The notes beneath the pieces were generated by a model. It made no database searches and was not told the DNA's origin. It was given only the letters and a program-made list of their open reading frames with translations. A program made the translations under genes and the position numbers. Below, in pieces: positions 1 to 64,000 of a stretch of 64,000 bases of DNA; within the stretch, counting starts at the first letter, position 1, and every line of letters starts with the position of its first letter. Where the stretch lies: positions 81,515-145,514 of the forward strand of contig CAMDKL010000001.1 in NCBI GenBank assembly GCA_945900945.1, given 5' to 3'. The stretch is from Pirellula staleyi DSM 6068. Lineage in GTDB: Bacteria > Planctomycetota > Planctomycetia > Pirellulales > Pirellulaceae.

Positions 1-367
1 TGTTTTCGAAAATATTCAGGCCGCTTCGCTTGGTCTACCTGCATCCAAGCGGATGACGAATTCCAAAGTGGAGCAATTATTGGAGCAGTTTGGGCTAGAA
101 AGTCGCAGCCGTCACACTCCATCGCAATTGAGTGTCGGCGAACGCCAGCGTTGCTGCATCGCGAGAGCGTTGCTGAACGACCCCAAACTCTTGCTTGCGG
201 ATGAGCCAAGCGGCAGCCTCGATGAATCCAATGCTCGGATCGTAATGCAAGAGCTTCGTCGATTTTCACAGAATGGAGGGGCCGTTTTGTTAGTAACGCA
301 CGATTCGAGAGCTGCACAATCGGCGGATCGGATCGTTCAAATGCAGAGTGGGGTTCTTACATGCTAA
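1..367 (+). CDS. ABC transporter ATP-binding protein, LolD/MacB-like, 5' truncated by window edge
   Basis: Frame is open from base 2 (VFENIQAASLGLPASKR upstream of the listed Met). Signature LSVGERQRCCIARALLNDPKLLLADEPSGSLD plus H-loop VTHD. Confidence 0.85.
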   Translation, partial: VFENIQAASLGLPASKRMTNSKVEQLLEQFGLESRSRHTPSQLSVGERQRCCIARALLNDPKLLLADEPSGSLDESNARIVMQELRRFSQNGGAVLLVTHDSRAAQSADRIVQMQSGVLTC

Positions 368-1983
368 TTCGTCAGAGACGAGCCCGTCTCAATTTCCAAG
401 TTTTTCTCGTCGCGGCACTGCTTGCGTCGATCGGGCTCATTGGTCTGCTTGTGTTTGGCAACCCTAAAAGAATGGCCTCTAAGCGGGTTGTCCGGACGAT
501 TCAGCTTTTAGCTGCTGCGGGACTTCGGGAGCCTATCGAAGAGATCGCTGGCAGATATGAAGCGGAATGCGGAGTGAAAGTTGATATTCAATTCGGCGGC
601 TCCAATTCTCTGCTAAGTCTGATTAAGGTTGATCGTTTGAGCACGCCAGACTTGCTTTTGGTCGCAGATGAGTCCTACACGCAACAGGCGGTTGAAAGTA
701 ATCTTGCAAGAGAAGTTTTGTCCATCGCTGTGCAGCGGCCTTGTATCATTGTGCAAAAGGATTCAGCCCTCCAAATTAGGTCTGTGGATGATCTCATTGT
801 GTCAGGCAGAAGGCTTTCGATTGGAAATCCCGATCAGGCAGCTATTGGCAAAGCGGTCCGTGAAGCATTGAGAAAAATTCCTACAGCCGACGGGAGCAAT
901 CAATGGCAGAGACTTGAATTGCAAGTTTCACAACACGGTGTTTTCAAACCGACTGTGAATGAAGTTGCAAATGATGTTCGAATCGGAGCCGTTGATGCCG
1001 GCATAGTTTGGAACGCAACGGTCGCTTCACCCGCCTTCAAAGAGTCCCTGCGTGTGATCGAGCTTCCTGAGCTTTCCTCGGAGTCGGAAATCGTGAGTAT
1101 GGCTGTCCTCTCAAGTTCAATACAACCGACGGAGGCGTTGAAGTTTGCTCGATATGTTTCAGCAAGAAACCGAGGGCTTGAAGTGTTTCGTTCCCATGGA
1201 TTGGAGGTGAAAGAGGGAGATGACTGGGCTGTCCGACCTGAGATCAATTTCTTTTGTGGGGCGGTCAACCGTCGCGTTATTGAGCCCATCTTGGAAAAAT
1301 TCCAGGAGAGAGAGGGGGTAGTCGTGAATACGGTCTACGACGGTTGCGGCATTTTGACCGGACGGATGAAGACCATTCAAAACCAAGATCAGTCACTGGG
1401 GTTTCCCGATCTCTACATGGCGTGCGATCGATTCTACCTCGACAACGTCAAGCAATGGTTTCAAGAGGATATTGATATTTCCGATATTGAGATTGTCATG
1501 GTGGTGCCAAAGGGTGCGACCTTGATTTCTAGTCCTATGGACTTGCTGAAACCTGGAATTCGAGTCGCGATCGGCCAGCCTGATCAATGCACTATTGGCG
1601 CTTTAACCAAACGAATCCTCGATCGCGATGGCATTTATGAATTGCTGATGCAGAAGCAGCTTGATCCAGGTGAGACAGTCGTCGAAAAGTCGTCGTCCGC
1701 TTTGCTAGTTCCGGATGTGCTCACCGGCCATGTCGATGCGGCGATCGCATACCTTTCCGACGTGATGCCGAATCGTGAGAAAGTCGACATTGTTCATTTT
1801 CCGGCTGGAAATAACGTCGCGGTCCAGCCACTGAGTGTTGCCAGTAACAGTCGACACAAACAACTTTTGCGCCGGTTTTACGACGCGGTTTATCGCGAGG
1901 CTACTTCGTTTGAATCCAAGGGTTTTCACTTTCGGCAGGGGGATAAAGCTGTTTCGAGTTCAGAACGGAGCGTTGCGGAATGA
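361..1983 (+). CDS. Membrane-anchored substrate-binding protein with two tandem ModA-like (PBP type II) domains
   Basis: 540 aa; N-terminal TM segment; internal repetition of PBP features (IQLLAAAGLREPIEEIAGRYE.../INFFCGAVNRRVIEPILEKFQE...; RLSIGNPDQAAIGKAV/RVAIGQPDQCTIGALT). Confidence 0.85.
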   Translation: MLIRQRRARLNFQVFLVAALLASIGLIGLLVFGNPKRMASKRVVRTIQLLAAAGLREPIEEIAGRYEAECGVKVDIQFGGSNSLLSLIKVDRLSTPDLLLVADESYTQQAVESNLAREVLSIAVQRPCIIVQKDSALQIRSVDDLIVSGRRLSIGNPDQAAIGKAVREALRKIPTADGSNQWQRLELQVSQHGVFKPTVNEVANDVRIGAVDAGIVWNATVASPAFKESLRVIELPELSSESEIVSMAVLSSSIQPTEALKFARYVSARNRGLEVFRSHGLEVKEGDDWAVRPEINFFCGAVNRRVIEPILEKFQEREGVVVNTVYDGCGILTGRMKTIQNQDQSLGFPDLYMACDRFYLDNVKQWFQEDIDISDIEIVMVVPKGATLISSPMDLLKPGIRVAIGQPDQCTIGALTKRILDRDGIYELLMQKQLDPGETVVEKSSSALLVPDVLTGHVDAAIAYLSDVMPNREKVDIVHFPAGNNVAVQPLSVASNSRHKQLLRRFYDAVYREATSFESKGFHFRQGDKAVSSSERSVAE

Positions 1984-2897
1984 GCGATTTCCCTGATTTG
2001 AAGAGTGGCTTGACGGGAGATGAAAAGCGAGCATGTAGCATCACAATTGCAAACCGCGCTTTTGTCGTTTCTTTCGTTCTAATAGGCGCTACGTATATCC
2101 TTTTGATTTTGGGAATGTTGATAGCGGATGGTGCGTATGTGTTCGAGCAATCGAAGAGCAAGGCCAGAAAATCTCCCCACTTTTGGGCGTCGATGATGTC
2201 TGACAATCCGATTGCCGTTTCGCTTCGCGATCCCAAGATTCAATATTCGATATGGTTGAGTATGATATCGTGCACGTTAGCAGCCATACTGAGCGTCCTG
2301 TTTGCGGTCCCGCTGGGTTATGTTCTCTCGCGCATCCCATTTCGAGGTCGCAATTTTGTCGATGCATTCTTAGATATCCCGATCGTGTTGCCTCCTCTCA
2401 TCGTTGGTCTGAGTCTGTTGATCTTGTTTCAGTTTGCACCATTCAAGTGGGTTGCACGCAGCATCGTCTATCAAATTCCGGCGGTGATTCTTGCTCAGTG
2501 GGCGGTATCTTGCGCTTATGCAGTTCGAACGATGAAGATGACTTTTGATCAGATCAATCCGCGATGCGAACAGGTTGCCATTTCGTTAGGATGCTCGCGT
2601 TTTCAAGCTTTTTCTTGGGTCACATTTCCTGAAGCGAGGCTTGGTCTGCTCACCGCGTTTACATTGGCTTGGGCGCGCTCCCTGGGTGAATTTGGACCGT
2701 TATTGATTTTTGCGGGTGCAACGAGAATGAAGACCGAGGTACTCTCCACCAGCGTTTTCTTGGAGATGAACGTTGGGAATATTGAGGGTGCGGTCGCGGT
2801 TTCGCTACTGATGATATTTGCTTCGATTGTTGTGTTGATGATCACACGTTATGCGAGCAATCCGTCAGCCGATGGAAAGGCTGCCGTTCTGCCATGA
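1980..2897 (+). CDS. ABC transporter permease, ModB/CysTW-like
   Basis: Multi-TM; EARLGLLTAFTLAWARSLGEFGPLLIFAG resembles the ModB EAA loop region; 4-nt overlap with upstream gene. Confidence 0.85.
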   Translation: MSDFPDLKSGLTGDEKRACSITIANRAFVVSFVLIGATYILLILGMLIADGAYVFEQSKSKARKSPHFWASMMSDNPIAVSLRDPKIQYSIWLSMISCTLAAILSVLFAVPLGYVLSRIPFRGRNFVDAFLDIPIVLPPLIVGLSLLILFQFAPFKWVARSIVYQIPAVILAQWAVSCAYAVRTMKMTFDQINPRCEQVAISLGCSRFQAFSWVTFPEARLGLLTAFTLAWARSLGEFGPLLIFAGATRMKTEVLSTSVFLEMNVGNIEGAVAVSLLMIFASIVVLMITRYASNPSADGKAAVLP

Positions 2898-3601
2898 TTT
2901 GCTTGAATGACGTTTCAGTTCACGCCGGTCCATTTCGTCTGGAAGGAATCCATTTAGTGATTCCCAGCGGCGACTACGCCGTGCTGATGGGCAAGACTGG
3001 AGCCGGAAAGACTTCGCTACTGGAGGCGATCATCGGATTCAAGGCGGTAACGGCGGGAACGATTTGTCTCGCAGGTCGCGATGTCACACGTGAGAATCCA
3101 GCTCTCCGTGGAATTGGATATTTGCCACAGGACGGCGCCCTCTTTTCCACTATGACCGTCGAAGAGAATCTTGCGTTCGCATTGCGAGTTCGAAAAGTAG
3201 ACAAAAGGCGGATTGTCTCTCGCGTAAGAGACCTAGCTGAATTGATGGGGATCGGTCAATTGTTGTCTCGTAAACCTCATGGTCTCAGTGGCGGAGAACG
3301 TCAACGTGTAGCATTAGGCAGAGCGTTGGCTTTCGAGCCATCGATTCTGTGCCTGGACGAACCGCTTAGCGCACTGGATTCAGAGATGCGGGAACAGATT
3401 TTGCAACTGCTCTTGACTATCAAACGGATGAAAGGGGTTACGACCCTTCACGTGACCCATGACTTAGGCGAAGCAGCTCGGTTAGCAGATAGACTTTTCC
3501 GATTGGTCGATGGCAAGGTGGAAATCGCAGATCCGATACCAGCGAGGGAAGTCCATTCTCAAAGGGAGGTACAGCCAAGTGTTGATCCATGTTCGATTTG
3601 A
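2894..3601 (+). CDS. ABC transporter ATP-binding protein, ModC-like
   Basis: Walker A GKTGAGKTSLLE; signature LSGGERQRVALGRALAFEPSILCLDEPLSALD; 4-nt overlap with permease. Confidence 0.87.
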   Translation: MICLNDVSVHAGPFRLEGIHLVIPSGDYAVLMGKTGAGKTSLLEAIIGFKAVTAGTICLAGRDVTRENPALRGIGYLPQDGALFSTMTVEENLAFALRVRKVDKRRIVSRVRDLAELMGIGQLLSRKPHGLSGGERQRVALGRALAFEPSILCLDEPLSALDSEMREQILQLLLTIKRMKGVTTLHVTHDLGEAARLADRLFRLVDGKVEIADPIPAREVHSQREVQPSVDPCSI

Positions 3602-3857
3602 CTCCCAAGTGCGACGATTGGCAGGCTGCAATAGGATTTCCATCGACGTGAATTCCTCTACCTCGTTGGAGCAGATAGTTCAACAGGTAGCAAAAGAGGG
3701 GACAGAACAATTGCGTAGTACTCTATTAGATGACCAGCAGTCCCTTCGATCGTCGATTCTAGTGTTCTTGGATGACGATCTGGTTGCCAAGGATCAACCG
3801 CTCGTCTTGCGAGAGGGATTGGAATTGACTCTCACTACCTTGATTTCGGGCGGATAG
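3579..3857 (+). CDS. MoaD/ThiS-like sulfur carrier protein
   Basis: Small ubiquitin-like ORF ending in ...TTLISGG. The GTG start at 3579 has an SD-like AAAGGGAGGT at 3561-3570, so the listed ORF start at 3510 is probably too early. Confidence 0.75.
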   Translation: MLIHVRFDSQVRRLAGCNRISIDVNSSTSLEQIVQQVAKEGTEQLRSTLLDDQQSLRSSILVFLDDDLVAKDQPLVLREGLELTLTTLISGG

Positions 3858-3859
3858 AA

Positions 3860-4660
3860 ATGTCGCAGAGTATTCAAGGTCGCGATGACGCAGACGGACT
3901 CCCTGCTCTAGATGAGCTGGATCGTTCCGTATACGAGTGGCAGATGTGGGCCGAAGGGATCGGCGAGCTTGGTCAACGCAAGCTGAAGTCGGCAAGCGTT
4001 TTGATTTCGCGCGTTGGCGGGGTTGGCGGAACGGTTGCGTTTCAGCTTGCAGCGGCTGGAGTGGGCAAAATCATTCTTGCGCATGCTGGTCCCATCAAGC
4101 AGAGTGATTTGAATAGGCAATTGTTGATGACTTACGATCGGATTGGTCAATCGAGGGTCGAAACAGCTAGAACGCGTTTACTGGCCCTCAATCCGCGGTT
4201 AAACGTTGAGATCTACGATGAGAATGTAAGTGAACAGAACGCGGAAGCGTTGGTGCGCAATGCGAGCATCGTAGTCGACTGTGCACCTTTGTTTGAGGAG
4301 CGTTTCGCAATGAATCGAGCCATTGTAAATCAAGGTAAGCCGATGGTGGAATGCGCGATGTACGAGTATGAGGGGAGTTTGACAACAATTTTACCCGGCA
4401 CCACGGCATGTCTTGCATGTTTGTCGCCGATCGCACCGACGGCATGGCGTCGCGAGTTTCCAGTCTTTGGCGCTGTCGCGGGGACGGTCGGATGCTTGGC
4501 AGCCATGGAGGTCATCAAATTGATCACGGGAGTGGGCGAAACGCTTTCTGGCAGCATGCTGGTAATGGATCTAGCAACGACGACTTTTTCACGCCGCAAG
4601 ATCCATAAGAATCAAAACTGCTCTGTCTGCAAAGATTGCGAGCAAAATTTTACCGACTAG
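3860..4660 (+). CDS. HesA/MoeB/ThiF-family adenylyltransferase (E1-like)
   Basis: GGVGGTVAFQLAAAGVGKI, SDLNRQLL, two CxxC pairs (CLAC, CSVC); directly follows the MoaD-like gene. Confidence 0.87.
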   Translation: MSQSIQGRDDADGLPALDELDRSVYEWQMWAEGIGELGQRKLKSASVLISRVGGVGGTVAFQLAAAGVGKIILAHAGPIKQSDLNRQLLMTYDRIGQSRVETARTRLLALNPRLNVEIYDENVSEQNAEALVRNASIVVDCAPLFEERFAMNRAIVNQGKPMVECAMYEYEGSLTTILPGTTACLACLSPIAPTAWRREFPVFGAVAGTVGCLAAMEVIKLITGVGETLSGSMLVMDLATTTFSRRKIHKNQNCSVCKDCEQNFTD

Positions 4661-5637
4661 CCCAAACCAAATACTGTGTCCATTTCGGCCGAGATGCGTT
4701 TCAGTTCGGCAGCATCGCCACCGCCGACCTCCGCAGCACACCATCCGAAAAAATTAATTTCTTTCAGGGCGTTACGGACGTCTGCGTAGTCGATATCACC
4801 TTCCGAGATTCGAGCCCATTTGTCTTCCGCACGGTTGAATCCCTTGATGTCCAGCTTAAAGACTCGTTTGCCCAGTTGACGGATCCAGTCGCCCATGCTG
4901 CCGTACTTCCAGTGGTTGCCGATGTCGAACTGCATGCCGACCCAGGGTGAATTCAGTTCATCAACATATTTCACATACTTCGCAGCATTCTGAGTGTGAT
5001 CGCCCGCATGGTTGTATAGAAACTCATTCCAGACATTCTCGATTACGATTTGCACGCCTAACTGGGCTGCAACGGGTACGGCCAGCGAGATGTTTTCAAT
5101 CGACCGCTTCCAGATTTCATCTTCTTTGCCATCCTTTCCGTGACCAACGACCAGCAACACCGAATGCCCCCCGACGGCGTGAGTATCACGGATTGCGGTC
5201 GTCAAGGATTCCAATGCTTTTGCTCGCACATCAGCGTTGGGATCCGTGTGACGAATATTCCAATGAGTTGAGTTTACGGTTCCGTCCACGGGCAAGCCAC
5301 TTTCCGCGACGGCCTTTTTTGTCTCTTCGACGTTCATACCGGGAGCGTTCATTTCAATGCCCTCAAAACCGGCAGCTCTCACGGCCTTGAATTTGTCAGA
5401 CAGTGAACCTGGCACCTTGACCATACCGAACTTGAGAGTCTTCCAGAGTCTTCCCTTGAGGCCATCTTCTGCTGACGATGTTGATCGTGTCGCAACAGGC
5501 ATTGCCATCAATCCATTCGCATTATTGATAACCGTACTAGCTCCAATCGCGATCGAAGATGACTGGATAAAATTTCGCCGGGTGAAGAAGGAGTCAGCAT
5601 TCATTAACAAAGATCCTAGAAAGTGGGGTGGGAGCAT
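4657..5637 (-). CDS. Sugar phosphate isomerase/epimerase (xylose isomerase-like TIM barrel), Tat-like signal
   Basis: RRNFIQSSS leader; TIM-barrel motifs EGIEMNAPGMN, VIENVWNEFLY, MQFDIGNHWKYG, DIKGF. Confidence 0.8.
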   Translation of the reverse strand: MLPPHFLGSLLMNADSFFTRRNFIQSSSIAIGASTVINNANGLMAMPVATRSTSSAEDGLKGRLWKTLKFGMVKVPGSLSDKFKAVRAAGFEGIEMNAPGMNVEETKKAVAESGLPVDGTVNSTHWNIRHTDPNADVRAKALESLTTAIRDTHAVGGHSVLLVVGHGKDGKEDEIWKRSIENISLAVPVAAQLGVQIVIENVWNEFLYNHAGDHTQNAAKYVKYVDELNSPWVGMQFDIGNHWKYGSMGDWIRQLGKRVFKLDIKGFNRAEDKWARISEGDIDYADVRNALKEINFFGWCAAEVGGGDAAELKRISAEMDTVFGLG

Positions 5638-5793
5638 CGCTGCATTGATTTTTGGTATGCACAGGCAGACCGTTCCATGCTAGCTTCCACAGCAAGTTGC
5701 GGCTAGGGCCGAAGCCTATTGTTGCGGCAAGGTTGCGGTACAATATGTCTTAGTTGCCTTTTATCGTCGTCGGAATTCAAAGGAGAATTGAAA

Positions 5794-6234
5794 GTGTCGC
5801 CTCAGGAAAAAGCACTCGCGTTGGACATCAAGTTTACCAAGCAAGAACCCGGGTACTTGGCTATGGTGGTCAAGACCGGAAACCTGCTGTTCACTTCAGG
5901 CCATGTAAGCGACATGAAAGGGAAGCTTGGCGCAGGAGTAACCGTCGAACAAGGGAAAGTCGCTGCTCGCGAATGTGCCGTGAAAATATTGAATTCCGTT
6001 TGGAACGCTCACGGTACGCTCAATGGCTTACGAGTCCTAAAACTACTTGGTTGTGTAAATTCGACTTTAGAGTTTCACGAACAGCATCTCGTGATCAACG
6101 GGTGCAGTGACCTGTACCATGAAATTTTCGGAAAGACCGGCGATGGATACCATGCCCGAAGCGCATTGGGATTCGCTCAGATTCCAACTAATTCAGCGGT
6201 CGAAGTCGAAGCAATCTTTGAGATCAAAGGATAA
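5794..6234 (+). CDS. RidA/YjgF-family protein
   Basis: NLLFTSGHVSDMKG, LLGCVNSTLEF, ARSALGFAQIPTNSAVEVEAIFEIKG. GTG start with AAAGGAGA upstream; the listed TTG at 5719 is probably too early. Confidence 0.82.
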   Translation: MSPQEKALALDIKFTKQEPGYLAMVVKTGNLLFTSGHVSDMKGKLGAGVTVEQGKVAARECAVKILNSVWNAHGTLNGLRVLKLLGCVNSTLEFHEQHLVINGCSDLYHEIFGKTGDGYHARSALGFAQIPTNSAVEVEAIFEIKG

Positions 6235-6317
6235 CTTCTTGTTGATCACCACTAATTTGAGGTGAGGAAATTCATTTCCGCATTAAGGTTTGTGCGGCTC
6301 TGTTCATCGCGATTGAC

Positions 6318-7100
6318 TTGCTAAAAGTATCGCGAGTCCTTTTCGCGAGCCGATTTGAAATCTATTCCGATCTAGGCTGTTTGCTGCTCTTAATGACAAC
6401 GACTTTTTGTGCTTATCAAGTGAGTACGCATCACGGCTCCGCTGTCACACTTCGGCAGTACACCTCTTCATGGTTACTTATTTTTTTCTCGTTAATGATG
6501 ACAGGTTGGTCCTACCATCGAATTCAGATACGTAGTTTAGGGGTCGATTTTGTGGGAATGTCCGATACTGTTCCTGGTGTGGTTGAGCTGGATAACCATT
6601 CCTTGGCTATGACGGATACGGGGACAAATATTCCGCTCTATCGATTTGCGACGGACGAAAGCCGTTTCGAAGAATACGCATCGTCGTCGGAGGACAGATT
6701 TCGCATCTTCGGCAATGCAATGATTTATCGCGAAGATGCCGACAAGATGGCTAACTGCCACGGATGGGTTTTCACCGATGGCCGATTTCTTTTGAAGGGG
6801 AACGATGTTGACCGAATTCTTTGTGACAATCACTATGTGCTGGTCACCGATCCGAGACCGAGCGACATCGTGATCTATCGAAACGAAATGGGTAGCATTT
6901 TGCACACCGCACTTGTGCAAGGTATTCTGAGAGACGGGACGGTGATTACTGAAAGCAAGTGGGGTATCGATCAACGTTTCCTACACCTTCCTGCCAAGCA
7001 GCCCTATTCGCAACATTTCGAATACTATCGCACTGACCGTCCGAATCACCTGATCAGGATTCGAGAGTCAACATTCTGCAACGACGACTACAACGATTGA
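6318..7100 (+). CDS. Hypothetical membrane protein with possible NlpC/P60-like Cys-His domain
   Basis: N-terminal TMs, then NCHGWVF ... PRPSDIVIYR ... LHTALVQG ... VITESKWG, resembling papain-fold Cys/His spacing. Start uncertain. Confidence 0.5.
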   Translation: MLKVSRVLFASRFEIYSDLGCLLLLMTTTFCAYQVSTHHGSAVTLRQYTSSWLLIFFSLMMTGWSYHRIQIRSLGVDFVGMSDTVPGVVELDNHSLAMTDTGTNIPLYRFATDESRFEEYASSSEDRFRIFGNAMIYREDADKMANCHGWVFTDGRFLLKGNDVDRILCDNHYVLVTDPRPSDIVIYRNEMGSILHTALVQGILRDGTVITESKWGIDQRFLHLPAKQPYSQHFEYYRTDRPNHLIRIRESTFCNDDYND

Positions 7101-7207
7101 TGTTACAGAGGCTGGGAACCGAGTCCCATGACGAAATTGGATCGTACAGCTCAAAAAATATTGGGACGGTGTGGTTGTAGCGAAAGTGCTTCGCAATATT
7201 GAAGCGA

Positions 7208-8557
7208 CTACGACTGGAACGGGGACTTCGGCTGCTGATGCGCAGCGGGTTCTACATTGGCCCAGGCGGAAGTTGGTTCTTTACGTACGTTGCGAAAATA
7301 CTCAGCGATAGTCGCAAGCGCATAGAATCGGTCCTTTGATTTGAAAAGCAACCCACCGACGGCTTCAATGTGCTGGCCAAATTCTCTCGTGGATTTCACG
7401 GGCAATTGCTTGGCACGACCAAATATCGGAAAGACGGCTAGCAAGACCAACATGCCGAGAAAAACCGCGTGCAAAGTGATCACGTTGAGCGGCCAAATCG
7501 TTAGCATCTCAAATCCCTTTTGTTGTTCCGATTTGTCGTCTTTGCGAACGCGAGGATCCTGCCCGCCGGCTAGAAATCCAATGTTCTGCTTCGGAAGCTT
7601 TTCGACCAACTTCTTTGCAATGGTGAGGTTCTGGCTATTGGTCAAGGAAAGGTTGGAGATCAGTGACGAATTCGATAAAATAACGACTCGAGAATTCCCC
7701 CATTTTGTCTTGGTGACTTCCGCGACCAAAGGCCTGCCGTCCATCGTCGAAAGCTGACTCTCCATTTCAGGCACGTCGGACACCGCTAGTGACTTCACAA
7801 ACCCCAACATGGTCGCATCCGAGGTTTGCCATTTCAATTCATACTCTTTCGTGGTGGCGTTGTTGGCCGGTTTGCTCGACGTGTCCTCTGATTCCCAATC
7901 GAATTCTTTCTGAAGACTGGTTAGCGAAACATCGGAATAACCGATTGGGTAGCTGCGAACAAACAGCCTCGCAATGGACGCATCCAGTGCATTTGACCAG
8001 GGCCCTTTCACCTTGTTCACGCGTTCCTCAATCCCATGCGAATGATCAAACACGCACCAGGGGGTAGCGGTCTTGGCACGAAGCATCGACCGCATTCGGT
8101 CCAACGCCGTCAGTTCGATGGCTTGCTGTTGACGTGCCGAGATCGCATCTTGGTACGAGTTTATGCCGTTCGAGAATTTTTCAGCTGATTGGGACCAATA
8201 ATCGGCAGTCGGAGAAAAATCGCGACCGACATAGATCAGCATCCGATCACCTAACGAGAGCCAGCGATCCATCCATGCTATGGTTTCAACCTGATGCGGA
8301 CCGAACGAATCGGGCGACCAAACAATCGCCTTTAGTTTGTCCATCGCTCGAGGTGACAAGGATCTAACAACCAACGTAGTGCGACCATCCGCATTGCACA
8401 GATTGCGAAAAAGCGAAACCGAGGCCGGACTGACTTTCGCATCCGACCCCTCGCTCAAACCGTATTGCGTGCTCAATGAGTTGCGGCACCCAGAAAATAC
8501 CGTAGCAGCACAACACCAAGCAAACAATAATGCGATGTTCTTGACACTTGAAATCAC
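7208..8557 (-). CDS. DUF4350-like membrane protein
   Basis: Signal/lipoprotein-like N-term, central GATase-like region, TM, C-terminal segment (FGQHIEAVGGLLFKSKDRFYALATIAEYFR). Sits in an RDD/SpoIIM/DUF4129 operon. Confidence 0.7.
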   Translation of the reverse strand: MISSVKNIALLFAWCCAATVFSGCRNSLSTQYGLSEGSDAKVSPASVSLFRNLCNADGRTTLVVRSLSPRAMDKLKAIVWSPDSFGPHQVETIAWMDRWLSLGDRMLIYVGRDFSPTADYWSQSAEKFSNGINSYQDAISARQQQAIELTALDRMRSMLRAKTATPWCVFDHSHGIEERVNKVKGPWSNALDASIARLFVRSYPIGYSDVSLTSLQKEFDWESEDTSSKPANNATTKEYELKWQTSDATMLGFVKSLAVSDVPEMESQLSTMDGRPLVAEVTKTKWGNSRVVILSNSSLISNLSLTNSQNLTIAKKLVEKLPKQNIGFLAGGQDPRVRKDDKSEQQKGFEMLTIWPLNVITLHAVFLGMLVLLAVFPIFGRAKQLPVKSTREFGQHIEAVGGLLFKSKDRFYALATIAEYFRNVRKEPTSAWANVEPAAHQQPKSPFQS

Positions 8558-9456
8558 TTAACCCTCGTTGCGTTTGTAGTTTGGCTGGCGTTAGGCTTCG
8601 AATCGATTTGTTTTAAGTAGGCATCAAAGGCTGGGACCTGTTGCCAAATGCTTTCGAATGCATCTTGGCTCAAGGCATGTTTTCCAAAGAACGCAAACTC
8701 AAATGCCAAAATTAGTTGGTTGGTAAAGCCTCTTAAATTGTCACGTTCTCGCAATTCTCGCAGATAGACACGATTCGTTTTGCCCCGTTCCAATCGAATG
8801 CAACGGGCGCTATCCATTTCGACGAGTGCATGGCTGAACAGGTAGACGATGGCTTTTGAAAAATCACCGGAAGCCCGATATCTCTCGGCTTGAGCGAGAA
8901 GTCCAACCATGGTTTGCTCTACTTCAAACGGCAAGTCTTTCATTTTGGATTTTTCTCTTTCCTGAACGGACAACGCTGTCATTTTCCTAACGCGCTCTTG
9001 GAATCTCACGCCGTATTTCATGACAATAAAGCCGACAACTAACAACAGGCTTATCAAGCTGACGATCAAAAGGATCTGCCAACCGCGAAAAATCCAAGAG
9101 AAAAAATCACTCACTGTCAGGCGAAGAGAGTCCCACCAGTTGGATGAGGAGGTTTGGACCGGCCCAGAGATAGAACGATGCCGATCCGCTACGTCGATGG
9201 ATTTGCTACTACGGATTGGGCGTACGGTTCCGTCATCAGAATCGAACCACACGGAGTGATTGGATCGATTGATAGTAGAGCGGTCTTGGTCGCCAATCTT
9301 GGCTCTACCAGGAGCGTCCTCTTGGCCGGTTAAAAAAGCATACGCCACAGGGCCGTAGTCGCCAGCCTCAGGTTGGGAAGCATGCAGCGAAACTGCGACT
9401 AAGCAAGGGCAAAGCCAGACTATAACCACTGGGAGCAGCATGGAGGAACTGGTCAT
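8554..9456 (-). CDS. DUF4129 domain-containing protein
   Basis: TM followed by YRASGDFSKAIVYLFSHALVEMDSARCIRLERGKTNRVYLREL...FEFAFFGKHALSQDAFESIW; 4-nt overlap with the upstream gene supports the start at 9456. Confidence 0.75.
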   Translation of the reverse strand: MTSSSMLLPVVIVWLCPCLVAVSLHASQPEAGDYGPVAYAFLTGQEDAPGRAKIGDQDRSTINRSNHSVWFDSDDGTVRPIRSSKSIDVADRHRSISGPVQTSSSNWWDSLRLTVSDFFSWIFRGWQILLIVSLISLLLVVGFIVMKYGVRFQERVRKMTALSVQEREKSKMKDLPFEVEQTMVGLLAQAERYRASGDFSKAIVYLFSHALVEMDSARCIRLERGKTNRVYLRELRERDNLRGFTNQLILAFEFAFFGKHALSQDAFESIWQQVPAFDAYLKQIDSKPNASQTTNATRVK

Positions 9457-10379
9457 CGTGCCATCTCCTCGAGCCGTTGTGCTTCCGCCTTTAGTCGCAG
9501 CTCGATTTCCCACCCTTCGGTACGTATCCTAGAATTCATATACAGCAGGAATCGAATGACAGCGCCCCAGGTCGAGACGATCCAGATGGTGAGTGGATAT
9601 AGGAAAAGATCCATCCAGAGTCCCCATCGCCATATACCGGTTAAGACACCGATCAAAAATACGAGGCTCATCGAGATGGAAAGGGCAGTCAGAACTTGTA
9701 CAATCGTCACACCCAAATGGACACCTAGCAATTCGTTGTAGAGACTGGAGTGGAGCCAGCGTGAACGTTGTCCGTAGGCCAACTGTTCGGGCCGGTTCTT
9801 GGATTTAAGGATCGGACATCTTTCCAACAATAAGATTTCCCCAGCAAAAGGTCGAAACCCCCGGACAAAATAGACCATGCCGCACAACCCAAGCAAATAC
9901 AGAGGAATCTCTATTTCTGGGCGAAAGACGGGGTTCCAAAAAAGTAGACAGGCAGGAACAAAAGATAGGAGCGACATTCGCAGTATCCCAACTACGAAGA
10001 CCATAGAGCCAATGCGTTTCCAAACCGCAGAAAACACCTGACGAGCACTTGGACGCTCTATGAATACTGCATGACCAATAAAGTATGTGACGGCGCTCAG
10101 TGCGAATGGAGACTGGATCAAAATCAACGCTGTGATAACGCACAAATAACGAAAATGATAAACGCTCGCAGTGCTTATATCCTGAGATGCAATCAGCAGC
10201 GAATCGTACTGAGCGAGCGGCCAACCCAAAACGAAATCAGCGATCGCAAAAGGAAGAATTCCGAGAAACGCGAAAAACGTAATGGGCTGCCAGTAACGGC
10301 GCATGACGAACAGGCTTAAATCGACCATTTCGACTGCCGACCGTTGCGAGATTACGATCGCTGTCTTATCGAGTTGCAT
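9453..10379 (-). CDS. Multi-pass membrane protein in the SpoIIM/RDD operon
   Basis: Hydrophobic throughout; Met at 10379 (MQLDKTAIVISQRSAVEMVDL) overlaps the upstream stop by 14 nt. Confidence 0.65.
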   Translation of the reverse strand: MQLDKTAIVISQRSAVEMVDLSLFVMRRYWQPITFFAFLGILPFAIADFVLGWPLAQYDSLLIASQDISTASVYHFRYLCVITALILIQSPFALSAVTYFIGHAVFIERPSARQVFSAVWKRIGSMVFVVGILRMSLLSFVPACLLFWNPVFRPEIEIPLYLLGLCGMVYFVRGFRPFAGEILLLERCPILKSKNRPEQLAYGQRSRWLHSSLYNELLGVHLGVTIVQVLTALSISMSLVFLIGVLTGIWRWGLWMDLFLYPLTIWIVSTWGAVIRFLLYMNSRIRTEGWEIELRLKAEAQRLEEMAR

Positions 10380-11406
10380 GGTCAACTCCGACGGAACGCC
10401 ATGGATTGTCTTCGCTGTTGGCAATTTCTCGATCGATATCGGGATGTGGATAGCCAAGTACCACAAAATAGTACATGAGCAGTCCTGAACTAAGGATGGC
10501 CACACATGCCTTAAAAAAATAAGGGAGCGGCGAAGGGGAGACAAACCCTTCCGTAAACGCAGCCATAAAAAACAGAACAACCGAGGCTAAAATGATGGGC
10601 AAGGCTCGCTCCGCATTCAAGCGGAACGAGTCAACGCGTCGCAAACCGCCGGTTGCAAACAGCCCAATCCCCAAGCGGAGCCCAGAGGCAGCAGAAAGAG
10701 CGATGGCGGTCAATTCGAAAACCCCATGTGCGGTAACAAATTGAAAAAAAACGTCTCCTTGCTCGACGTCTGAGCGGGCCATATAACCAAAGGATGCACC
10801 GAGGACAACAGCGTTGTATGCTAACGCGCAAAGCGAGGGCAGAATGAGAGGCCCAAGAGCGAAGCATTGCAGTCCAATGCTAGTGTTGTGTTTGATATAA
10901 AACCCGGACATCATGACGTAATCGTTGAAGTTCTTTTCTAACGGCTTATCGAAGTTCGTTTCCAAGGCTTTGATCTGATCGGCACCCAGGATTCGCTCCG
11001 CAAAGCCAGGAAACCTTACTTCGGACCATGAGATCATCGCTGAGAGCGTAAAGAGGCCAAAGAATACGATGAACGCCACTTTCACACAGGGGTCTCTAAA
11101 AATGCTTTGCGGAGCCACCCTGGACATGTAGTGAAACCACCTGTGTGTCGCAAACTGCCTTGATCGGTACAGTTGGCTATGGGCTCGACCGACGAGTCGA
11201 TGCAAGTATTCCACGGTCGCCGGTGGTAGTTGGTACTGTTCCGCCATCGACAGATCGGTACACGCGGCCCGATACAATGCCGAGAATCGTGATACCAGAC
11301 TGCCCTGATTGGCAAAAGGATATTTGACGGATCGAAAGGAATCGCACATGCGTTCCAGTTCAAGCCATCCCTGCCGTCGCTTTTCAAGTAGTTCTGCAAT
11401 TCTCAT
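10366..11406 (-). CDS. Stage II sporulation protein M (SpoIIM)-family membrane protein
   Basis: RRQGWLELERMCDSF N-terminus; FYIKHNTSIGLQCFALG and VTAHGVFELTAIALSAASGLRLG motifs. Confidence 0.82.
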   Translation of the reverse strand: MRIAELLEKRRQGWLELERMCDSFRSVKYPFANQGSLVSRFSALYRAACTDLSMAEQYQLPPATVEYLHRLVGRAHSQLYRSRQFATHRWFHYMSRVAPQSIFRDPCVKVAFIVFFGLFTLSAMISWSEVRFPGFAERILGADQIKALETNFDKPLEKNFNDYVMMSGFYIKHNTSIGLQCFALGPLILPSLCALAYNAVVLGASFGYMARSDVEQGDVFFQFVTAHGVFELTAIALSAASGLRLGIGLFATGGLRRVDSFRLNAERALPIILASVVLFFMAAFTEGFVSPSPLPYFFKACVAILSSGLLMYYFVVLGYPHPDIDREIANSEDNPWRSVGVDHATR

Positions 11407-12353
11407 AGCGGTGCTTTTAGAATGGGCGGAGGCAATTCTAGCGAGTCGGGCATCAAGTTCACCAACAGGGTTGCATCGGTATCTTTGGAAGTCAAACCGG
11501 TATCCGTGGCAGGTGGCGGAGCAAATCGCTTCACTTCGGAAAACGCTTCTTTGGATACAAACGCTCGGTAGTATAGGGCACACAGCAGAAGATCTGGGCT
11601 CGTATCGTCGCGGAAGTTAAATTGCTTTAAAAGCGGATTGGCTAAATGCGATGCAAGCTCTGTTCGCCTACCAATAGAGATTCGGCCACGGCGTTCCGCG
11701 TACAATGCGATGGCTTTGGCCAGAGTTGGACTCATTCGAAAATTCGCCGGTATGTGCTCACTGAGCGAAACAACGCGAGTATCTTCCAGTTTAACATTCG
11801 CTGGCACCCAGGATCGTTCGTTGACTACGACCATCGTACCGGCAGCCAAATCGCCCAACCGTTGGAATCGCGATGTCAGCGTCATGCAAATCAACGAGAC
11901 CAGAAACGTCGGAATGACATAGGCAGGAGGGGCATCTGCTGCAAACATTTCTAACGAAACCATCGGTGCAAAATCAGCCAGTCGAAGGAAATTGCGAACG
12001 GTCGCCTGGTAAGCGTTTATGGGCCGACCATCTACGGAAATCACTTGGATCATCGTCAGCCATTTTCCAGGCGTTTGTCCGTTCCAATAGGTTTCAAAGA
12101 AAAGTCCGTAAAACCAATCGAGAGCAAAGGACGCTAGCAGTATCAAAAAAAAGATCATCCCGCTGGGTATTGCGGCGGTTGCGCCGACAACCATCATCAG
12201 GATAAAGATCGCAACGAGGCACATCATCCGAATAGCAAAGTCCAATAGAAGTGCTGGCAATCGCCGAAAGGGACCAGCGATCCGGTATTCGAACTGAATA
12301 TTTTCAGGCGTCGTGATGACCGCAGTTAAATCGATTGCGTTTTGAGCGTTCAC
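11403..12353 (-). CDS. RDD family protein
   Basis: RRLPALLLDFAIRM RDD motif; YWNGQTPGKWLTMIQVISVDGRPINAYQATVRNFLRLAD; FQRLGDLAAGTMVV. Confidence 0.88.
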   Translation of the reverse strand: MNAQNAIDLTAVITTPENIQFEYRIAGPFRRLPALLLDFAIRMMCLVAIFILMMVVGATAAIPSGMIFFLILLASFALDWFYGLFFETYWNGQTPGKWLTMIQVISVDGRPINAYQATVRNFLRLADFAPMVSLEMFAADAPPAYVIPTFLVSLICMTLTSRFQRLGDLAAGTMVVVNERSWVPANVKLEDTRVVSLSEHIPANFRMSPTLAKAIALYAERRGRISIGRRTELASHLANPLLKQFNFRDDTSPDLLLCALYYRAFVSKEAFSEVKRFAPPPATDTGLTSKDTDATLLVNLMPDSLELPPPILKAPL

Positions 12354-12580
12354 CGATCCATAGTCCAGAGAGAGATGATGTCTGTCATGGGAACGATTTT
12401 AGTCGCAAACACCCAATTGTTCACCGGCCCGACGAAGAAAGTCAGCATCAATCGCTGATTAAATGATTGCCGCAGCTAGAATGCGTCGGTTAGAATGGAG
12501 GACCCGCCCGCGAGGCGAGCGGCAAAGCGCTAGCTGCGGCTCCTATTACTTCCACACCTTCGGCGAACATTTATAGTGAC

Positions 12581-13972
12581 ATGGAACCAAACGCAATGTC
12601 ATCATCCCTGAATCGCAACAAGGATAGTCTTGCCGAATCGACTGACTCGAACTTCGAGACATCGGCAGAATCCAACCCTAGATCCTCTATTTCCACCAGG
12701 CAGCCGACCGCAGCTTCATTGCTCCTGTCGACGTTTCTAAGTTTGACGGTCGTGCTCGTTCTGTTAGTGACTTTGCGTTATCTATTGCCTTCCATGTTGG
12801 AATTTTCTCGTTACTCATGGCATCGAGGTCAACTACGGGCTGAGTACGAAATGGCGGGCCGGCAGCTGGAACACGTGTCCTGGGAAGGTCTAAACAGCGT
12901 TTCGCAGACCGTGGCAAAGCGGGTCAGTCCCAGCGTCGTTCATATCATGATGAGTGCGGAGGAACCAAATGAACCCGAACCCAGTTTGGAGGAAATGGCT
13001 CGCTCCACTCCCCGTCGCTTGAAGGTCGGACAAGGCAGCGGAATTGTCGTCGATGAACGTGGCTATGTACTTACGAATTATCATGTCTTGGACGACGGGT
13101 CTCAAATCAACGTCATTCTCGCGGACGAACGAACATGCATCGCCGAACTCGTCGGTTTCGACAAACTAACCGACTTGGCCGTCCTGAAGATCAACGCCGA
13201 CGAATTGCTACCCATCGGTTGGGGCGACAGTGACACGATCGACGTCGGTTCGCCGGTTTGGGCGGTAGGCAGTCCGTTTGGCCTGACAGGATCCGTTACG
13301 TTTGGCATCCTCAGCAGCAAGCATCGATTGGACTTGAGCGGGTCCGGCTACGAGGATTCGATTCGCAACCCATTGACTCACGGAGGTAAACAAAAAGCGA
13401 CGCCCAGGTATAGCGACTTGATGCAAAGCGACGTGGCCGTAAATCCGGGCAACAGCGGTGGTCCGTTGGTCAACGGCCGCGGCGAAATGATCGGTATCAA
13501 CACCGCCATCATCGGCGAGTCTTATCGTGGCGTCAGTTTCTCAATCCCCAGCAACGTAGCGAAAGTAGTCTTCAGACAGATCCTGGAAACTGGCAAGATG
13601 CGACGAGGTTGGGTAGGAGTTGCGCTCCTCAGCGCCTCCGAATGGAAGCGTATATCGCAGGCTAGACTTACTACGCAACCGGAATGGCCCGATGTGGAGA
13701 CTAATATCGACCCTATGAACGAAGAGGCCAAGCATCCAATCCGCGGTGCCGTCATTCGCAGCGTTGTTTTAAAATCACCCGCTGCTTACGCGGGTTTGCA
13801 AGAGGGAGATACTATCATCGAAATGAACGGAAACCGCATCAAGGGTGTCGAGGACTTGATCTTTGCCATTTGCAAAACACCTATCGGCGATAAAGTGGAG
13901 TTCACCATCGATCGAGACTCCGTGCAAATCAAAATCGACGTCGCCGTCGGCGAACGTCCCGAACTGCCGTAA
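12581..13972 (+). CDS. HtrA-like S1C serine protease with PDZ domain, membrane anchored
   Basis: TNYHV (His), LTDLAVLKI (Asp), NPGNSGGPLVN (Ser); C-terminal PDZ GLQEGDTIIEMNG; N-terminal TM. Confidence 0.92.
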   Translation: MEPNAMSSSLNRNKDSLAESTDSNFETSAESNPRSSISTRQPTAASLLLSTFLSLTVVLVLLVTLRYLLPSMLEFSRYSWHRGQLRAEYEMAGRQLEHVSWEGLNSVSQTVAKRVSPSVVHIMMSAEEPNEPEPSLEEMARSTPRRLKVGQGSGIVVDERGYVLTNYHVLDDGSQINVILADERTCIAELVGFDKLTDLAVLKINADELLPIGWGDSDTIDVGSPVWAVGSPFGLTGSVTFGILSSKHRLDLSGSGYEDSIRNPLTHGGKQKATPRYSDLMQSDVAVNPGNSGGPLVNGRGEMIGINTAIIGESYRGVSFSIPSNVAKVVFRQILETGKMRRGWVGVALLSASEWKRISQARLTTQPEWPDVETNIDPMNEEAKHPIRGAVIRSVVLKSPAAYAGLQEGDTIIEMNGNRIKGVEDLIFAICKTPIGDKVEFTIDRDSVQIKIDVAVGERPELP

Positions 13973-13975
13973 AGC

Positions 13976-14044
13976 CACTCACTTTGTGATTTCGTGAACC
14001 GGTGGGCGCTAGCCCCGGGCCGCTGACTTTGGCACCGCAGGTGC
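13976..14044 (+). repeat. Dispersed intergenic repeat, copy A
   Basis: CACTCACTTTGTGATTTCGTGAACCGGTGGGCGCTAGCCCCGGGCC..., immediately 3' of the htrA-like gene. Confidence 0.85.
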
Positions 14045-14102
14045 AATTGTTGTTGTTTATTCTATTTGTTCTATTCCTCAATCACCAATCGAGAAGCATT
14101 GA

Positions 14103-14987
14103 ATGCCTAAAATTGCAGCCTTTCCCAAAGCGTACATGCAGGCACTCTGCAAAGACGGCAGCATGAAGCTGTCGCAATGGTTTGAGCTGGCTGAGACGTT
14201 AGAGATCGATGGTCTCGAGTTTTATGCTGGCTTCATCGAGTTGGCGGATGCATCGATGTGGCCAGTCTTTCGCAAACAAGTCGAGTCGATGGGAATGTCG
14301 ATCCCGATGATGTGTTGCTCTCCCGATTTCACGCATCCTGATCTGGGATTTCGAAATCGAGAAATCGAGAAACAAAAACAGTGGATCGATATGACCGCCG
14401 CGTTGGGTGGCAGCTACTGTCGGGTATTAAGCGGCCAGCGGAGACCAGAATTGACAGCCGAACAAGGAGTCCAGTTGGCTGCCGACTGTATTCAATCCTG
14501 TCTGCCGCACGCAGTTCAAAAGGGTGTGATCTTGATTCTCGAGAATCATTACAAGGATGACTTTTGGGAGTATCCCGAGTTTGCACAGAAGATGGAAGTA
14601 TTCTGTGCGTTGGTCAACGCGATCGATCATCCATCGTTTGGCGTCAACTACGACCCGAGCAATGCCTATATTGCAGGTGACGATCCGATCGAGTTGCTGA
14701 AAAGAGTATCGCATCGGGTAGTGACAATGCATGCAAGCGATCGCTATCTTATCGAGGGAACGCTCGAAGATTTGCGTCGCGAGGAGGGCGGAGCAGCGGG
14801 CTATGCCAAGCGGCTGCGGCATGGAGAGATTGGTCAGGGGCTGAACGATTATGATGCTATCTTTAGCGAATTAAAACGTGTAGGCTTTGACGGATGGATC
14901 AGTATCGAAGACGGGGTCGACGGCATCGAACAGCTTCAACGAAGCGCTGCGTTCCTGAAAGCGAAGATAGGCCAATATTGGCCTTAG
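14103..14987 (+). CDS. Sugar phosphate isomerase/epimerase (TIM barrel)
   Basis: EIDGLEFYAGF, ILENHYKDD, FGVNYDPSNAYIAGDDP, WISIEDGVDG. Confidence 0.85.
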   Translation: MPKIAAFPKAYMQALCKDGSMKLSQWFELAETLEIDGLEFYAGFIELADASMWPVFRKQVESMGMSIPMMCCSPDFTHPDLGFRNREIEKQKQWIDMTAALGGSYCRVLSGQRRPELTAEQGVQLAADCIQSCLPHAVQKGVILILENHYKDDFWEYPEFAQKMEVFCALVNAIDHPSFGVNYDPSNAYIAGDDPIELLKRVSHRVVTMHASDRYLIEGTLEDLRREEGGAAGYAKRLRHGEIGQGLNDYDAIFSELKRVGFDGWISIEDGVDGIEQLQRSAAFLKAKIGQYWP

Positions 14988-14997
14988 CGAGTGCTTG

Positions 14998-15050
14998 CTC
15001 AGCGATTTCGTGAACCGGTGGGCGCTAGCCCCGGGCCTGAATTCGCTGGC
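14998..15050 (+). repeat. Dispersed intergenic repeat, copy B
   Basis: CTCAGCGATTTCGTGAACCGGTGGGCGCTAGCCCCGGGCCTGAATTCGCTGGC. Confidence 0.85.
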
Positions 15051-15129
15051 TATTTAGTTAGCTTGATACGGTTCAACCGTGATGCATCGGTTTTTCAATA
15101 ATAGAACACTTGATTAGGGACCGTTTTTC

Positions 15130-16086
15130 ATGGGATTAGCCAGGGCCGCTGTGCATCTGTTAATGACCGAGGCCTCGAGACGATCGTTCCATGGTTCCGT
15201 GGTTACTCTTGGGAGGCAACACGTCTATGTGACCGCCCAAGAGACAATCGCCATGGCCGCCAAACATGGTGTCCGCCTGGTTCCGATTCCGGCCGAATTG
15301 CATAGGGAACCAACTCTTGCCAAGCGAGGATTCGTTTCGGACGATTGGTTGTTCCAAAGTTTGGGATTTGATGAAATCGTTCGGGTCGACTACTCGGACT
15401 ACGAATCGTCGGAGGTGATCTTCGATTTGAACAGTACCGAGACGCCTCTGGAACTCCAAAATAGGTTTGATCTCGTTCTGGATAGTGGAACTTTGGAGCA
15501 TGTCTTCGACTTTGCGGCCGGACTGCGGCATTGCGTTCGCATGGTTGGTTCGGGCGGCCGCGTCATTCACTTGACACCCTCCTCGAATTGCGTGGAGCAC
15601 GGTTTTTTCAGTGTTTCTCCAACTTTGTTTGCCGATTTTTATGCGGCCTCTGGGTTTGGAATCAATCGCGTTTGGCTGTGTGAAATCCCAATCGATTTGC
15701 CGCGCGGAGTTTGGCATGCATACGACTACGCAAATGCGTCGGAACGATTCATTTCGCTTGGACAACTGAGCGGCAAAATCTGGTTTACGTTTTCTATTTC
15801 TACCGCTGCACAGTCCGTAACACCAAGGATTCCGCAGCAATGGATCTACACTCAGACTTGGTCCGATGCTGCGTCCGAATCGACTGCAAACGACTTGGAT
15901 TCCTCTGAGAACGATTTGTGTTCCTTCGAGGAAGGGTCCCGCAGCCAATCCCTCGTTAAGAAGTTAGCGCATTTCCCTTTTCTTCAGTCCGCTGCGGTAA
16001 GTAGGATACTTCGATGGCGCAAGTGGATCCATCAATCTCGTGTTCGCAGCAGAAAGCTCCCCTATCCTTTTGTCGGGAAATTTTGA
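15130..16086 (+). CDS. Class I SAM-dependent methyltransferase-like protein
   Basis: FDLVLDSGTLEHVFDFAAGLRHCVRMVGSGGRVIHLTPSSNCVEHGFFSVSPTLFADFY. Confidence 0.72.
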   Translation: MGLARAAVHLLMTEASRRSFHGSVVTLGRQHVYVTAQETIAMAAKHGVRLVPIPAELHREPTLAKRGFVSDDWLFQSLGFDEIVRVDYSDYESSEVIFDLNSTETPLELQNRFDLVLDSGTLEHVFDFAAGLRHCVRMVGSGGRVIHLTPSSNCVEHGFFSVSPTLFADFYAASGFGINRVWLCEIPIDLPRGVWHAYDYANASERFISLGQLSGKIWFTFSISTAAQSVTPRIPQQWIYTQTWSDAASESTANDLDSSENDLCSFEEGSRSQSLVKKLAHFPFLQSAAVSRILRWRKWIHQSRVRSRKLPYPFVGKF

Positions 16087-16092
16087 TCGCCC

Positions 16093-17367
16093 ATGCGTAT
16101 TGCAATCGTTGCGCTCAATGCTTTTCCCGCGATTGAACCAAGCCGAGGTTGCGGGATTGGCGGACTAGAAACATTTGCATGGAATTTGGCGCAAGGGTTA
16201 GCTGCCAGCGAGGCCGACGAGATACTTTTTTTGGTTCGAAGCGAACACCCAAAAGTAACTCGCGTTTACGAAAAAGTGAAAGTCGACTTCATTCATGAGC
16301 CCTTTCGAGCGATACGCCAAAGTGTTTCAAAGGCCGTGGAAATCGGATCCTGGAAAAAACTGCCTCGCATCAAGAATTGGGACCCAAGCTTAATTTGGAA
16401 GATACCGACACTGGCCATTCGGAAATTGTTTTTCCCTCGCTACTCGGAAGAAAAATCGATCTCTTTGGCGATCAACCGATTTGCCCCCGAACTCCTATTA
16501 ACGCTCGGCGTCAATCAAACCTCAGCGATCCTCGGCGAAATCGCTCTGGCACTAAGAATTCCGATCGTACTATGGTTGCAATCCAACGCTGATTTAGCAC
16601 CCCAGCTTTTCGAAAGTGGACCGTTTGTTGATCGCTATGGTGTCCGCAGCGCACATGCGCAGCAATGCATTCGACTATGTCGCAACATCATTTGCCAAAC
16701 CGAAACGCAACGATTGCTGATTCAGCATATCGAGCCTAAATTTCCGAATACGTTATCGCAACCTATTCGAACTACGTTCATTCCGAATCCCGTTAATACG
16801 AACCTTTTCCATCCCGGCGAATCACCTTTGTCTGAGCGTCGTGGTGTCTTGTGGATCGGTCGAGCGGATCGATTTCACAAACGTCCTCTAATGGCTATCG
16901 AAATCGCCAAGCGATGTCCGGACATCCCTTTCATCTTGATCGTCAATCCAAGCGACGACGCTATTCGCCAGGAAATCATCAACATGAAGCCGCCAAACGT
17001 TACTTTGGAAGACTTTGTTCCTTCGGCGGAAATGCCGGAGCGCATGCGAAAAGCTTGGATATTTTTATCAACTGGATCCGCAGCGTACGAAGGTTTTCCC
17101 AATGTTCTCCTAGAGGCGTCCGCAAGTGGAACTCCAATCGTATCGCTCGAGGATTTTGACGGATTCCTAAGCCGATCCCTTGGAGGTTTTTCCAGTGATG
17201 GAAATCTAGATAGCCTCGTTCAATTTATCTATCGATTGCATGAGTCGCCTTCAGAATGGAGGGCGATGGGAAGTTCGGCAATCGAGTATGTCCGGAATCA
17301 TCACGATCTATCAACCATCGTGGAGAGATTCCGCAACGAGGCAATACTCGCGACGGTTGTGCGCTAG
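16093..17367 (+). CDS. Glycosyltransferase family 4 protein
   Basis: GGLETFAWNLAQGL; VLWIGRADRFHKRPLMAIEIAKRCPDIPFILIV; YEGFPNVLLEASASGTPIVS. Confidence 0.88.
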   Translation: MRIAIVALNAFPAIEPSRGCGIGGLETFAWNLAQGLAASEADEILFLVRSEHPKVTRVYEKVKVDFIHEPFRAIRQSVSKAVEIGSWKKLPRIKNWDPSLIWKIPTLAIRKLFFPRYSEEKSISLAINRFAPELLLTLGVNQTSAILGEIALALRIPIVLWLQSNADLAPQLFESGPFVDRYGVRSAHAQQCIRLCRNIICQTETQRLLIQHIEPKFPNTLSQPIRTTFIPNPVNTNLFHPGESPLSERRGVLWIGRADRFHKRPLMAIEIAKRCPDIPFILIVNPSDDAIRQEIINMKPPNVTLEDFVPSAEMPERMRKAWIFLSTGSAAYEGFPNVLLEASASGTPIVSLEDFDGFLSRSLGGFSSDGNLDSLVQFIYRLHESPSEWRAMGSSAIEYVRNHHDLSTIVERFRNEAILATVVR

Positions 17368-18384
17368 CTGTCTCGCTTCGACACGTTCGAAACCCCAAGA
17401 CTTGACCCGTTCCATGTGCTGCGGAATCTCTTTGGCATGTTCCCATGTCGATAGCTTGATCGTCAGGATCAAACCACGAAACCTCGACGTCGGATAGGTC
17501 ACGATCGCTTCGACGGTATCGAGCGTGTAGTTCGGAGCTACGTTCGCATCGCAAATCAGATAACGAAATGCCTTGAATAGTCGCCGTTTCACTTGCTGGG
17601 ATTTGGAACGCCAATGTTCGAAACGCGGATTGCTCGCGATCGCTTCGTCCATGTCAGCCGGATCAATGCCGACAACTTGTGCACCCAGGTCGAGGAGTCG
17701 TTGGCAAGCCCCGCCAGGGGACGAACCGATTTCAACGACGCGATCACCTGCGTGGAAAGGCAATCGACTCCATGGAATCGCTTCGGCAATTTTCAGGTAG
17801 GCTCGGCTGATCATGTTATCCGGTATCGCAACCGCGTAGACTCCACCCGGCCAGCCGTCGACTTCGGTTTGGACTGGCTTGGCTGCAACCCACCATCGGT
17901 TGGGTTCCAACAGGATGACTTCTAGAAGTCTTGTCCCAACACTCGCGATCGTGTTGACGGATTGGTTTCGAGGATCATTGCGTTCTGAAAGCGATTTTCG
18001 GAATTGGTCTGCGATCGAGTCGGCCAGCAGCGAGCGTCCAGGCTCGAAACCGTTCCATCCGGGCTGCGCGACGTCTCGCTGCCATATGTGCAAGCATTCC
18101 CAATCAGCCGTGAGGTATTTTTCTTGGATCTGCTCGATGAGTTCGGTGGAGTTGTCGCCATCGAACTTGCCCAACGCGTGCCCGCATGCTCGAATCAGAG
18201 GCGACTGTGGAAGAGGGCGAGACCACGCGGGTGTGTCCAAATCGGATTTGAGTGTGACGAAGCCTTTCTGAGAAAAGGCTAAGCGATACGGCCCCTCGGG
18301 TTCACAAAGTTGGGCTTTGATAGTTGATTCCGCACCGTGCTGGCACGAAAAGTAGACATAGGGACTGTGGAGCGATGGGATCAT
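17311..18384 (-). CDS. FtsJ/RlmM-like SAM-dependent rRNA methyltransferase
   Basis: WWVAAKP ... RAYLKIAEAIPWSRLPFHAGDRVVEIGSSPGGACQRLLDLGAQVVGIDPADMD ... LTIKL. Confidence 0.78.
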   Translation of the reverse strand: MIPSLHSPYVYFSCQHGAESTIKAQLCEPEGPYRLAFSQKGFVTLKSDLDTPAWSRPLPQSPLIRACGHALGKFDGDNSTELIEQIQEKYLTADWECLHIWQRDVAQPGWNGFEPGRSLLADSIADQFRKSLSERNDPRNQSVNTIASVGTRLLEVILLEPNRWWVAAKPVQTEVDGWPGGVYAVAIPDNMISRAYLKIAEAIPWSRLPFHAGDRVVEIGSSPGGACQRLLDLGAQVVGIDPADMDEAIASNPRFEHWRSKSQQVKRRLFKAFRYLICDANVAPNYTLDTVEAIVTYPTSRFRGLILTIKLSTWEHAKEIPQHMERVKSWGFERVEARQLAHNRREYCLVAESLHDG

Positions 18385-18516
18385 TGAGTGAACGACAGGC
18401 TGGCGAACGTGTTTGTAGGTTTCTTTTAGCTTACAGTGAGAATAGTCAAAAAATGCAGGTACGGAAGAAATGTCGCTCGCTTTGTTTTAAGCGAGAGCCG
18501 TTGGCACTGTCCAAAG

Positions 18517-18588
18517 GGCACTCCGTTTGCGATTTCGTGAACGATTAGGCGCTAGCCCCGGGCTTCTCATTTGCACCGCAAGGTGCGT
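18517..18588 (+). repeat. Dispersed intergenic repeat, copy C
   Basis: GGCACTCCGTTTGCGATTTCGTGAACGATTAGGCGCTAGCCCCGGGC...TTTGCACCGCAAGGTGCG. Confidence 0.8.
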
Positions 18589-18709
18589 CATAGGACATAC
18601 GAAACGAAATAATCTAGCTGCCAAATTACTGTTTTTCCTCGGTCCGTTTGGACCAAAGATTCGTTTTTGCTTTTCAGTTCAGTTGATCCGCGAACTGTCT
18701 CTCTCTGAT

Positions 18710-18942
18710 CTAGTTCGACTGTCCCAAATCTAGTTCGTTGACGCCACTCAGCTTGCCTGAGTGGTGAAGCGTTTGGCAACCAGAATCTAAAACTGCCCCG
18801 ATCTTGCCCAACTCCCTCAAACTGCTGCCTGCGGCAGCAGTTTGAGGGAGCTGGGGAGTCCTGGAGGTACCATTTTCTGGTCGCCAAACCTGCTCACCTT
18901 CGGCACGAGGCCGAAGGGGTCGATTTGGGACAGTCGAACTAG
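18710..18942. repeat. Nested inverted-repeat (cloverleaf-like) element bounded by a perfect 21-bp inverted repeat
   Basis: CTAGTTCGACTGTCCCAAATC (18710-18730) is the exact reverse complement of 18922-18942; four further internal inverted repeats. Confidence 0.85.
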
Positions 18943-19099
18943 TTAGAAAATACACCCCTACGATAAGTTATAGGTGTAATTTTTTCATTTTATGGAGCAT
19001 TTGGACGGCTTTTAACTATTGACAGGGGAGAGAGATAGAGAGAGTGTGTGTGTGGTTGCGGTTTTTCTTTGTTTATTTGACTCTCCCAAAGGACAAATC

Positions 19100-20017
19100 A
19101 TGCGTAGTTATCGAAGGCCTGCTTTTACGCTCGTCGAGCTTTTGGTCGTGATCGCCATTATTGGAATTCTTGTTGGACTTCTGCTACCAGCTGTTCAAGC
19201 TGCCCGCGAGGCGGCTCGCCGCATGCAGTGTACGAACAACCTCAAGCAGATGTCTTTAGCCATCCACAACTATCACGATACGTTTAAAAAGTTGCCACCA
19301 GGAGGGATCACACCGGGAACGTGCTGCAATACCCAGAGCTATATCAACTGGGCGATTGCGATCTTGCCGTACGTAGAGCAAGCAAATCTCCTGGCCCAAT
19401 ACGATCAGAACAAAACCAACGAGCACCCTAATAACGTTGCTGTTGTCCAACAAATCGTCAGCTTATATAGTTGCCCTTCCGACCCCTTTGGTACGCTACT
19501 CCAAAGACCAGCCAGCTCAGCCACCGCGATTGGGAATTACCGACATGGCTCATATCGAGGCTCCTCGGGTTGGATTTCACGAGCAAACTGCTATTTTGAC
19601 TCTGATCAGTGGCTTGCCTCTGGTTGCCCCGAAGCACATAAAGGGATGTTCTTCAGCGTGGGCCGAAACCTGCAAGGTATCGGATTAGGTGCCATCTCGG
19701 ACGGGACGTCAAATACATTGGCGATCGGTGAATACACCACCAAAACTTCAACAAATCGTGGGACTTTTTGGGCTTATCCCTATACTTCCTACGCAATGAG
19801 CAGCATGACATTGAGCAGCGCCCAGCTCATTCCCGATTACGATCGTTCTTGCGCGTTGGGCGGCATCTGCAAACGCGGATTTGGGAGCATGCACACAGGT
19901 GGACTGAACTTCTCATTAGGCGATGGTTCGGTTCGGTTTATCTCCAACAATACAGACATGCAGATTCTTTGCAACGCTGCGACGATCGCTAATGGAGAAG
20001 TATCCCAATTGGAGTAA
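19100..20017 (+). CDS. DUF1559 domain-containing, prepilin-like N-terminus
   Basis: [53 protein letters not shown] at 19100 preceded by AAAGGA. Confidence 0.93.
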
Positions 20018-20088
20018 CTCAATGGATGTAACTTGCGAATGCTTCATGTCGAACCTGCCATTTTTTTAAATTGAAAGGATAAGCGTTA

Positions 20089-20592
20089 ATGGACGAAGCA
20101 ACCCGAATTCGAGAGGGCATGCAAACGTGCCGCTCTCGTTGTGCTAACCGTTTGATGCTAGCCTTAGTTAGCTCCATGGGTATGATCGGCTGTGGGAGCC
20201 AGGGCTTTGAGGTAGCACCGGTATCTGGCAGCGTCACGCTCGATGGCAAACCAGTTGGCGGTTTGATCGTTAACTTTCAGCCCGCTTCCAAGGAGGGTAG
20301 CATCGAACCTGGGCCTGGTGCCTACGCTTGGACGGATGGAGGTGGCCGATTCACAATGGCTCTTATCTCAGAAAAGAAACAGGCGGGGGCCGTGGTTGGA
20401 AAGGGACGCGTAACGCTCTCTAGCCCATTGCCGGACCAAAAACCTGACGACGATAGGATCCCCAAGGGAGTCAAGAATCTGTTACCACCTGAGCACGAGG
20501 GCAAATCGTTTGAGTTTGAGGTTCCTGCGAAAGGTACCAATAAGGCCGATTTCGCCTTGACCACAGGAGGCGCAAAGGGTACCAATCGTTGA
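20089..20592 (+). CDS. Planctomycete lipoprotein with carboxypeptidase-regulatory-like fold
   Basis: Lipobox-like MIGCG; VSGSVTLDGKPVGGLIVNFQP; directly 3' of the DUF1559 gene. True start may be an internal Met. Confidence 0.72.
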   Translation: MDEATRIREGMQTCRSRCANRLMLALVSSMGMIGCGSQGFEVAPVSGSVTLDGKPVGGLIVNFQPASKEGSIEPGPGAYAWTDGGGRFTMALISEKKQAGAVVGKGRVTLSSPLPDQKPDDDRIPKGVKNLLPPEHEGKSFEFEVPAKGTNKADFALTTGGAKGTNR

Positions 20593-20655
20593 GTTATGAA
20601 TGCTCACGTAGTACGATGAACGGTTCCCCTTCCCCACCTTTGCGATCCCCCCGCG

Positions 20656-23145
20656 ATGCCTTTGATGTTTCTTTCCTCACTTACGTTTTGCGTGTTCGCA
20701 ATCCTGTTGTGCGCCGCCGCGTACGGTGAGGATGGTCCGGAAACCAGTTCTAGGCTCGCGCTCTCTGTCTTGCCGATTTTCCAATCCCATTGCCAAAACT
20801 GTCATGGTGCGAAAGAGCAAGCGGGTGATCTGAGGCTCGATACACTGTCCACCGATCTCAATGCTGACAAGGCCGTGGCTGAGAAGTGGCAACGCATACT
20901 CGATATGTTGGAAGCTGGCGAGATGCCCCCTAAGAAAGCAAAGCAGCTTCGGCCATCCAAGCGAAAGAAGTTGACGACTTCGATTGCGAGTGCCGTCAAT
21001 GAAGCGATCGAAATTCACAGCAAAACCGATCGGCACAGGGTGCCAAGGCGATTGAATCGTATCGAATACGCCAACACGATGCGTGATCTGCTTGGCTTGA
21101 ACATGGACTACGCTCGCGATATCCCCTCCGACGCACTTTCTGCAGATGGATTTAACAACGATGGTCAAGCGTTGCAAATGTCCGCTGAACATTTAGCGTG
21201 TTACCTTGACACCGCCCGTCGAGCTATGGAAAAAGTCGTTGTCAGTGGACCAGCTCCCCGCACCTACAACTCTGAATTCACGAAAAGCAACGTAGGCAAT
21301 TGGAAAGGAAATGTCGAATTCTCTAATCGTTTAGGACGCCAACAAGAATTCATCGTGAAGATGGTCGATGACTACCCAGAGCAGGGTGATTTCCTGATTC
21401 GAGTCAGGTTGTCTGCTGAATTGAAACCGAACATTGGGTTCCCGTTAGTGAAGGTTTCGCTAGGCTACCGACCGGATACTCAAGTACTATTCCGCGAAGT
21501 TGGCTTGGTCGAAATAACTGAACCGGAGGAACGACTGCTGGAGTTTCGAGGGCGAGTTGAGGAGTTTCCGTTACCTGTTCGAGGACAGGGAAAGTTTCCA
21601 GGTCTCGTGGTCATGATTCGAAACGCTTACGACGACGGATCGCTTCTGCATAAAGGGGAGCAAAGCAAAGAAAAAGAGAAGAAATGGACTTATCCAAATG
21701 AGCCCAACCTACCAACCATTCTGATTCACTCAGTTGAATTCCAAGGTCCGCTTACGGAGGAATGGCCTCCGATCTCGCATCGCAAGATCCTAAACGACTC
21801 TAACCTGCGTGAGACAGACGAAAAGGCTTACGTCGCGGAAATGCTCGGGCGATTTATGCCGCGAGCGTATCGACGCCCTGTTGAATCGACAGAGGTGGAT
21901 CGTTTGCTTGAATTCTTTCAGGCGATTCGCCCCGAGTTCCCCACTTTCGAGGAGGCGATTCGTGAGACCCTGTCCATGGTCCTGATCAGTCCACAGTTTC
22001 TCTTCTTCATGGATCCGGCCAGCGATCCTATTCGGTCTATTGACGATTGGACGTTGGCTTCGCGTCTATCTTTCTTCCTGTGGAGTACCCAGCCCGACGA
22101 GGAATTGAGAAGTCTCGCCGCATCCAGCCAGATTCATGAGCCCGAGCTGTTATCGCAACAGGTCGAACGCCTCTTGCAAGATCCAAAGTCGTCCCAATTC
22201 GTGGAGCAGTTTACCGATCAATGGCTTAAGATCGACAAGCTCAGTAACATAGCAGTGAGCCGCGATCGATTTCATCATTTCGACGATCGAATCAAGGCTG
22301 ATATGCAGCGTGAGACTCAACAGTTTTTTAGAGAACTTCTCGACCATGATTGGAGTGCATTAAATTTATTGAAGTCCGACTTTGTGGTCGTGAATGAGCG
22401 CATGGCTAAACACTATGGCATCGAGGGGGTATGGGGGAACAGTTTTCGGCGCGTGCCCATCGCGCCGGAACTGCATCGTGGCGGGCTACTAAGCCAAGCC
22501 AGCGTGCTCCTAAGCAACTCAACTGGACGAGACTCGCATCCGGTTCGACGAGCCGTATGGCTTCGAGATCGCATTCTCAATGATCCGCCATCACCGCCTC
22601 CCGCAGACGTACCGCCGCTCAACCAAGCCGATCCAAAGTTCCTGGAAATGTCGGTCCGTCAACAAATGGAAATCCATCGCAACACGGAGTCGTGCGCCCG
22701 ATGCCACAGCCATCTCGATCCCTGGGGTATCGCCTTAGAAAATTTCGATGCCATTGGTTTATGGCGAGACGAAGTGAAGAAACCGCTCGCGAAATCAAAA
22801 GAAATAACAATCGCCGATGGAATGCTAGACGAAGTGATAGCTACGAACAAAACGACCACCAGTAAAAAAGAACCTCGACAGCCAATCGATACGATTGCCG
22901 TGTTCTCCGATGGTCGCCAGATCGATGGCGTCGACCAGCTCAAGGAGTATCTAATTACAGAGCGGTCGAAGCAGTTCGCAGGTTCCTTGGTGTCGCGGCT
23001 ACTGACCTACGCGTTAGGCCGAAAGCTGGAATTGGTCGATCAACCGGCAATCGAGAAATTAACGCTTGAGTTCGTGGCCGATGGCTACCGACTGAAGCCT
23101 TTGATTAAGAAAATTGTGGCGACATCGGCCTTTCAAGCAATGTAA
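20656..23145 (+). CDS. DUF1592/DUF1588/DUF1587/DUF1585/PSD1-type c-type cytochrome protein
   Basis: CQNCHG heme motif near the N-terminus; RRLNRIEYANTMRDLLGL; CARCHSHLDPWGIALENFDAIGLWR; YALGRKLE. Confidence 0.92.
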   Translation: MPLMFLSSLTFCVFAILLCAAAYGEDGPETSSRLALSVLPIFQSHCQNCHGAKEQAGDLRLDTLSTDLNADKAVAEKWQRILDMLEAGEMPPKKAKQLRPSKRKKLTTSIASAVNEAIEIHSKTDRHRVPRRLNRIEYANTMRDLLGLNMDYARDIPSDALSADGFNNDGQALQMSAEHLACYLDTARRAMEKVVVSGPAPRTYNSEFTKSNVGNWKGNVEFSNRLGRQQEFIVKMVDDYPEQGDFLIRVRLSAELKPNIGFPLVKVSLGYRPDTQVLFREVGLVEITEPEERLLEFRGRVEEFPLPVRGQGKFPGLVVMIRNAYDDGSLLHKGEQSKEKEKKWTYPNEPNLPTILIHSVEFQGPLTEEWPPISHRKILNDSNLRETDEKAYVAEMLGRFMPRAYRRPVESTEVDRLLEFFQAIRPEFPTFEEAIRETLSMVLISPQFLFFMDPASDPIRSIDDWTLASRLSFFLWSTQPDEELRSLAASSQIHEPELLSQQVERLLQDPKSSQFVEQFTDQWLKIDKLSNIAVSRDRFHHFDDRIKADMQRETQQFFRELLDHDWSALNLLKSDFVVVNERMAKHYGIEGVWGNSFRRVPIAPELHRGGLLSQASVLLSNSTGRDSHPVRRAVWLRDRILNDPPSPPPADVPPLNQADPKFLEMSVRQQMEIHRNTESCARCHSHLDPWGIALENFDAIGLWRDEVKKPLAKSKEITIADGMLDEVIATNKTTTSKKEPRQPIDTIAVFSDGRQIDGVDQLKEYLITERSKQFAGSLVSRLLTYALGRKLELVDQPAIEKLTLEFVADGYRLKPLIKKIVATSAFQAM

Positions 23146-23172
23146 ATGTTACGCTAAATATCGGAAAACAAG

Positions 23173-24519
23173 ATGACGATAAAATCATGGCAGCTAGACC
23201 GGCGGGCGTTCCTGAAGGGCACCGGTGTTTCGCTGGGACTCCCTTGGCTTGAATGCATGGCGGAGAGCGAGAGCAAGGATTCGTCAGTTCAACCGAAACG
23301 CTTTTGTGCTATGTATTTCGGATTTGGTGTTAGCCTTCCCGATGAGAAGGGCGAGCAAGCCAAGTGGCGTTGGTTTCCCAACGGTGAGGGCAAGGAGTTT
23401 CAGTGGAATGAAAGCTTGAAACCACTTGAATTGCATCGCGATCGCATCACGATTTTAGGTGGACTCTCGCATCCGCACGGACGTACCATGGGTGCCCACG
23501 ATACAGCCGATACTTTCCTGACCGGTGCGCTGATGAACGAGAAATCGCTCAGCAATACCGTTTCGTTAGATCAGGTCATTGCAAAGGCCAACGGCAACCA
23601 AACTCGTTTTTCGTCACTGGTCATGTCGACTGACGGAGGAGTCGGTGAACCCACTCGCTCAAGTACCCTTTCGTATGACGACAAAGGCCGCCCTATTCCG
23701 GCCCTCAATCAGCCTCGCCGTATTTTCGACCGGTTTTTTGGTGCTGGCGATGCTGATTCCTTAGCCGAGCGGCGGCGACTGAAGAGCCAGTCGGCCATGT
23801 TGGATCGAGTCCTCGAGGATGCGAGTTCGTTGCGATTGCGGCTTGGCAATCAAGATCGCGAAAAGTTTGACGAGTATCTATCCTCGGTGCGTCAGATCGA
23901 AGAAAGAGTAGAAAATTCCCAACGTTGGTTGGAAATTCCTAGGCGCGAGCTTCGAGACGAAGAGCTCAAGATGCTTGATTTGGATTCCGATGAAAACGCG
24001 CCTATGACTTTTATTCGCACGATGTACGACTTGCTCTATTTGGCATTCCGTACCGATTCGATGCGAGTCGCTACGTATCAAATCACGAACATGGCAGATG
24101 CATCCTCCAAAGCTGGAAAGTTTCCTCAACTGGAAGGCTTTAAAGATTCGCTCCATACGCTCGCTCACGCTTGGGATAAACCGGAGGGAGCTGAAAATCT
24201 CGGGCGGTGGGATCGTCTCATGACCGAACAGTTCACGCAATTCTTGGAGCGAATGGCGACAGCGCCAGACGCAAATGGTTCGTTGCTCGATAACACGCTA
24301 GTGCTCTACGGGAGCAGCAATAGCAACACGCACAACAACAACAATTATCCATTGATCTTGGCTGGAGGACAAAACCTTGGGTTAAAACATGGTCGCTTTT
24401 TAAAGTTTGGCGATCACGTACCCTTATCCAACCTTTTCGTGACGGCTCTCGACTCGATGGGTGTGCACCGCGAAGCGTTCGCTGATAGCACCGGCGAACT
24501 TAGCGAAATACGAACATAA
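23173..24519 (+). CDS. DUF1552 domain-containing protein
   Basis: RRAFLKGTGVSLGLPWLECM; HDTADTFLTG; LDQVIAKANG; LYGSSNSNTHNNNNYPLILAGG. Confidence 0.92.
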   Translation: MTIKSWQLDRRAFLKGTGVSLGLPWLECMAESESKDSSVQPKRFCAMYFGFGVSLPDEKGEQAKWRWFPNGEGKEFQWNESLKPLELHRDRITILGGLSHPHGRTMGAHDTADTFLTGALMNEKSLSNTVSLDQVIAKANGNQTRFSSLVMSTDGGVGEPTRSSTLSYDDKGRPIPALNQPRRIFDRFFGAGDADSLAERRRLKSQSAMLDRVLEDASSLRLRLGNQDREKFDEYLSSVRQIEERVENSQRWLEIPRRELRDEELKMLDLDSDENAPMTFIRTMYDLLYLAFRTDSMRVATYQITNMADASSKAGKFPQLEGFKDSLHTLAHAWDKPEGAENLGRWDRLMTEQFTQFLERMATAPDANGSLLDNTLVLYGSSNSNTHNNNNYPLILAGGQNLGLKHGRFLKFGDHVPLSNLFVTALDSMGVHREAFADSTGELSEIRT

Positions 24520-24633
24520 TTGAAGCTGGAGTTTCTGGCTACACAACATGGACCCAATCGTGTCCGGTCGACAAAGATCGCAAGCCGATGCTGCCCGAAC
24601 TTCCGTAAAGTGAACGTATGGGGGCTAACAAAA

Positions 24634-24696
24634 TGGCAATGGCTTTGCGATTTCGTGAACCTTCGGGGCGCTAGCCCCGGGCCTGAATGTGCTGGC
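24634..24696 (+). repeat. Dispersed intergenic repeat, copy D
   Basis: TGGCAATGGCTTTGCGATTTCGTGAACCTTCGGGGCGCTAGCCCCGGGCCTGAATGTGCTGGC. Confidence 0.85.
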
Positions 24697-24956
24697 TTTG
24701 TCGCGTGATACGTAGCCCTAGGCCGGCGCCGGCGCTAGCTGTGGGCGACCAAATTCAGACTGCGAAATGTGCGTTGGAGCCCCAGTCTGCATTTATCCCT
24801 GAAAAGACATCAATAAAGACAGTTTGGCAGTGGACGATTCCGCATGGTTTAGCCTATAAATAGTAACGAGAAAAGAGGGACGGAGCAGGATTCCGTGGCT
24901 TTCGTGTTCGATATTTCACGTAGACGATGCTTGAAGGAATCACTTAACCGAACTTT

Positions 24957-25178
24957 ATGGCCAAAAAAGAAGAAGCATTCGAAGTCGAAGGAACGGTCAC
25001 GCAAGCACTGGCGAACACACGGTTTCGTGTTCAATTGGAGACGGGATCTGAGGTATTGGCACACGTCGCAGGCAAGATGCGCAAAAATTTTATTCGTATT
25101 GTGCCGGGAGATAAAGTTCGCGTCGAGCTCTCGCCGTATGACCTGACGAAAGGTCGCATTGTTTTTCGAGAACGATAA
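24957..25178 (+). CDS. infA: Translation initiation factor IF-1
   Basis: [73 protein letters not shown]. Confidence 0.95.
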
Positions 25179-25409
25179 GCTTCGGTTTTCAACGTTCCCT
25201 GGCAGTTTGGTAATGAAGCACTGTTCTATTTTAACGCAGTAGCCGGAAAACACCTATCTACGTTGTCGGACGAATCGTCTATAGTTAGCCTCGGATTCGT
25301 CGGCAATCTGCTAATTTCTGCCAAGGATTGGCGAGCCGCAGCGAATTGTTCTAGCCCAAAGTTTAGTCAATTCCGAGTTTATCAGTTCCGAGTCAATGGA
25401 GTTTTGTTC

Positions 25410-27098
25410 ATGAAATTTAGATGGTTATCTGCAGCGGTATGTACCGCCACCCTCGGGTTGGCGACTTTGAATTCACCAGACCAATGCATTGCTCAGGGTT
25501 CCAAGCCAAAAGCAGCGCCAGCGGCCGTTGCAAACGAAACAGACGATCGTGCCGTGGTAGTCGTTGCGATCAGCGCGATGGATTCCCTGATTCCCAACGT
25601 TCAGCACATCGCTCGCATGGTCGGTGCCGGGGCTGCGGCGGGCGGTATCTCCACTATTTTGAACCAATATGCTGGCGGACTTGATAGGACTCGCCCGCTG
25701 GGTGTTTTTTTGAACCTCGATGAAAACGGACAACCTGCTCCGATCGGCTGCTTGCCGATCGATGATCTAAAACAATTTTTCGACCAACTCAGCGTGTTCG
25801 GTGAGGCCAACGATCTGGGTGACGGTCTGTACGAATTTAATTTCGGCAATCCGATCTACGCAAAAAAGGTCGGCAAATGGCTTTATGTCGCACAGTCGGA
25901 AGACGCACTCTCGGATATTCCCGAAACGATGGGCGATGTCCTGCCCAAGATGATTCAAAAGTACGACGTTCGGGTTCAGGTCAATCCGCAAAACATACCC
26001 GATGAGGTCATCGACTTCATCGTCGGTCAGATGCAAGCCGGATTGGATCAGGGAATGGCCGCACAAGGAAACCTTGACGCGGAAGATGCGGAATCGGCTC
26101 GTGCGACCTCCGAACAAATGATCGCTCAAATGCAAGAAGGCATAGAGGGTACAGAAAAGCTCGTGATTGGATTGGCTATTAACAAAGCAGAGAAGCGGAC
26201 CGTTTTAGACTTCGGCTCCCAGTTCATGGCCGATTCCAAATATGCCAAGCAAATGGAAAAGATGAAAGCGAGCAAGACAGCGGTCGCTGGAATTCCTCAG
26301 GACGGTTCCATGATGGTACTGCAATCGTTCCAGCTAGTTGCTCCAGAAGAAATCGAGCAACTGGAAAAGACTCTCGATGCATCGCTTAAGGCAGCTTACA
26401 AGGCTATCGACGAAGGCGCCAAGGATTCCGCATCCGCTACTAAGGCAAAAGAGCTTATCGATAAAGCGGTTGATATCTTGATGGAGAGCGCCAAGCTTGG
26501 GAAAATGGAATCTGCCGTCGACGTTAGTGTCGAAAGCGCTTTGAACATCGTTGTTAGTGTTTCGGTTGCCGACGGTTCCAAAATCGAAGCCCTCGCAGGT
26601 GAAATCTCAGCCGAACTCGCCAAAGAAAATTCACCGGCACAGCTCAAAATTAACGCGGGCAAGCATGCTGGTTTCAATCTCCATACGTTAGCGATCGCTT
26701 TGCCATCCAACGCAGCCGAAGCTGCCAAGAAGGTGTTTGGTAGCTCCGTCACGATAGCGATTGCAACCGGTCCCAAGGCAGTCCACATCTCTGTCGGCAA
26801 GAACTGCGATGCAGGCCTTAAAAGCGCGATTGATCGCGCTACATCCAAGCCCGCCGCGCCAGCGGAATTGGTTAAGATGCGTTTGGTTTTGTCCCAATTG
26901 TTGAATTACGTCCAATCCATTGAGCCAACCCCTATTTCCGAAGCGATGCTCAACGCTGCCTCGGCAGGATACGATCGTATCCTAATCGATAGCCAGTCGA
27001 TTGAACGCGGAATCGTCGTTCGCTTGTCATTGGAAGACGGCGTAATGAAAGCCATTGCGGCAGGTGTGAAGGCTGGTCAATCGGGTGGTGGTTTCTAA
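25410..27098 (+). CDS. Hypothetical secreted protein
   Basis: Long ORF; signal peptide at MKFRWLSAAVCTATLGLATLNSPDQCIAQ, supporting the start at 25410. Confidence 0.75.
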   Translation: MKFRWLSAAVCTATLGLATLNSPDQCIAQGSKPKAAPAAVANETDDRAVVVVAISAMDSLIPNVQHIARMVGAGAAAGGISTILNQYAGGLDRTRPLGVFLNLDENGQPAPIGCLPIDDLKQFFDQLSVFGEANDLGDGLYEFNFGNPIYAKKVGKWLYVAQSEDALSDIPETMGDVLPKMIQKYDVRVQVNPQNIPDEVIDFIVGQMQAGLDQGMAAQGNLDAEDAESARATSEQMIAQMQEGIEGTEKLVIGLAINKAEKRTVLDFGSQFMADSKYAKQMEKMKASKTAVAGIPQDGSMMVLQSFQLVAPEEIEQLEKTLDASLKAAYKAIDEGAKDSASATKAKELIDKAVDILMESAKLGKMESAVDVSVESALNIVVSVSVADGSKIEALAGEISAELAKENSPAQLKINAGKHAGFNLHTLAIALPSNAAEAAKKVFGSSVTIAIATGPKAVHISVGKNCDAGLKSAIDRATSKPAAPAELVKMRLVLSQLLNYVQSIEPTPISEAMLNAASAGYDRILIDSQSIERGIVVRLSLEDGVMKAIAAGVKAGQSGGGF

Positions 27099-27139
27099 CA
27101 CCAATACCTCGACGCGCGAGCTAGTGAAAAAACAAACGC

Positions 27140-27203
27140 CGGCACTCACTTTGCGGGTTTCGTGAACCGGCGGGCGCTAGCCCCGGGCCTGAATTCGCTG
27201 GCG
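27140..27203 (+). repeat. Dispersed intergenic repeat, copy E
   Basis: GGCACTCACTTTGCGGGTTTCGTGAACCGGCGGGCGCTAGCCCCGGGCCTGAATTCGCTGGCG. Confidence 0.87.
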
Positions 27204-27614
27204 TTTTTGATCCTCCGTTCACTCTGTTGCCTCCTGTAAAAAACAGGACAGGATCGAATCGCACATGAACAGGAGATAATGGATAAAACAGAGAGCGGAT
27301 TCAATCTTTCTCAAATGAGGACATTTGCATTCAATTTGTGGCGAACGGTTTGCCCGAACAAATAGCGACAAATATTGCGATGGAATTCCAAGACGAAGCG
27401 AGCGTTGCAACGTTGACACGCGGTCCGCTGCATGAAGCTTTTGCCGAGCCCATCAATCCAAAAAAGATCGTCCGTCGAACAGTGATAGGAATCCCGATAA
27501 GAAAGGCGGCGAAAAAAAACCAAAATAATCAAGGTCAAGATCCTACCAGTTGCTCAAAGCGCAAAGGAGCAGCCAGCGCGTCTTCAACACTAATAAATAG
27601 GGTTGCAACAAAAA

Positions 27615-27663
27615 GTAGCTCGGCACTCCGTGCCGAGAAAAACGGCACGGAGTGCCGTTCTAC
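27615..27663. repeat. REP-like hairpin
   Basis: GTAGCTCGGCACTCCGTGCCG (27615-27635) / CGGCACGGAGTGCCGTTCTAC (27643-27663), 19 of 21 paired, 7-nt loop. Confidence 0.85.
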
Positions 27664-27689
27664 ACTGTGGCCATCCCCAAATTTAGGAC

Positions 27690-27780
27690 TTGAAGACGCT
27701 AGGGGAGATACACACTGCGTTTGCGATCGCCGGTGCCATGGCGGCTAATGCACATGGGCACAAGCGAACGACATCGGATG
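27690..27780 (+). pseudogene. Truncated nucleotidyltransferase-like N-terminal fragment
   Basis: TLGEIHTAFAIAGAMAANAHGHKRTTSDVD resembles the GG(L/A)A..AHG..R.T.DVD start of MNT/AbiEii-type nucleotidyltransferases; no matching downstream sequence. Confidence 0.5.
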
Positions 27781-27955
27781 TCGATCATCCTGTAAATCCA
27801 TGTTCGTTTCTCCGGTTGTGTCAACGGGTGATGGTTATGCCAGTTTACTTATGTACAGGTGCTTCGCTGAGCGGTTTTTACCTTCAAAAACTGGACAAAC
27901 TATCAATTCTCTCACTGGTGTTTCGGGCTTGTTGCGCATCTTGCTTTAGCCAGCC

Positions 27956-30259
27956 TTAGCGAGCGTCGGGTGCAATGGTCTGATCGAAACCGGACGTGGC
28001 AATCACGGAACTGTTGTTACGTGCGGCCGGTGGAACGGTGCCTGCATTAGCTGGACCGTTTTGAACATCGTTCGATTTCGCAAGCTCGCGTTCGTGGCGT
28101 CCCCACCAAGCTTCCGAATCGTCCTTAGTCCAACGCTTGGCGATAGCGCTGGCCTCTAGTAACTTGGATAAATCGCGAGCGGTCTGAGGACGCCTGGCAC
28201 GCGTCTTCTCCAGGCAAGCCAAAAGCGCATTTTCGAGTCCTGCTGAAACGGCATGCCCAAGCCGTTGCGAGGGGGACTCTGGAACACTAACAATGTGCTG
28301 CTGACAAAGCTCGCCGAGCGAGCCAGCTTGAAAAACCGTTTGTCCCGTCAGCAGAAAATAGCCTACAGCGCCGAGGGCGTAGAGATCGCTGCGGCCGTCG
28401 ACACCATCTGGCGTCTGAATCGACTCGGGGGACATGTAGAGCGGTGTTCCCGAAAACCCGCCCGATTGTTTCGATGAATCCACATCGTCGAGGGCTTTCA
28501 CCAAGCCAAAGTCTAATACTTTGACGACATCCGATTCACCGCCTCGACGGTTTAACATGATGTTGGCAGGCTTGATGTCCCTATGCACCAGGCCCAGTGA
28601 ATGGGCTTCATAAAGCGAGCCACAAACCTGTTGGAGAATGTGGACAACGCGCGCTTCCGGTTGCGGACCATAACGATCGACCAGCGTTTGCAAATCGATC
28701 CCGTCGAGATATTCCATCGCATAATAGAATACTCCCTCCGGTGTGCGGCCGAAATCATAGATCGCAATCGTATTCGGGTGATTGAGTTTGCAAGTAATCT
28801 GAACTTCGCGTTCAAATCTTCCGATTGCGGCTTCGTTGATCTTATCCACCGCCAGCATCTTGATGGCAGTAGGTCTTCGGAGCATGGCGTGATGCCCTTT
28901 GTAGACGATCCCCATCGCTCCAGCTCCTAATCGCGTTTCGAGTCGATACTGTCCAAGCTGCTTGGCTTCGATGGCTGCCTTCTGGGCCTCACGCTGCAAC
29001 TTCGCAACGACCATCATAAAGGCAAAGATGGCGACCGCGCTGACGACCAGCAAGGCATACAAGCCATAGAAAGACCAGTTGAGTATCGTAAGCGGATGGA
29101 AGGCTTCTGCCGCGTCGATCTCGGCGATCAAACCAAGTTGGTATTTGGGTAGCCATGTCCAAGCTCCCACCGAAGGCGAACCTCGATAATCAGCGTAACT
29201 CACCATTTTCACACCCGATGAACCACTCACCGCAGCAGCACAAATCTCGGTCAAAGGCAACTCAGCCCGGCGCACTTTGGGTCGAAAGCCTTTGGTCAGA
29301 TCGCCACCCGGATTGCGCACTTGAACTTTGAGGATCGACGCCGAGTCCTCTTGGTCCGGCAACACACCCAAGAGCATCAACCGATCATCGAAGCGACTAT
29401 TGGAAACCATCAGCCCTTGCGAATTGACAGCGTAGGTCTCACCCGACTCGCCGAATCGCCCGAGTTGTAGAATCTGGGTAAACTCTTGCTCGGGGCGAAT
29501 CCGCATCGCCAGTACGGCTACGACCTGCAGATTGTCATCTCGGATCGGAGCGCAAACAAACATGGTTGGCGTTTCGGTCCGCATACGACCAGATCGGTCC
29601 TTGAGCATCGCTACGCTCGGAAACGGAACGCTGACTGTCGGCTCACCTTCCAATGCTTTAGTAAAAAACTTTTCATACTGAGGGACGGTTTGCCCAATCA
29701 ATGCTAAAGTGCGTGCAGCGATGATGCGTTGCTGCTTGTCGGCTACAACAAAGCCGACAAAATCATGTGACGACATGCTTGCCTCAAGCTCATCATTCAA
29801 TACAGCTTGAAGCTCGGCTGCACTTGGAGAATTTTCAAGCGACGACTTGGAGACGATGGTTGTTCCGTCCAACGACGCAGGTAGCTTGCTGGCGGCTATT
29901 AACTGGACAACTGTTCTTCGGACCTGTTGGTCATTGGCCAGCGTCAGGGCGCTCGCCTCCTGAACCTTGAACCATTTTTCCAACATCGCTCGCTCGACGT
30001 TGAGAAGCGTGGTGAGTTCTGATTGGAGGCTGTTTATCATCGTTCGATTGATAGAACTGCTTACAACGTATCCAGCGATGGATAGCACGATCACAGCAAT
30101 GATCGGCCACACCCAAAATTGTTTCGTGAGAAACTGCCGCGTCCGTCGAACGGTATTCCCTAGCGACGATTGACCAAAAGTCATGTGAGCCTGAGCCTGA
30201 TCCAAAATCGATCGACTAGGCCGAAACCACTGCGAGAGCCAATTGAGCATAGAGAACAT
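27956..30259 (-). CDS. Cache-domain sensor serine/threonine protein kinase
   Basis: N-terminal TM and extracytoplasmic sensor region, second TM, then kinase YRLETRLGAGAMGIVYKGHH, HRDIKPANIML, DFGLVK. Confidence 0.9.
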   Translation of the reverse strand: MFSMLNWLSQWFRPSRSILDQAQAHMTFGQSSLGNTVRRTRQFLTKQFWVWPIIAVIVLSIAGYVVSSSINRTMINSLQSELTTLLNVERAMLEKWFKVQEASALTLANDQQVRRTVVQLIAASKLPASLDGTTIVSKSSLENSPSAAELQAVLNDELEASMSSHDFVGFVVADKQQRIIAARTLALIGQTVPQYEKFFTKALEGEPTVSVPFPSVAMLKDRSGRMRTETPTMFVCAPIRDDNLQVVAVLAMRIRPEQEFTQILQLGRFGESGETYAVNSQGLMVSNSRFDDRLMLLGVLPDQEDSASILKVQVRNPGGDLTKGFRPKVRRAELPLTEICAAAVSGSSGVKMVSYADYRGSPSVGAWTWLPKYQLGLIAEIDAAEAFHPLTILNWSFYGLYALLVVSAVAIFAFMMVVAKLQREAQKAAIEAKQLGQYRLETRLGAGAMGIVYKGHHAMLRRPTAIKMLAVDKINEAAIGRFEREVQITCKLNHPNTIAIYDFGRTPEGVFYYAMEYLDGIDLQTLVDRYGPQPEARVVHILQQVCGSLYEAHSLGLVHRDIKPANIMLNRRGGESDVVKVLDFGLVKALDDVDSSKQSGGFSGTPLYMSPESIQTPDGVDGRSDLYALGAVGYFLLTGQTVFQAGSLGELCQQHIVSVPESPSQRLGHAVSAGLENALLACLEKTRARRPQTARDLSKLLEASAIAKRWTKDDSEAWWGRHERELAKSNDVQNGPANAGTVPPAARNNSSVIATSGFDQTIAPDAR

Positions 30260-30566
30260 TTAAAAAAACCGTCATAACTCATCAAAAAGATCGGAGAACA
30301 CGATTCTCTATACTAATTCGCGGCTTCTATTTTGAAACGCTTATTTTGAACGGAATCGAGCGAAAGAGGGCCTACTTCCTACTAGCCTACCCGTTTAAAG
30401 GCTCGTTTGCGTTTACCGGAACAATCGAGAATTTACAGTTCGAACTCTCGATATAAAAGTCGTCTGACAGGGCGAAGGACCGGATTCGCCCCGGATCTTC
30501 GCAACAGGTTTGGCGCTCTAAGGGCTAGGATCGCCAAACCGATTGCGTTCTTAGGGCACGAGCCGA

Positions 30567-32096
30567 TCACTGCTGATTCGTTGCAGTTTCTGGGTTCGTT
30601 AATCGCACTAGCAGCCATTGCTCAGTGCGTTCCTTTCCGAAGTGAATCAGGGCAGGAGCTTCGTCCTTGGTCAGGTTATAGAGACCTGTTTCGATGACAT
30701 TTGTTTTATTGTCCCCCACCGTGAATGCAAACCGCTGTGTCTCCTTGTCAACAGAACCCTGTACTACTTGATTCTTTTTTGTAGCTGAATCTGTGTAGTT
30801 GCCTCGAATGATTCCTTGCTTGTTGACGGCGAGCTGAATCGTTACGTCGGACTTTGCTTGGTCTGTCTTCGTAAGTGCGAAAACACCAAGAGGCAACCAA
30901 TCTCCGTCGGCCGGTGCTTCGGCCTCGGCGCCCGTCTTAGCAAGATTGGTCGCTTGGTCGTAATACTCCTCGGCTGTACCGGCGCTGTCTCCGTTGATAA
31001 AAACGTTGTCGTCTTCGAACACAACGCTGTTACCGTAATCGTAGTAGACAGGTAGTTGTTCGCTGTATCCGCAAAAGCCGGACGCGGTTCCCCATGTAGA
31101 GGCGTTCCACAGGGCACCGGCAGTCAACCCGGCAGCAACCCATGCCCCTGGATATTGAGCGTTCCAGCCTCGTCCATAGATGCCCCAGTTGTTGTAGTTG
31201 CCTCGCACTGCAGCCGCAGCGGTGTAGCGTCCTGCGGGTGTTGAACGAATGAATCCCGCTCCGACACCGGCTGGGCCAGCGGTAACCAATCCACCTCTGC
31301 CATTGCCGCCTGGGCCAACTGCGCCACGACCCGCAACGACTTGACCGCCAGGACCGACTGCGGCACCTCGGGCGGCAATCCCGCCTTCAGCCCCCCGAAC
31401 GCCACCTGCTACGGCGACGCCACCCTGCGGACCAACGGCTGCCCCCTTACCTACTGTATTACCTTCAGGCCCAGTGACCGTTGCACCGGCTGCCTTGCCA
31501 CCGGCTGCACCTTGCTTCGAACCGTAGTTAACGTCAAAATCATTTCTACTGGAAGGCTTTTGGCTTGAACGAGACATGCTGCCTGCACCTGAGTTAGCGT
31601 GGCTTAGGCCTTCATCGGATGGCAACCCAAGGAATCCGCTAAGCTGATTTTGGCTAGGTGCGCTGAATCGATTCCCTGCGCCACCTTGTGCAGCTGTGCC
31701 ACGGTTTCCTGCCTCACCCGCGCCTGCGGCACCAGGACGTTGTGAATTTGATTGCGCAAAACCTCCTATGCCTCCAGCCCCGCCCTGTGGACGACTAAAA
31801 CCGCCCTGTGAACGATTGAAACCGCCCGCGTTTCCAAAGTTACCTGCACCTGCACGTGACGCTCCGCTCATCCCGCCGCCACCACCACCACCGAACGATG
31901 GTCCAGGACTCTGGCGAGCACCGCCAGAAAATCCACCGCCGCCACCGCGAGAAGCTCCGCCACCTCCGCCGCCACCTCCGCCGCCACGCCCACCGCCTCC
32001 TCCGCCTCCTCCGCCGCGGCCAACGCCCCAGCAATCAGCCGATGGGGTAACAACAATCGCTAGACAAAGCACAATAAACAGAAAACGTTTCGTCAT
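30567..32096 (-). CDS. Secreted Gly-rich protein with conserved C-terminal domain (paralogue of 48333-49391)
   Basis: Signal peptide, poly-Gly region, C-terminus GFCGY...DYGNSVVF...GTAEEYYDQATNLA...WLPLGVFAL...LAVNKQGIIRGNYTDSATKK...QWLLVRL. Confidence 0.82.
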   Translation of the reverse strand: MTKRFLFIVLCLAIVVTPSADCWGVGRGGGGGGGGGRGGGGGGGGGGASRGGGGGFSGGARQSPGPSFGGGGGGGMSGASRAGAGNFGNAGGFNRSQGGFSRPQGGAGGIGGFAQSNSQRPGAAGAGEAGNRGTAAQGGAGNRFSAPSQNQLSGFLGLPSDEGLSHANSGAGSMSRSSQKPSSRNDFDVNYGSKQGAAGGKAAGATVTGPEGNTVGKGAAVGPQGGVAVAGGVRGAEGGIAARGAAVGPGGQVVAGRGAVGPGGNGRGGLVTAGPAGVGAGFIRSTPAGRYTAAAAVRGNYNNWGIYGRGWNAQYPGAWVAAGLTAGALWNASTWGTASGFCGYSEQLPVYYDYGNSVVFEDDNVFINGDSAGTAEEYYDQATNLAKTGAEAEAPADGDWLPLGVFALTKTDQAKSDVTIQLAVNKQGIIRGNYTDSATKKNQVVQGSVDKETQRFAFTVGDNKTNVIETGLYNLTKDEAPALIHFGKERTEQWLLVRLTNPETATNQQ

Positions 32097-32174
32097 TTGA
32101 GACTCCGAGAAAGGATTTTTTTATTTCAGTGGGTAGAACCGTTGGTTGTCAATCGTCGATCGCTGTACCTGGGA

Positions 32175-33137
32175 TCATTTGGCCGCTGGCTTGCGACGAA
32201 TAACTACTTCGTCGGTATCCGGTAGTCGGACGTCGCCAATGGTTCGGTCCGTCGATTGCCAAACGTAAGCATTGCTATCCAAACGTTTGAGGACGTTCAC
32301 AGCGGTTGTGGAAACGCTCTCGCCGGTGGTACCGCTTACCTTGGCTAGCCATCCGCCCTCGGTAGCAGACCAGATTCCGATTGCGTGCCCGCCATCGGCT
32401 GAGAAGTTCCAGGACTGCACGTGGTTTGCTTGCGAATTCCAACCGATGATTTGCAAGCCGGATGTCATCGTGCCGCCGATCTGAGTTGTCGTGTAGCTGC
32501 GCTCCACGAATTTCTTGTTAACTATCCACCGGCACTTCGAATCGGTCCGAGCTCCATTCTCCTCTAAAGTCCAATCACCAATTAGCCATTCAAGGTCATT
32601 CAGATCGTCGGACGGCGACGACGTGTCGACCAAAGTCTCACGCACCGAAGCCAACAGCCATTTTCCATCTACCTTGACATGCACCGCTGTGTACTTACTA
32701 ATGCCGGAAGCCCCAGCCCACGCAGGTTCGACTACCGCTTGCCCATCTTCTATTGCCACGCTGTCGCTCAGCACTCGCACAGAATCGGTAACGAGTTGGA
32801 GCTTGGCGTCGGGTTGTGCTGCAAAGAGTTCGATGTAGATTTTTTCAATAGCATCTCTGCCAATAAAAGTCTGTCCGGTTTCGTCTATGTATTCGCCTTC
32901 TTTTGTCCAAAACGCCGCAACGGCTTTTGCATCCCGTTTATTGACAGCGACAACGGATGCGGCGACCTCTTTTCGGATGGTCTCAACAATCGCCTCTGCG
33001 GCGGTTTTCGCGGCAGGTGCTTTCGCAGCAGATGGGGCCGTCGATGGCGGCTGCGAATAGATCCAAGTGCAGGGAGTAATTCCCCACAGAAACGCTAAAC
33101 AAATGATCCGAAGGTTTTGCCGCACGACATTCTCCAC
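32175..33137 (-). CDS. SnoaL-like/DUF4440 (SgcJ/EcaC-type) secreted protein
   Basis: AVNKRDAKAVAAFWTKEGEYIDETGQTFIGRDAIEKIYIELFAAQPDAKLQL and WLIGDWTLE; signal peptide. Confidence 0.8.
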   Translation of the reverse strand: MENVVRQNLRIICLAFLWGITPCTWIYSQPPSTAPSAAKAPAAKTAAEAIVETIRKEVAASVVAVNKRDAKAVAAFWTKEGEYIDETGQTFIGRDAIEKIYIELFAAQPDAKLQLVTDSVRVLSDSVAIEDGQAVVEPAWAGASGISKYTAVHVKVDGKWLLASVRETLVDTSSPSDDLNDLEWLIGDWTLEENGARTDSKCRWIVNKKFVERSYTTTQIGGTMTSGLQIIGWNSQANHVQSWNFSADGGHAIGIWSATEGGWLAKVSGTTGESVSTTAVNVLKRLDSNAYVWQSTDRTIGDVRLPDTDEVVIRRKPAAK

Positions 33138-33262
33138 ATAAAATGAGCAGCGCTTCCTTGCGAAACTAGTAATGGTTCAGGTCCAAATATAGACAAACCG
33201 CGACGACCGTCAACGCACTTTTCGCAATTAACAACTTGGAATGGAAAATGATTCTCAGAGCT

Positions 33263-33915
33263 TCATTCCGTTTTCTGCGCGAGTTTCAAATAATGTTGGC
33301 GAAGAGTGGAAAGTACATTCTGAATAACTTCGGGATCCGCAGGAAGTTTAGGGGGTTTTTTCATTGACCGGTAATTCGCTCACTGTTCCAGCGTGTTTAG
33401 ATTTGGAAACCGGCACGACGCCGTCGGAATCGCCGTCTCCAGGCATCCAACGTCCCGTCCCATAAATCGAGTGCATTCGAACGCGACGATTAGGCGTTAA
33501 ACAGTCGATCGCTTGGAGCAATTTGCTGTCGGGTTTTAGCATGTCGATGCTGGTGGGAACACGGCGTGTAAATTCTTCAGAGAATGCACCTGGATTGCCT
33601 TTGAGCAGTCGATCGTGCTCCGCTTTTAACTTACCGGGCTGCTCGATGAGGAGTGAGCCGATACTGCCGATGGCTCGTTGCGCCAAGGCGGAACCGCGAT
33701 GCGGTGTTCCAATAAAGATGACCCTCGAAACGATCGGCGATGGCTTGAAGAAGACAGCTTCGGCGAAGGATTCTCGAATAGCGGGCAACATGACGACTTC
33801 CTCGAAAGCGATCGATGAATTCTGGTCTCGCCATGATCTCGTTGGCCATGTTCGCCCAGGTAAGTTGATCCGAGAGCAAACCGTGAACGAATACACTCTG
33901 CCGATGGGAAGACAT
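33263..33915 (-). pseudogene. Degraded alpha/beta hydrolase
   Basis: N-term VFVHGLLSDQLTWANMANEIMARPEFIDRF in one frame, VSRVIFIGTPHRGSALAQRAIGS in another, and PPKLPADPEVIQNVLSTLRQHYLKLAQKTE in a third. No nucleophile-elbow (GHSMGG-type) region. Confidence 0.75.
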
Positions 33916-33944
33916 CGGCAGCGTGTCGTCTTACCGCGACACGC

Positions 33945-34251
33945 TCATTTTGATTCCCAAACTTGATCCGTCTCAATGAGGTAGTTCCGTGTAGGGTTGA
34001 ACTTCCTCATGCAAGCGACGATCGCGACTTTGGATTCTTTGCCCTTTGATTTCAGATGCGCGTAGAAGGCTTTGATCTTCGGGTTGAACCGAATTGCAAC
34101 CAGCGTAGCCATGCATAGGATTGATCGCACATTGCCGCTGGGTTCCATGACGAACATCACGTTGGGACTTTCCAGTGCTAGGATCAAAAAGATCCAAATT
34201 CGATGAGGCGATATCAACACCAACATAAACTTTGACTTCCTGAATACTCAT
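33945..34251 (-). pseudogene. IS110-family transposase remnant
   Basis: MSIQEVKVYVGVDIASSNLDLFDPSTGK (DEDD N-term) and, in another frame, NPKIKAFYAHLKSKGKESKVAIVACMRKFNPTRNYLIETDQVWE (C-term); middle missing. Confidence 0.8.
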
Positions 34252-34360
34252 TTCATCCCTTCCTCGTAATATTCGAGCTAACCCCTTTGGGCAGTTGCTC
34301 CTGAAACGGTTCGGGTTTAACAAGAGAACACAATCGAAAGTGAGTGCCATTGGGCGTTAG

Positions 34361-34429
34361 GCGAATTCGCAGCAAATTCAGGCCCGGGGCTAGCGCCCGC
34401 CGGTTCACGAAATCGCAAAGTGAGTGCCA
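34361..34429 (-). repeat. Dispersed intergenic repeat, copy F (reverse orientation)
   Basis: Reverse complement of the copy A-E consensus; bounded by 15-bp direct repeats AAAGTGAGTGCCATT at 34337-34351 and 34417-34431. Confidence 0.85.
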
Positions 34430-34558
34430 TTTGGCTAGCGCCTGCGGCTCAGATTGACCCCATTTCTTAGTTTGGAGTAAGCAGTACGGCCATCTAGGGA
34501 GCCAGTCGTCGACCGTCAAGGTATAGACAGTATGGAGGCGTACGGGTAGCATAAAAGC

Positions 34559-35959
34559 ATGTCCGAAACCTTTGATCTCATCGTTCTCGGCGGCGGCCCA
34601 ACTGGCGCTAGCGCTGCTGGTGCTGCCGGTCTCCTTGGCAAACGGGTCGCACTCGTCGAAAAAGCTCGCGATCTGGGCGGTGCGGGTACCAATACCGGTA
34701 CGTTACCAAGTAAGACACTGCGCGAGACGGCACTCGTACTCAGTGGCTATCGCTCGCGGCGACTCTTCGGAGTTGATCTTGCACTTCAGCGTGCAGCGAC
34801 AGTAGTTGACTTTATGTACCATTCCAACCACGTCTCCGAGGCTGAACGCAATCGAACAACTGCGAGGCTCAACCTGCGCCACGTCGTTCGCTACACAGGC
34901 CAGGCAAACTTCGTTGATCCTCATACGATTCGGTTCGTGAGTGCTGATGGCGGGGAGACTCTAATTCGCGGCAATAAAGTCCTCATCGCCACGGGCTCCT
35001 CTCCATTGCGACCGCCGGAGTTTTGCTTTGAGGATGACCGCGTGCATGACTCCGACGAAATACTCCAACTCACGGCGATGCCAAAAAAGCTCGTTGTGAT
35101 CGGCGGTGGTGTGATCGGCAGCGAATACGCTGGTACCTTTGCCGCGCTTGGAGTCGAAGTCCATCTGGTCGATGGCCGCGACGTTTTGATGCCATTTCTC
35201 GACGCGGAGATTTCCAAAGCCCTCGCGGAGGCGATGGCGGAGCATGGAGTACAGTTTCATTGGAAAGAGCGGGTCGTCGCGTGCGATGCGTCTCATTCCG
35301 AAAATGTCGTCCTCACGCTGTCCTCGGGCCGGACTCTCACATGCGACGGCGTGTTCGTCTGCGCGGGGCGGCAGAGCAACACCACCGACCTGAACCTCAG
35401 CGCCGCTGGCATCACGCCGGGCAATCGTGGCCTCGTGCCCGTAAACTTGCACTACCAGAGCGAGGTGCCGCACATCTACGCCGCCGGTGACGCCGTCGGC
35501 CCTCCCGCGCTCGCCGCTACTGGTATTGAACAGGCTCGCGTCGCTGTCTTCCATGCCTTCGATTCTTTGTTAAAGAGCGACCTCGCGACACTTCTTCCGA
35601 CTGGAATCTACACGATTCCCGAGGCGAGCATGGTCGGCGAGACCGAGGCATCGCTCCGAGCCAAGGGTATCGATTTCATCGCCGGTCGCGCTAGGTACGC
35701 AGACATCCCGCGTGGCGAGATCATCGGCGATCGGACAGGTTTCCTAAAGTTGCTTTTCCGCCGCGAAGACATGCGATTACTGGGTGTTCATGTCATCGGC
35801 GAGCAAGCGACCGAGCTGGTCCACATCGGCCTCGTCGCGATGCTAATGGATGCCGGAGCGGAGCTTTTCAATCGAGTGTGCTTCAACTATCCTACGCTCG
35901 GCGACCTTTATAAATATGCCACGTACGACGCCATCATTCAGCGAACTACGAACTCTTAG
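34559..35959 (+). CDS. sthA: Soluble (Si-specific) NAD(P)+ transhydrogenase
   Basis: FAD motif GGGPTGASAA; TNTGTLPSKTLRE lacking the CxxxxC redox pair; NAD motif GGGVIGSEYAGTFAALG; C-terminal dimerisation domain. Confidence 0.87.
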   Translation: MSETFDLIVLGGGPTGASAAGAAGLLGKRVALVEKARDLGGAGTNTGTLPSKTLRETALVLSGYRSRRLFGVDLALQRAATVVDFMYHSNHVSEAERNRTTARLNLRHVVRYTGQANFVDPHTIRFVSADGGETLIRGNKVLIATGSSPLRPPEFCFEDDRVHDSDEILQLTAMPKKLVVIGGGVIGSEYAGTFAALGVEVHLVDGRDVLMPFLDAEISKALAEAMAEHGVQFHWKERVVACDASHSENVVLTLSSGRTLTCDGVFVCAGRQSNTTDLNLSAAGITPGNRGLVPVNLHYQSEVPHIYAAGDAVGPPALAATGIEQARVAVFHAFDSLLKSDLATLLPTGIYTIPEASMVGETEASLRAKGIDFIAGRARYADIPRGEIIGDRTGFLKLLFRREDMRLLGVHVIGEQATELVHIGLVAMLMDAGAELFNRVCFNYPTLGDLYKYATYDAIIQRTTNS

Positions 35960-35975
35960 TCGACTTGGATCTCCT

Positions 35976-37292
35976 GTGCTCACAAAATTCGCCACCCCTT
36001 TCTGTCTTTCTCTTTTACCAAATGTACTCGTTGTTGTTGCGAGCATGGTGTTGGGTTGCTCCGCAAATAAGCCGGTTGCACGGGGGGCTCCACTAGCGAA
36101 AGTGACAGTCGCGACCGCGATAGAGCAGGAGATAACCGACTTTGATGACTTCGTTGGTCGAACCGAGGCGAGTGAAACAGTCGAGGTGCGTTCGCGTGTC
36201 TCAGGCTTCATCAAGTCGGTCGAGTTTCAAGATGGAAGTCGTGAGATTGAAAAGGACCAATTGCTTTTCAGGATCGAGCCAGATCTCTACAAAGCAATCC
36301 ATGAACAGTCGACTTCTCGTATCGAACTGTGGGAAGCAAAGAAGGAACTCGCCCAGAGTAAGTTTGCACGTTACAAAATTTTGTTGCCAACGGGCGCTGT
36401 TTCCAGAGAAGAGTATGATGAATCGCTTTCAGCCGTCAAAGAATCGGAATCTGCTGTTGTGGCTGCAAAAGCCGACGCTGACCGGACGGCATTGGATCTC
36501 AGGTACACAGATATTCGAGCCGAAATTGCAGGCCGTATCGATCGTGCTTTTATTACATCTGGCAACATGGTCACCGGCGGCCTTGGAAGTGGCACGTTAC
36601 TAACTCGCATTGTTAAGAACGATCCGATCTTTGCTTATCTCGATATCGACGAGCGAACGGTGCTGAAATACCTGCGACGATTGAACCCATCCGTGGATAC
36701 ATCCTCTACGAAGGATACGGTTGAAACATCGTCCCCCGGTGATGCTTCTGTGCGAAAAGCTTCGAAAAGCCTAGAGATTCCATGTTTAATGCAGTTGGCT
36801 GACGAGAAGGATTTTCTCCATGTTGGAAAAATCGACTTTGTCGAAAACAGGGTTGATTCCGCGACGGGTAGCATCAGGGTCCGTGGAGTTTTTTCGAATG
36901 CAGATTTGATGCTGACGGGCGGACTCTTTGTTCGGATTCGCATTCCTGTTTCTGAATCGTATCTTGGTGTACTCATTCCCGAGCAAGCGATTGGTACCGA
37001 CCAAAATATCAAATTTGCCTATGTCGTTGGTGCAGACAATATTCCGCAACGCAAGAACTTGGTTTTAGGTCCTCAGCGTGGCGCGATGCGTGTTATTAGG
37101 TCTGGGATCGAGGCTAAGCAAAAGGTGATCTATCGCGGATTACAACTTGTACGACCCGGTAAATCAGTCGAGCCGGAGTTGGTAGAACTCAGTATTCGAA
37201 CCGTTGCCACGGGAACCAATCCCGCCACGGTCGTATCGTCAAACGTGAGCGAATCAAACGCGGTAACTCCTGCTGCAAAAACCAACCCGTAA
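35976..37292 (+). CDS. RND efflux periplasmic adaptor (MFP) subunit
   Basis: VEVRSRVSGFIKSVEFQDGSREIEKDQLLFRIEP; DLRYTDIRAEIAGRIDRAFITSGNMV; GTG start 16 nt after sthA, then a lipoprotein-like signal MVLGCS. Confidence 0.88.
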   Translation: MLTKFATPFCLSLLPNVLVVVASMVLGCSANKPVARGAPLAKVTVATAIEQEITDFDDFVGRTEASETVEVRSRVSGFIKSVEFQDGSREIEKDQLLFRIEPDLYKAIHEQSTSRIELWEAKKELAQSKFARYKILLPTGAVSREEYDESLSAVKESESAVVAAKADADRTALDLRYTDIRAEIAGRIDRAFITSGNMVTGGLGSGTLLTRIVKNDPIFAYLDIDERTVLKYLRRLNPSVDTSSTKDTVETSSPGDASVRKASKSLEIPCLMQLADEKDFLHVGKIDFVENRVDSATGSIRVRGVFSNADLMLTGGLFVRIRIPVSESYLGVLIPEQAIGTDQNIKFAYVVGADNIPQRKNLVLGPQRGAMRVIRSGIEAKQKVIYRGLQLVRPGKSVEPELVELSIRTVATGTNPATVVSSNVSESNAVTPAAKTNP

Positions 37293-37314
37293 TAAGCCAT
37301 CCGAAGGATACACC

Positions 37315-40300
37315 GTGCTGTCACATTTCTTTATTGATCGGCCTATCTTTGCGGGTGTTATTTCGTTCGTCATAACGATGATCGGGGCCATCTTTGTGTG
37401 GACTCTGCCGATCGCGCAATATCCCGAGATCGCTCCGCCGACCGTTCAAGTCTCTTGCTTCTATCCAGGAGCCAGCGCGAAGGTTGTTTCGGACACGGTC
37501 GCGGCTCCGATCGAGCAGCAGGTGACCGGCGTTGAAAACATGCTCTACATGTCGTCTCAATCTACCAATGACGGTGCCTATAACTTGACCGTCACCTTCG
37601 ATATTGGAACGAACTTGGATATGGCACAAGTCTTGGTCCAAAACCGCGTCAATCTTGCGCTACCAAGCTTGCCCAGCGAAGTCAAACAAACCGGAGTCAG
37701 CGTCAAGAAGAAATCAGCCAATGTTCTTTTGGTCGTCAACGTTGTTTCGCCAAAAAACTCAAGGGATCAACTCTATTTGAGTAACTATGCTACGATCCGG
37801 TTGCGAGATGAACTTGCTCGACTTGAAGGAGTGGGTGACGTCTCGTTCCTAGGTCAGCTCGATTATAGCATGCGAGTGTGGTTGGATCCAGAACGGCTCG
37901 CCGTTCTGGGGACGACTGCACCCGATGTGTTGCTAGCGTTACGCGAACAAAATGTGCAAGTGGCTGCGGGCGCCATCGGCCGTCCACCTGTCCCCGCTGG
38001 CGAATTGTTTCAGTACACCCTGACAACTCTCGGACGTTTGACCGAAGCCGAGGAGTTCGGGGACATCATTGTCAAATCGGGACAAAGTGGACAAATAGTG
38101 CGTCTTAAAGACGTTGTTACGGCAAAGCGACAGTCAGCAGATGGACAATCATTAGGCGGGATCGAGCTCGGAGCCAAGAGCCAAGACACAGCTTGTACGC
38201 TCGACGGAAGCCCGTCGGTCGGATTGGCTATTTATCAATTGCCAGGTTCCAATGCTCTCGACACTGCGAAAACCATTCGCAAACGGATGGCGGAGCTCAA
38301 AGAGTTGTTCCCTGACGACGTTGACTATAAGATTGTGTACGACACGACTCCCTTCATTTCGGAGTCGATCACCGAAGTGTTCAAGGCATTGCGAGACGCC
38401 ATTATTCTAGTTGCAATTGTGGTCTTGGCTTTCTTGCAGTCCTGGCGGGCAACCTTGATTCCGTTGATTGCCGTCCCGGTAGCGATTGTGGGCACCTTTG
38501 CTGTGATGGCAGGACTCGGTTTTAGCCTCAACAATCTGTCCTTGTTCGGTTTGGTATTGGCAATCGGTATTGTGGTCGATGATGCGATCGTGGTCGTGGA
38601 AGCAGTCGAGCATGCAATCGATCATGGGCTAACGCCGCGAGATGCGGCGAGGAAAGCCATGGACGAAGTTTCCGGTCCGATCATTGCGATTTCGCTAGTG
38701 CTCATGTGCGTATTCATACCGTGCATTTTTATTACCGGAATCACGGGACAGTTCTTTAAGCAGTTTGCGGTCACGATTGCGGTTTCGACCTTCTTTTCGG
38801 CCTTGAATTCTTTGACGCTCAGCCCTGCATTATCCGCTTTGCTATTGCGTCCAAAAGCCGAGCAGCGAGACCCACTCACGAAGCTTATCAATGCTACATT
38901 GGGTTGGTTTTTTAAGCTTTTTAATTCCGGATTCAATACTGCATCCGGCATCTACGCTTCGGTGGTCGGCAGCCTACTGAGACTCAGTTTTGTAGTGGTG
39001 CTTGTCTATGTTGGCCTGCTTGGGCTAACTTATTTTGGCATGACCCATGTTCCGTCTGGATTTATTCCGGCTCAAGACAAAGGGTATTTACTGGTCGATG
39101 TGCAGCTGCCTGATTCGGCATCACTTGATCGCACACGTGTGGTCATGCAGGAAATCGAAAGGTTATTGCGAGGTGGAAAAGAGGGGGGCACCGAAGTCGA
39201 TTCTGGCGCAAGCCATTCTCGTTCAAGTTCTGGTGTACCGGGCGTGGGACATACGATTGCGGTAAACGGACAGTCTTTTATTCAAAATGCCGTTGGATCC
39301 AACTTCGGTTCGTTCTATGTGATTCTCGATGAATTTCATCATCGCCATGGTGCTGAGCTTGGGGCCAACGCGATCGCCGCCAAGCTTCGAGCGTTGGTTG
39401 CTGCGAATGTGCGAGACGCCAAAGTAGCCGTATTTGGCCCGCCCCCAGTAGACGGCCTGGGGAGTGGCGGCGGTTTTAAGGTGATGGTTCGGGATGTGGG
39501 TGCATTGGGGCTCGACAATCTCCAGCTATCTGCGGACGAACTGGCCAGTACCGGTAACAGCGTGCCTGGTTTGATCGGATTGTTTAATGGCTTTCGAGCT
39601 TCAACGCCACAGTTTTTCGTCGACGTCGACCGCAGCAAATGCAGGTCGCTCGGTGTCTCGCTGCAGGAAGTCTTTTCGTCGTTGCAATTGTTCTTAGGCG
39701 GAACCTACGCGAACGACTTCAACCAATTTGGTCGAACTTGGCAAGTGAACTTGCAAGCAGACTCGAGTTTCCGGTTGCGGCCAGAGCAGATTTCTCAGTT
39801 CCGTGTTCGCAACTCTGCTGGCGGTATGGTACCGTTAGGGGCACTTTGCGACGTATCCGAAAGTAGCGGCCCGTCGATGGTCCTGCGATACAACGGAGTC
39901 AACGCAGCAGCCGTCAATGGATCGTCTGCTCCTGGCTTCAGTTCTGGCGCGATTGTTTCGGTCGTCGATACCATTGTCAAAGACACACTTCCATCGGGAA
40001 TGGACGCGCAATGGACAGAGCTAACATTCCTGCAAATTCGAGCAGGGAACACCGCCATTGTTGTCTTTGCTATCGCCGTCGTACTGGTCTTTCTCGTTTT
40101 GGCTGCTCAGTACGAGAGCTTGTCTATGCCTTTGGCAGTCATTCTGGTTGTCCCGATGTGTTTGCTTTGCTCGGTAGCTGGGATCGCTATGGCAGGCATG
40201 GATATCAACATCTTCGTCCAGATAGGATTTATCGTTTTGGTGGGCTTGGCTAGCAAGAATGCGATCTTGATTGTTGAGTTTGCGAAAGAGCAACAAGCGT

Positions 40301-40575
40301 CTGGCGTCCCGTGTTTTGAAGCGACTGTTACCGCATGTCGTCTGCGACTGCGTCCAATCATGATGACGTCGTTTGCGTTTATCTTGGGTGTGGTCCCGTT
40401 GGCACTTGCCGTGGGAGCCGGTGCAGAGATGCGACGCACGCTTGGTATAGCAGTCTTTGCTGGCATGCTTGGAGTGACCATTTTCGGCATCCTGTTGACG
40501 CCGGTTTTTTATTATCTGTTGGCTCGGACAAATTCCAAATCGAAATCCGCCAAACCCCATGCCCATCCACTATAG
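37315..40575 (+). CDS. RND efflux permease (HAE1/AcrB-like)
   Basis: SHFFIDRPIFAGVISFVITMIGAI; LFGLVLAIGIVVDDAIVVVE; FVPSGFIPAQDKGYL-type motif; 1086 aa. Confidence 0.95.
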   Translation: MLSHFFIDRPIFAGVISFVITMIGAIFVWTLPIAQYPEIAPPTVQVSCFYPGASAKVVSDTVAAPIEQQVTGVENMLYMSSQSTNDGAYNLTVTFDIGTNLDMAQVLVQNRVNLALPSLPSEVKQTGVSVKKKSANVLLVVNVVSPKNSRDQLYLSNYATIRLRDELARLEGVGDVSFLGQLDYSMRVWLDPERLAVLGTTAPDVLLALREQNVQVAAGAIGRPPVPAGELFQYTLTTLGRLTEAEEFGDIIVKSGQSGQIVRLKDVVTAKRQSADGQSLGGIELGAKSQDTACTLDGSPSVGLAIYQLPGSNALDTAKTIRKRMAELKELFPDDVDYKIVYDTTPFISESITEVFKALRDAIILVAIVVLAFLQSWRATLIPLIAVPVAIVGTFAVMAGLGFSLNNLSLFGLVLAIGIVVDDAIVVVEAVEHAIDHGLTPRDAARKAMDEVSGPIIAISLVLMCVFIPCIFITGITGQFFKQFAVTIAVSTFFSALNSLTLSPALSALLLRPKAEQRDPLTKLINATLGWFFKLFNSGFNTASGIYASVVGSLLRLSFVVVLVYVGLLGLTYFGMTHVPSGFIPAQDKGYLLVDVQLPDSASLDRTRVVMQEIERLLRGGKEGGTEVDSGASHSRSSSGVPGVGHTIAVNGQSFIQNAVGSNFGSFYVILDEFHHRHGAELGANAIAAKLRALVAANVRDAKVAVFGPPPVDGLGSGGGFKVMVRDVGALGLDNLQLSADELASTGNSVPGLIGLFNGFRASTPQFFVDVDRSKCRSLGVSLQEVFSSLQLFLGGTYANDFNQFGRTWQVNLQADSSFRLRPEQISQFRVRNSAGGMVPLGALCDVSESSGPSMVLRYNGVNAAAVNGSSAPGFSSGAIVSVVDTIVKDTLPSGMDAQWTELTFLQIRAGNTAIVVFAIAVVLVFLVLAAQYESLSMPLAVILVVPMCLLCSVAGIAMAGMDINIFVQIGFIVLVGLASKNAILIVEFAKEQQASGVPCFEATVTACRLRLRPIMMTSFAFILGVVPLALAVGAGAEMRRTLGIAVFAGMLGVTIFGILLTPVFYYLLARTNSKSKSAKPHAHPL

Positions 40576-40662
40576 GACGGCGTGACAAAGATTTCGGCCT
40601 GTACGATTGAGACACACAAAGGTGCTAGCACAAGTCGAGCATTCAGCAACAATCACTGGAAA

Positions 40663-40727
40663 GGTAGGAAAATTAGGGGTAGGAAGATGAGTTTCAAAAG
40701 TATTTTCCTACCCCAATTCTTCCTACC
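40663..40727. repeat. GGTAGGAA...TTCCTACC hairpin element
   Basis: GGTAGGAAAATTAGGGGTAGGAAGA (40663-40687) versus TTTTCCTACCCCAATTCTTCCTACC (40703-40727), 21 of 25 paired. Confidence 0.85.
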
Positions 40728-40794
40728 GGGTTTTCAATCCAATCGTTCAGGTCGAAGGATTTTGATTACTGCAAGCAGTTAGCATCCGTCTGGA

Positions 40795-42321
40795 TCAGAA
40801 CTGCACTTTATACTTTTCGGTCATCCTACGCCGAATGTCAGCTTCCATCGCATCGATTTTGGCTATCAGTTCTCGGTAGGATAAAAAGCCCTGAGCTTGT
40901 GCCATATCTTGGTACTTGCTCAATGAGTTCGATTGGTCTTGGTAGGCGTAGTTGGTGCCACCATGGTACATACCGTAGTACCCGTAGTACCCACCGGTGT
41001 TTCCGTACTGTGTCGCTCCAGCGTTATTCGCCAGAGCCGCTTCCCCAGCTTGAATGTTGGTTTGTTGCATTGCTACCATATTGCCTCGCAGTCCTTTAGA
41101 AACGGCCACTGTAAAGTTCACTATCTCGGGATCCACGTTTAAGGTTGGCAGATCGTCAAGTCTTCGTGCCATTTGGCCGTTCATTTGGGCGCGCGAGCCT
41201 GTGTTACTTGCTGAGTAGTCCCGCACGCGTTTAATGATATTTGTGGACTTAGCATAGTAGGTTTTGTTGGTTTCCAACAAAGCACTCTCGCTCAATGGAT
41301 CCTGTAATGGTTCAAGGCCTTCAGGTGGTATGTTGGCAGCCTGCTGATGCACGGTGAAAATTCCTACAAGGTGGTCGAGGGTTTCAACGGTAATAGCTCC
41401 TCGAAAGGCAATGGTGTTTCCATCCATGGAAGCGACCCATTTGGAGGACTCTGGCATCGATGCGTGGTTTCTGTGAAGTACCTCTATAAAAAAGTTCTTT
41501 GCGACAGGCAGCAAATTCGCTGGCGAGGAACCGAAGTCCAGACTGATAATGCATTCGTTTAGATTTTTCCGCCCAACGATGATTCGAATTCCATGGACGG
41601 AGGAAAGAGTGGTCGCAACGGACCGCAAATCCAAGCCCTTGAGAGATTCAAAACCTACGAGTTTTTGTTCTAGAGCTATTGGTGACCATGTGTCCAGAAG
41701 GTCAACGGCTAGCAGTAGCGATATGAACTTCGAACCTTGAACCGCATGCTTTTTTAGGTATGCCGATGAGCCAGTACCGACTTCTTTGTTTAGCCACATC
41801 GCTACCAATTTGCGGTCGGACGGACGGACGATTCCAATCACGTTGCTGGCGATTGGCACCAAGTAGGATTGTCGAGGTGTCCAAATGACACTCTTGCCTG
41901 CGATCGAATCGACATACCCTTTTACTAACTTCGCAAGTGATTCCGCGTTCTTCCAACCAGCTAATGTGACGTAACCAATTTCCCAGGAAGGCTCGAGCGA
42001 GTCGAGGTTCAAATCGGCGGCAATGCGAACTTCGCCAATCCCTTCAGGCAAATCCGCATGCAGCATCGATCCTGACGTCAAAGATCGAAGAGACGAAAAG
42101 TCAGCGTAAAGGATTGCGTTTGCACCGTTCGGCGTCGAAGCTAAAACCTCGGTCAAGGAAGGTTCTTGAGAACCAACTTCTCCTCCTAGGAGTCCGACGC
42201 TAGTCAATACGAGAAGCATTTGAAAAAAACGAATCGCTCGTGTCACGATGCAGCCTTTAAAAAAGAGTATTTTTCGACCTTGAAAACAAGAAACAGGTTC
42301 GGGATCAAGCAGAATAACCAT
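40795..42321 (-). CDS. Hypothetical secreted protein
   Basis: Long ORF with signal-like segment (VTRAIRFFQMLLVLTSVGLLGGEVGSQ); true start probably GTG at 42246. Low-complexity GGYYGYYGMYHGG near the C-term. Confidence 0.68.
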   Translation of the reverse strand: MVILLDPEPVSCFQGRKILFFKGCIVTRAIRFFQMLLVLTSVGLLGGEVGSQEPSLTEVLASTPNGANAILYADFSSLRSLTSGSMLHADLPEGIGEVRIAADLNLDSLEPSWEIGYVTLAGWKNAESLAKLVKGYVDSIAGKSVIWTPRQSYLVPIASNVIGIVRPSDRKLVAMWLNKEVGTGSSAYLKKHAVQGSKFISLLLAVDLLDTWSPIALEQKLVGFESLKGLDLRSVATTLSSVHGIRIIVGRKNLNECIISLDFGSSPANLLPVAKNFFIEVLHRNHASMPESSKWVASMDGNTIAFRGAITVETLDHLVGIFTVHQQAANIPPEGLEPLQDPLSESALLETNKTYYAKSTNIIKRVRDYSASNTGSRAQMNGQMARRLDDLPTLNVDPEIVNFTVAVSKGLRGNMVAMQQTNIQAGEAALANNAGATQYGNTGGYYGYYGMYHGGTNYAYQDQSNSLSKYQDMAQAQGFLSYRELIAKIDAMEADIRRRMTEKYKVQF

Positions 42322-42802
42322 ATAAACCGATCGCCCTCACCCCTGACTTGGGGATCTTATTGTAGTCACTGAGTTGCATTGTAGCATTTAGGCCACGAAA
42401 TGTAGTAGAAACCGTGTCTATCCGTTTGCAATGGCACTCGAAACGATTTCGGGTTCTTAGAGGATTTTTGGCACTTCTGGTTGATCATCACCGTTGTCTT
42501 CGAACTGAAAATTTTCGACCTGAACTGAATTTCAAAAATTCAGATCGTTCGCAATGACATTTTCCATCACGATCGCTCCATTAAAAATCCATCGGGTTAG
42601 GGAAATTTCAGGGCAGGAAGAAGAAAACAATCTACTTTCGGTGTTGATCAATCGAGAAGTGTCCAAATTTTGCGGATTTCAACAAACCGATTGGAATCAA
42701 AAAAGGCTTCTCCTACACTGATGAACAATGTAAAAAGACACAATCAGAGCATTGGGTCCTATCGAGCGCCCTTAACTTTTCGCGATTTCCAGGAGAACTG
42801 CT

Positions 42803-43168
42803 ATGTTTCGGCGTTGTTGTTTTTTCGCCGTCTGTTTACTTCTCGCGCAGACGCCGTCAGCTTTTTCCAAGGAATGGTCCGACAAATCCGGCGCTTTTCA
42901 ATTCGAAGCGACCTTGATCGCCTTCGATCAAGAAAATGTGGTGCTCCAATCCACCGACAAGGAGCGGATGAACGGACACGAACTCATTTCGATCCCAAGA
43001 AAAGACCTCTCGGCAGCAGATCAGGAATACTTGTCCTCCAAAGATGCCGCCGAGTTAACTTCGCAGTTACCGCTCGCGACAGCTCACAGGCATCGTTTCA
43101 AGCGATGGCCCGCAATCCAGGTTATGTCGTGGGACCGGTTAAAAGGTTATCTCGAAGGAGATGATTAG
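42803..43168 (+). CDS. SHD1 domain-containing secreted protein
   Basis: Signal peptide; KEWSDKSGAFQFEATLIAFDQENVVLQSTDKERMNGHELISIPRKDLSAADQEYL. Confidence 0.82.
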   Translation: MFRRCCFFAVCLLLAQTPSAFSKEWSDKSGAFQFEATLIAFDQENVVLQSTDKERMNGHELISIPRKDLSAADQEYLSSKDAAELTSQLPLATAHRHRFKRWPAIQVMSWDRLKGYLEGDD

Positions 43169-43252
43169 AATCGACTGCGATTGTGAAACGGGCGACATGG
43201 AGAGCGAAGGGCCGCCCAGCCCGCTCGGCAGTTTTCAATCCCTCTTTTTCAA

Positions 43253-44722
43253 ATGAAGTTAACACTCAAGATCCTATTGCTGTTTCTGGTTGTTTCCTGC
43301 GGACTAGTCGGATTCAGTGGATACCTGTCGGTACATCGTGAAATTGACTTCTTCGAAAAGGAAATGACAGCGCATCACGGTCGACTTGTGACGGCTGTGG
43401 AACCGATGCTGCGCGATGCTTGGAGGGTAGCTGGCCGCGGTGGCATGCTGCAATTAGTTGCAGGGATCGAGGGGGACGAACAGCAGGTTCGTATTCGTTG
43501 GGTGTGGCTCGATGATACCGTTGACGACGCGACCCGGCCCGTAGTGCCGCTGCAGAGCCTCGGTGGTATTCCAGTGGGGCATTTGAAATCCATTCGTGTT
43601 CGCGAAGCCAGTCCTGCCGGGTTGTACTGTTCTTATTATCCGTTCGAATTGGGGGACGGTCGGCTGGGTGCTTTGGAAATGTCCGAGTCGCTCGCCCACC
43701 GGGATCAGTACACTCGGGACACGGTCACTCGCACGATTTTCCTGATGGGAGCGTTGATTGCGACCGCCAGCCTCCTGGTGGCTGTGGTCGGAGTCCGTCT
43801 GATTGGTCAGCCGCTGCAGGCTCTGACGCTCAAAACACAACAGGTCGCCAGCGGGAATCTTCGTACGCCGGTTATTGTAGGTGGCTCGGATGAGCTTGCT
43901 CAACTGGCGACGGCCCTGAACCAGATGTGCGAGAAACTGGACACATCGCAACAAGCAGTCCAACGTGAAACGTTTCAGCGCATCGAAGCTATGGAACAAT
44001 TGCGGCACGGCGATCGCCTCAAGACCGTTGGGCGACTCGCATCTGGAGTTGCACATGAACTCGGCACTCCGCTCAATGTTGTCAGCGGGCGAGCCGGTCT
44101 TATTGCTGGCGGAAATCTCGGTGGCCAAGACATTATCACGAGTGCGAAGGCGATTCAAACTGAAGCGACTCGAATGACGGGCATCGTTCAGCAGTTGCTC
44201 AACTTCGCGCGCCGCTCTACCCCAAAACAGTCGCTATGCGATTTGAATTCTGTGATCGATGTGACCATCAGCCTGATGGAACCTATCATCAAGACCAAGA
44301 ACGCTCAGGTTGCATTCACAGAAAAACTTCCACCCGGAATCAAGGTAAATATCGATGCCGCTCAAATTCAGCAAGTGTTCTCGAATCTACTGATGAATGC
44401 TCTTCTTTCAAAAGCATCGGGGGTCATCGTTCAAATCGAAGCCCACCTCTACGATGAAGACGCATCTGAATCGTCCCGCAGTCTGGGGATTAGATGCGTT
44501 CGCATTACAGTCACAGACCATGGTGATGGTATTACCGAGGGCGACCTCCCGCACGTCTTTGAGCCATTCTTTACCACTCGTGACATTGGTCAGGGTACAG
44601 GCCTGGGATTGTCCATTGCCCATGGAATTGTAGCGGAACATGGCGGGTGGATGACGGTTCATAGTATTCGAGGACAAGGCACCACGTTCGCAGTGGTTTT
44701 GCCATTGGAGCCGCAGTCATGA
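43253..44722 (+). CDS. HAMP-domain sensor histidine kinase (NtrB/ZraS-like)
   Basis: HAMP GQPLQALTLKTQQVASGNL; H-box GVAHELGTPLNVVSG; GTGLGLSIAHGIV. Confidence 0.93.
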   Translation: MKLTLKILLLFLVVSCGLVGFSGYLSVHREIDFFEKEMTAHHGRLVTAVEPMLRDAWRVAGRGGMLQLVAGIEGDEQQVRIRWVWLDDTVDDATRPVVPLQSLGGIPVGHLKSIRVREASPAGLYCSYYPFELGDGRLGALEMSESLAHRDQYTRDTVTRTIFLMGALIATASLLVAVVGVRLIGQPLQALTLKTQQVASGNLRTPVIVGGSDELAQLATALNQMCEKLDTSQQAVQRETFQRIEAMEQLRHGDRLKTVGRLASGVAHELGTPLNVVSGRAGLIAGGNLGGQDIITSAKAIQTEATRMTGIVQQLLNFARRSTPKQSLCDLNSVIDVTISLMEPIIKTKNAQVAFTEKLPPGIKVNIDAAQIQQVFSNLLMNALLSKASGVIVQIEAHLYDEDASESSRSLGIRCVRITVTDHGDGITEGDLPHVFEPFFTTRDIGQGTGLGLSIAHGIVAEHGGWMTVHSIRGQGTTFAVVLPLEPQS

Positions 44723-46086
44723 AGGGTCATATTCTGGTGATAGATGATGAACGGAGCATGGTGGATCTGCTCCAAACCGATCTCGGCTTGCGGGGATACA
44801 GGGTCAGCGGGTTCACCTCAGCAACCGCAGCCCTGGAGGCGATACCTACGACGGATGCACAAGTCGTGCTCACCGACCTGCACATGCCTGATTTCAATGG
44901 TCTGCAACTGTGTGAACGGGTTGTCGCGAATCGTCCGGACATCCCAGTTGTTGTCATGACGGCATTCGGCAGCATGGAAACGGCTATAGAAGCGATTCGA
45001 GCTGGAGCATGGGATTTTGTGACGAAGCCGGTAGAAATGGAATTGCTGGCCGTCGTCATGGATCGAGCTGTTCAACACCAGAATTTGCAGGAAGAAGTTC
45101 GTCGACTATCAGACAAGCTCCAGCCAGCCGATAGTTTCGAAGCATTGATTGGAACGAGTTCTGTGATGCAGAAACTATTCATTCAGATCCGGAAAATTGC
45201 ACCCACCAATGCAAACGTATTGATCACTGGAGAAAGTGGGACTGGAAAAGAGCTTGTCGCACAAGCCATTCATCGTCACAGCGCCCGGAAAGATGGCCCC
45301 TTCGTCGCAATCAACTGTGCGGCAATTCCCGAAAACCTTCTAGAGAGCGAATTGTTTGGGCATGCAAAGGGCTCTTTTACCGACGCGCGCACCGATCGAA
45401 AAGGACTCTTTCAACAGGCTCAAGGTGGCACTTTATTGCTCGACGAGATCGGCGACTTTCCTTTGTCACTACAGGCAAAACTGCTTCGAGCCATGGAACA
45501 GCGGACCGTGCGGCCGGTCGGCTGCGACAAAGAAAATCCTTTCGATGCTCGAATTCTTACCGCTACCAATCGCGATCTTGAAGTTGCCGTAGAAGCGGGG
45601 CGTTACCGCGAAGATTTCTATTTCAGGATCAATGTGATTCAACTAGAGCTACCACCCTTGAGGGCTCGCGGAACCGACATACTGTTGATAGCTCGCAACC
45701 TGCTGCAGTCGTTTGCTCGCGAGATGAACAAAAACGTGAACGACTTTCTCCCATCTGTGGCGGAAAGGTTATTGAATTACGACTGGCCGGGCAACGTTCG
45801 TGAACTGAGGAACGTGATGGAACGAGCGGTGGCACTAACGGAATTCGAAAAGTTGATTGTCGATGATCTTCCTGAACGCATTCGGGACTACCGACCTTCA
45901 ACCTTTCATATTGATACCTCGAACCCCGCTGAGTTACAGACTCTGGCGGAGGTAGAACAACGTTATATTCGTCGGGTGCTGGAAAGTGTTCAGGGAAATC
46001 GTACCGAGGCAGCCCGTATTCTGGGTGTGGATCGCAAGACTCTGTACCGTCACCTGAAACAGCCTGACGCATCTACCAAACAATAA
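44719..46086 (+). CDS. Sigma-54-dependent response regulator (NtrC/ZraR family)
   Basis: REC domain VIDDERSMVDLL; AAA+ GESGTGKELVAQAIH and ELFGHAKGSFTDA (GAFTGA loop variant GSFTDA); Fis-type HTH AARILGVDRKTLYRHLK. Confidence 0.93.
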   Translation: MKGHILVIDDERSMVDLLQTDLGLRGYRVSGFTSATAALEAIPTTDAQVVLTDLHMPDFNGLQLCERVVANRPDIPVVVMTAFGSMETAIEAIRAGAWDFVTKPVEMELLAVVMDRAVQHQNLQEEVRRLSDKLQPADSFEALIGTSSVMQKLFIQIRKIAPTNANVLITGESGTGKELVAQAIHRHSARKDGPFVAINCAAIPENLLESELFGHAKGSFTDARTDRKGLFQQAQGGTLLLDEIGDFPLSLQAKLLRAMEQRTVRPVGCDKENPFDARILTATNRDLEVAVEAGRYREDFYFRINVIQLELPPLRARGTDILLIARNLLQSFAREMNKNVNDFLPSVAERLLNYDWPGNVRELRNVMERAVALTEFEKLIVDDLPERIRDYRPSTFHIDTSNPAELQTLAEVEQRYIRRVLESVQGNRTEAARILGVDRKTLYRHLKQPDASTKQ

Positions 46087-46187
46087 ACAGGTGCTTGGGT
46101 ACGAGTACTCTTCGAGCGCACAATGCGCGAGACAGTTTGCCCCACGAGGCAATCCGCCCCGAACTTACCCACATCTTTTTGACTTTG

Positions 46188-46230
46188 CTCCCCTCGCCCC
46201 TTTTAGGGGAGAGGGGCTGGGGGTGAGGGG
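46188..46230. repeat. Common bacterial intergenic G/C-rich repeat
   Basis: CTCCCCTCGCCCCTTTTAGGGGAGAGGGGCTGGGGGTGAGGGG; reverse-strand translation gives PHPQPLSPKRGEGS, a familiar spurious peptide. Confidence 0.75.
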
Positions 46231-46272
46231 TTTTGCACTGTGTTTTGATGCATCGCGTTCGCTTTTTCACTA

Positions 46273-46288
46273 TGGCACGCGACTTGCG
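46273..46288 (+). promoter_or_regulatory. Sigma-54 -24/-12 promoter upstream of htrA
   Basis: TGGCACGCGACTTGCG matches TGGCACG-N4-TTGC; GG and GC dinucleotides at correct 12-nt register; just 3' of a sigma-54 activator gene. Confidence 0.75.
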
Positions 46289-46388
46289 ATGAAGGAATCC
46301 GGTTCAGAATCAGTCGATGAATCCTTATAGCTCTGCTGTCGCCGAGCGGTTCGATGCCTCGAATTCTGACGGAACAAGGAGAATAAGC

Positions 46389-47624
46389 ATGAAACGAACA
46401 TCATTCCAATGGATGGCAGCAGGACTAATGCTGTCGGCAGTCTATATGGGTGCCAGTGCGTTCAACTATGGGGCCACACCTGCGATGTCTGGAACAACGA
46501 TCAATTGGAAAGACCGCGAGGTTGGAAGCAAGGAGTCGGATCAACACGTTGCATCGCACAATTATGCCAAGTCACTCTCCGGTGCCTTTCGCGGTGCATC
46601 GGAAAAAGTGATGCCTTCGGTCGTGACGATACAATCGATTTCGTCGAAACAACAGGACATGGGCCAGCGGGGGGCGTTGCCGGAGGAGTTCCGTGACAAT
46701 CCGCTGTTCAAGCGATTCTTTGAGGGCATGCCAGAGAGTAATTCCAAGTCGCCGAGCGGACCGCAGCGAATTGGCATGGGGTCGGGAGTCATCATTGATT
46801 CAGCTGGCATTATTTTGACCAACAACCACGTGGTCAACGGAGCGGACAAACTACTGATCAAGCTTCACGACGGGCGAGAATTCGAAGCGACGCAGTGGAA
46901 GACGGACCCGAAGTCCGACATCGCTGTCGTCAAAATCGAATCAGCTCCTAGTCTTCCAGCTGCTTCCATCGGCAACAGCGATCAGCTGGATGTCGGCGAC
47001 TGGGTCATTGCGGTGGGAGCTCCTTTCGGACTTGATGAAACGGTCACTGCGGGCATTATCAGTGCCAAATCACGCGGTATCGGCATCACAGCACGCGAGG
47101 AGTTTTTGCAAACCGACGCCGCTATCAATCCCGGTAACAGCGGTGGTCCGCTCGTCAATCTTGACGGTGAAGTGATCGGAATCAACACAGCGATTTCCAG
47201 CACGAGTGGTGGATATCAGGGAATCGGCTTCGCAGTCCCTGTCAATCTTGCTCGCTGGATCGGTGACGAACTGATGGCTCACGGAACAGTTCAACGAGCC
47301 TTCCTTGGAGTAGGAATTCAGTCCATCGATAGTTCAATGTCAAAGCAACGTGGCCTGGATACGGTCCGCGGAGCGGTTGTAACCGATGTACGAGCCGGAA
47401 CCCCTGCCGCAAAAGCCGAGCTGCAAAGCGGCGACGTCATTTTGGAATTCGACGGAAACGCAATTTCGAAACCAGGTGACCTGCAGGGACGTGTCGAACG
47501 AGCATCGCTCAGTGATGGTCACAAAATTGTCGTCATGCGAGATGGTAAGACACTGACGATCAATGTGAGAGTCGAAGCCTTGCGTTCGAGCGGTTCGCCA
47601 CCCGAGCTAGAGAAATCCGAATAG
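46389..47624 (+). CDS. Do/DegP-family serine endopeptidase
   Basis: LTNNHVV, KSDIAVVKI, NPGNSGGPLVN, C-terminal PDZ; ATG 46389 preceded by AAGGAGAA. Confidence 0.92.
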   Translation: MKRTSFQWMAAGLMLSAVYMGASAFNYGATPAMSGTTINWKDREVGSKESDQHVASHNYAKSLSGAFRGASEKVMPSVVTIQSISSKQQDMGQRGALPEEFRDNPLFKRFFEGMPESNSKSPSGPQRIGMGSGVIIDSAGIILTNNHVVNGADKLLIKLHDGREFEATQWKTDPKSDIAVVKIESAPSLPAASIGNSDQLDVGDWVIAVGAPFGLDETVTAGIISAKSRGIGITAREEFLQTDAAINPGNSGGPLVNLDGEVIGINTAISSTSGGYQGIGFAVPVNLARWIGDELMAHGTVQRAFLGVGIQSIDSSMSKQRGLDTVRGAVVTDVRAGTPAAKAELQSGDVILEFDGNAISKPGDLQGRVERASLSDGHKIVVMRDGKTLTINVRVEALRSSGSPPELEKSE

Positions 47625-48332
47625 ACTCCCTCTTCGGATTTTAACGGCCTTGGACTTCAGTTATCGGATTCTAGACGAACGATCCCAAACCGACGATTTT
47701 CACTAGATCCGAGAGGGACGTAACGGTGGCGGAGATTCCTGGCGCACGGATGGTCGACTATTCATCGGCAACATTCGCCCGCAAGCAACGGCGAAACAAT
47801 AGTATGTGTTTCGCTGCTGTTCGAAAAAGAAGACGAAACTGGTCATTCACTAAACTACCCTGGGATCCATTCGGTCCAATTGATTGACGAAACACCCGGA
47901 TTAAAGCCTCGTCAGCAGAATCTGTGGGTCGTTTTTGGCTCAGGAAGATTCCTAAGCTGGTGATATTACGCTGTCGAATCCATTAAGCAGAAGGGGTTCA
48001 TGCTCGAGCAACGTGGCTGCCATCTTTTGCATCGGCATCGCATTGGGCGTCCCATTGACTGCAGTGCCGTTGCACGCTGTCATTACCATCTTTCTCGGCT
48101 AGGCGTAGCTCGCAAAGCAACAGTCAGACGGACTGGTCCGCAGTACGACAATGGTGTAGGCAGATCGCTGACTTGAACAGGAGGCAACAGAGATCCGTGC
48201 TGATGATATAAAAAACTCCCGGGAAACCTATTCGGAAGCGTTCTTGTCAGCTATGGTAACCTTTTCCTGCCAAATTGCAATATTAAATTTGCTCGGTGGT
48301 GTTGCCTACTTTTCTTCCTTAGGGTTCAAAAC

Positions 48333-49391
48333 ATGTCCAAAAAGACTTTCGGTTTAGCAGTTGCGATGATGTTATGTCTAACGGTGTCCTTTGCTCAAGC
48401 TCAGCGCGGAGGCAAGCCAGGCGGTAAGGAAGGAAACAAACAGGGTAGAGGTGAGCCCTCTGGTAAGCCACCGGGCGGGAACTGGTCCGAAAGTAAACAG
48501 CAATCTCAAAATGGACAGAAAGAAGCTGGGGCTGCAGGTGCAGAAAAAAATAAGCAGTCTCAACCTTCAGGCGGAGAGAGGGCTGCAGCCTCCAATCGCA
48601 ACGAACCGAAGTCTTCCGGTGCTGACGGAGCCGCTGCCCGAGCTGCCGCCGCAAATCGAAATGCCCCTAAGGCGTCTGGTGCTGAGGGCGCCGCTTTTGG
48701 TGCTGCCGCCGCAAATCGTCGTGGGCCTCAGGCATCTGAGGCCGAGGGTGCTGCTGCGGGTTATGCCGTAGTGGGTCGTTCTTTCGATCGCCCTGACCTC
48801 TACGGACAAGCTTGGCGCGGCTCCAATCCGAACTCGTGGTCAGGTGCCGGTTGGGCCGCGAGCACAGCTTGGACACCCACGGCTTGGAACGCGGTTGCAG
48901 GCCTTTGCGGGTATGGCAATAATACACCACTCTCGTTTGATTATGGAAGCAACGTTACCTGCCTCAATGGCAAAGTCGTTCAGGACGGTAATGAAATCGG
49001 AACGGCTGAAGAGTTCAGTCAGCAAGCGTCCGACTTGGCGAATGAAGGAGCCGATGCTCAAACGCAACCTGAAGAAAAATGGCTTCCCTTGGGTGTGTTT
49101 GCAATGGTGCAAAACGAACAGCAACACCCGCACTTGATTTTGCAAATTGCAATCAATGAAAAAGGCGCTTTGAGAGGCAACTATACTGATACCGTGACCG
49201 ATAATACTTTACCCATCCAAGGCGGAGCCGATCAGAAGACACAGCGAGCGGCCTGGACGGTGGGCACGAATGCGAATACAGTCCTGGAAGCTGGGTTGAG
49301 CAACCTCACCCAAGGGCATGCACCGGCATTGCTGCACAAGAACGGAAAGACCGAGCGTTGGAACCTCGTCCGATTATCTCAGCCGGAGTGA
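48333..49391 (+). CDS. Secreted low-complexity protein with conserved C-terminal domain (paralogue of 30567-32096)
   Basis: Signal peptide; GKPGGKEGNKQGRGEPSG low complexity; repeated ANRNAPKASGAEGAA units; C-term GLCGYGNNTPLSFDYGSNV...GTAEEFSQQASDLA...WLPLGVFAM...IAINEKGALRGNYTDTVTD. Confidence 0.82.
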   Translation: MSKKTFGLAVAMMLCLTVSFAQAQRGGKPGGKEGNKQGRGEPSGKPPGGNWSESKQQSQNGQKEAGAAGAEKNKQSQPSGGERAAASNRNEPKSSGADGAAARAAAANRNAPKASGAEGAAFGAAAANRRGPQASEAEGAAAGYAVVGRSFDRPDLYGQAWRGSNPNSWSGAGWAASTAWTPTAWNAVAGLCGYGNNTPLSFDYGSNVTCLNGKVVQDGNEIGTAEEFSQQASDLANEGADAQTQPEEKWLPLGVFAMVQNEQQHPHLILQIAINEKGALRGNYTDTVTDNTLPIQGGADQKTQRAAWTVGTNANTVLEAGLSNLTQGHAPALLHKNGKTERWNLVRLSQPE

Positions 49392-49442
49392 TGCGCACAG
49401 TACAATGCGCAGAGCAAAGCCGCAAAAGACATAGTCAGCTCG

Positions 49443-49655
49443 ATGGTACTGTATTATCTGGGCGTCATCGTCCTACTTGGAGCGTCTGGTATTTCGTCGG
49501 GGCCTGCTGGCGGCGCTTTATGGTAGGCAGTGATTCTTCACATTGGGATAACCGCCTGGTGTATCGCATGTCTTCAAAAAAAGCCAGTGGCCGTATTTAC
49601 TGAACAGTTCTTAAAGCAGAAAAGAATTTACTCTCTCTGGGCCATGTCCGGCTGA
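49443..49655 (+). pseudogene. Possible small membrane protein remnant interrupted by one TAG
   Basis: MVLYYLGVIVLLGASGISSGPAGGALW*AVILHIGITAWCIACLQKKPVAVFTEQFLKQKRIYSLWAMSG. Confidence 0.3.
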
Positions 49656-49666
49656 GGACCCCTGGC

Positions 49667-50509
49667 CTACGTGTTAACACCTGATCCCTCCGATTTTGTG
49701 CGATGTGGTTCCATGGTAGCGACCACGCGATCGAATTCTGAGCCTCTACCGACGAGTATCGACAGAAGTTCGCTTGAATAGGGGTGCCTAAAATCGAGTC
49801 GCATGGATGTTAAGAGCATACGAACGACTCCCGTACCAGCGACGGCCAACTCATTTTGGTTTTTATCTCCGTGTCGATGGTCGCCAATCACGGGGTGGCC
49901 AATATGGTTCAGGTGTCGACGAATCTGATGCGACCGGCCGGTCATAGGCTTAATTTCCAACAACGAGAACTGAGATGGATTGGTAGCTGGATTTTCCCAG
50001 GAGACGTAAAATCTCGCCAGGGTCTCGAATTGCGTCAATGCGTCTTGTGGCAATCGATAGTCATGGATACCTTGCGTCCATTCATCGTCTGATTTGGCCC
50101 CGAGCGGCTGATCTATGAATCCTGCGTCGGGGGTCAGGCCGTAGACCAAGGCCTGATAGTATTTAGCGACCATTCGGTTCGTAAAGAGCTCCACCATTTT
50201 AGCGGCTGCTGCACCACTCAAGCCAAACAGGATCAGCCCTGCCGTAGGCCGATCCAATCGATGGACTGGGTAGAGGTGGCAACGTAATTGATCCCTCAAG
50301 CGTTGGAGGAGGACCGGTTCCTGCTCTAAGGTCGATTTGCTTCGGTGAACGATTAAGCCCGCTGGTTTGAAGACCGCCACGTAATTGTCATCACGGTAGA
50401 CTATTTTCAAAGGTTGACTCAGCGTTGCGTCGATGAAATCGTCTGTCTCTATTGAACCTAGCAGTGAGCCATCCTCATTGTCCTCGAGCTTCGTTGCGAA
50501 ATCATGCAT
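49667..50509 (-). CDS. truC: tRNA pseudouridine(65) synthase TruC-like (RluA family)
   Basis: PVHRLDRPTAGLILFGLS; MTGRSHQIRRHLNHIGHPVIGDHRHGD; start at 50509 avoids a long overlap with the upstream gene. Confidence 0.85.
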   Translation of the reverse strand: MHDFATKLEDNEDGSLLGSIETDDFIDATLSQPLKIVYRDDNYVAVFKPAGLIVHRSKSTLEQEPVLLQRLRDQLRCHLYPVHRLDRPTAGLILFGLSGAAAAKMVELFTNRMVAKYYQALVYGLTPDAGFIDQPLGAKSDDEWTQGIHDYRLPQDALTQFETLARFYVSWENPATNPSQFSLLEIKPMTGRSHQIRRHLNHIGHPVIGDHRHGDKNQNELAVAGTGVVRMLLTSMRLDFRHPYSSELLSILVGRGSEFDRVVATMEPHRTKSEGSGVNT

Positions 50510-50523
50510 CTGGACACCCGCAG

Positions 50524-51024
50524 CTAGCTCCGTCGACTCACTGGCTGGATCTTTACTTTTTTCCCGGATTTCTTTTCGAAGCCTGCGATGACTATTCCCC
50601 GATCGGTAAGTTCTTTTTCTCGGGCTAAGCAGGCTAGCTCCCAGGCCATCTTTTTCCCGTAGCGTTTCCATGCAAAGCTTAATTTTTGCCGAGTTCCATC
50701 CTCAAGCACCCACGAAGCACAGTATCCAAAGGATTCTGCATTCACCCAACGTGCGTCGACGTTTCGAACAAGATGAACACCAACTTTGCCGGACGAGTTG
50801 CGAGATGTCTTTTGATTTCGCGTGGTTTTGACCGGACCCGCAGCGGCCACCCATAGAGCGTAGCACCCCTTGGCCGCCTTGAGTGATTTGGCTTTTCCAC
50901 CGAGGGCGCGATCGTTGAAAAACTGCTGTTTTCGGATACCATCTCGAGTGATACGGACCATCCAGCCGCGAGTCGCAACCCCCTCGTAGTCTATGCGTGT
51001 TATGCCTTTGAATGCCTTGGTCAT
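50524..51024 (-). CDS. AP2/ERF-like domain-containing protein
   Basis: RNSSGKVGVHLVRNVDARWVNAESFGYCASWVLEDGTRQKLSFAWKRYGKKMAWELACLARE; N-terminal half RGWMVRITRDGIRKQQFFNDRALGGKAKSLKAAKGC looks like a second AP2-like module. Confidence 0.72.
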   Translation of the reverse strand: MTKAFKGITRIDYEGVATRGWMVRITRDGIRKQQFFNDRALGGKAKSLKAAKGCYALWVAAAGPVKTTRNQKTSRNSSGKVGVHLVRNVDARWVNAESFGYCASWVLEDGTRQKLSFAWKRYGKKMAWELACLAREKELTDRGIVIAGFEKKSGKKVKIQPVSRRS

Positions 51025-51419
51025 TTTCTTCTTCTCAAAGTTGTTTGCGAAAATAATGGTTGGTCGGACACCGTCATCTTAATCATCGATGGCAACGAAT
51101 GCAAACCGATGCACCTAAGTACAGAATGTCCGCAGTTGCGCCGCTTAAACATCGGTTTGAACTGTCGGACTGCCATCGCGTCCCTCCAGACGCGCTCTCT
51201 TTTTAGCGATGAAAACCAAGGGATGTCGGCTGCGTACAATTCAATTTTTATTTGAGCCATTTCCTCGTTCCTAGCAAGTCAAATAAGTGTTTTTTGGCTA
51301 ATTGCTATTCGTCTTTTTTTCACTGTGGGTTAACGCCCTGCGGCGAATGAATAATCCGTGCTAGAATCATAACAATTCCAATGCGATGCAAATCCACGCT
51401 CCCTGAATCTGACTTGATT

Positions 51420-52640
51420 ATGTTCCGCTGCGACTACCTTCGTAACCTCGCCACCCTTTTTTCGATGGCCATTTGTTCTGTTTTCAATTGTTCCATTGCC
51501 AATTGCCAATCGAATTCCAGTTTGGGTTCGGTTACACAGGATACGGTGGTCGGTTCTCCGTTAGTCCAATCCCAGTTGAAGGTGCCCGAGACCATGATAA
51601 CCCGGGCATCTTTTCCGGTGGTCGATGTTCATACCCATTTTTTTATAAAAGGAAAACACGACACGGACCTGCTCAAGCAGTATGTCGCGATGATGGATCG
51701 GAATAACATTGCTGTTTGTGTTTCCTTGGATGCGACCTTGTTTAAGCGAATGGACGAGCATTGCAACTTTCTATGGTCTGAATACCGAGATCGCTTTGTT
51801 GTTTTCGCTAACATCGACTTTCAAGGGAACGGCCAACTGGATCGGCCAGCTACATGGGGTTGCAATCAACCCGATTTTGTCCGGAGCGTCGTCGAAAAAA
51901 TCAAAGAAGCGAGCGCTGCGGGAATGATTTCTGGTCTTAAGATTTTTAAGGATTTTGGTTTACTTTATCGCGATCCGGACGGTGCGCTCTTAGCAATCGA
52001 CGATCCCAGGTGGGATCCTATTTGGACCGTTTGTGGCGAACTTGGTTTGCCCGTGATCATGCACACCGCTGATCCGGGAGCTTTTTTTGAACCCATCACT
52101 CCATCGAACGAACGCTTTTTTGAACTGACGGTTCACCCCAATTGGTCTTTTGCAAATCCTGAGTTTCCGTCTCGCAGGGAGCTACACTTGGCCCGCAATC
52201 GCGTGATTGCTAAGCACCCTCAAACAACCTTTATCGCAGCACACTTCGGTAACGACGCCGAAGATTTGGCGGAACTCGGCGGCTGGCTTGAGGAAAATCC
52301 AAATCTCGTTATCGAATTCGCCTCCCGAATCAACGAGCTTGGTCGTCAACCCTATAATTCCCGTCGTTTTTTTGAAAAGTACCAGGACCGCATCCTGCTT
52401 GGGACTGATGGTCCATGGCCCGAAGCCAGACTCCGACTCTATTGGCGCTTTCTCGAATCCCTGGACGAGTATTTTGAATACTCAGAGAAACAGCCACCGC
52501 CACAAGGTAACTGGCGAATCTATGGCCTAGGGTTGGACGCGAGTATCCTTAAAAAAGTCTACTTTACCAATGCGTCAAGAATCATTCCGGGGGTTCGAGA
52601 AAAGGTCTCGAAATTTCTGGAGGCGAATGCTGGGGGGTAA
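51420..52640 (+). CDS. Amidohydrolase family protein
   Basis: VVDVHTHFFIKGKHD metal motif; GLKIFKDFG; LPVIMHTADPGAFF; FIAAHFGNDAEDL; RILLGTDGPWPE. Confidence 0.87.
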   Translation: MFRCDYLRNLATLFSMAICSVFNCSIANCQSNSSLGSVTQDTVVGSPLVQSQLKVPETMITRASFPVVDVHTHFFIKGKHDTDLLKQYVAMMDRNNIAVCVSLDATLFKRMDEHCNFLWSEYRDRFVVFANIDFQGNGQLDRPATWGCNQPDFVRSVVEKIKEASAAGMISGLKIFKDFGLLYRDPDGALLAIDDPRWDPIWTVCGELGLPVIMHTADPGAFFEPITPSNERFFELTVHPNWSFANPEFPSRRELHLARNRVIAKHPQTTFIAAHFGNDAEDLAELGGWLEENPNLVIEFASRINELGRQPYNSRRFFEKYQDRILLGTDGPWPEARLRLYWRFLESLDEYFEYSEKQPPPQGNWRIYGLGLDASILKKVYFTNASRIIPGVREKVSKFLEANAGG

Positions 52641-52726
52641 GTTGACAAACCTATGCTATGATGGACATTCGGGAAAAGTGTGTTTGAACGCATATGAACC
52701 CCTATTTACTCCTCGAAGACAATTGA

Positions 52727-53509
52727 ATGATCTCGGCTGAGAACTTAACGAAACAGTTCAATGTGAGAGGGGTTCCACTTGTCGCGGTCAATAACCTTTC
52801 GTTTCGCGTTTCGAACGGGGAGGTCTACGGGTTGCTTGGGCCAAACGGTGCCGGCAAAACAACGACGCTGCGAATGATCATGGGCCTGCTGGAACCCGAC
52901 AGTGGATACGTTGAAATAGGCGGTGTGCGATCCACCCACAAATCCACCGATATCCGAGGGCAGCTAGGTCTCATTTCGACCAATGATGGCGTTTATCCTT
53001 GGTTGAGCGTACGAGAGATGTTGATGTACTTTGCAGATCTGTATGCTGTCGACCAAAGTCTGGCGCGTGAACGACTGGAAGAACTTGCCAATCTGCTCGA
53101 TCTTGGCGGTTTCATCGACCAGCGTTGCAGCACGCTTAGTACTGGACAGAAGCAGCGGGTCACGTTAGCGCGAGGTTTGATGCATGATCCGCCGGTGATG
53201 TTGCTGGATGAGCCTACTCGTGGTCTAGATGTTGTTGGTAGTCAAGCCATTTTCCGGTTCATCGATTTGCTAAAGCTACGGGGAAAAGTGGTACTTCTAT
53301 CTACCCATCGGCTCGATGAAGCGGAGCGAGTTTGCGATCGCTTTGGACTATTGCACCGGGGAAGCCTTCAGTTTGAAGGTACGCTCTGCGAACTGCAGCA
53401 AGCGACAGGAAAAAAACACCTTGTCGATATGTTTATTGCTTTCATCAACGCTTCCGAAAATTCACACCCTGTAGCTATTCCATCTAACGAACAGTCAACA
53501 GAGGCATGA
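52727..53509 (+). CDS. ABC transporter ATP-binding protein, NatA-like
   Basis: GLLGPNGAGKTTTLRMIMGLLEPDSG; LSTGQKQRVTLARGLMHDPPVMLLDEPTRGLDV. Confidence 0.92.
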   Translation: MISAENLTKQFNVRGVPLVAVNNLSFRVSNGEVYGLLGPNGAGKTTTLRMIMGLLEPDSGYVEIGGVRSTHKSTDIRGQLGLISTNDGVYPWLSVREMLMYFADLYAVDQSLARERLEELANLLDLGGFIDQRCSTLSTGQKQRVTLARGLMHDPPVMLLDEPTRGLDVVGSQAIFRFIDLLKLRGKVVLLSTHRLDEAERVCDRFGLLHRGSLQFEGTLCELQQATGKKHLVDMFIAFINASENSHPVAIPSNEQSTEA

Positions 53510-55740
53510 ACAAGTATTTGAGTAACGGGCGACTTTGGCGACTCTGTCAAAAAGAGCTAAGAGAAAGTCTCCGCGATCGTCGAACGCTCTTTACGCTAGT
53601 GTTGATGCCAATCCTGGTCTATCCACTTTTGAGTATGGCTCTGCAACGGCTTGTGATCGGCTCTGTTACCAAGACCAAAGCGGATCCGGTATTTGTGATT
53701 GGGGCGGAGAGCGAGGATACCGCGAATCAGTTACAGGGTATGCTTGCTGAGGCTAGGCTGGCGATGGATCGAGGTTTTGTTTCACCGATCACGATCACGC
53801 GGACTGCCGAACCAAAAAGCTCGGAGGCAGCCAAGAGTACGCCCGATCCTGATGGAAGCAATCAACCTGGCTTGGACCAATTACCCAAATTTGACGTTTT
53901 CATTTCGGATCAAGAAACTCTATCCAAAGCGTTGCGAGATGGGCGACTCGACTTGGTCATCACCAGAATGAATATTGAGCAGGTCCAGTTGGAGCGAGGC
54001 ACAGTGCCGGTCTACGAAATTCTTGCGGAGTTTCGGCAAAATGATTCACGCAGCGAGGCTGCTCTGTCCGTTTTTCGTCTCGCGACTCAAATGATTAATG
54101 ACTTCCAAGCCGAAATGATTCGAAAGGGGGTCGATCGCAAGCTTCCGGTCGCGATGACTTTCAATGCGACTGGGATCGCGGAACGGGAAGATCTCTCCGC
54201 CTCTATTGCCGGAGTCATCCCGCTGGTGCTCATTTTGATGACGATCACTGGAGCAGTGTACCCGGCGATCGATTTGACCGCTGGCGAACGCGAACGGGGA
54301 ACAATGGAAGCGTTGATCGCAACTCCTGCTCCGCGATTCGCGTTATTGTTTAGCAAATACGTAGCGGTGGTTACGGTTGCCGTTTTGACTGCTTTGGCAA
54401 ACCTTTTTGCTACTTGGATGACGCTTTCCTTTGGTGGTTTGGGGCAAGCACTCTTAGGTAAGAACGGGTTTTCGGTATGGGTTTTTGTCCAAATCCTGCC
54501 TTTATTGGTAATATTTGCTTCGTTCTTTAGCGCGATCCTTTTGGCGCTTTGTTCCTTTGCCCGCAGCTTCAAAGAAGCCCAGGCGTATCTGATACCCGTT
54601 ATGCTTTTGTCGCTTGGACCGGGTCTTGTGACCCTGATGCCCAATGTGCAATTTACTTCTTTGCTCGGAATCGTACCGCTCGTAAACATCCTGTTGCTTT
54701 CTCGCGACATTATGACGGGCCAATCGTCGATGGTGCCCGCGTTCGCTGCCGTCTTTTCGACGATCATCTATGCCTGTGCTACTTTGGTGGTTGCTGCTCG
54801 ATTATTTGGCGCCGAAGCCGCTACATCCGGATCGCAGGAGTCGTGGTGGGAGCTATTCAGCCGCCCGAAAAAGTCGCAGATGCTGCCCGACGCGGGAGAA
54901 CTGGCTATTTATTTGGCGGTTTTATTCCCTATGTTTTTCGTAGCTTCGAACCTTGGAGGAATGATTGAGTTGAAAGGGAGCTGGGCTCTTTTTTTCAATG
55001 CCGCGATTTTGTTCCTTTTGTTCTTGCTTATGCCGCTGACTTATTCTTGGTACCGTCGAATAGACATCCCTACCACGTTTAGACTCGGCCAGGGAACTGG
55101 CGTTGGCGAGCCTCTATGGATACGGGTGGGGCGTTGGGTAGGCTACGTGATTGGAGTCGTTTTACTGAGCGCCGGATTATGGATGGTGGCTTTTGAGGCT
55201 TACCTGCTGCTCGAAAGCTGGAGTTTGGCTGCTCAACTGACCGAAGCGGATAAACAAAAACTTAAGGCTGACTTCCTGGCTGTTCCCTTTTTGGTTGTTT
55301 TTCTTACCGGAGCTCTGGCCCCCGCGATCGCTGAAGAATTCTTTTTCCGGGGATTCGTTTTGTCCGCGTTTCGCTCGAAACTATCAGCCTATCGTAGCGT
55401 TTTATTTTCATCGCTCCTTTTTGGGTTGTTCCATGTGATTGCTGGAAGCGTTCTGTCTATCGAAAAACTATTGCCAACCATTATTCTAGGTTTAGCCATA
55501 GGGTACGTCGCTATCCAAACGGGTTCTTTGTGGCCAGGTATCTTATTGCATACTCTGCACAATGGGCTCATTTTTGGTATGTCCAGATTCACCGAACAAG
55601 ATCTAGCGAAGTGGTTTGGTGACGATACCAAGCATATTCCGATATCCTGGTTGTGTGGCGGTGGACTTGCGATTGCTTTTGGAATCGCTTTGGTGTTTGT
55701 TTCCAGCCAACGAAAACGATTTCATGAAGACGTTATTTAG
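53506..55740 (+). CDS. ABC-2 (NatB-like) permease fused to CPBP intramembrane metalloprotease
   Basis: N-term ABC-2 features (KELRESLRDRRTLFTLVLMPILVYPL; AGERERGTMEALIATP); C-term AEEFFFRGFVLSAF ... LLFGLFHVIAG ... GSLWPGILLHTLHNG. Confidence 0.9.
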   Translation: MNKYLSNGRLWRLCQKELRESLRDRRTLFTLVLMPILVYPLLSMALQRLVIGSVTKTKADPVFVIGAESEDTANQLQGMLAEARLAMDRGFVSPITITRTAEPKSSEAAKSTPDPDGSNQPGLDQLPKFDVFISDQETLSKALRDGRLDLVITRMNIEQVQLERGTVPVYEILAEFRQNDSRSEAALSVFRLATQMINDFQAEMIRKGVDRKLPVAMTFNATGIAEREDLSASIAGVIPLVLILMTITGAVYPAIDLTAGERERGTMEALIATPAPRFALLFSKYVAVVTVAVLTALANLFATWMTLSFGGLGQALLGKNGFSVWVFVQILPLLVIFASFFSAILLALCSFARSFKEAQAYLIPVMLLSLGPGLVTLMPNVQFTSLLGIVPLVNILLLSRDIMTGQSSMVPAFAAVFSTIIYACATLVVAARLFGAEAATSGSQESWWELFSRPKKSQMLPDAGELAIYLAVLFPMFFVASNLGGMIELKGSWALFFNAAILFLLFLLMPLTYSWYRRIDIPTTFRLGQGTGVGEPLWIRVGRWVGYVIGVVLLSAGLWMVAFEAYLLLESWSLAAQLTEADKQKLKADFLAVPFLVVFLTGALAPAIAEEFFFRGFVLSAFRSKLSAYRSVLFSSLLFGLFHVIAGSVLSIEKLLPTIILGLAIGYVAIQTGSLWPGILLHTLHNGLIFGMSRFTEQDLAKWFGDDTKHIPISWLCGGGLAIAFGIALVFVSSQRKRFHEDVI

Positions 55741-56983
55741 ACTACTGCTAGTGGCGGGAGTTTTCGGAGGTTTTGCGGCCTCGGCGTACTTTCCGATAAA
55801 AAATTATTTCGATGTTCGCAATCGCCCTCTGTGGCGAACTCAGAGCGTCTCATATGGCGATATTGCGCTGACGGTAAACTCGACCGGCAAAGTGGAACCC
55901 ATTCATCGCGTTAGTGTCGGGGCTTCGGTTAGCGGTCCGATAAGCGAGTTATTTGTCGACTACAACAGCCAAGTGGTCGAGGGACAACTCATGGCCCGTA
56001 TCGATGCGCGTATTTATAAGTCGACTGTGGCTCGGGACCAGGCTCTTCTTCAGACTCGGCTAGCCGAGGTCGCGAGAGCGGAGGCGCTTCAGCTACAAGC
56101 CATCAACGACGAACGACGTGGCGGTGAACTGAAAAAAGCCAACCGGGATTTCATTTCGGAGGCTGAACTGGATCAATTTCGCTTTGTTCGCATGACCCGC
56201 GATGCTGAGTTGCTGGTTTCGAAGACGAACGTCGACCAGGCTAAAGCTCAATTGGATAACTCGCTAGCAAATCTCGCCTACACCGAAATCCTATCGCCCT
56301 GTGACGGTGTTGTTATTGAGAAAAAAATCGATATTGGTCAGACTCTGGCTGCCCAATTTCAAACGCCAGAAATGTTTGTCGTGGCTCCGGAAATGGACAA
56401 GCGGATGCACATCTATGCCTCCGTGGACGAGGCTGACATCGGTATGATTCGCAAAGCTCAGAGCGACGGCCAAGTTGTTCGGTTTACCGTCGATGCCTAT
56501 CCCGAAGAGTTATTTGATCAAGGCAAGATTGTTCAAGTGCGTTTGAGCAGTACGGAAGAGCAGAATGTAATCACATATCCTGTCATTGTGGAAACGCCTA
56601 ACATCGGTCTAAAATTGCTTCCAGGCATGACCGCGAATTTATCCTTTCAAATTAATAAACGAGAAGCCATCGTCCGAGTCCCCAACGCTGCCCTTCGGTT
56701 TTATCCACCTCGGGACAAAGTGCATCCTGATGACCGAAGAATCATTGACGGTGTAGACGAGCAAAAACAACTCGTTGCGGACACTGCAAAACAAATGTCG
56801 GCCAACGAAAAGGCCGCAGCGACCCTTGCGCAGAATTTACGCCATGTTTGGATTTCTGATGGTGTATTCTTAAGGGCTAAATCTGTGCGAACTGGTATTT
56901 CTGACAATCGCTATACTGAATTGATTGAAGGCGAATTGTCTGAACACGTCGAACTGGTCGTTGGTGAGAAGCCTAAGCAATAA
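55724..56983 (+). CDS. HlyD/MacA-like periplasmic adaptor
   Basis: TVNSTGKVEPIHRVSVGASVSGPISELFVDYNSQVVEGQLMARIDARIY; lipoyl half-motifs YTEILSPCDGVVIEKKIDIGQTL; start overlaps the upstream stop by 17 nt. Confidence 0.88.
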   Translation: MKTLFRLLLVAGVFGGFAASAYFPIKNYFDVRNRPLWRTQSVSYGDIALTVNSTGKVEPIHRVSVGASVSGPISELFVDYNSQVVEGQLMARIDARIYKSTVARDQALLQTRLAEVARAEALQLQAINDERRGGELKKANRDFISEAELDQFRFVRMTRDAELLVSKTNVDQAKAQLDNSLANLAYTEILSPCDGVVIEKKIDIGQTLAAQFQTPEMFVVAPEMDKRMHIYASVDEADIGMIRKAQSDGQVVRFTVDAYPEELFDQGKIVQVRLSSTEEQNVITYPVIVETPNIGLKLLPGMTANLSFQINKREAIVRVPNAALRFYPPRDKVHPDDRRIIDGVDEQKQLVADTAKQMSANEKAAATLAQNLRHVWISDGVFLRAKSVRTGISDNRYTELIEGELSEHVELVVGEKPKQ

Positions 56984-57154
56984 GATCGCATAATCCTAGA
57001 GGGATGGTAGATCCTAGTCAGCGGTCCCTACTGGCTCTAAATCGCCGTCCGTTCTTCTTTTGCTAAACTGTCCGGCTTAAGCGGTTTAGAGTATTCTAGT
57101 GGAGTTGACTTGCCTGGTGTTCCCTTTCGTTTTTTTTTAGGTTAAGTGATTTTG

Positions 57155-58459
57155 ATGCCCAATGATATGCGCCAAGTGATTTCTTTGATCCTAGGTGGTG
57201 GTCGCGGTACTCGTCTTTTCCCTCTCACCAAGATTCGTGCCAAACCAGCTGTCCCTCTTGCTGGTAAGTATCGACTCATCGACATCCCTATCAGCAATTG
57301 TCTACACAGCGGTATCAATAGAATTTATGTAGTTACGCAATTTTTGAGTGTTTCTCTCCACCAACATATCCGTCAAACCTACCGTTTCGATAATTTCAAT
57401 GGTGGCTTCGTCGAGCTGTTGGCTGCTCAACAAACGATGGAGGGTGGCACAGAATGGTTTGAGGGTACTGCGGACGCTGTACGTAAAAACCTTCGTTACT
57501 TTGACCAGAATGATTGCAAGTATGTCCTCATTTTGAGCGGTGACCAGCTTTACCATATGGACTACTCTAAAATGCTAGAAACCCATATCAAATCCAACGC
57601 CGATGTTACGATCGCTGCAATTCCTGTTCATCGTTCTGCTGCTCATGCTTTAGGCGTTATGCGTTGCGATGACTCTGGTCGCGTAACTGGTTTTCTGGAA
57701 AAACCAAAAACGGAAGATGAAATCAATATGGTTTCTACTAGTCCCGCTTGGATCGATGCCCATGGGATTCCTTCCCAAGGCCGTGATTGTTTAGCTAGTA
57801 TGGGCTTGTATATTTTCAACAAAGAGTTGCTTTTCGACGTTCTTAACAAAACGAACTATCACGATTTCGGCAAGGAGGTTTTTCCTGCCGCCATTCGATC
57901 TCGCAAGGTCCAGGTGCATTTGTTCGACGACTACTGGGAGGACATCGGTACCATTCGCGCTTTCTATGATGCCAACTTGTCCCTCACCAAAAACAATCCT
58001 CCCTTCGACTTGTTTTCTGCCGATCGCCCAGTGTATTCAAGAGCTCGCTTCTTGCCGCCGTCGGTCGTCGATGGCGCTACGATCACCAGTTCGTTACTGG
58101 CTGATGGTTGCCGTATTGGCAAAGGCACTAAAATCGAAAACAGCGTCATCGGACTTCGATGTTTCATCGGTGAGGGTGTCACCATTCGAAACAGCATCGT
58201 CATGGGAGCTGACTACATGGAAACCGAACAAGAATTATCCTCGATCAAAGCCGAGGGCAAAGTCCCTGTCGGGATAGGCTCAGGAAGCCTCATAGACGGG
58301 GCTATCCTCGACAAAAACTGCCGCATAGGCCGCCACGTCCAAGTCGTTAATCGCTTAACGGTGAGCGATTCTGATCAATTTGAACCCTGCTACGTTCGTG
58401 ACGGAATCGCCATCGTCTCCAAGGACGCTACTTTAAACGATGGTTGGACTATGTCGTAG
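57155..58459 (+). CDS. glgC: Glucose-1-phosphate adenylyltransferase
   Basis: ILGGGRGTRLFPLTKIRAKPAVPLAGKYRLIDIPISNCLHSGINRIYVVTQF; ILSGDQLYHMDY; C-terminal left-handed beta-helix repeats. Confidence 0.95.
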   Translation: MPNDMRQVISLILGGGRGTRLFPLTKIRAKPAVPLAGKYRLIDIPISNCLHSGINRIYVVTQFLSVSLHQHIRQTYRFDNFNGGFVELLAAQQTMEGGTEWFEGTADAVRKNLRYFDQNDCKYVLILSGDQLYHMDYSKMLETHIKSNADVTIAAIPVHRSAAHALGVMRCDDSGRVTGFLEKPKTEDEINMVSTSPAWIDAHGIPSQGRDCLASMGLYIFNKELLFDVLNKTNYHDFGKEVFPAAIRSRKVQVHLFDDYWEDIGTIRAFYDANLSLTKNNPPFDLFSADRPVYSRARFLPPSVVDGATITSSLLADGCRIGKGTKIENSVIGLRCFIGEGVTIRNSIVMGADYMETEQELSSIKAEGKVPVGIGSGSLIDGAILDKNCRIGRHVQVVNRLTVSDSDQFEPCYVRDGIAIVSKDATLNDGWTMS

Positions 58460-58743
58460 TCTTACTGACGAGGATCCGATCGCGGTCTTGTCTGGTCAGT
58501 GACCGCCTCACAGCGTCGCTCCTAATAAGCTAAATAGAATAATTATATGTAGTAGTTGTAGTGAGCAGCGTTTACCTGTCAGAAAAAGTAAGTAGATTTA
58601 GGATAACAGAGGCAAAACTAGGAAAAAAGGAAGAAATATTATTGTGGAAAAGTGGTCGCTAGAATGACGCAAAGTGTCGATAACCCAGTTCACAACCGAG
58701 GCAGGTGTGAACAGGCCAAAAGCGGCTGTTGGTAACGAGGATT

Positions 58744-59454
58744 ATGAACAACCCTATACCAAATCAAATAGACATGTTATCCACGGGAGAAAGATCCAGA
58801 ACGATAGGAGCTGTCGCCTTCGACATGGATGGATTGATGCTGAACACGGAGGATCTCTATGAGCAAGTAGGACACATATTGATGCAGCGACGAGGCAAGA
58901 CGTACCGAGACGACGTGCGAAAAAAAATGATAGGGCTACCAGCACGGTACGCATTTGGAGTATTGATAGAGGAAGAAGGAATGTCCGAAAGTTGGCAAGA
59001 ACTGCAACAAGAAACGGACGAAATTTTCGATAGCATATTGCCAACTCAGCTAGCGGCCATGCCAGGGCTAAAGGAGTTGCTAGACTACCTGGACGATAAG
59101 GGGTTGCGTCGTTGCGTAGCGACCAGTTCTAGCCAGAGTTTCGCGAGGAAAGCACTGACACTGGTAGGAATGCTAGACCGAGTGGATTTTGTAATCACGG
59201 CAGAGGATGTAAGCCAGGGAAAACCCCATCCAGAAATCTATTTGGCAGCGGCAAAAAAAATGTCCGTGCCGGTAGAAGACATGCTGGTTTTGGAGGACAG
59301 CGCGACAGGGACCCAAGCCGGCGTATCGGCTGGGGCTTATGTCGTCTCAGTACCTAACGAACACACGCAGCAAGCTTGCTTCGAAGGGAGCCAGTGGATA
59401 GCCAAAACGTTGCGGGATAAACGTATCTATGAGCTATTATTGCGGTCTAGCTGA
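58744..59454 (+). CDS. HAD-superfamily hydrolase (beta-phosphoglucomutase-like)
   Basis: VAFDMDGLMLNTEDLYE; VATSSSQSFARKAL; GKPHPEIYLAAAKKM; VLEDSATGTQAGVSAGAYVV. Confidence 0.9.
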   Translation: MNNPIPNQIDMLSTGERSRTIGAVAFDMDGLMLNTEDLYEQVGHILMQRRGKTYRDDVRKKMIGLPARYAFGVLIEEEGMSESWQELQQETDEIFDSILPTQLAAMPGLKELLDYLDDKGLRRCVATSSSQSFARKALTLVGMLDRVDFVITAEDVSQGKPHPEIYLAAAKKMSVPVEDMLVLEDSATGTQAGVSAGAYVVSVPNEHTQQACFEGSQWIAKTLRDKRIYELLLRSS

Positions 59455-61288
59455 CAGCCAGCTCACCCGGAGCTTTGGACAGGCGACGTCTTTCGTTTTC
59501 TCGCAAATAGATCTTGCGCATTCGAATCACGTTAGGAGTCACCTCGACCAATTCGTCGTCTTCAATGTACTCCAAAGCAGCTTCCAAGAACAACTGGCGG
59601 TGCGGCTTGAGGATGATGTTTTCATCGCTGCCAGCTGCCCGAACATTGGTGAGTTTCTTTTCTTTAGTAGGATTAACGACCAAGTCATTGTCGCGAGCAT
59701 TTTCTCCGACGATCATACCTTCGTAAACGTCGTCACCAGGACCAACAAAGAGCTCAGCCCGGTCTTGCAAAGCGAATAACGTATACGGAATAGCTTTTCC
59801 AGGCACCATGGATACCAAGACACCATTTTGGCGGTGAGGCAGTTCCGCCTCGACCGGTTTGTAACAGGAAAAACGATGATGAATGATGGCCGTGCCTTGC
59901 GTGGCATTGAGCATCTTGGTTCTTACACCAATTAGACCACGGGCAGGAATCGAGAATCTCAAGAGCGTGTACTCACCACGAGGGGTGAGTTCCTCAAGGA
60001 TTCCACGACGGTTGCCCACCATCTCCATGATCGGGCCCATTTTTTCGGTTGGAACTTCGATGTTCAACACTTCGTACGGTTCTTGTAGTTCGCCATCGAT
60101 ATTCTTAAGAACAACACGAGGTTTGCCAACGCTCATTTCGAAACCTTCGCGGCGCATGGTCTCGATCAAGATCGAAAGGTGGAGCACACCTCGCCCGCAA
60201 ACGGCAAAAGCCTCGCTCCCCACGATAGGTCGAACACGCAAAGCAACATTGCGTTCGAGCTCTTTTTCCAATCGCATCTTGAGTTGGCGAGTCGTTACAT
60301 ATTTTCCGTCTTTGCCAGCCAATGGAGACGTATTGATGCTAAAAATCATTTCCAAAGTCGGTTCATCGACTCGCAAACGAGGCAGAGCGTTTACTTCGCC
60401 ACGATTGCAAATAGTGTCACCGATGTCGATATTCTCGATGCCCACAACGGCGACGATGTCACCAGCCGTAGCTTGTTCGATGTCAATGCGGCCAAGTTTG
60501 TCGAACATCTGCAAATTGGCGATTTGAGCGGGAGTGATTTTTCCCTCGTCCTTGGCTATGTCGACCGATTGTCCCTTAGTCATCGTGCCAGACTGAATAC
60601 GGCCGATCGCAATTCGGCCTACATAATCGGACCAATCCAGATTGGTAACTAAGAGCTGCAATGGAGCATCGGGTTCAACCTCTGGACCAGGGATTTTTTC
60701 CAGGAGCATATCCAAAAGTGGAGCCATGCTATCGCCATGCGAATTCCAATCGAGGGTAGCGTACCCGTTTCGACCGGAAGCAAACACGACGTCGAAGTGA
60801 TCCATGTAGTGTTCGCCACCTAAATCGACAAGCAGCATCAACGCTTCTTCGACAACAGCGTCGCAGCGAGCATCAGGACGATCTATTTTATTGATGACGA
60901 TGATCGGTTTGACTCCGGCCTCGAGAGCTTTCGAAAGCACGAACCGCGTTTGAGGCATCGGGCCTTCAGCGGCATCCATTAGCACAAGAGCGCCGTCCGC
61001 CATTCTCACAACACGTTCGACTTCGCCACCGAAGTCCGCGTGGCCCGGGGTGTCGATCAAGTTGATTTTGACGCCTTTGTATTCAATGGCGATGTTCTTG
61101 GAGAGAATCGTAATACCGCGTTCTTTTTCCAAGTCGTTGCTGTCGAGAATGCAACTGCCTTGTAGTTGTGACTCACGATACTGACCGCTTTGCTTGAGCA
61201 AGCAGTCGACCATGGTAGTTTTGCCGTGGTCAACGTGAGCGATGATGACGATGTTTCGGATGTCGTTGCGACGCATTTGAATATTCAA
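59447..61288 (-). CDS. typA: Translational GTPase TypA/BipA
   Basis: IRNIVIIAHVDHGKTTMVDCLLKQSG; DTPGHADFGGEVERV; MEMVGNRRGILEEL; full 613-aa length. Confidence 0.96.
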   Translation of the reverse strand: MNIQMRRNDIRNIVIIAHVDHGKTTMVDCLLKQSGQYRESQLQGSCILDSNDLEKERGITILSKNIAIEYKGVKINLIDTPGHADFGGEVERVVRMADGALVLMDAAEGPMPQTRFVLSKALEAGVKPIIVINKIDRPDARCDAVVEEALMLLVDLGGEHYMDHFDVVFASGRNGYATLDWNSHGDSMAPLLDMLLEKIPGPEVEPDAPLQLLVTNLDWSDYVGRIAIGRIQSGTMTKGQSVDIAKDEGKITPAQIANLQMFDKLGRIDIEQATAGDIVAVVGIENIDIGDTICNRGEVNALPRLRVDEPTLEMIFSINTSPLAGKDGKYVTTRQLKMRLEKELERNVALRVRPIVGSEAFAVCGRGVLHLSILIETMRREGFEMSVGKPRVVLKNIDGELQEPYEVLNIEVPTEKMGPIMEMVGNRRGILEELTPRGEYTLLRFSIPARGLIGVRTKMLNATQGTAIIHHRFSCYKPVEAELPHRQNGVLVSMVPGKAIPYTLFALQDRAELFVGPGDDVYEGMIVGENARDNDLVVNPTKEKKLTNVRAAGSDENIILKPHRQLFLEAALEYIEDDELVEVTPNVIRMRKIYLRENERRRLSKAPGELAVS

Positions 61289-61330
61289 TGGTAAAGGATT
61301 TGCAGTTGCGAAAGAGCGCGAGGCTGCTGT

Positions 61331-61792
61331 TTAGGATTCGTCGCTCGCTCGAAAGCTGCCAACGAGTGTCGGGGTATATTCGCAGACTTCGCTCGGCTGG
61401 AAATAGAGTGCCAATTCGCGAGTCGCGGATTCTTCGCTATCCGAAGCGTGCACCAAGTTCATTTGACGAGAGCTAGAAAAATCGCCTCGAATCGTTCCTG
61501 GAGCGGCTTTGAGACCGTTCGTCGCGCCGAGCATATCTCGAACGACACGAATCGCTTCGAGGCCTTCGAGCGCCAAGGCTACGATAGGGGAGGAGGTGAT
61601 AAACGATTCAAGGTTTGGATAAAAGGACTTGCTGACGTGTTCCGCGTAGTGTTGCTTGGAGAGAGCCGGAGTGACTCGCAGCATTTTCATCGCAACTACA
61701 TTGAGGCCTTTGTTTTCGAATCGACCGATAATTTCGCCGATCAAACGCCGTTCAACACAATCTGGTTTGAGGAGTACAAGAGTCTTTTGCAT
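61331..61792 (-). CDS. ndk: Nucleoside-diphosphate kinase
   Basis: MQKTLVLLKPDCVERRLIGEIIGRFENKGLNVVAMKM; VRDMLGATNGLKAAPGTIRGDFSSSRQMNLVHASDSEESA. Confidence 0.94.
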   Translation of the reverse strand: MQKTLVLLKPDCVERRLIGEIIGRFENKGLNVVAMKMLRVTPALSKQHYAEHVSKSFYPNLESFITSSPIVALALEGLEAIRVVRDMLGATNGLKAAPGTIRGDFSSSRQMNLVHASDSEESATRELALYFQPSEVCEYTPTLVGSFRASDES

Positions 61793-62337
61793 GATTTACC
61801 TGGATGAGGACACTTAGAAAGGCTTGCTGCGCGACCCGCAACTTGCGTACGGTAATTCCTAGATGGTAATTCCGAAAGGGTCCCAGGGTGGAGACTTGAC
61901 AACAAGAACGAGACGGCCGACCGACAGAAACAAATTCTCACGATTTTCCCTTTTGTGCCTAGATCAAAACCATTTATGAGTCAAAGAGTACCTCCCGTTA
62001 CTCGCGATGAATTGCCAGCAATTTGCATGGCCAAACGAAGAAAGTACGGATTGCGAAGAGCCGAAGAAGGGACATGCAAGCACACAAAGCGAAAGGACTC
62101 GCTACAAAGAACAACTTAGCGTGACTTAAAGCCCCGATATGCGTCTCCGACACCGGTTCCAAGTGGAAGGAATCGAGTTTCGCATTTTCCTTCCTAAATC
62201 GTATTTCAGCAATTCGGATCGTACACAATAAAGATCCGAAGCAAAATGCGAGGATTGCAGTTGCCTCGCAAATTCGGAATCGAAACAATAAAGCGGTTCC
62301 GTATAGTCGAATTGGATCGTAAGAGTTTGAGGCAGAT

Positions 62338-63561
62338 ATGATGACTACCAGCAAGTGGCATGCGCCCCTAGCTTTGTTCCTTTTTTTGCTCGTTGCACCC
62401 TCGCTCCAGGCACAGGATTTTTTGAAGCAGCTCGAAGCGAAGCTCTTTCAAAAACAACAAGAGTCCAAGGTAAAAGAACAGGCTCCCGTTGCAGATGCTC
62501 CCGCGAAAGAATCGGGAGCCGAACCAGAAGGTTTGCCAGCACCGAGGCTTCTAAAACCAGAATCGGAAATCGAAACGCTAGAATTGCCTGCACCCAAGGC
62601 CGAACCGAAAGAGCCGCTCGTCAATAGGTTGATCAAGCCAGCTCCTTCCACTGGAGTAAACTCGGCTACAAAACAAAATCGTCCCGTACCATCGCCGTTA
62701 CCCCGAGCCTTGACAAATACCCCCTCTGCTACTCAATCGTCTTCGGAGGGGGGCGGATACCTGGGGTTAACAGTGGAATCCAATCCCGGTGGTGGCTTTG
62801 GATTGACCGTTGTGGAGGTTACGCCGGAGTCCCCTGCATGGAAGGCAGGATTTCGAAACGCAGACAAAGTCATCGGGGTTTCAGGTCAAGCCGTGTCCAC
62901 GGTGGAAGCGTTTGCTGATCAGCTAACTCGATTTAACCCCGGAGCACCCGTAAAATTCTTGGTCGATCGCCGAGGAAAAACTGCTAATCTGGTCGCGGTT
63001 CTTCAAGATCGAGCCATTGCCGGACAAATTCAAGGAACACGTCCAGGGACGGCCATCGAATCGGAATCGAGTCTTATTCCCAACGCAGGCAGGCGATTAG
63101 GGCAAGCGTATTTTGGCGTCAACGTGAGCGATATGTCGGACGCCTATCGACGTCAATTCGGCATTCCAGCTTATCGTGGTGCATCGGTAACCGAAGTCGT
63201 CCCCAATTCTCCAGCCCATTCCGCTGGCCTCAAGCCGGGCGACTGCATCGTTGAGATTGAGGGGGTTACGGTTCATACCGCTGAAATAGTATTGGATACA
63301 ATCTATCAATCGAAGCCAGGGCAAGTGATCTCGTTCTCCTACTATCGAGGTCGTCAATTGACCAAAGCGAGTGTACCGCTGGCCTCCGATTTGGACAGCA
63401 CTGGTCGACTGCCTTCGTCGATTTCACAAGAGATGCTAACGCCAGCGTATGTTGCTAGCTTGCAAGGAGAATTAGAACGCGTTCACACCGAACTGTCCGA
63501 GACGCAAGCTCGATTGCAACAACTCGAAGCACGCTTGCTGCGCATGGAAAATAATCGATAA
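62338..63561 (+). CDS. Secreted protein with two PDZ domains and C-terminal coiled coil
   Basis: Signal peptide; GYLGLTVESNPGGGFGLTVVEVTPESPAWKAGFRNADKVIGVSG and YFGVNVSDM...GASVTEVVPNSPAHSAGLKPGDCIVEIEG; C-term ELERVHTELSETQARLQQLEARLLRMENN. Confidence 0.87.
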   Translation: MMTTSKWHAPLALFLFLLVAPSLQAQDFLKQLEAKLFQKQQESKVKEQAPVADAPAKESGAEPEGLPAPRLLKPESEIETLELPAPKAEPKEPLVNRLIKPAPSTGVNSATKQNRPVPSPLPRALTNTPSATQSSSEGGGYLGLTVESNPGGGFGLTVVEVTPESPAWKAGFRNADKVIGVSGQAVSTVEAFADQLTRFNPGAPVKFLVDRRGKTANLVAVLQDRAIAGQIQGTRPGTAIESESSLIPNAGRRLGQAYFGVNVSDMSDAYRRQFGIPAYRGASVTEVVPNSPAHSAGLKPGDCIVEIEGVTVHTAEIVLDTIYQSKPGQVISFSYYRGRQLTKASVPLASDLDSTGRLPSSISQEMLTPAYVASLQGELERVHTELSETQARLQQLEARLLRMENNR

Positions 63562-63856
63562 GCTTCAGCTTTTTTCGTATCGTGGCTCGCCTGAACTCTG
63601 AGCCGGACTTTCGACAATCCTTACCGGTATTAGTTCGTAATTTTGTGGAATTTGATGTCGCAATATTGCAAATGTAGTCATGCTCTCGATTTCGAAACAA
63701 TCGATCCGCTCGCACCCTCGCGATGCGTAGGTGTGAAAAACACGTAGTCCGCAGAACGCTTCACCCGAGGCAGTTGGAGAGGGACTCAAACTGACTCGCA
63801 AATTAGATCGTCAAAATCAACAGCCATCAATTGAATCCGCTCGAAAGCGGCCCGTC

Positions 63857-64000
63857 ATGGACACAATTCGACGTACTGCAAAAAGTCTTAAAGGGCATGC
63901 ACGTAGAGTCTTTCAAGCTGTCGTCACCCAGGACGAATCGGCGAATGCTCAATCGAAATGGAAGCCAAAGCATCCGATCATGACATGGGGGGTGAATCGG
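63857..64000 (+). CDS. Unidentified ORF, 3' truncated by window edge
   Basis: Open from ATG 63857: MDTIRRTAKSLKGHARRVFQAVVTQDESANAQSKWKPKHPIMTWGVNR. Confidence 0.45.
   Translation, partial: MDTIRRTAKSLKGHARRVFQAVVTQDESANAQSKWKPKHPIMTWGVNR

Follow-up and report, generated by a model that had tools for sequence, protein, structure and literature searches.

Within the window, i.e. the whole stretch of 64,000 nucleotides analysed here, a non-coding and repeatedly nested palindrome of 233 bp (18710-18942) raises the question of what kind of element it is: the preliminary description left the choice between a structured MITE, a mobile cassette of the single-stranded DNA type (attC- or REPIN-like) and a structured RNA. 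Our data are best explained by a non-autonomous, REPIN-like mobile DNA whose units would be served in related genomes by a double-domain Y1 protein, hereafter dY1, a reading based on sequence comparison to which we give a probability of about 0.6.

The element, to which no strand is assigned, consists of two inverted units and a central hairpin enclosed in an outer inverted repeat, and the five palindromic parts first reported were all recovered where they had been placed. The outer repeat is perfect over 21 bp, as claimed; its left arm CTAGTTCGACTGTCCCAAATC (18710-18730, + strand) is conserved in the copies of contigs C47, C10, C159 and C102, the right arm (18922-18942, - strand) is its perfect complement, and the arm sequence occurs twice in the window, at both element ends, for a chance expectation of 0. 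Comparison of copies delimits a CTAG at the left end (18710-18713, + strand), putatively a target site or its duplication, and another at the right end (18939-18942, + strand). REP-like unit 1 (18737-18786, + strand) reads GACGCC...CTTGC...GGTGA followed by the tail GTTTGGCAACCAGAA and REP-like unit 2 (18874-18924, - strand) reads CGACCCC...CTCGT...GGTGAGCAG followed by the tail GTTTGGCGACCAGAA, with scores against the unit model R1 of 60.4 bits (E 3e-16) and 58.4 bits (E 1.2e-15), respectively, both units being among the R1 training rows. Hairpin H1 (18744-18764, + strand) is real, but is better divided into an 8-bp stem CCACTCAG/CTGAGTGG that covaries between units and a loop CTTGC at 18752-18756. 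Hairpin H5 (18897-18917, - strand) also has an 8-bp stem, which like that of H1 covaries between relatives, and its loop is CTCGT on the - strand, the ACGAG described on the + strand. The inner stem, with 14 of 15 positions paired as indicated before, brings together the conserved tails of unit 1 (18771-18785, + strand) and unit 2 (18874-18888, - strand). The central hairpin, without assigned strand, contains the expected 18 perfect base pairs at 18812-18850 around a 3-nt apex (18830-18832, + strand) and reaches 23 bp (18807-18855) if one mismatch is allowed.

RNA folding reproduced exactly the conflict-free nesting of these parts, a cloverleaf, on the + strand (-145.8 kcal/mol, z -14.9) as well as on the - strand (-147.3 kcal/mol, z -15.2), and in the folding control none of 200 shuffled sequences was as stable as the element. 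It sits between divergent ORFs, namely 17311-18384 on the - strand and a gene starting near 19100 on the + strand, and in agreement with the lack of coding signal noted earlier just two ORFs overlap it (99 and 81 aa, both on the - strand), which were judged mechanical. The gene at 19100 encodes a product with a prepilin-like N-terminus, and a simple repeat GAGAGAGATAGAGAGAGTGTGTGTGTG is found just upstream of it at 19026-19055.

A search for further copies revealed that the element is multi-copy in its genome (G000; 6.47 Mb, 99.96% complete, 313 contigs), where some ten complete or fragmentary copies with 93-97% identity make up family A. Full or partial copies are carried by contigs C47, C148, C10, C159, C102 and C26, and right-end fragments by C6, C93 and possibly C283; the flanks of the copies are mutually unrelated and some copies end prematurely within H5 or the inner stem. 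A plasmid search with the element gave no match, and pattern scans of genome and viral collections, in which the window's genome was maybe excluded, gave few scattered matches in unrelated organisms or viral contigs. The ends of full copies read CTAG/CTAG in the window and in C47, and TTAG/TTAG in C159. Among left ends, CTAG is found in C47 and C10, TTAG in C159 and GTAG in C102, and among right ends CTAG is found in C47 and C26, TTAG in C159 and CCAG in C148. With regard to the target-site duplication to be looked for according to the preliminary description, YTAG matches at both ends in three copies, one of which is informative. Three copies (L005 on C159, L009 on C26 and L006 on C102) contain an additional palindromic insert of ~110 bp, TGGGCTGATGAAA...TTTCATCAGCCCA, inserted at one common position next to the central hairpin and flanked by a 9-bp repeat GAGTTGGGG; since they share this nested insert, the composite has spread as a unit. 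The insert is in reversed orientation on C102, which suggests that it was inverted or that the site was hit a second time.

The same architecture is found with other sequences. A second and larger subfamily of the window's genome, family B, adopts the fold of family A with its own outer repeat (GGCATAGGCTNCTAGCC...), inner stem (GTTTGG[TG]AACCAGAT) and central hairpin, arranged in the same order; the outer arms of the two families are wholly different and the unit core is conserved. On C44, a divergent copy with changed stems retains this order of parts, outer arms not being seen in it, and in its computed minimum-energy fold H1 pairs with H5 in place of the two side hairpins, as also occurs in some family B copies. 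The cloverleaf was encountered in another species too (G022), with a different sequence. Among family A copies the central apex is hypervariable (TGC, TTA, TAC, GAC, AGTA), differing in 17 of 30 pairwise comparisons versus 16 of 360 in the stem, comparisons that are not independent, whereas the loops of H1 and H5 are nearly constant. In families A and B alike, most copies carry a different 3-nt apex on an otherwise conserved long central hairpin, as though its tip were cut and repaired.

Each half of the element corresponds to one unit of ~50 nt, made of GAC(N)CC, an 8-bp stem, a CTYGY pentaloop, GGTGA and the conserved tail, whose last bases in many relatives are GCTAG or GCTAA. The xTAG motif closes the tail in relatives, and in the window element it stands at both outer ends. 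The window's genome contains 68 units according to R1, a count that extends to E 0.1 and includes some weak matches, and 70 according to a second model, R2. In an alignment whose rows were found mostly by the tail motif, 91.7% of the cells of the stem columns were paired versus 69% in shuffles, and covariation was 0.60 versus 0.18 (0/500). A wider unit set gave 0.82 versus 0.24, a score that is inflated because most of its rows were selected as hairpins. The stem covaries, whereas the loop does not. Close inverted pairs of units, counted from R1 matches in this genome, are tail-inward in 21 cases and tail-outward in one, and the window element has the same layout, with hairpins out and tails in.

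Among relatives the units are patchily distributed, R2 being positive in 26 of 60 genomes and negative in 34, with one to at least about 100 units per genome, and this distribution is REP-like behaviour. Two traits of REPINs are present, i.e. a pair of inverted REP-like units forming a larger hairpin (R1 matches on both strands, and the fold) and many copies, about 70 units here, with a patchy occurrence; extragenic placement was examined for family A only. No GTAG foot was found at the 5' base of the unit hairpin, where GAC(N)CC stands. One genome, G029, contains at least about 100 units, partly as ~70-bp tandem direct repeats, and no PF01797 gene at 97% completeness. In G035, a variant unit with a CCTGC-type loop forms tandem arrays (L200, L216), and the dY1 gene of this genome (L307) lies near weakly matching units.

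The candidate enzyme, dY1, is a protein of about 265 aa that was noticed among the Y1 loci of relatives and that a family search found in 15 of 60 genomes. Units are present in the 1.5-kb flanks of 16 of the 23 dY1 loci, on both sides in 13 of these 16, versus one of 41 single-domain Y1 loci (Fisher p 7e-9; two dY1 loci supplied part of the R2 training units). Upstream, the closest unit lies mostly on the + strand, and downstream mostly on the - strand, which is the tail-inward arrangement of the window element. Units occur in each of the 15 genomes that encode dY1 and in 11 others that lack it (p 1.5e-7); when the comparison is limited to the genus, p is 0.01 and the median number of units is 30 in the presence of dY1 versus 6 in its absence. 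As the genomes are related, these p-values are indicative only, and the association is correlative. Units were not found at several dY1 homologues (L311, L313, L316, L319, L322-L324), some of them at contig ends, and a search of viral contigs returned no dY1. The bracketing of a Y1 HUH gene by the unit in relatives adds to the covarying hairpins, conserved loops, inverted dimers and patchy high copy number that make the REPIN-like cassette the best supported of the options first listed, and from these comparisons dY1 probably spread the units in relatives. Two features of dY1 loci were observed besides: at L292 (G009:C13, 2771-4500) a partial second copy lies downstream, with a 3' remnant of the gene, the same units and GGCAGAGTCGGACGAGCA-type tandem repeats, and at L302 (G020:C23) and L320 the C-terminus of the dY1 ORF runs into the downstream unit array, resulting in a low-complexity tail.

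In Y1 dimers of the IS200/IS605 type (IS608/ISDra2), each active site is built from two chains, the HUH motif and the Tyr coming from different subunits. In the Pfam comparison, the N-terminal half of dY1 matches the model from about position 29 through its last position, and the match of the C-terminal half spans about 5 to 114. In the 20 aligned dY1 proteins, Y119 of the N-terminal half and the HxH of the C-terminal half (His 211/213) are invariant (20/20 for both), and HUH is absent from the corresponding strand of the first half. The HUH region of ISDra2 TnpA aligns to the second half of dY1 (34.7 bits), and its catalytic-Tyr segment aligns weakly to the first (4.8 bits), the residue reading Phe in 2xo6. 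Because Y1 dimers of this type share their sites between chains, dY1 can be read as a fused dimer with one site: the protein resembles a covalent pseudo-dimer whose only active site is split, the Tyr presumably being provided by the N-terminal half and the HUH by the C-terminal half.

The outer arms could instead be the ends of a DDE-type MITE moved in trans, of which the REP-like units would be passengers. An IS5- or IS701-like transposase would duplicate a 4-bp YTAG, and an IS630-like one would use the TA in CTAG. In agreement with this, the arms are perfect over their 21 bp, the composite moves together with them, and the passage from CTAG/CTAG in two copies to TTAG/TTAG in a third is direct-repeat concordant and not mirror-symmetric; arms of this length, with YTAG matching at both ends, resemble such a MITE more than a classical REPIN. 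The MITE option of the preliminary description is thus compatible with the non-autonomy and with both ends, but no IS with these ends was found in the window's genome (at most 2 mismatches) and no IS-like inverted pair among 242 family genomes (1 mismatch). Furthermore, the arms change wholly between families and are not seen on C44 whereas the unit core is maintained, the concordant non-CTAG pair is a single one, and xTAG at both sides fits Y1-type cleavage as well. We consider the passenger scenario unlikely, but a viable one for family A on account of its outer arms and YTAG ends.

Far less probable is an ordinary REP/REPIN of a classical RAYT, with a single-domain Y1 and a GTAG foot. The inverted REP-like dimers and the 11 Y1 (PF01797) matches of the window's genome would suit it, but none of the matches tested is flanked by the unit, the proportion across genomes is the 1/41 given above, and the flank test led us to reject single-domain Y1/RAYT genes as partner. 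Because this partner and the GTAG foot were both looked for and not found, the element is kept out of the classical GTAG REPIN family. Similarly improbable is a structured RNA or regulatory element (e.g. attenuator, terminator or sRNA) conserved for its function in the transcript: the fold is very strong and the H1 and H5 stems covary, but DNA hairpins predict this covariation equally, both strands fold equally strongly, the location is between two divergent genes, and the copies, some incomplete, occupy unrelated loci with a patchy distribution. The Rfam search of the element gave no family at the gathering score (best mir-3160, E 0.18, 25.7 versus 80 bits), and this option has no positive support. 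The element is neither single-copy, nor devoid of covariation, nor a known Rfam entry, the outcomes that the preliminary description had named as refuting it. An attC site of an integron is not supported, since the core box GTTTGGC misfits GTTRRRY (boxes GTTRRRY/RYYYAAC) and no cassette array was seen.

The closest known systems are REP/REPIN (BIME) elements with their RAYT (TnpA_REP), or REPtron, which share with the present one the short palindromic units and their inverted dimers, a copy number that is high but patchy, and a unit-bracketed Y1 HUH gene. The differences are a conserved CTYGY pentaloop, a long tail and no GTAG foot at the stem, a cloverleaf with central hairpin and outer arms, and a two-domain candidate enzyme with a split active site. 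IS200/IS605 TnpA (ISDra2, IS608) and dY1 share the Y1 fold with HUH and Tyr from different domains, but the former has two identical subunits and two sites, and dY1 one fused chain and one predicted site. Class 3 Y1 proteins are single-core, of about 178 aa, with NHVH, a Y----Q motif and a CnGA foot; they are rare, present in Planctomycetes and others, and flanked by atypical high-copy structures in a REPtron-like manner (Quentin et al. 2018, PMC6006769). The rarity, the occurrence in Planctomycetes and the atypical high-copy structures at the flanks are shared by dY1, which differs from class 3 as published by its about 265 aa, the [DN]HxH in the second half, the Tyr before the HUH and the absence of a noticed CnGA foot. 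The GTAG- and CGTC-tagged palindromes (Di Nocera et al. 2013, PMC3733652) are likewise hairpins of REP size that form inverted dimers, some of them located in longer palindromes. The CGTC elements carry AT at the base of the stem and lack a transposase, whereas the stem of the present unit has CC/GG at its base, with GAC in front of it, and the units bracket dY1 genes. A literature search covering few subscription papers found neither a report of such repeats from Pirellula-type genomes nor one of a fused Y1 with a split site, so that the novelty of both is provisional.

Copy number, shared architecture, covariation, orientation, bracketing, co-occurrence and motif pattern are read directly from the sequences. 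In the REPIN-like reading that we favor, a Y1 HUH transposase would bind and cut the unit hairpin once this is exposed in single-stranded DNA, with the element being copied or moved in trans. The likely enzyme in relatives would be dY1, whose gene is bracketed by units of the same orientation, and we infer its binding, cleavage and mobilisation of the units from these arrangements. Against the role of dY1 stands the window's genome, in which dY1 was not found (99.96% complete, 313 contigs) and the Y1 matches are unflanked by units; it may once have held such an enzyme. As dY1 is missing, the elements of this genome would be orphans or relics, and as G029 lacks the enzyme too, dY1 is dispensable for unit persistence and may have been lost. 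There are even odds, in our opinion, that the whole represents a new REP/RAYT-type system of a planctomycete-like order, in which cloverleaf REPINs would be made and spread by a fused, pseudo-dimeric, split-site Y1 HUH transposase. Since RAYT loci are not seen to move as units, the way in which REP and REPIN sequences multiply awaits an explanation, and a fused enzyme with one predicted active site amid its own units would offer a simple, testable minimal case for their spread. For the annotation of these genomes, large multi-arm folds of this kind would be better considered as mobile DNA than as RNA genes.
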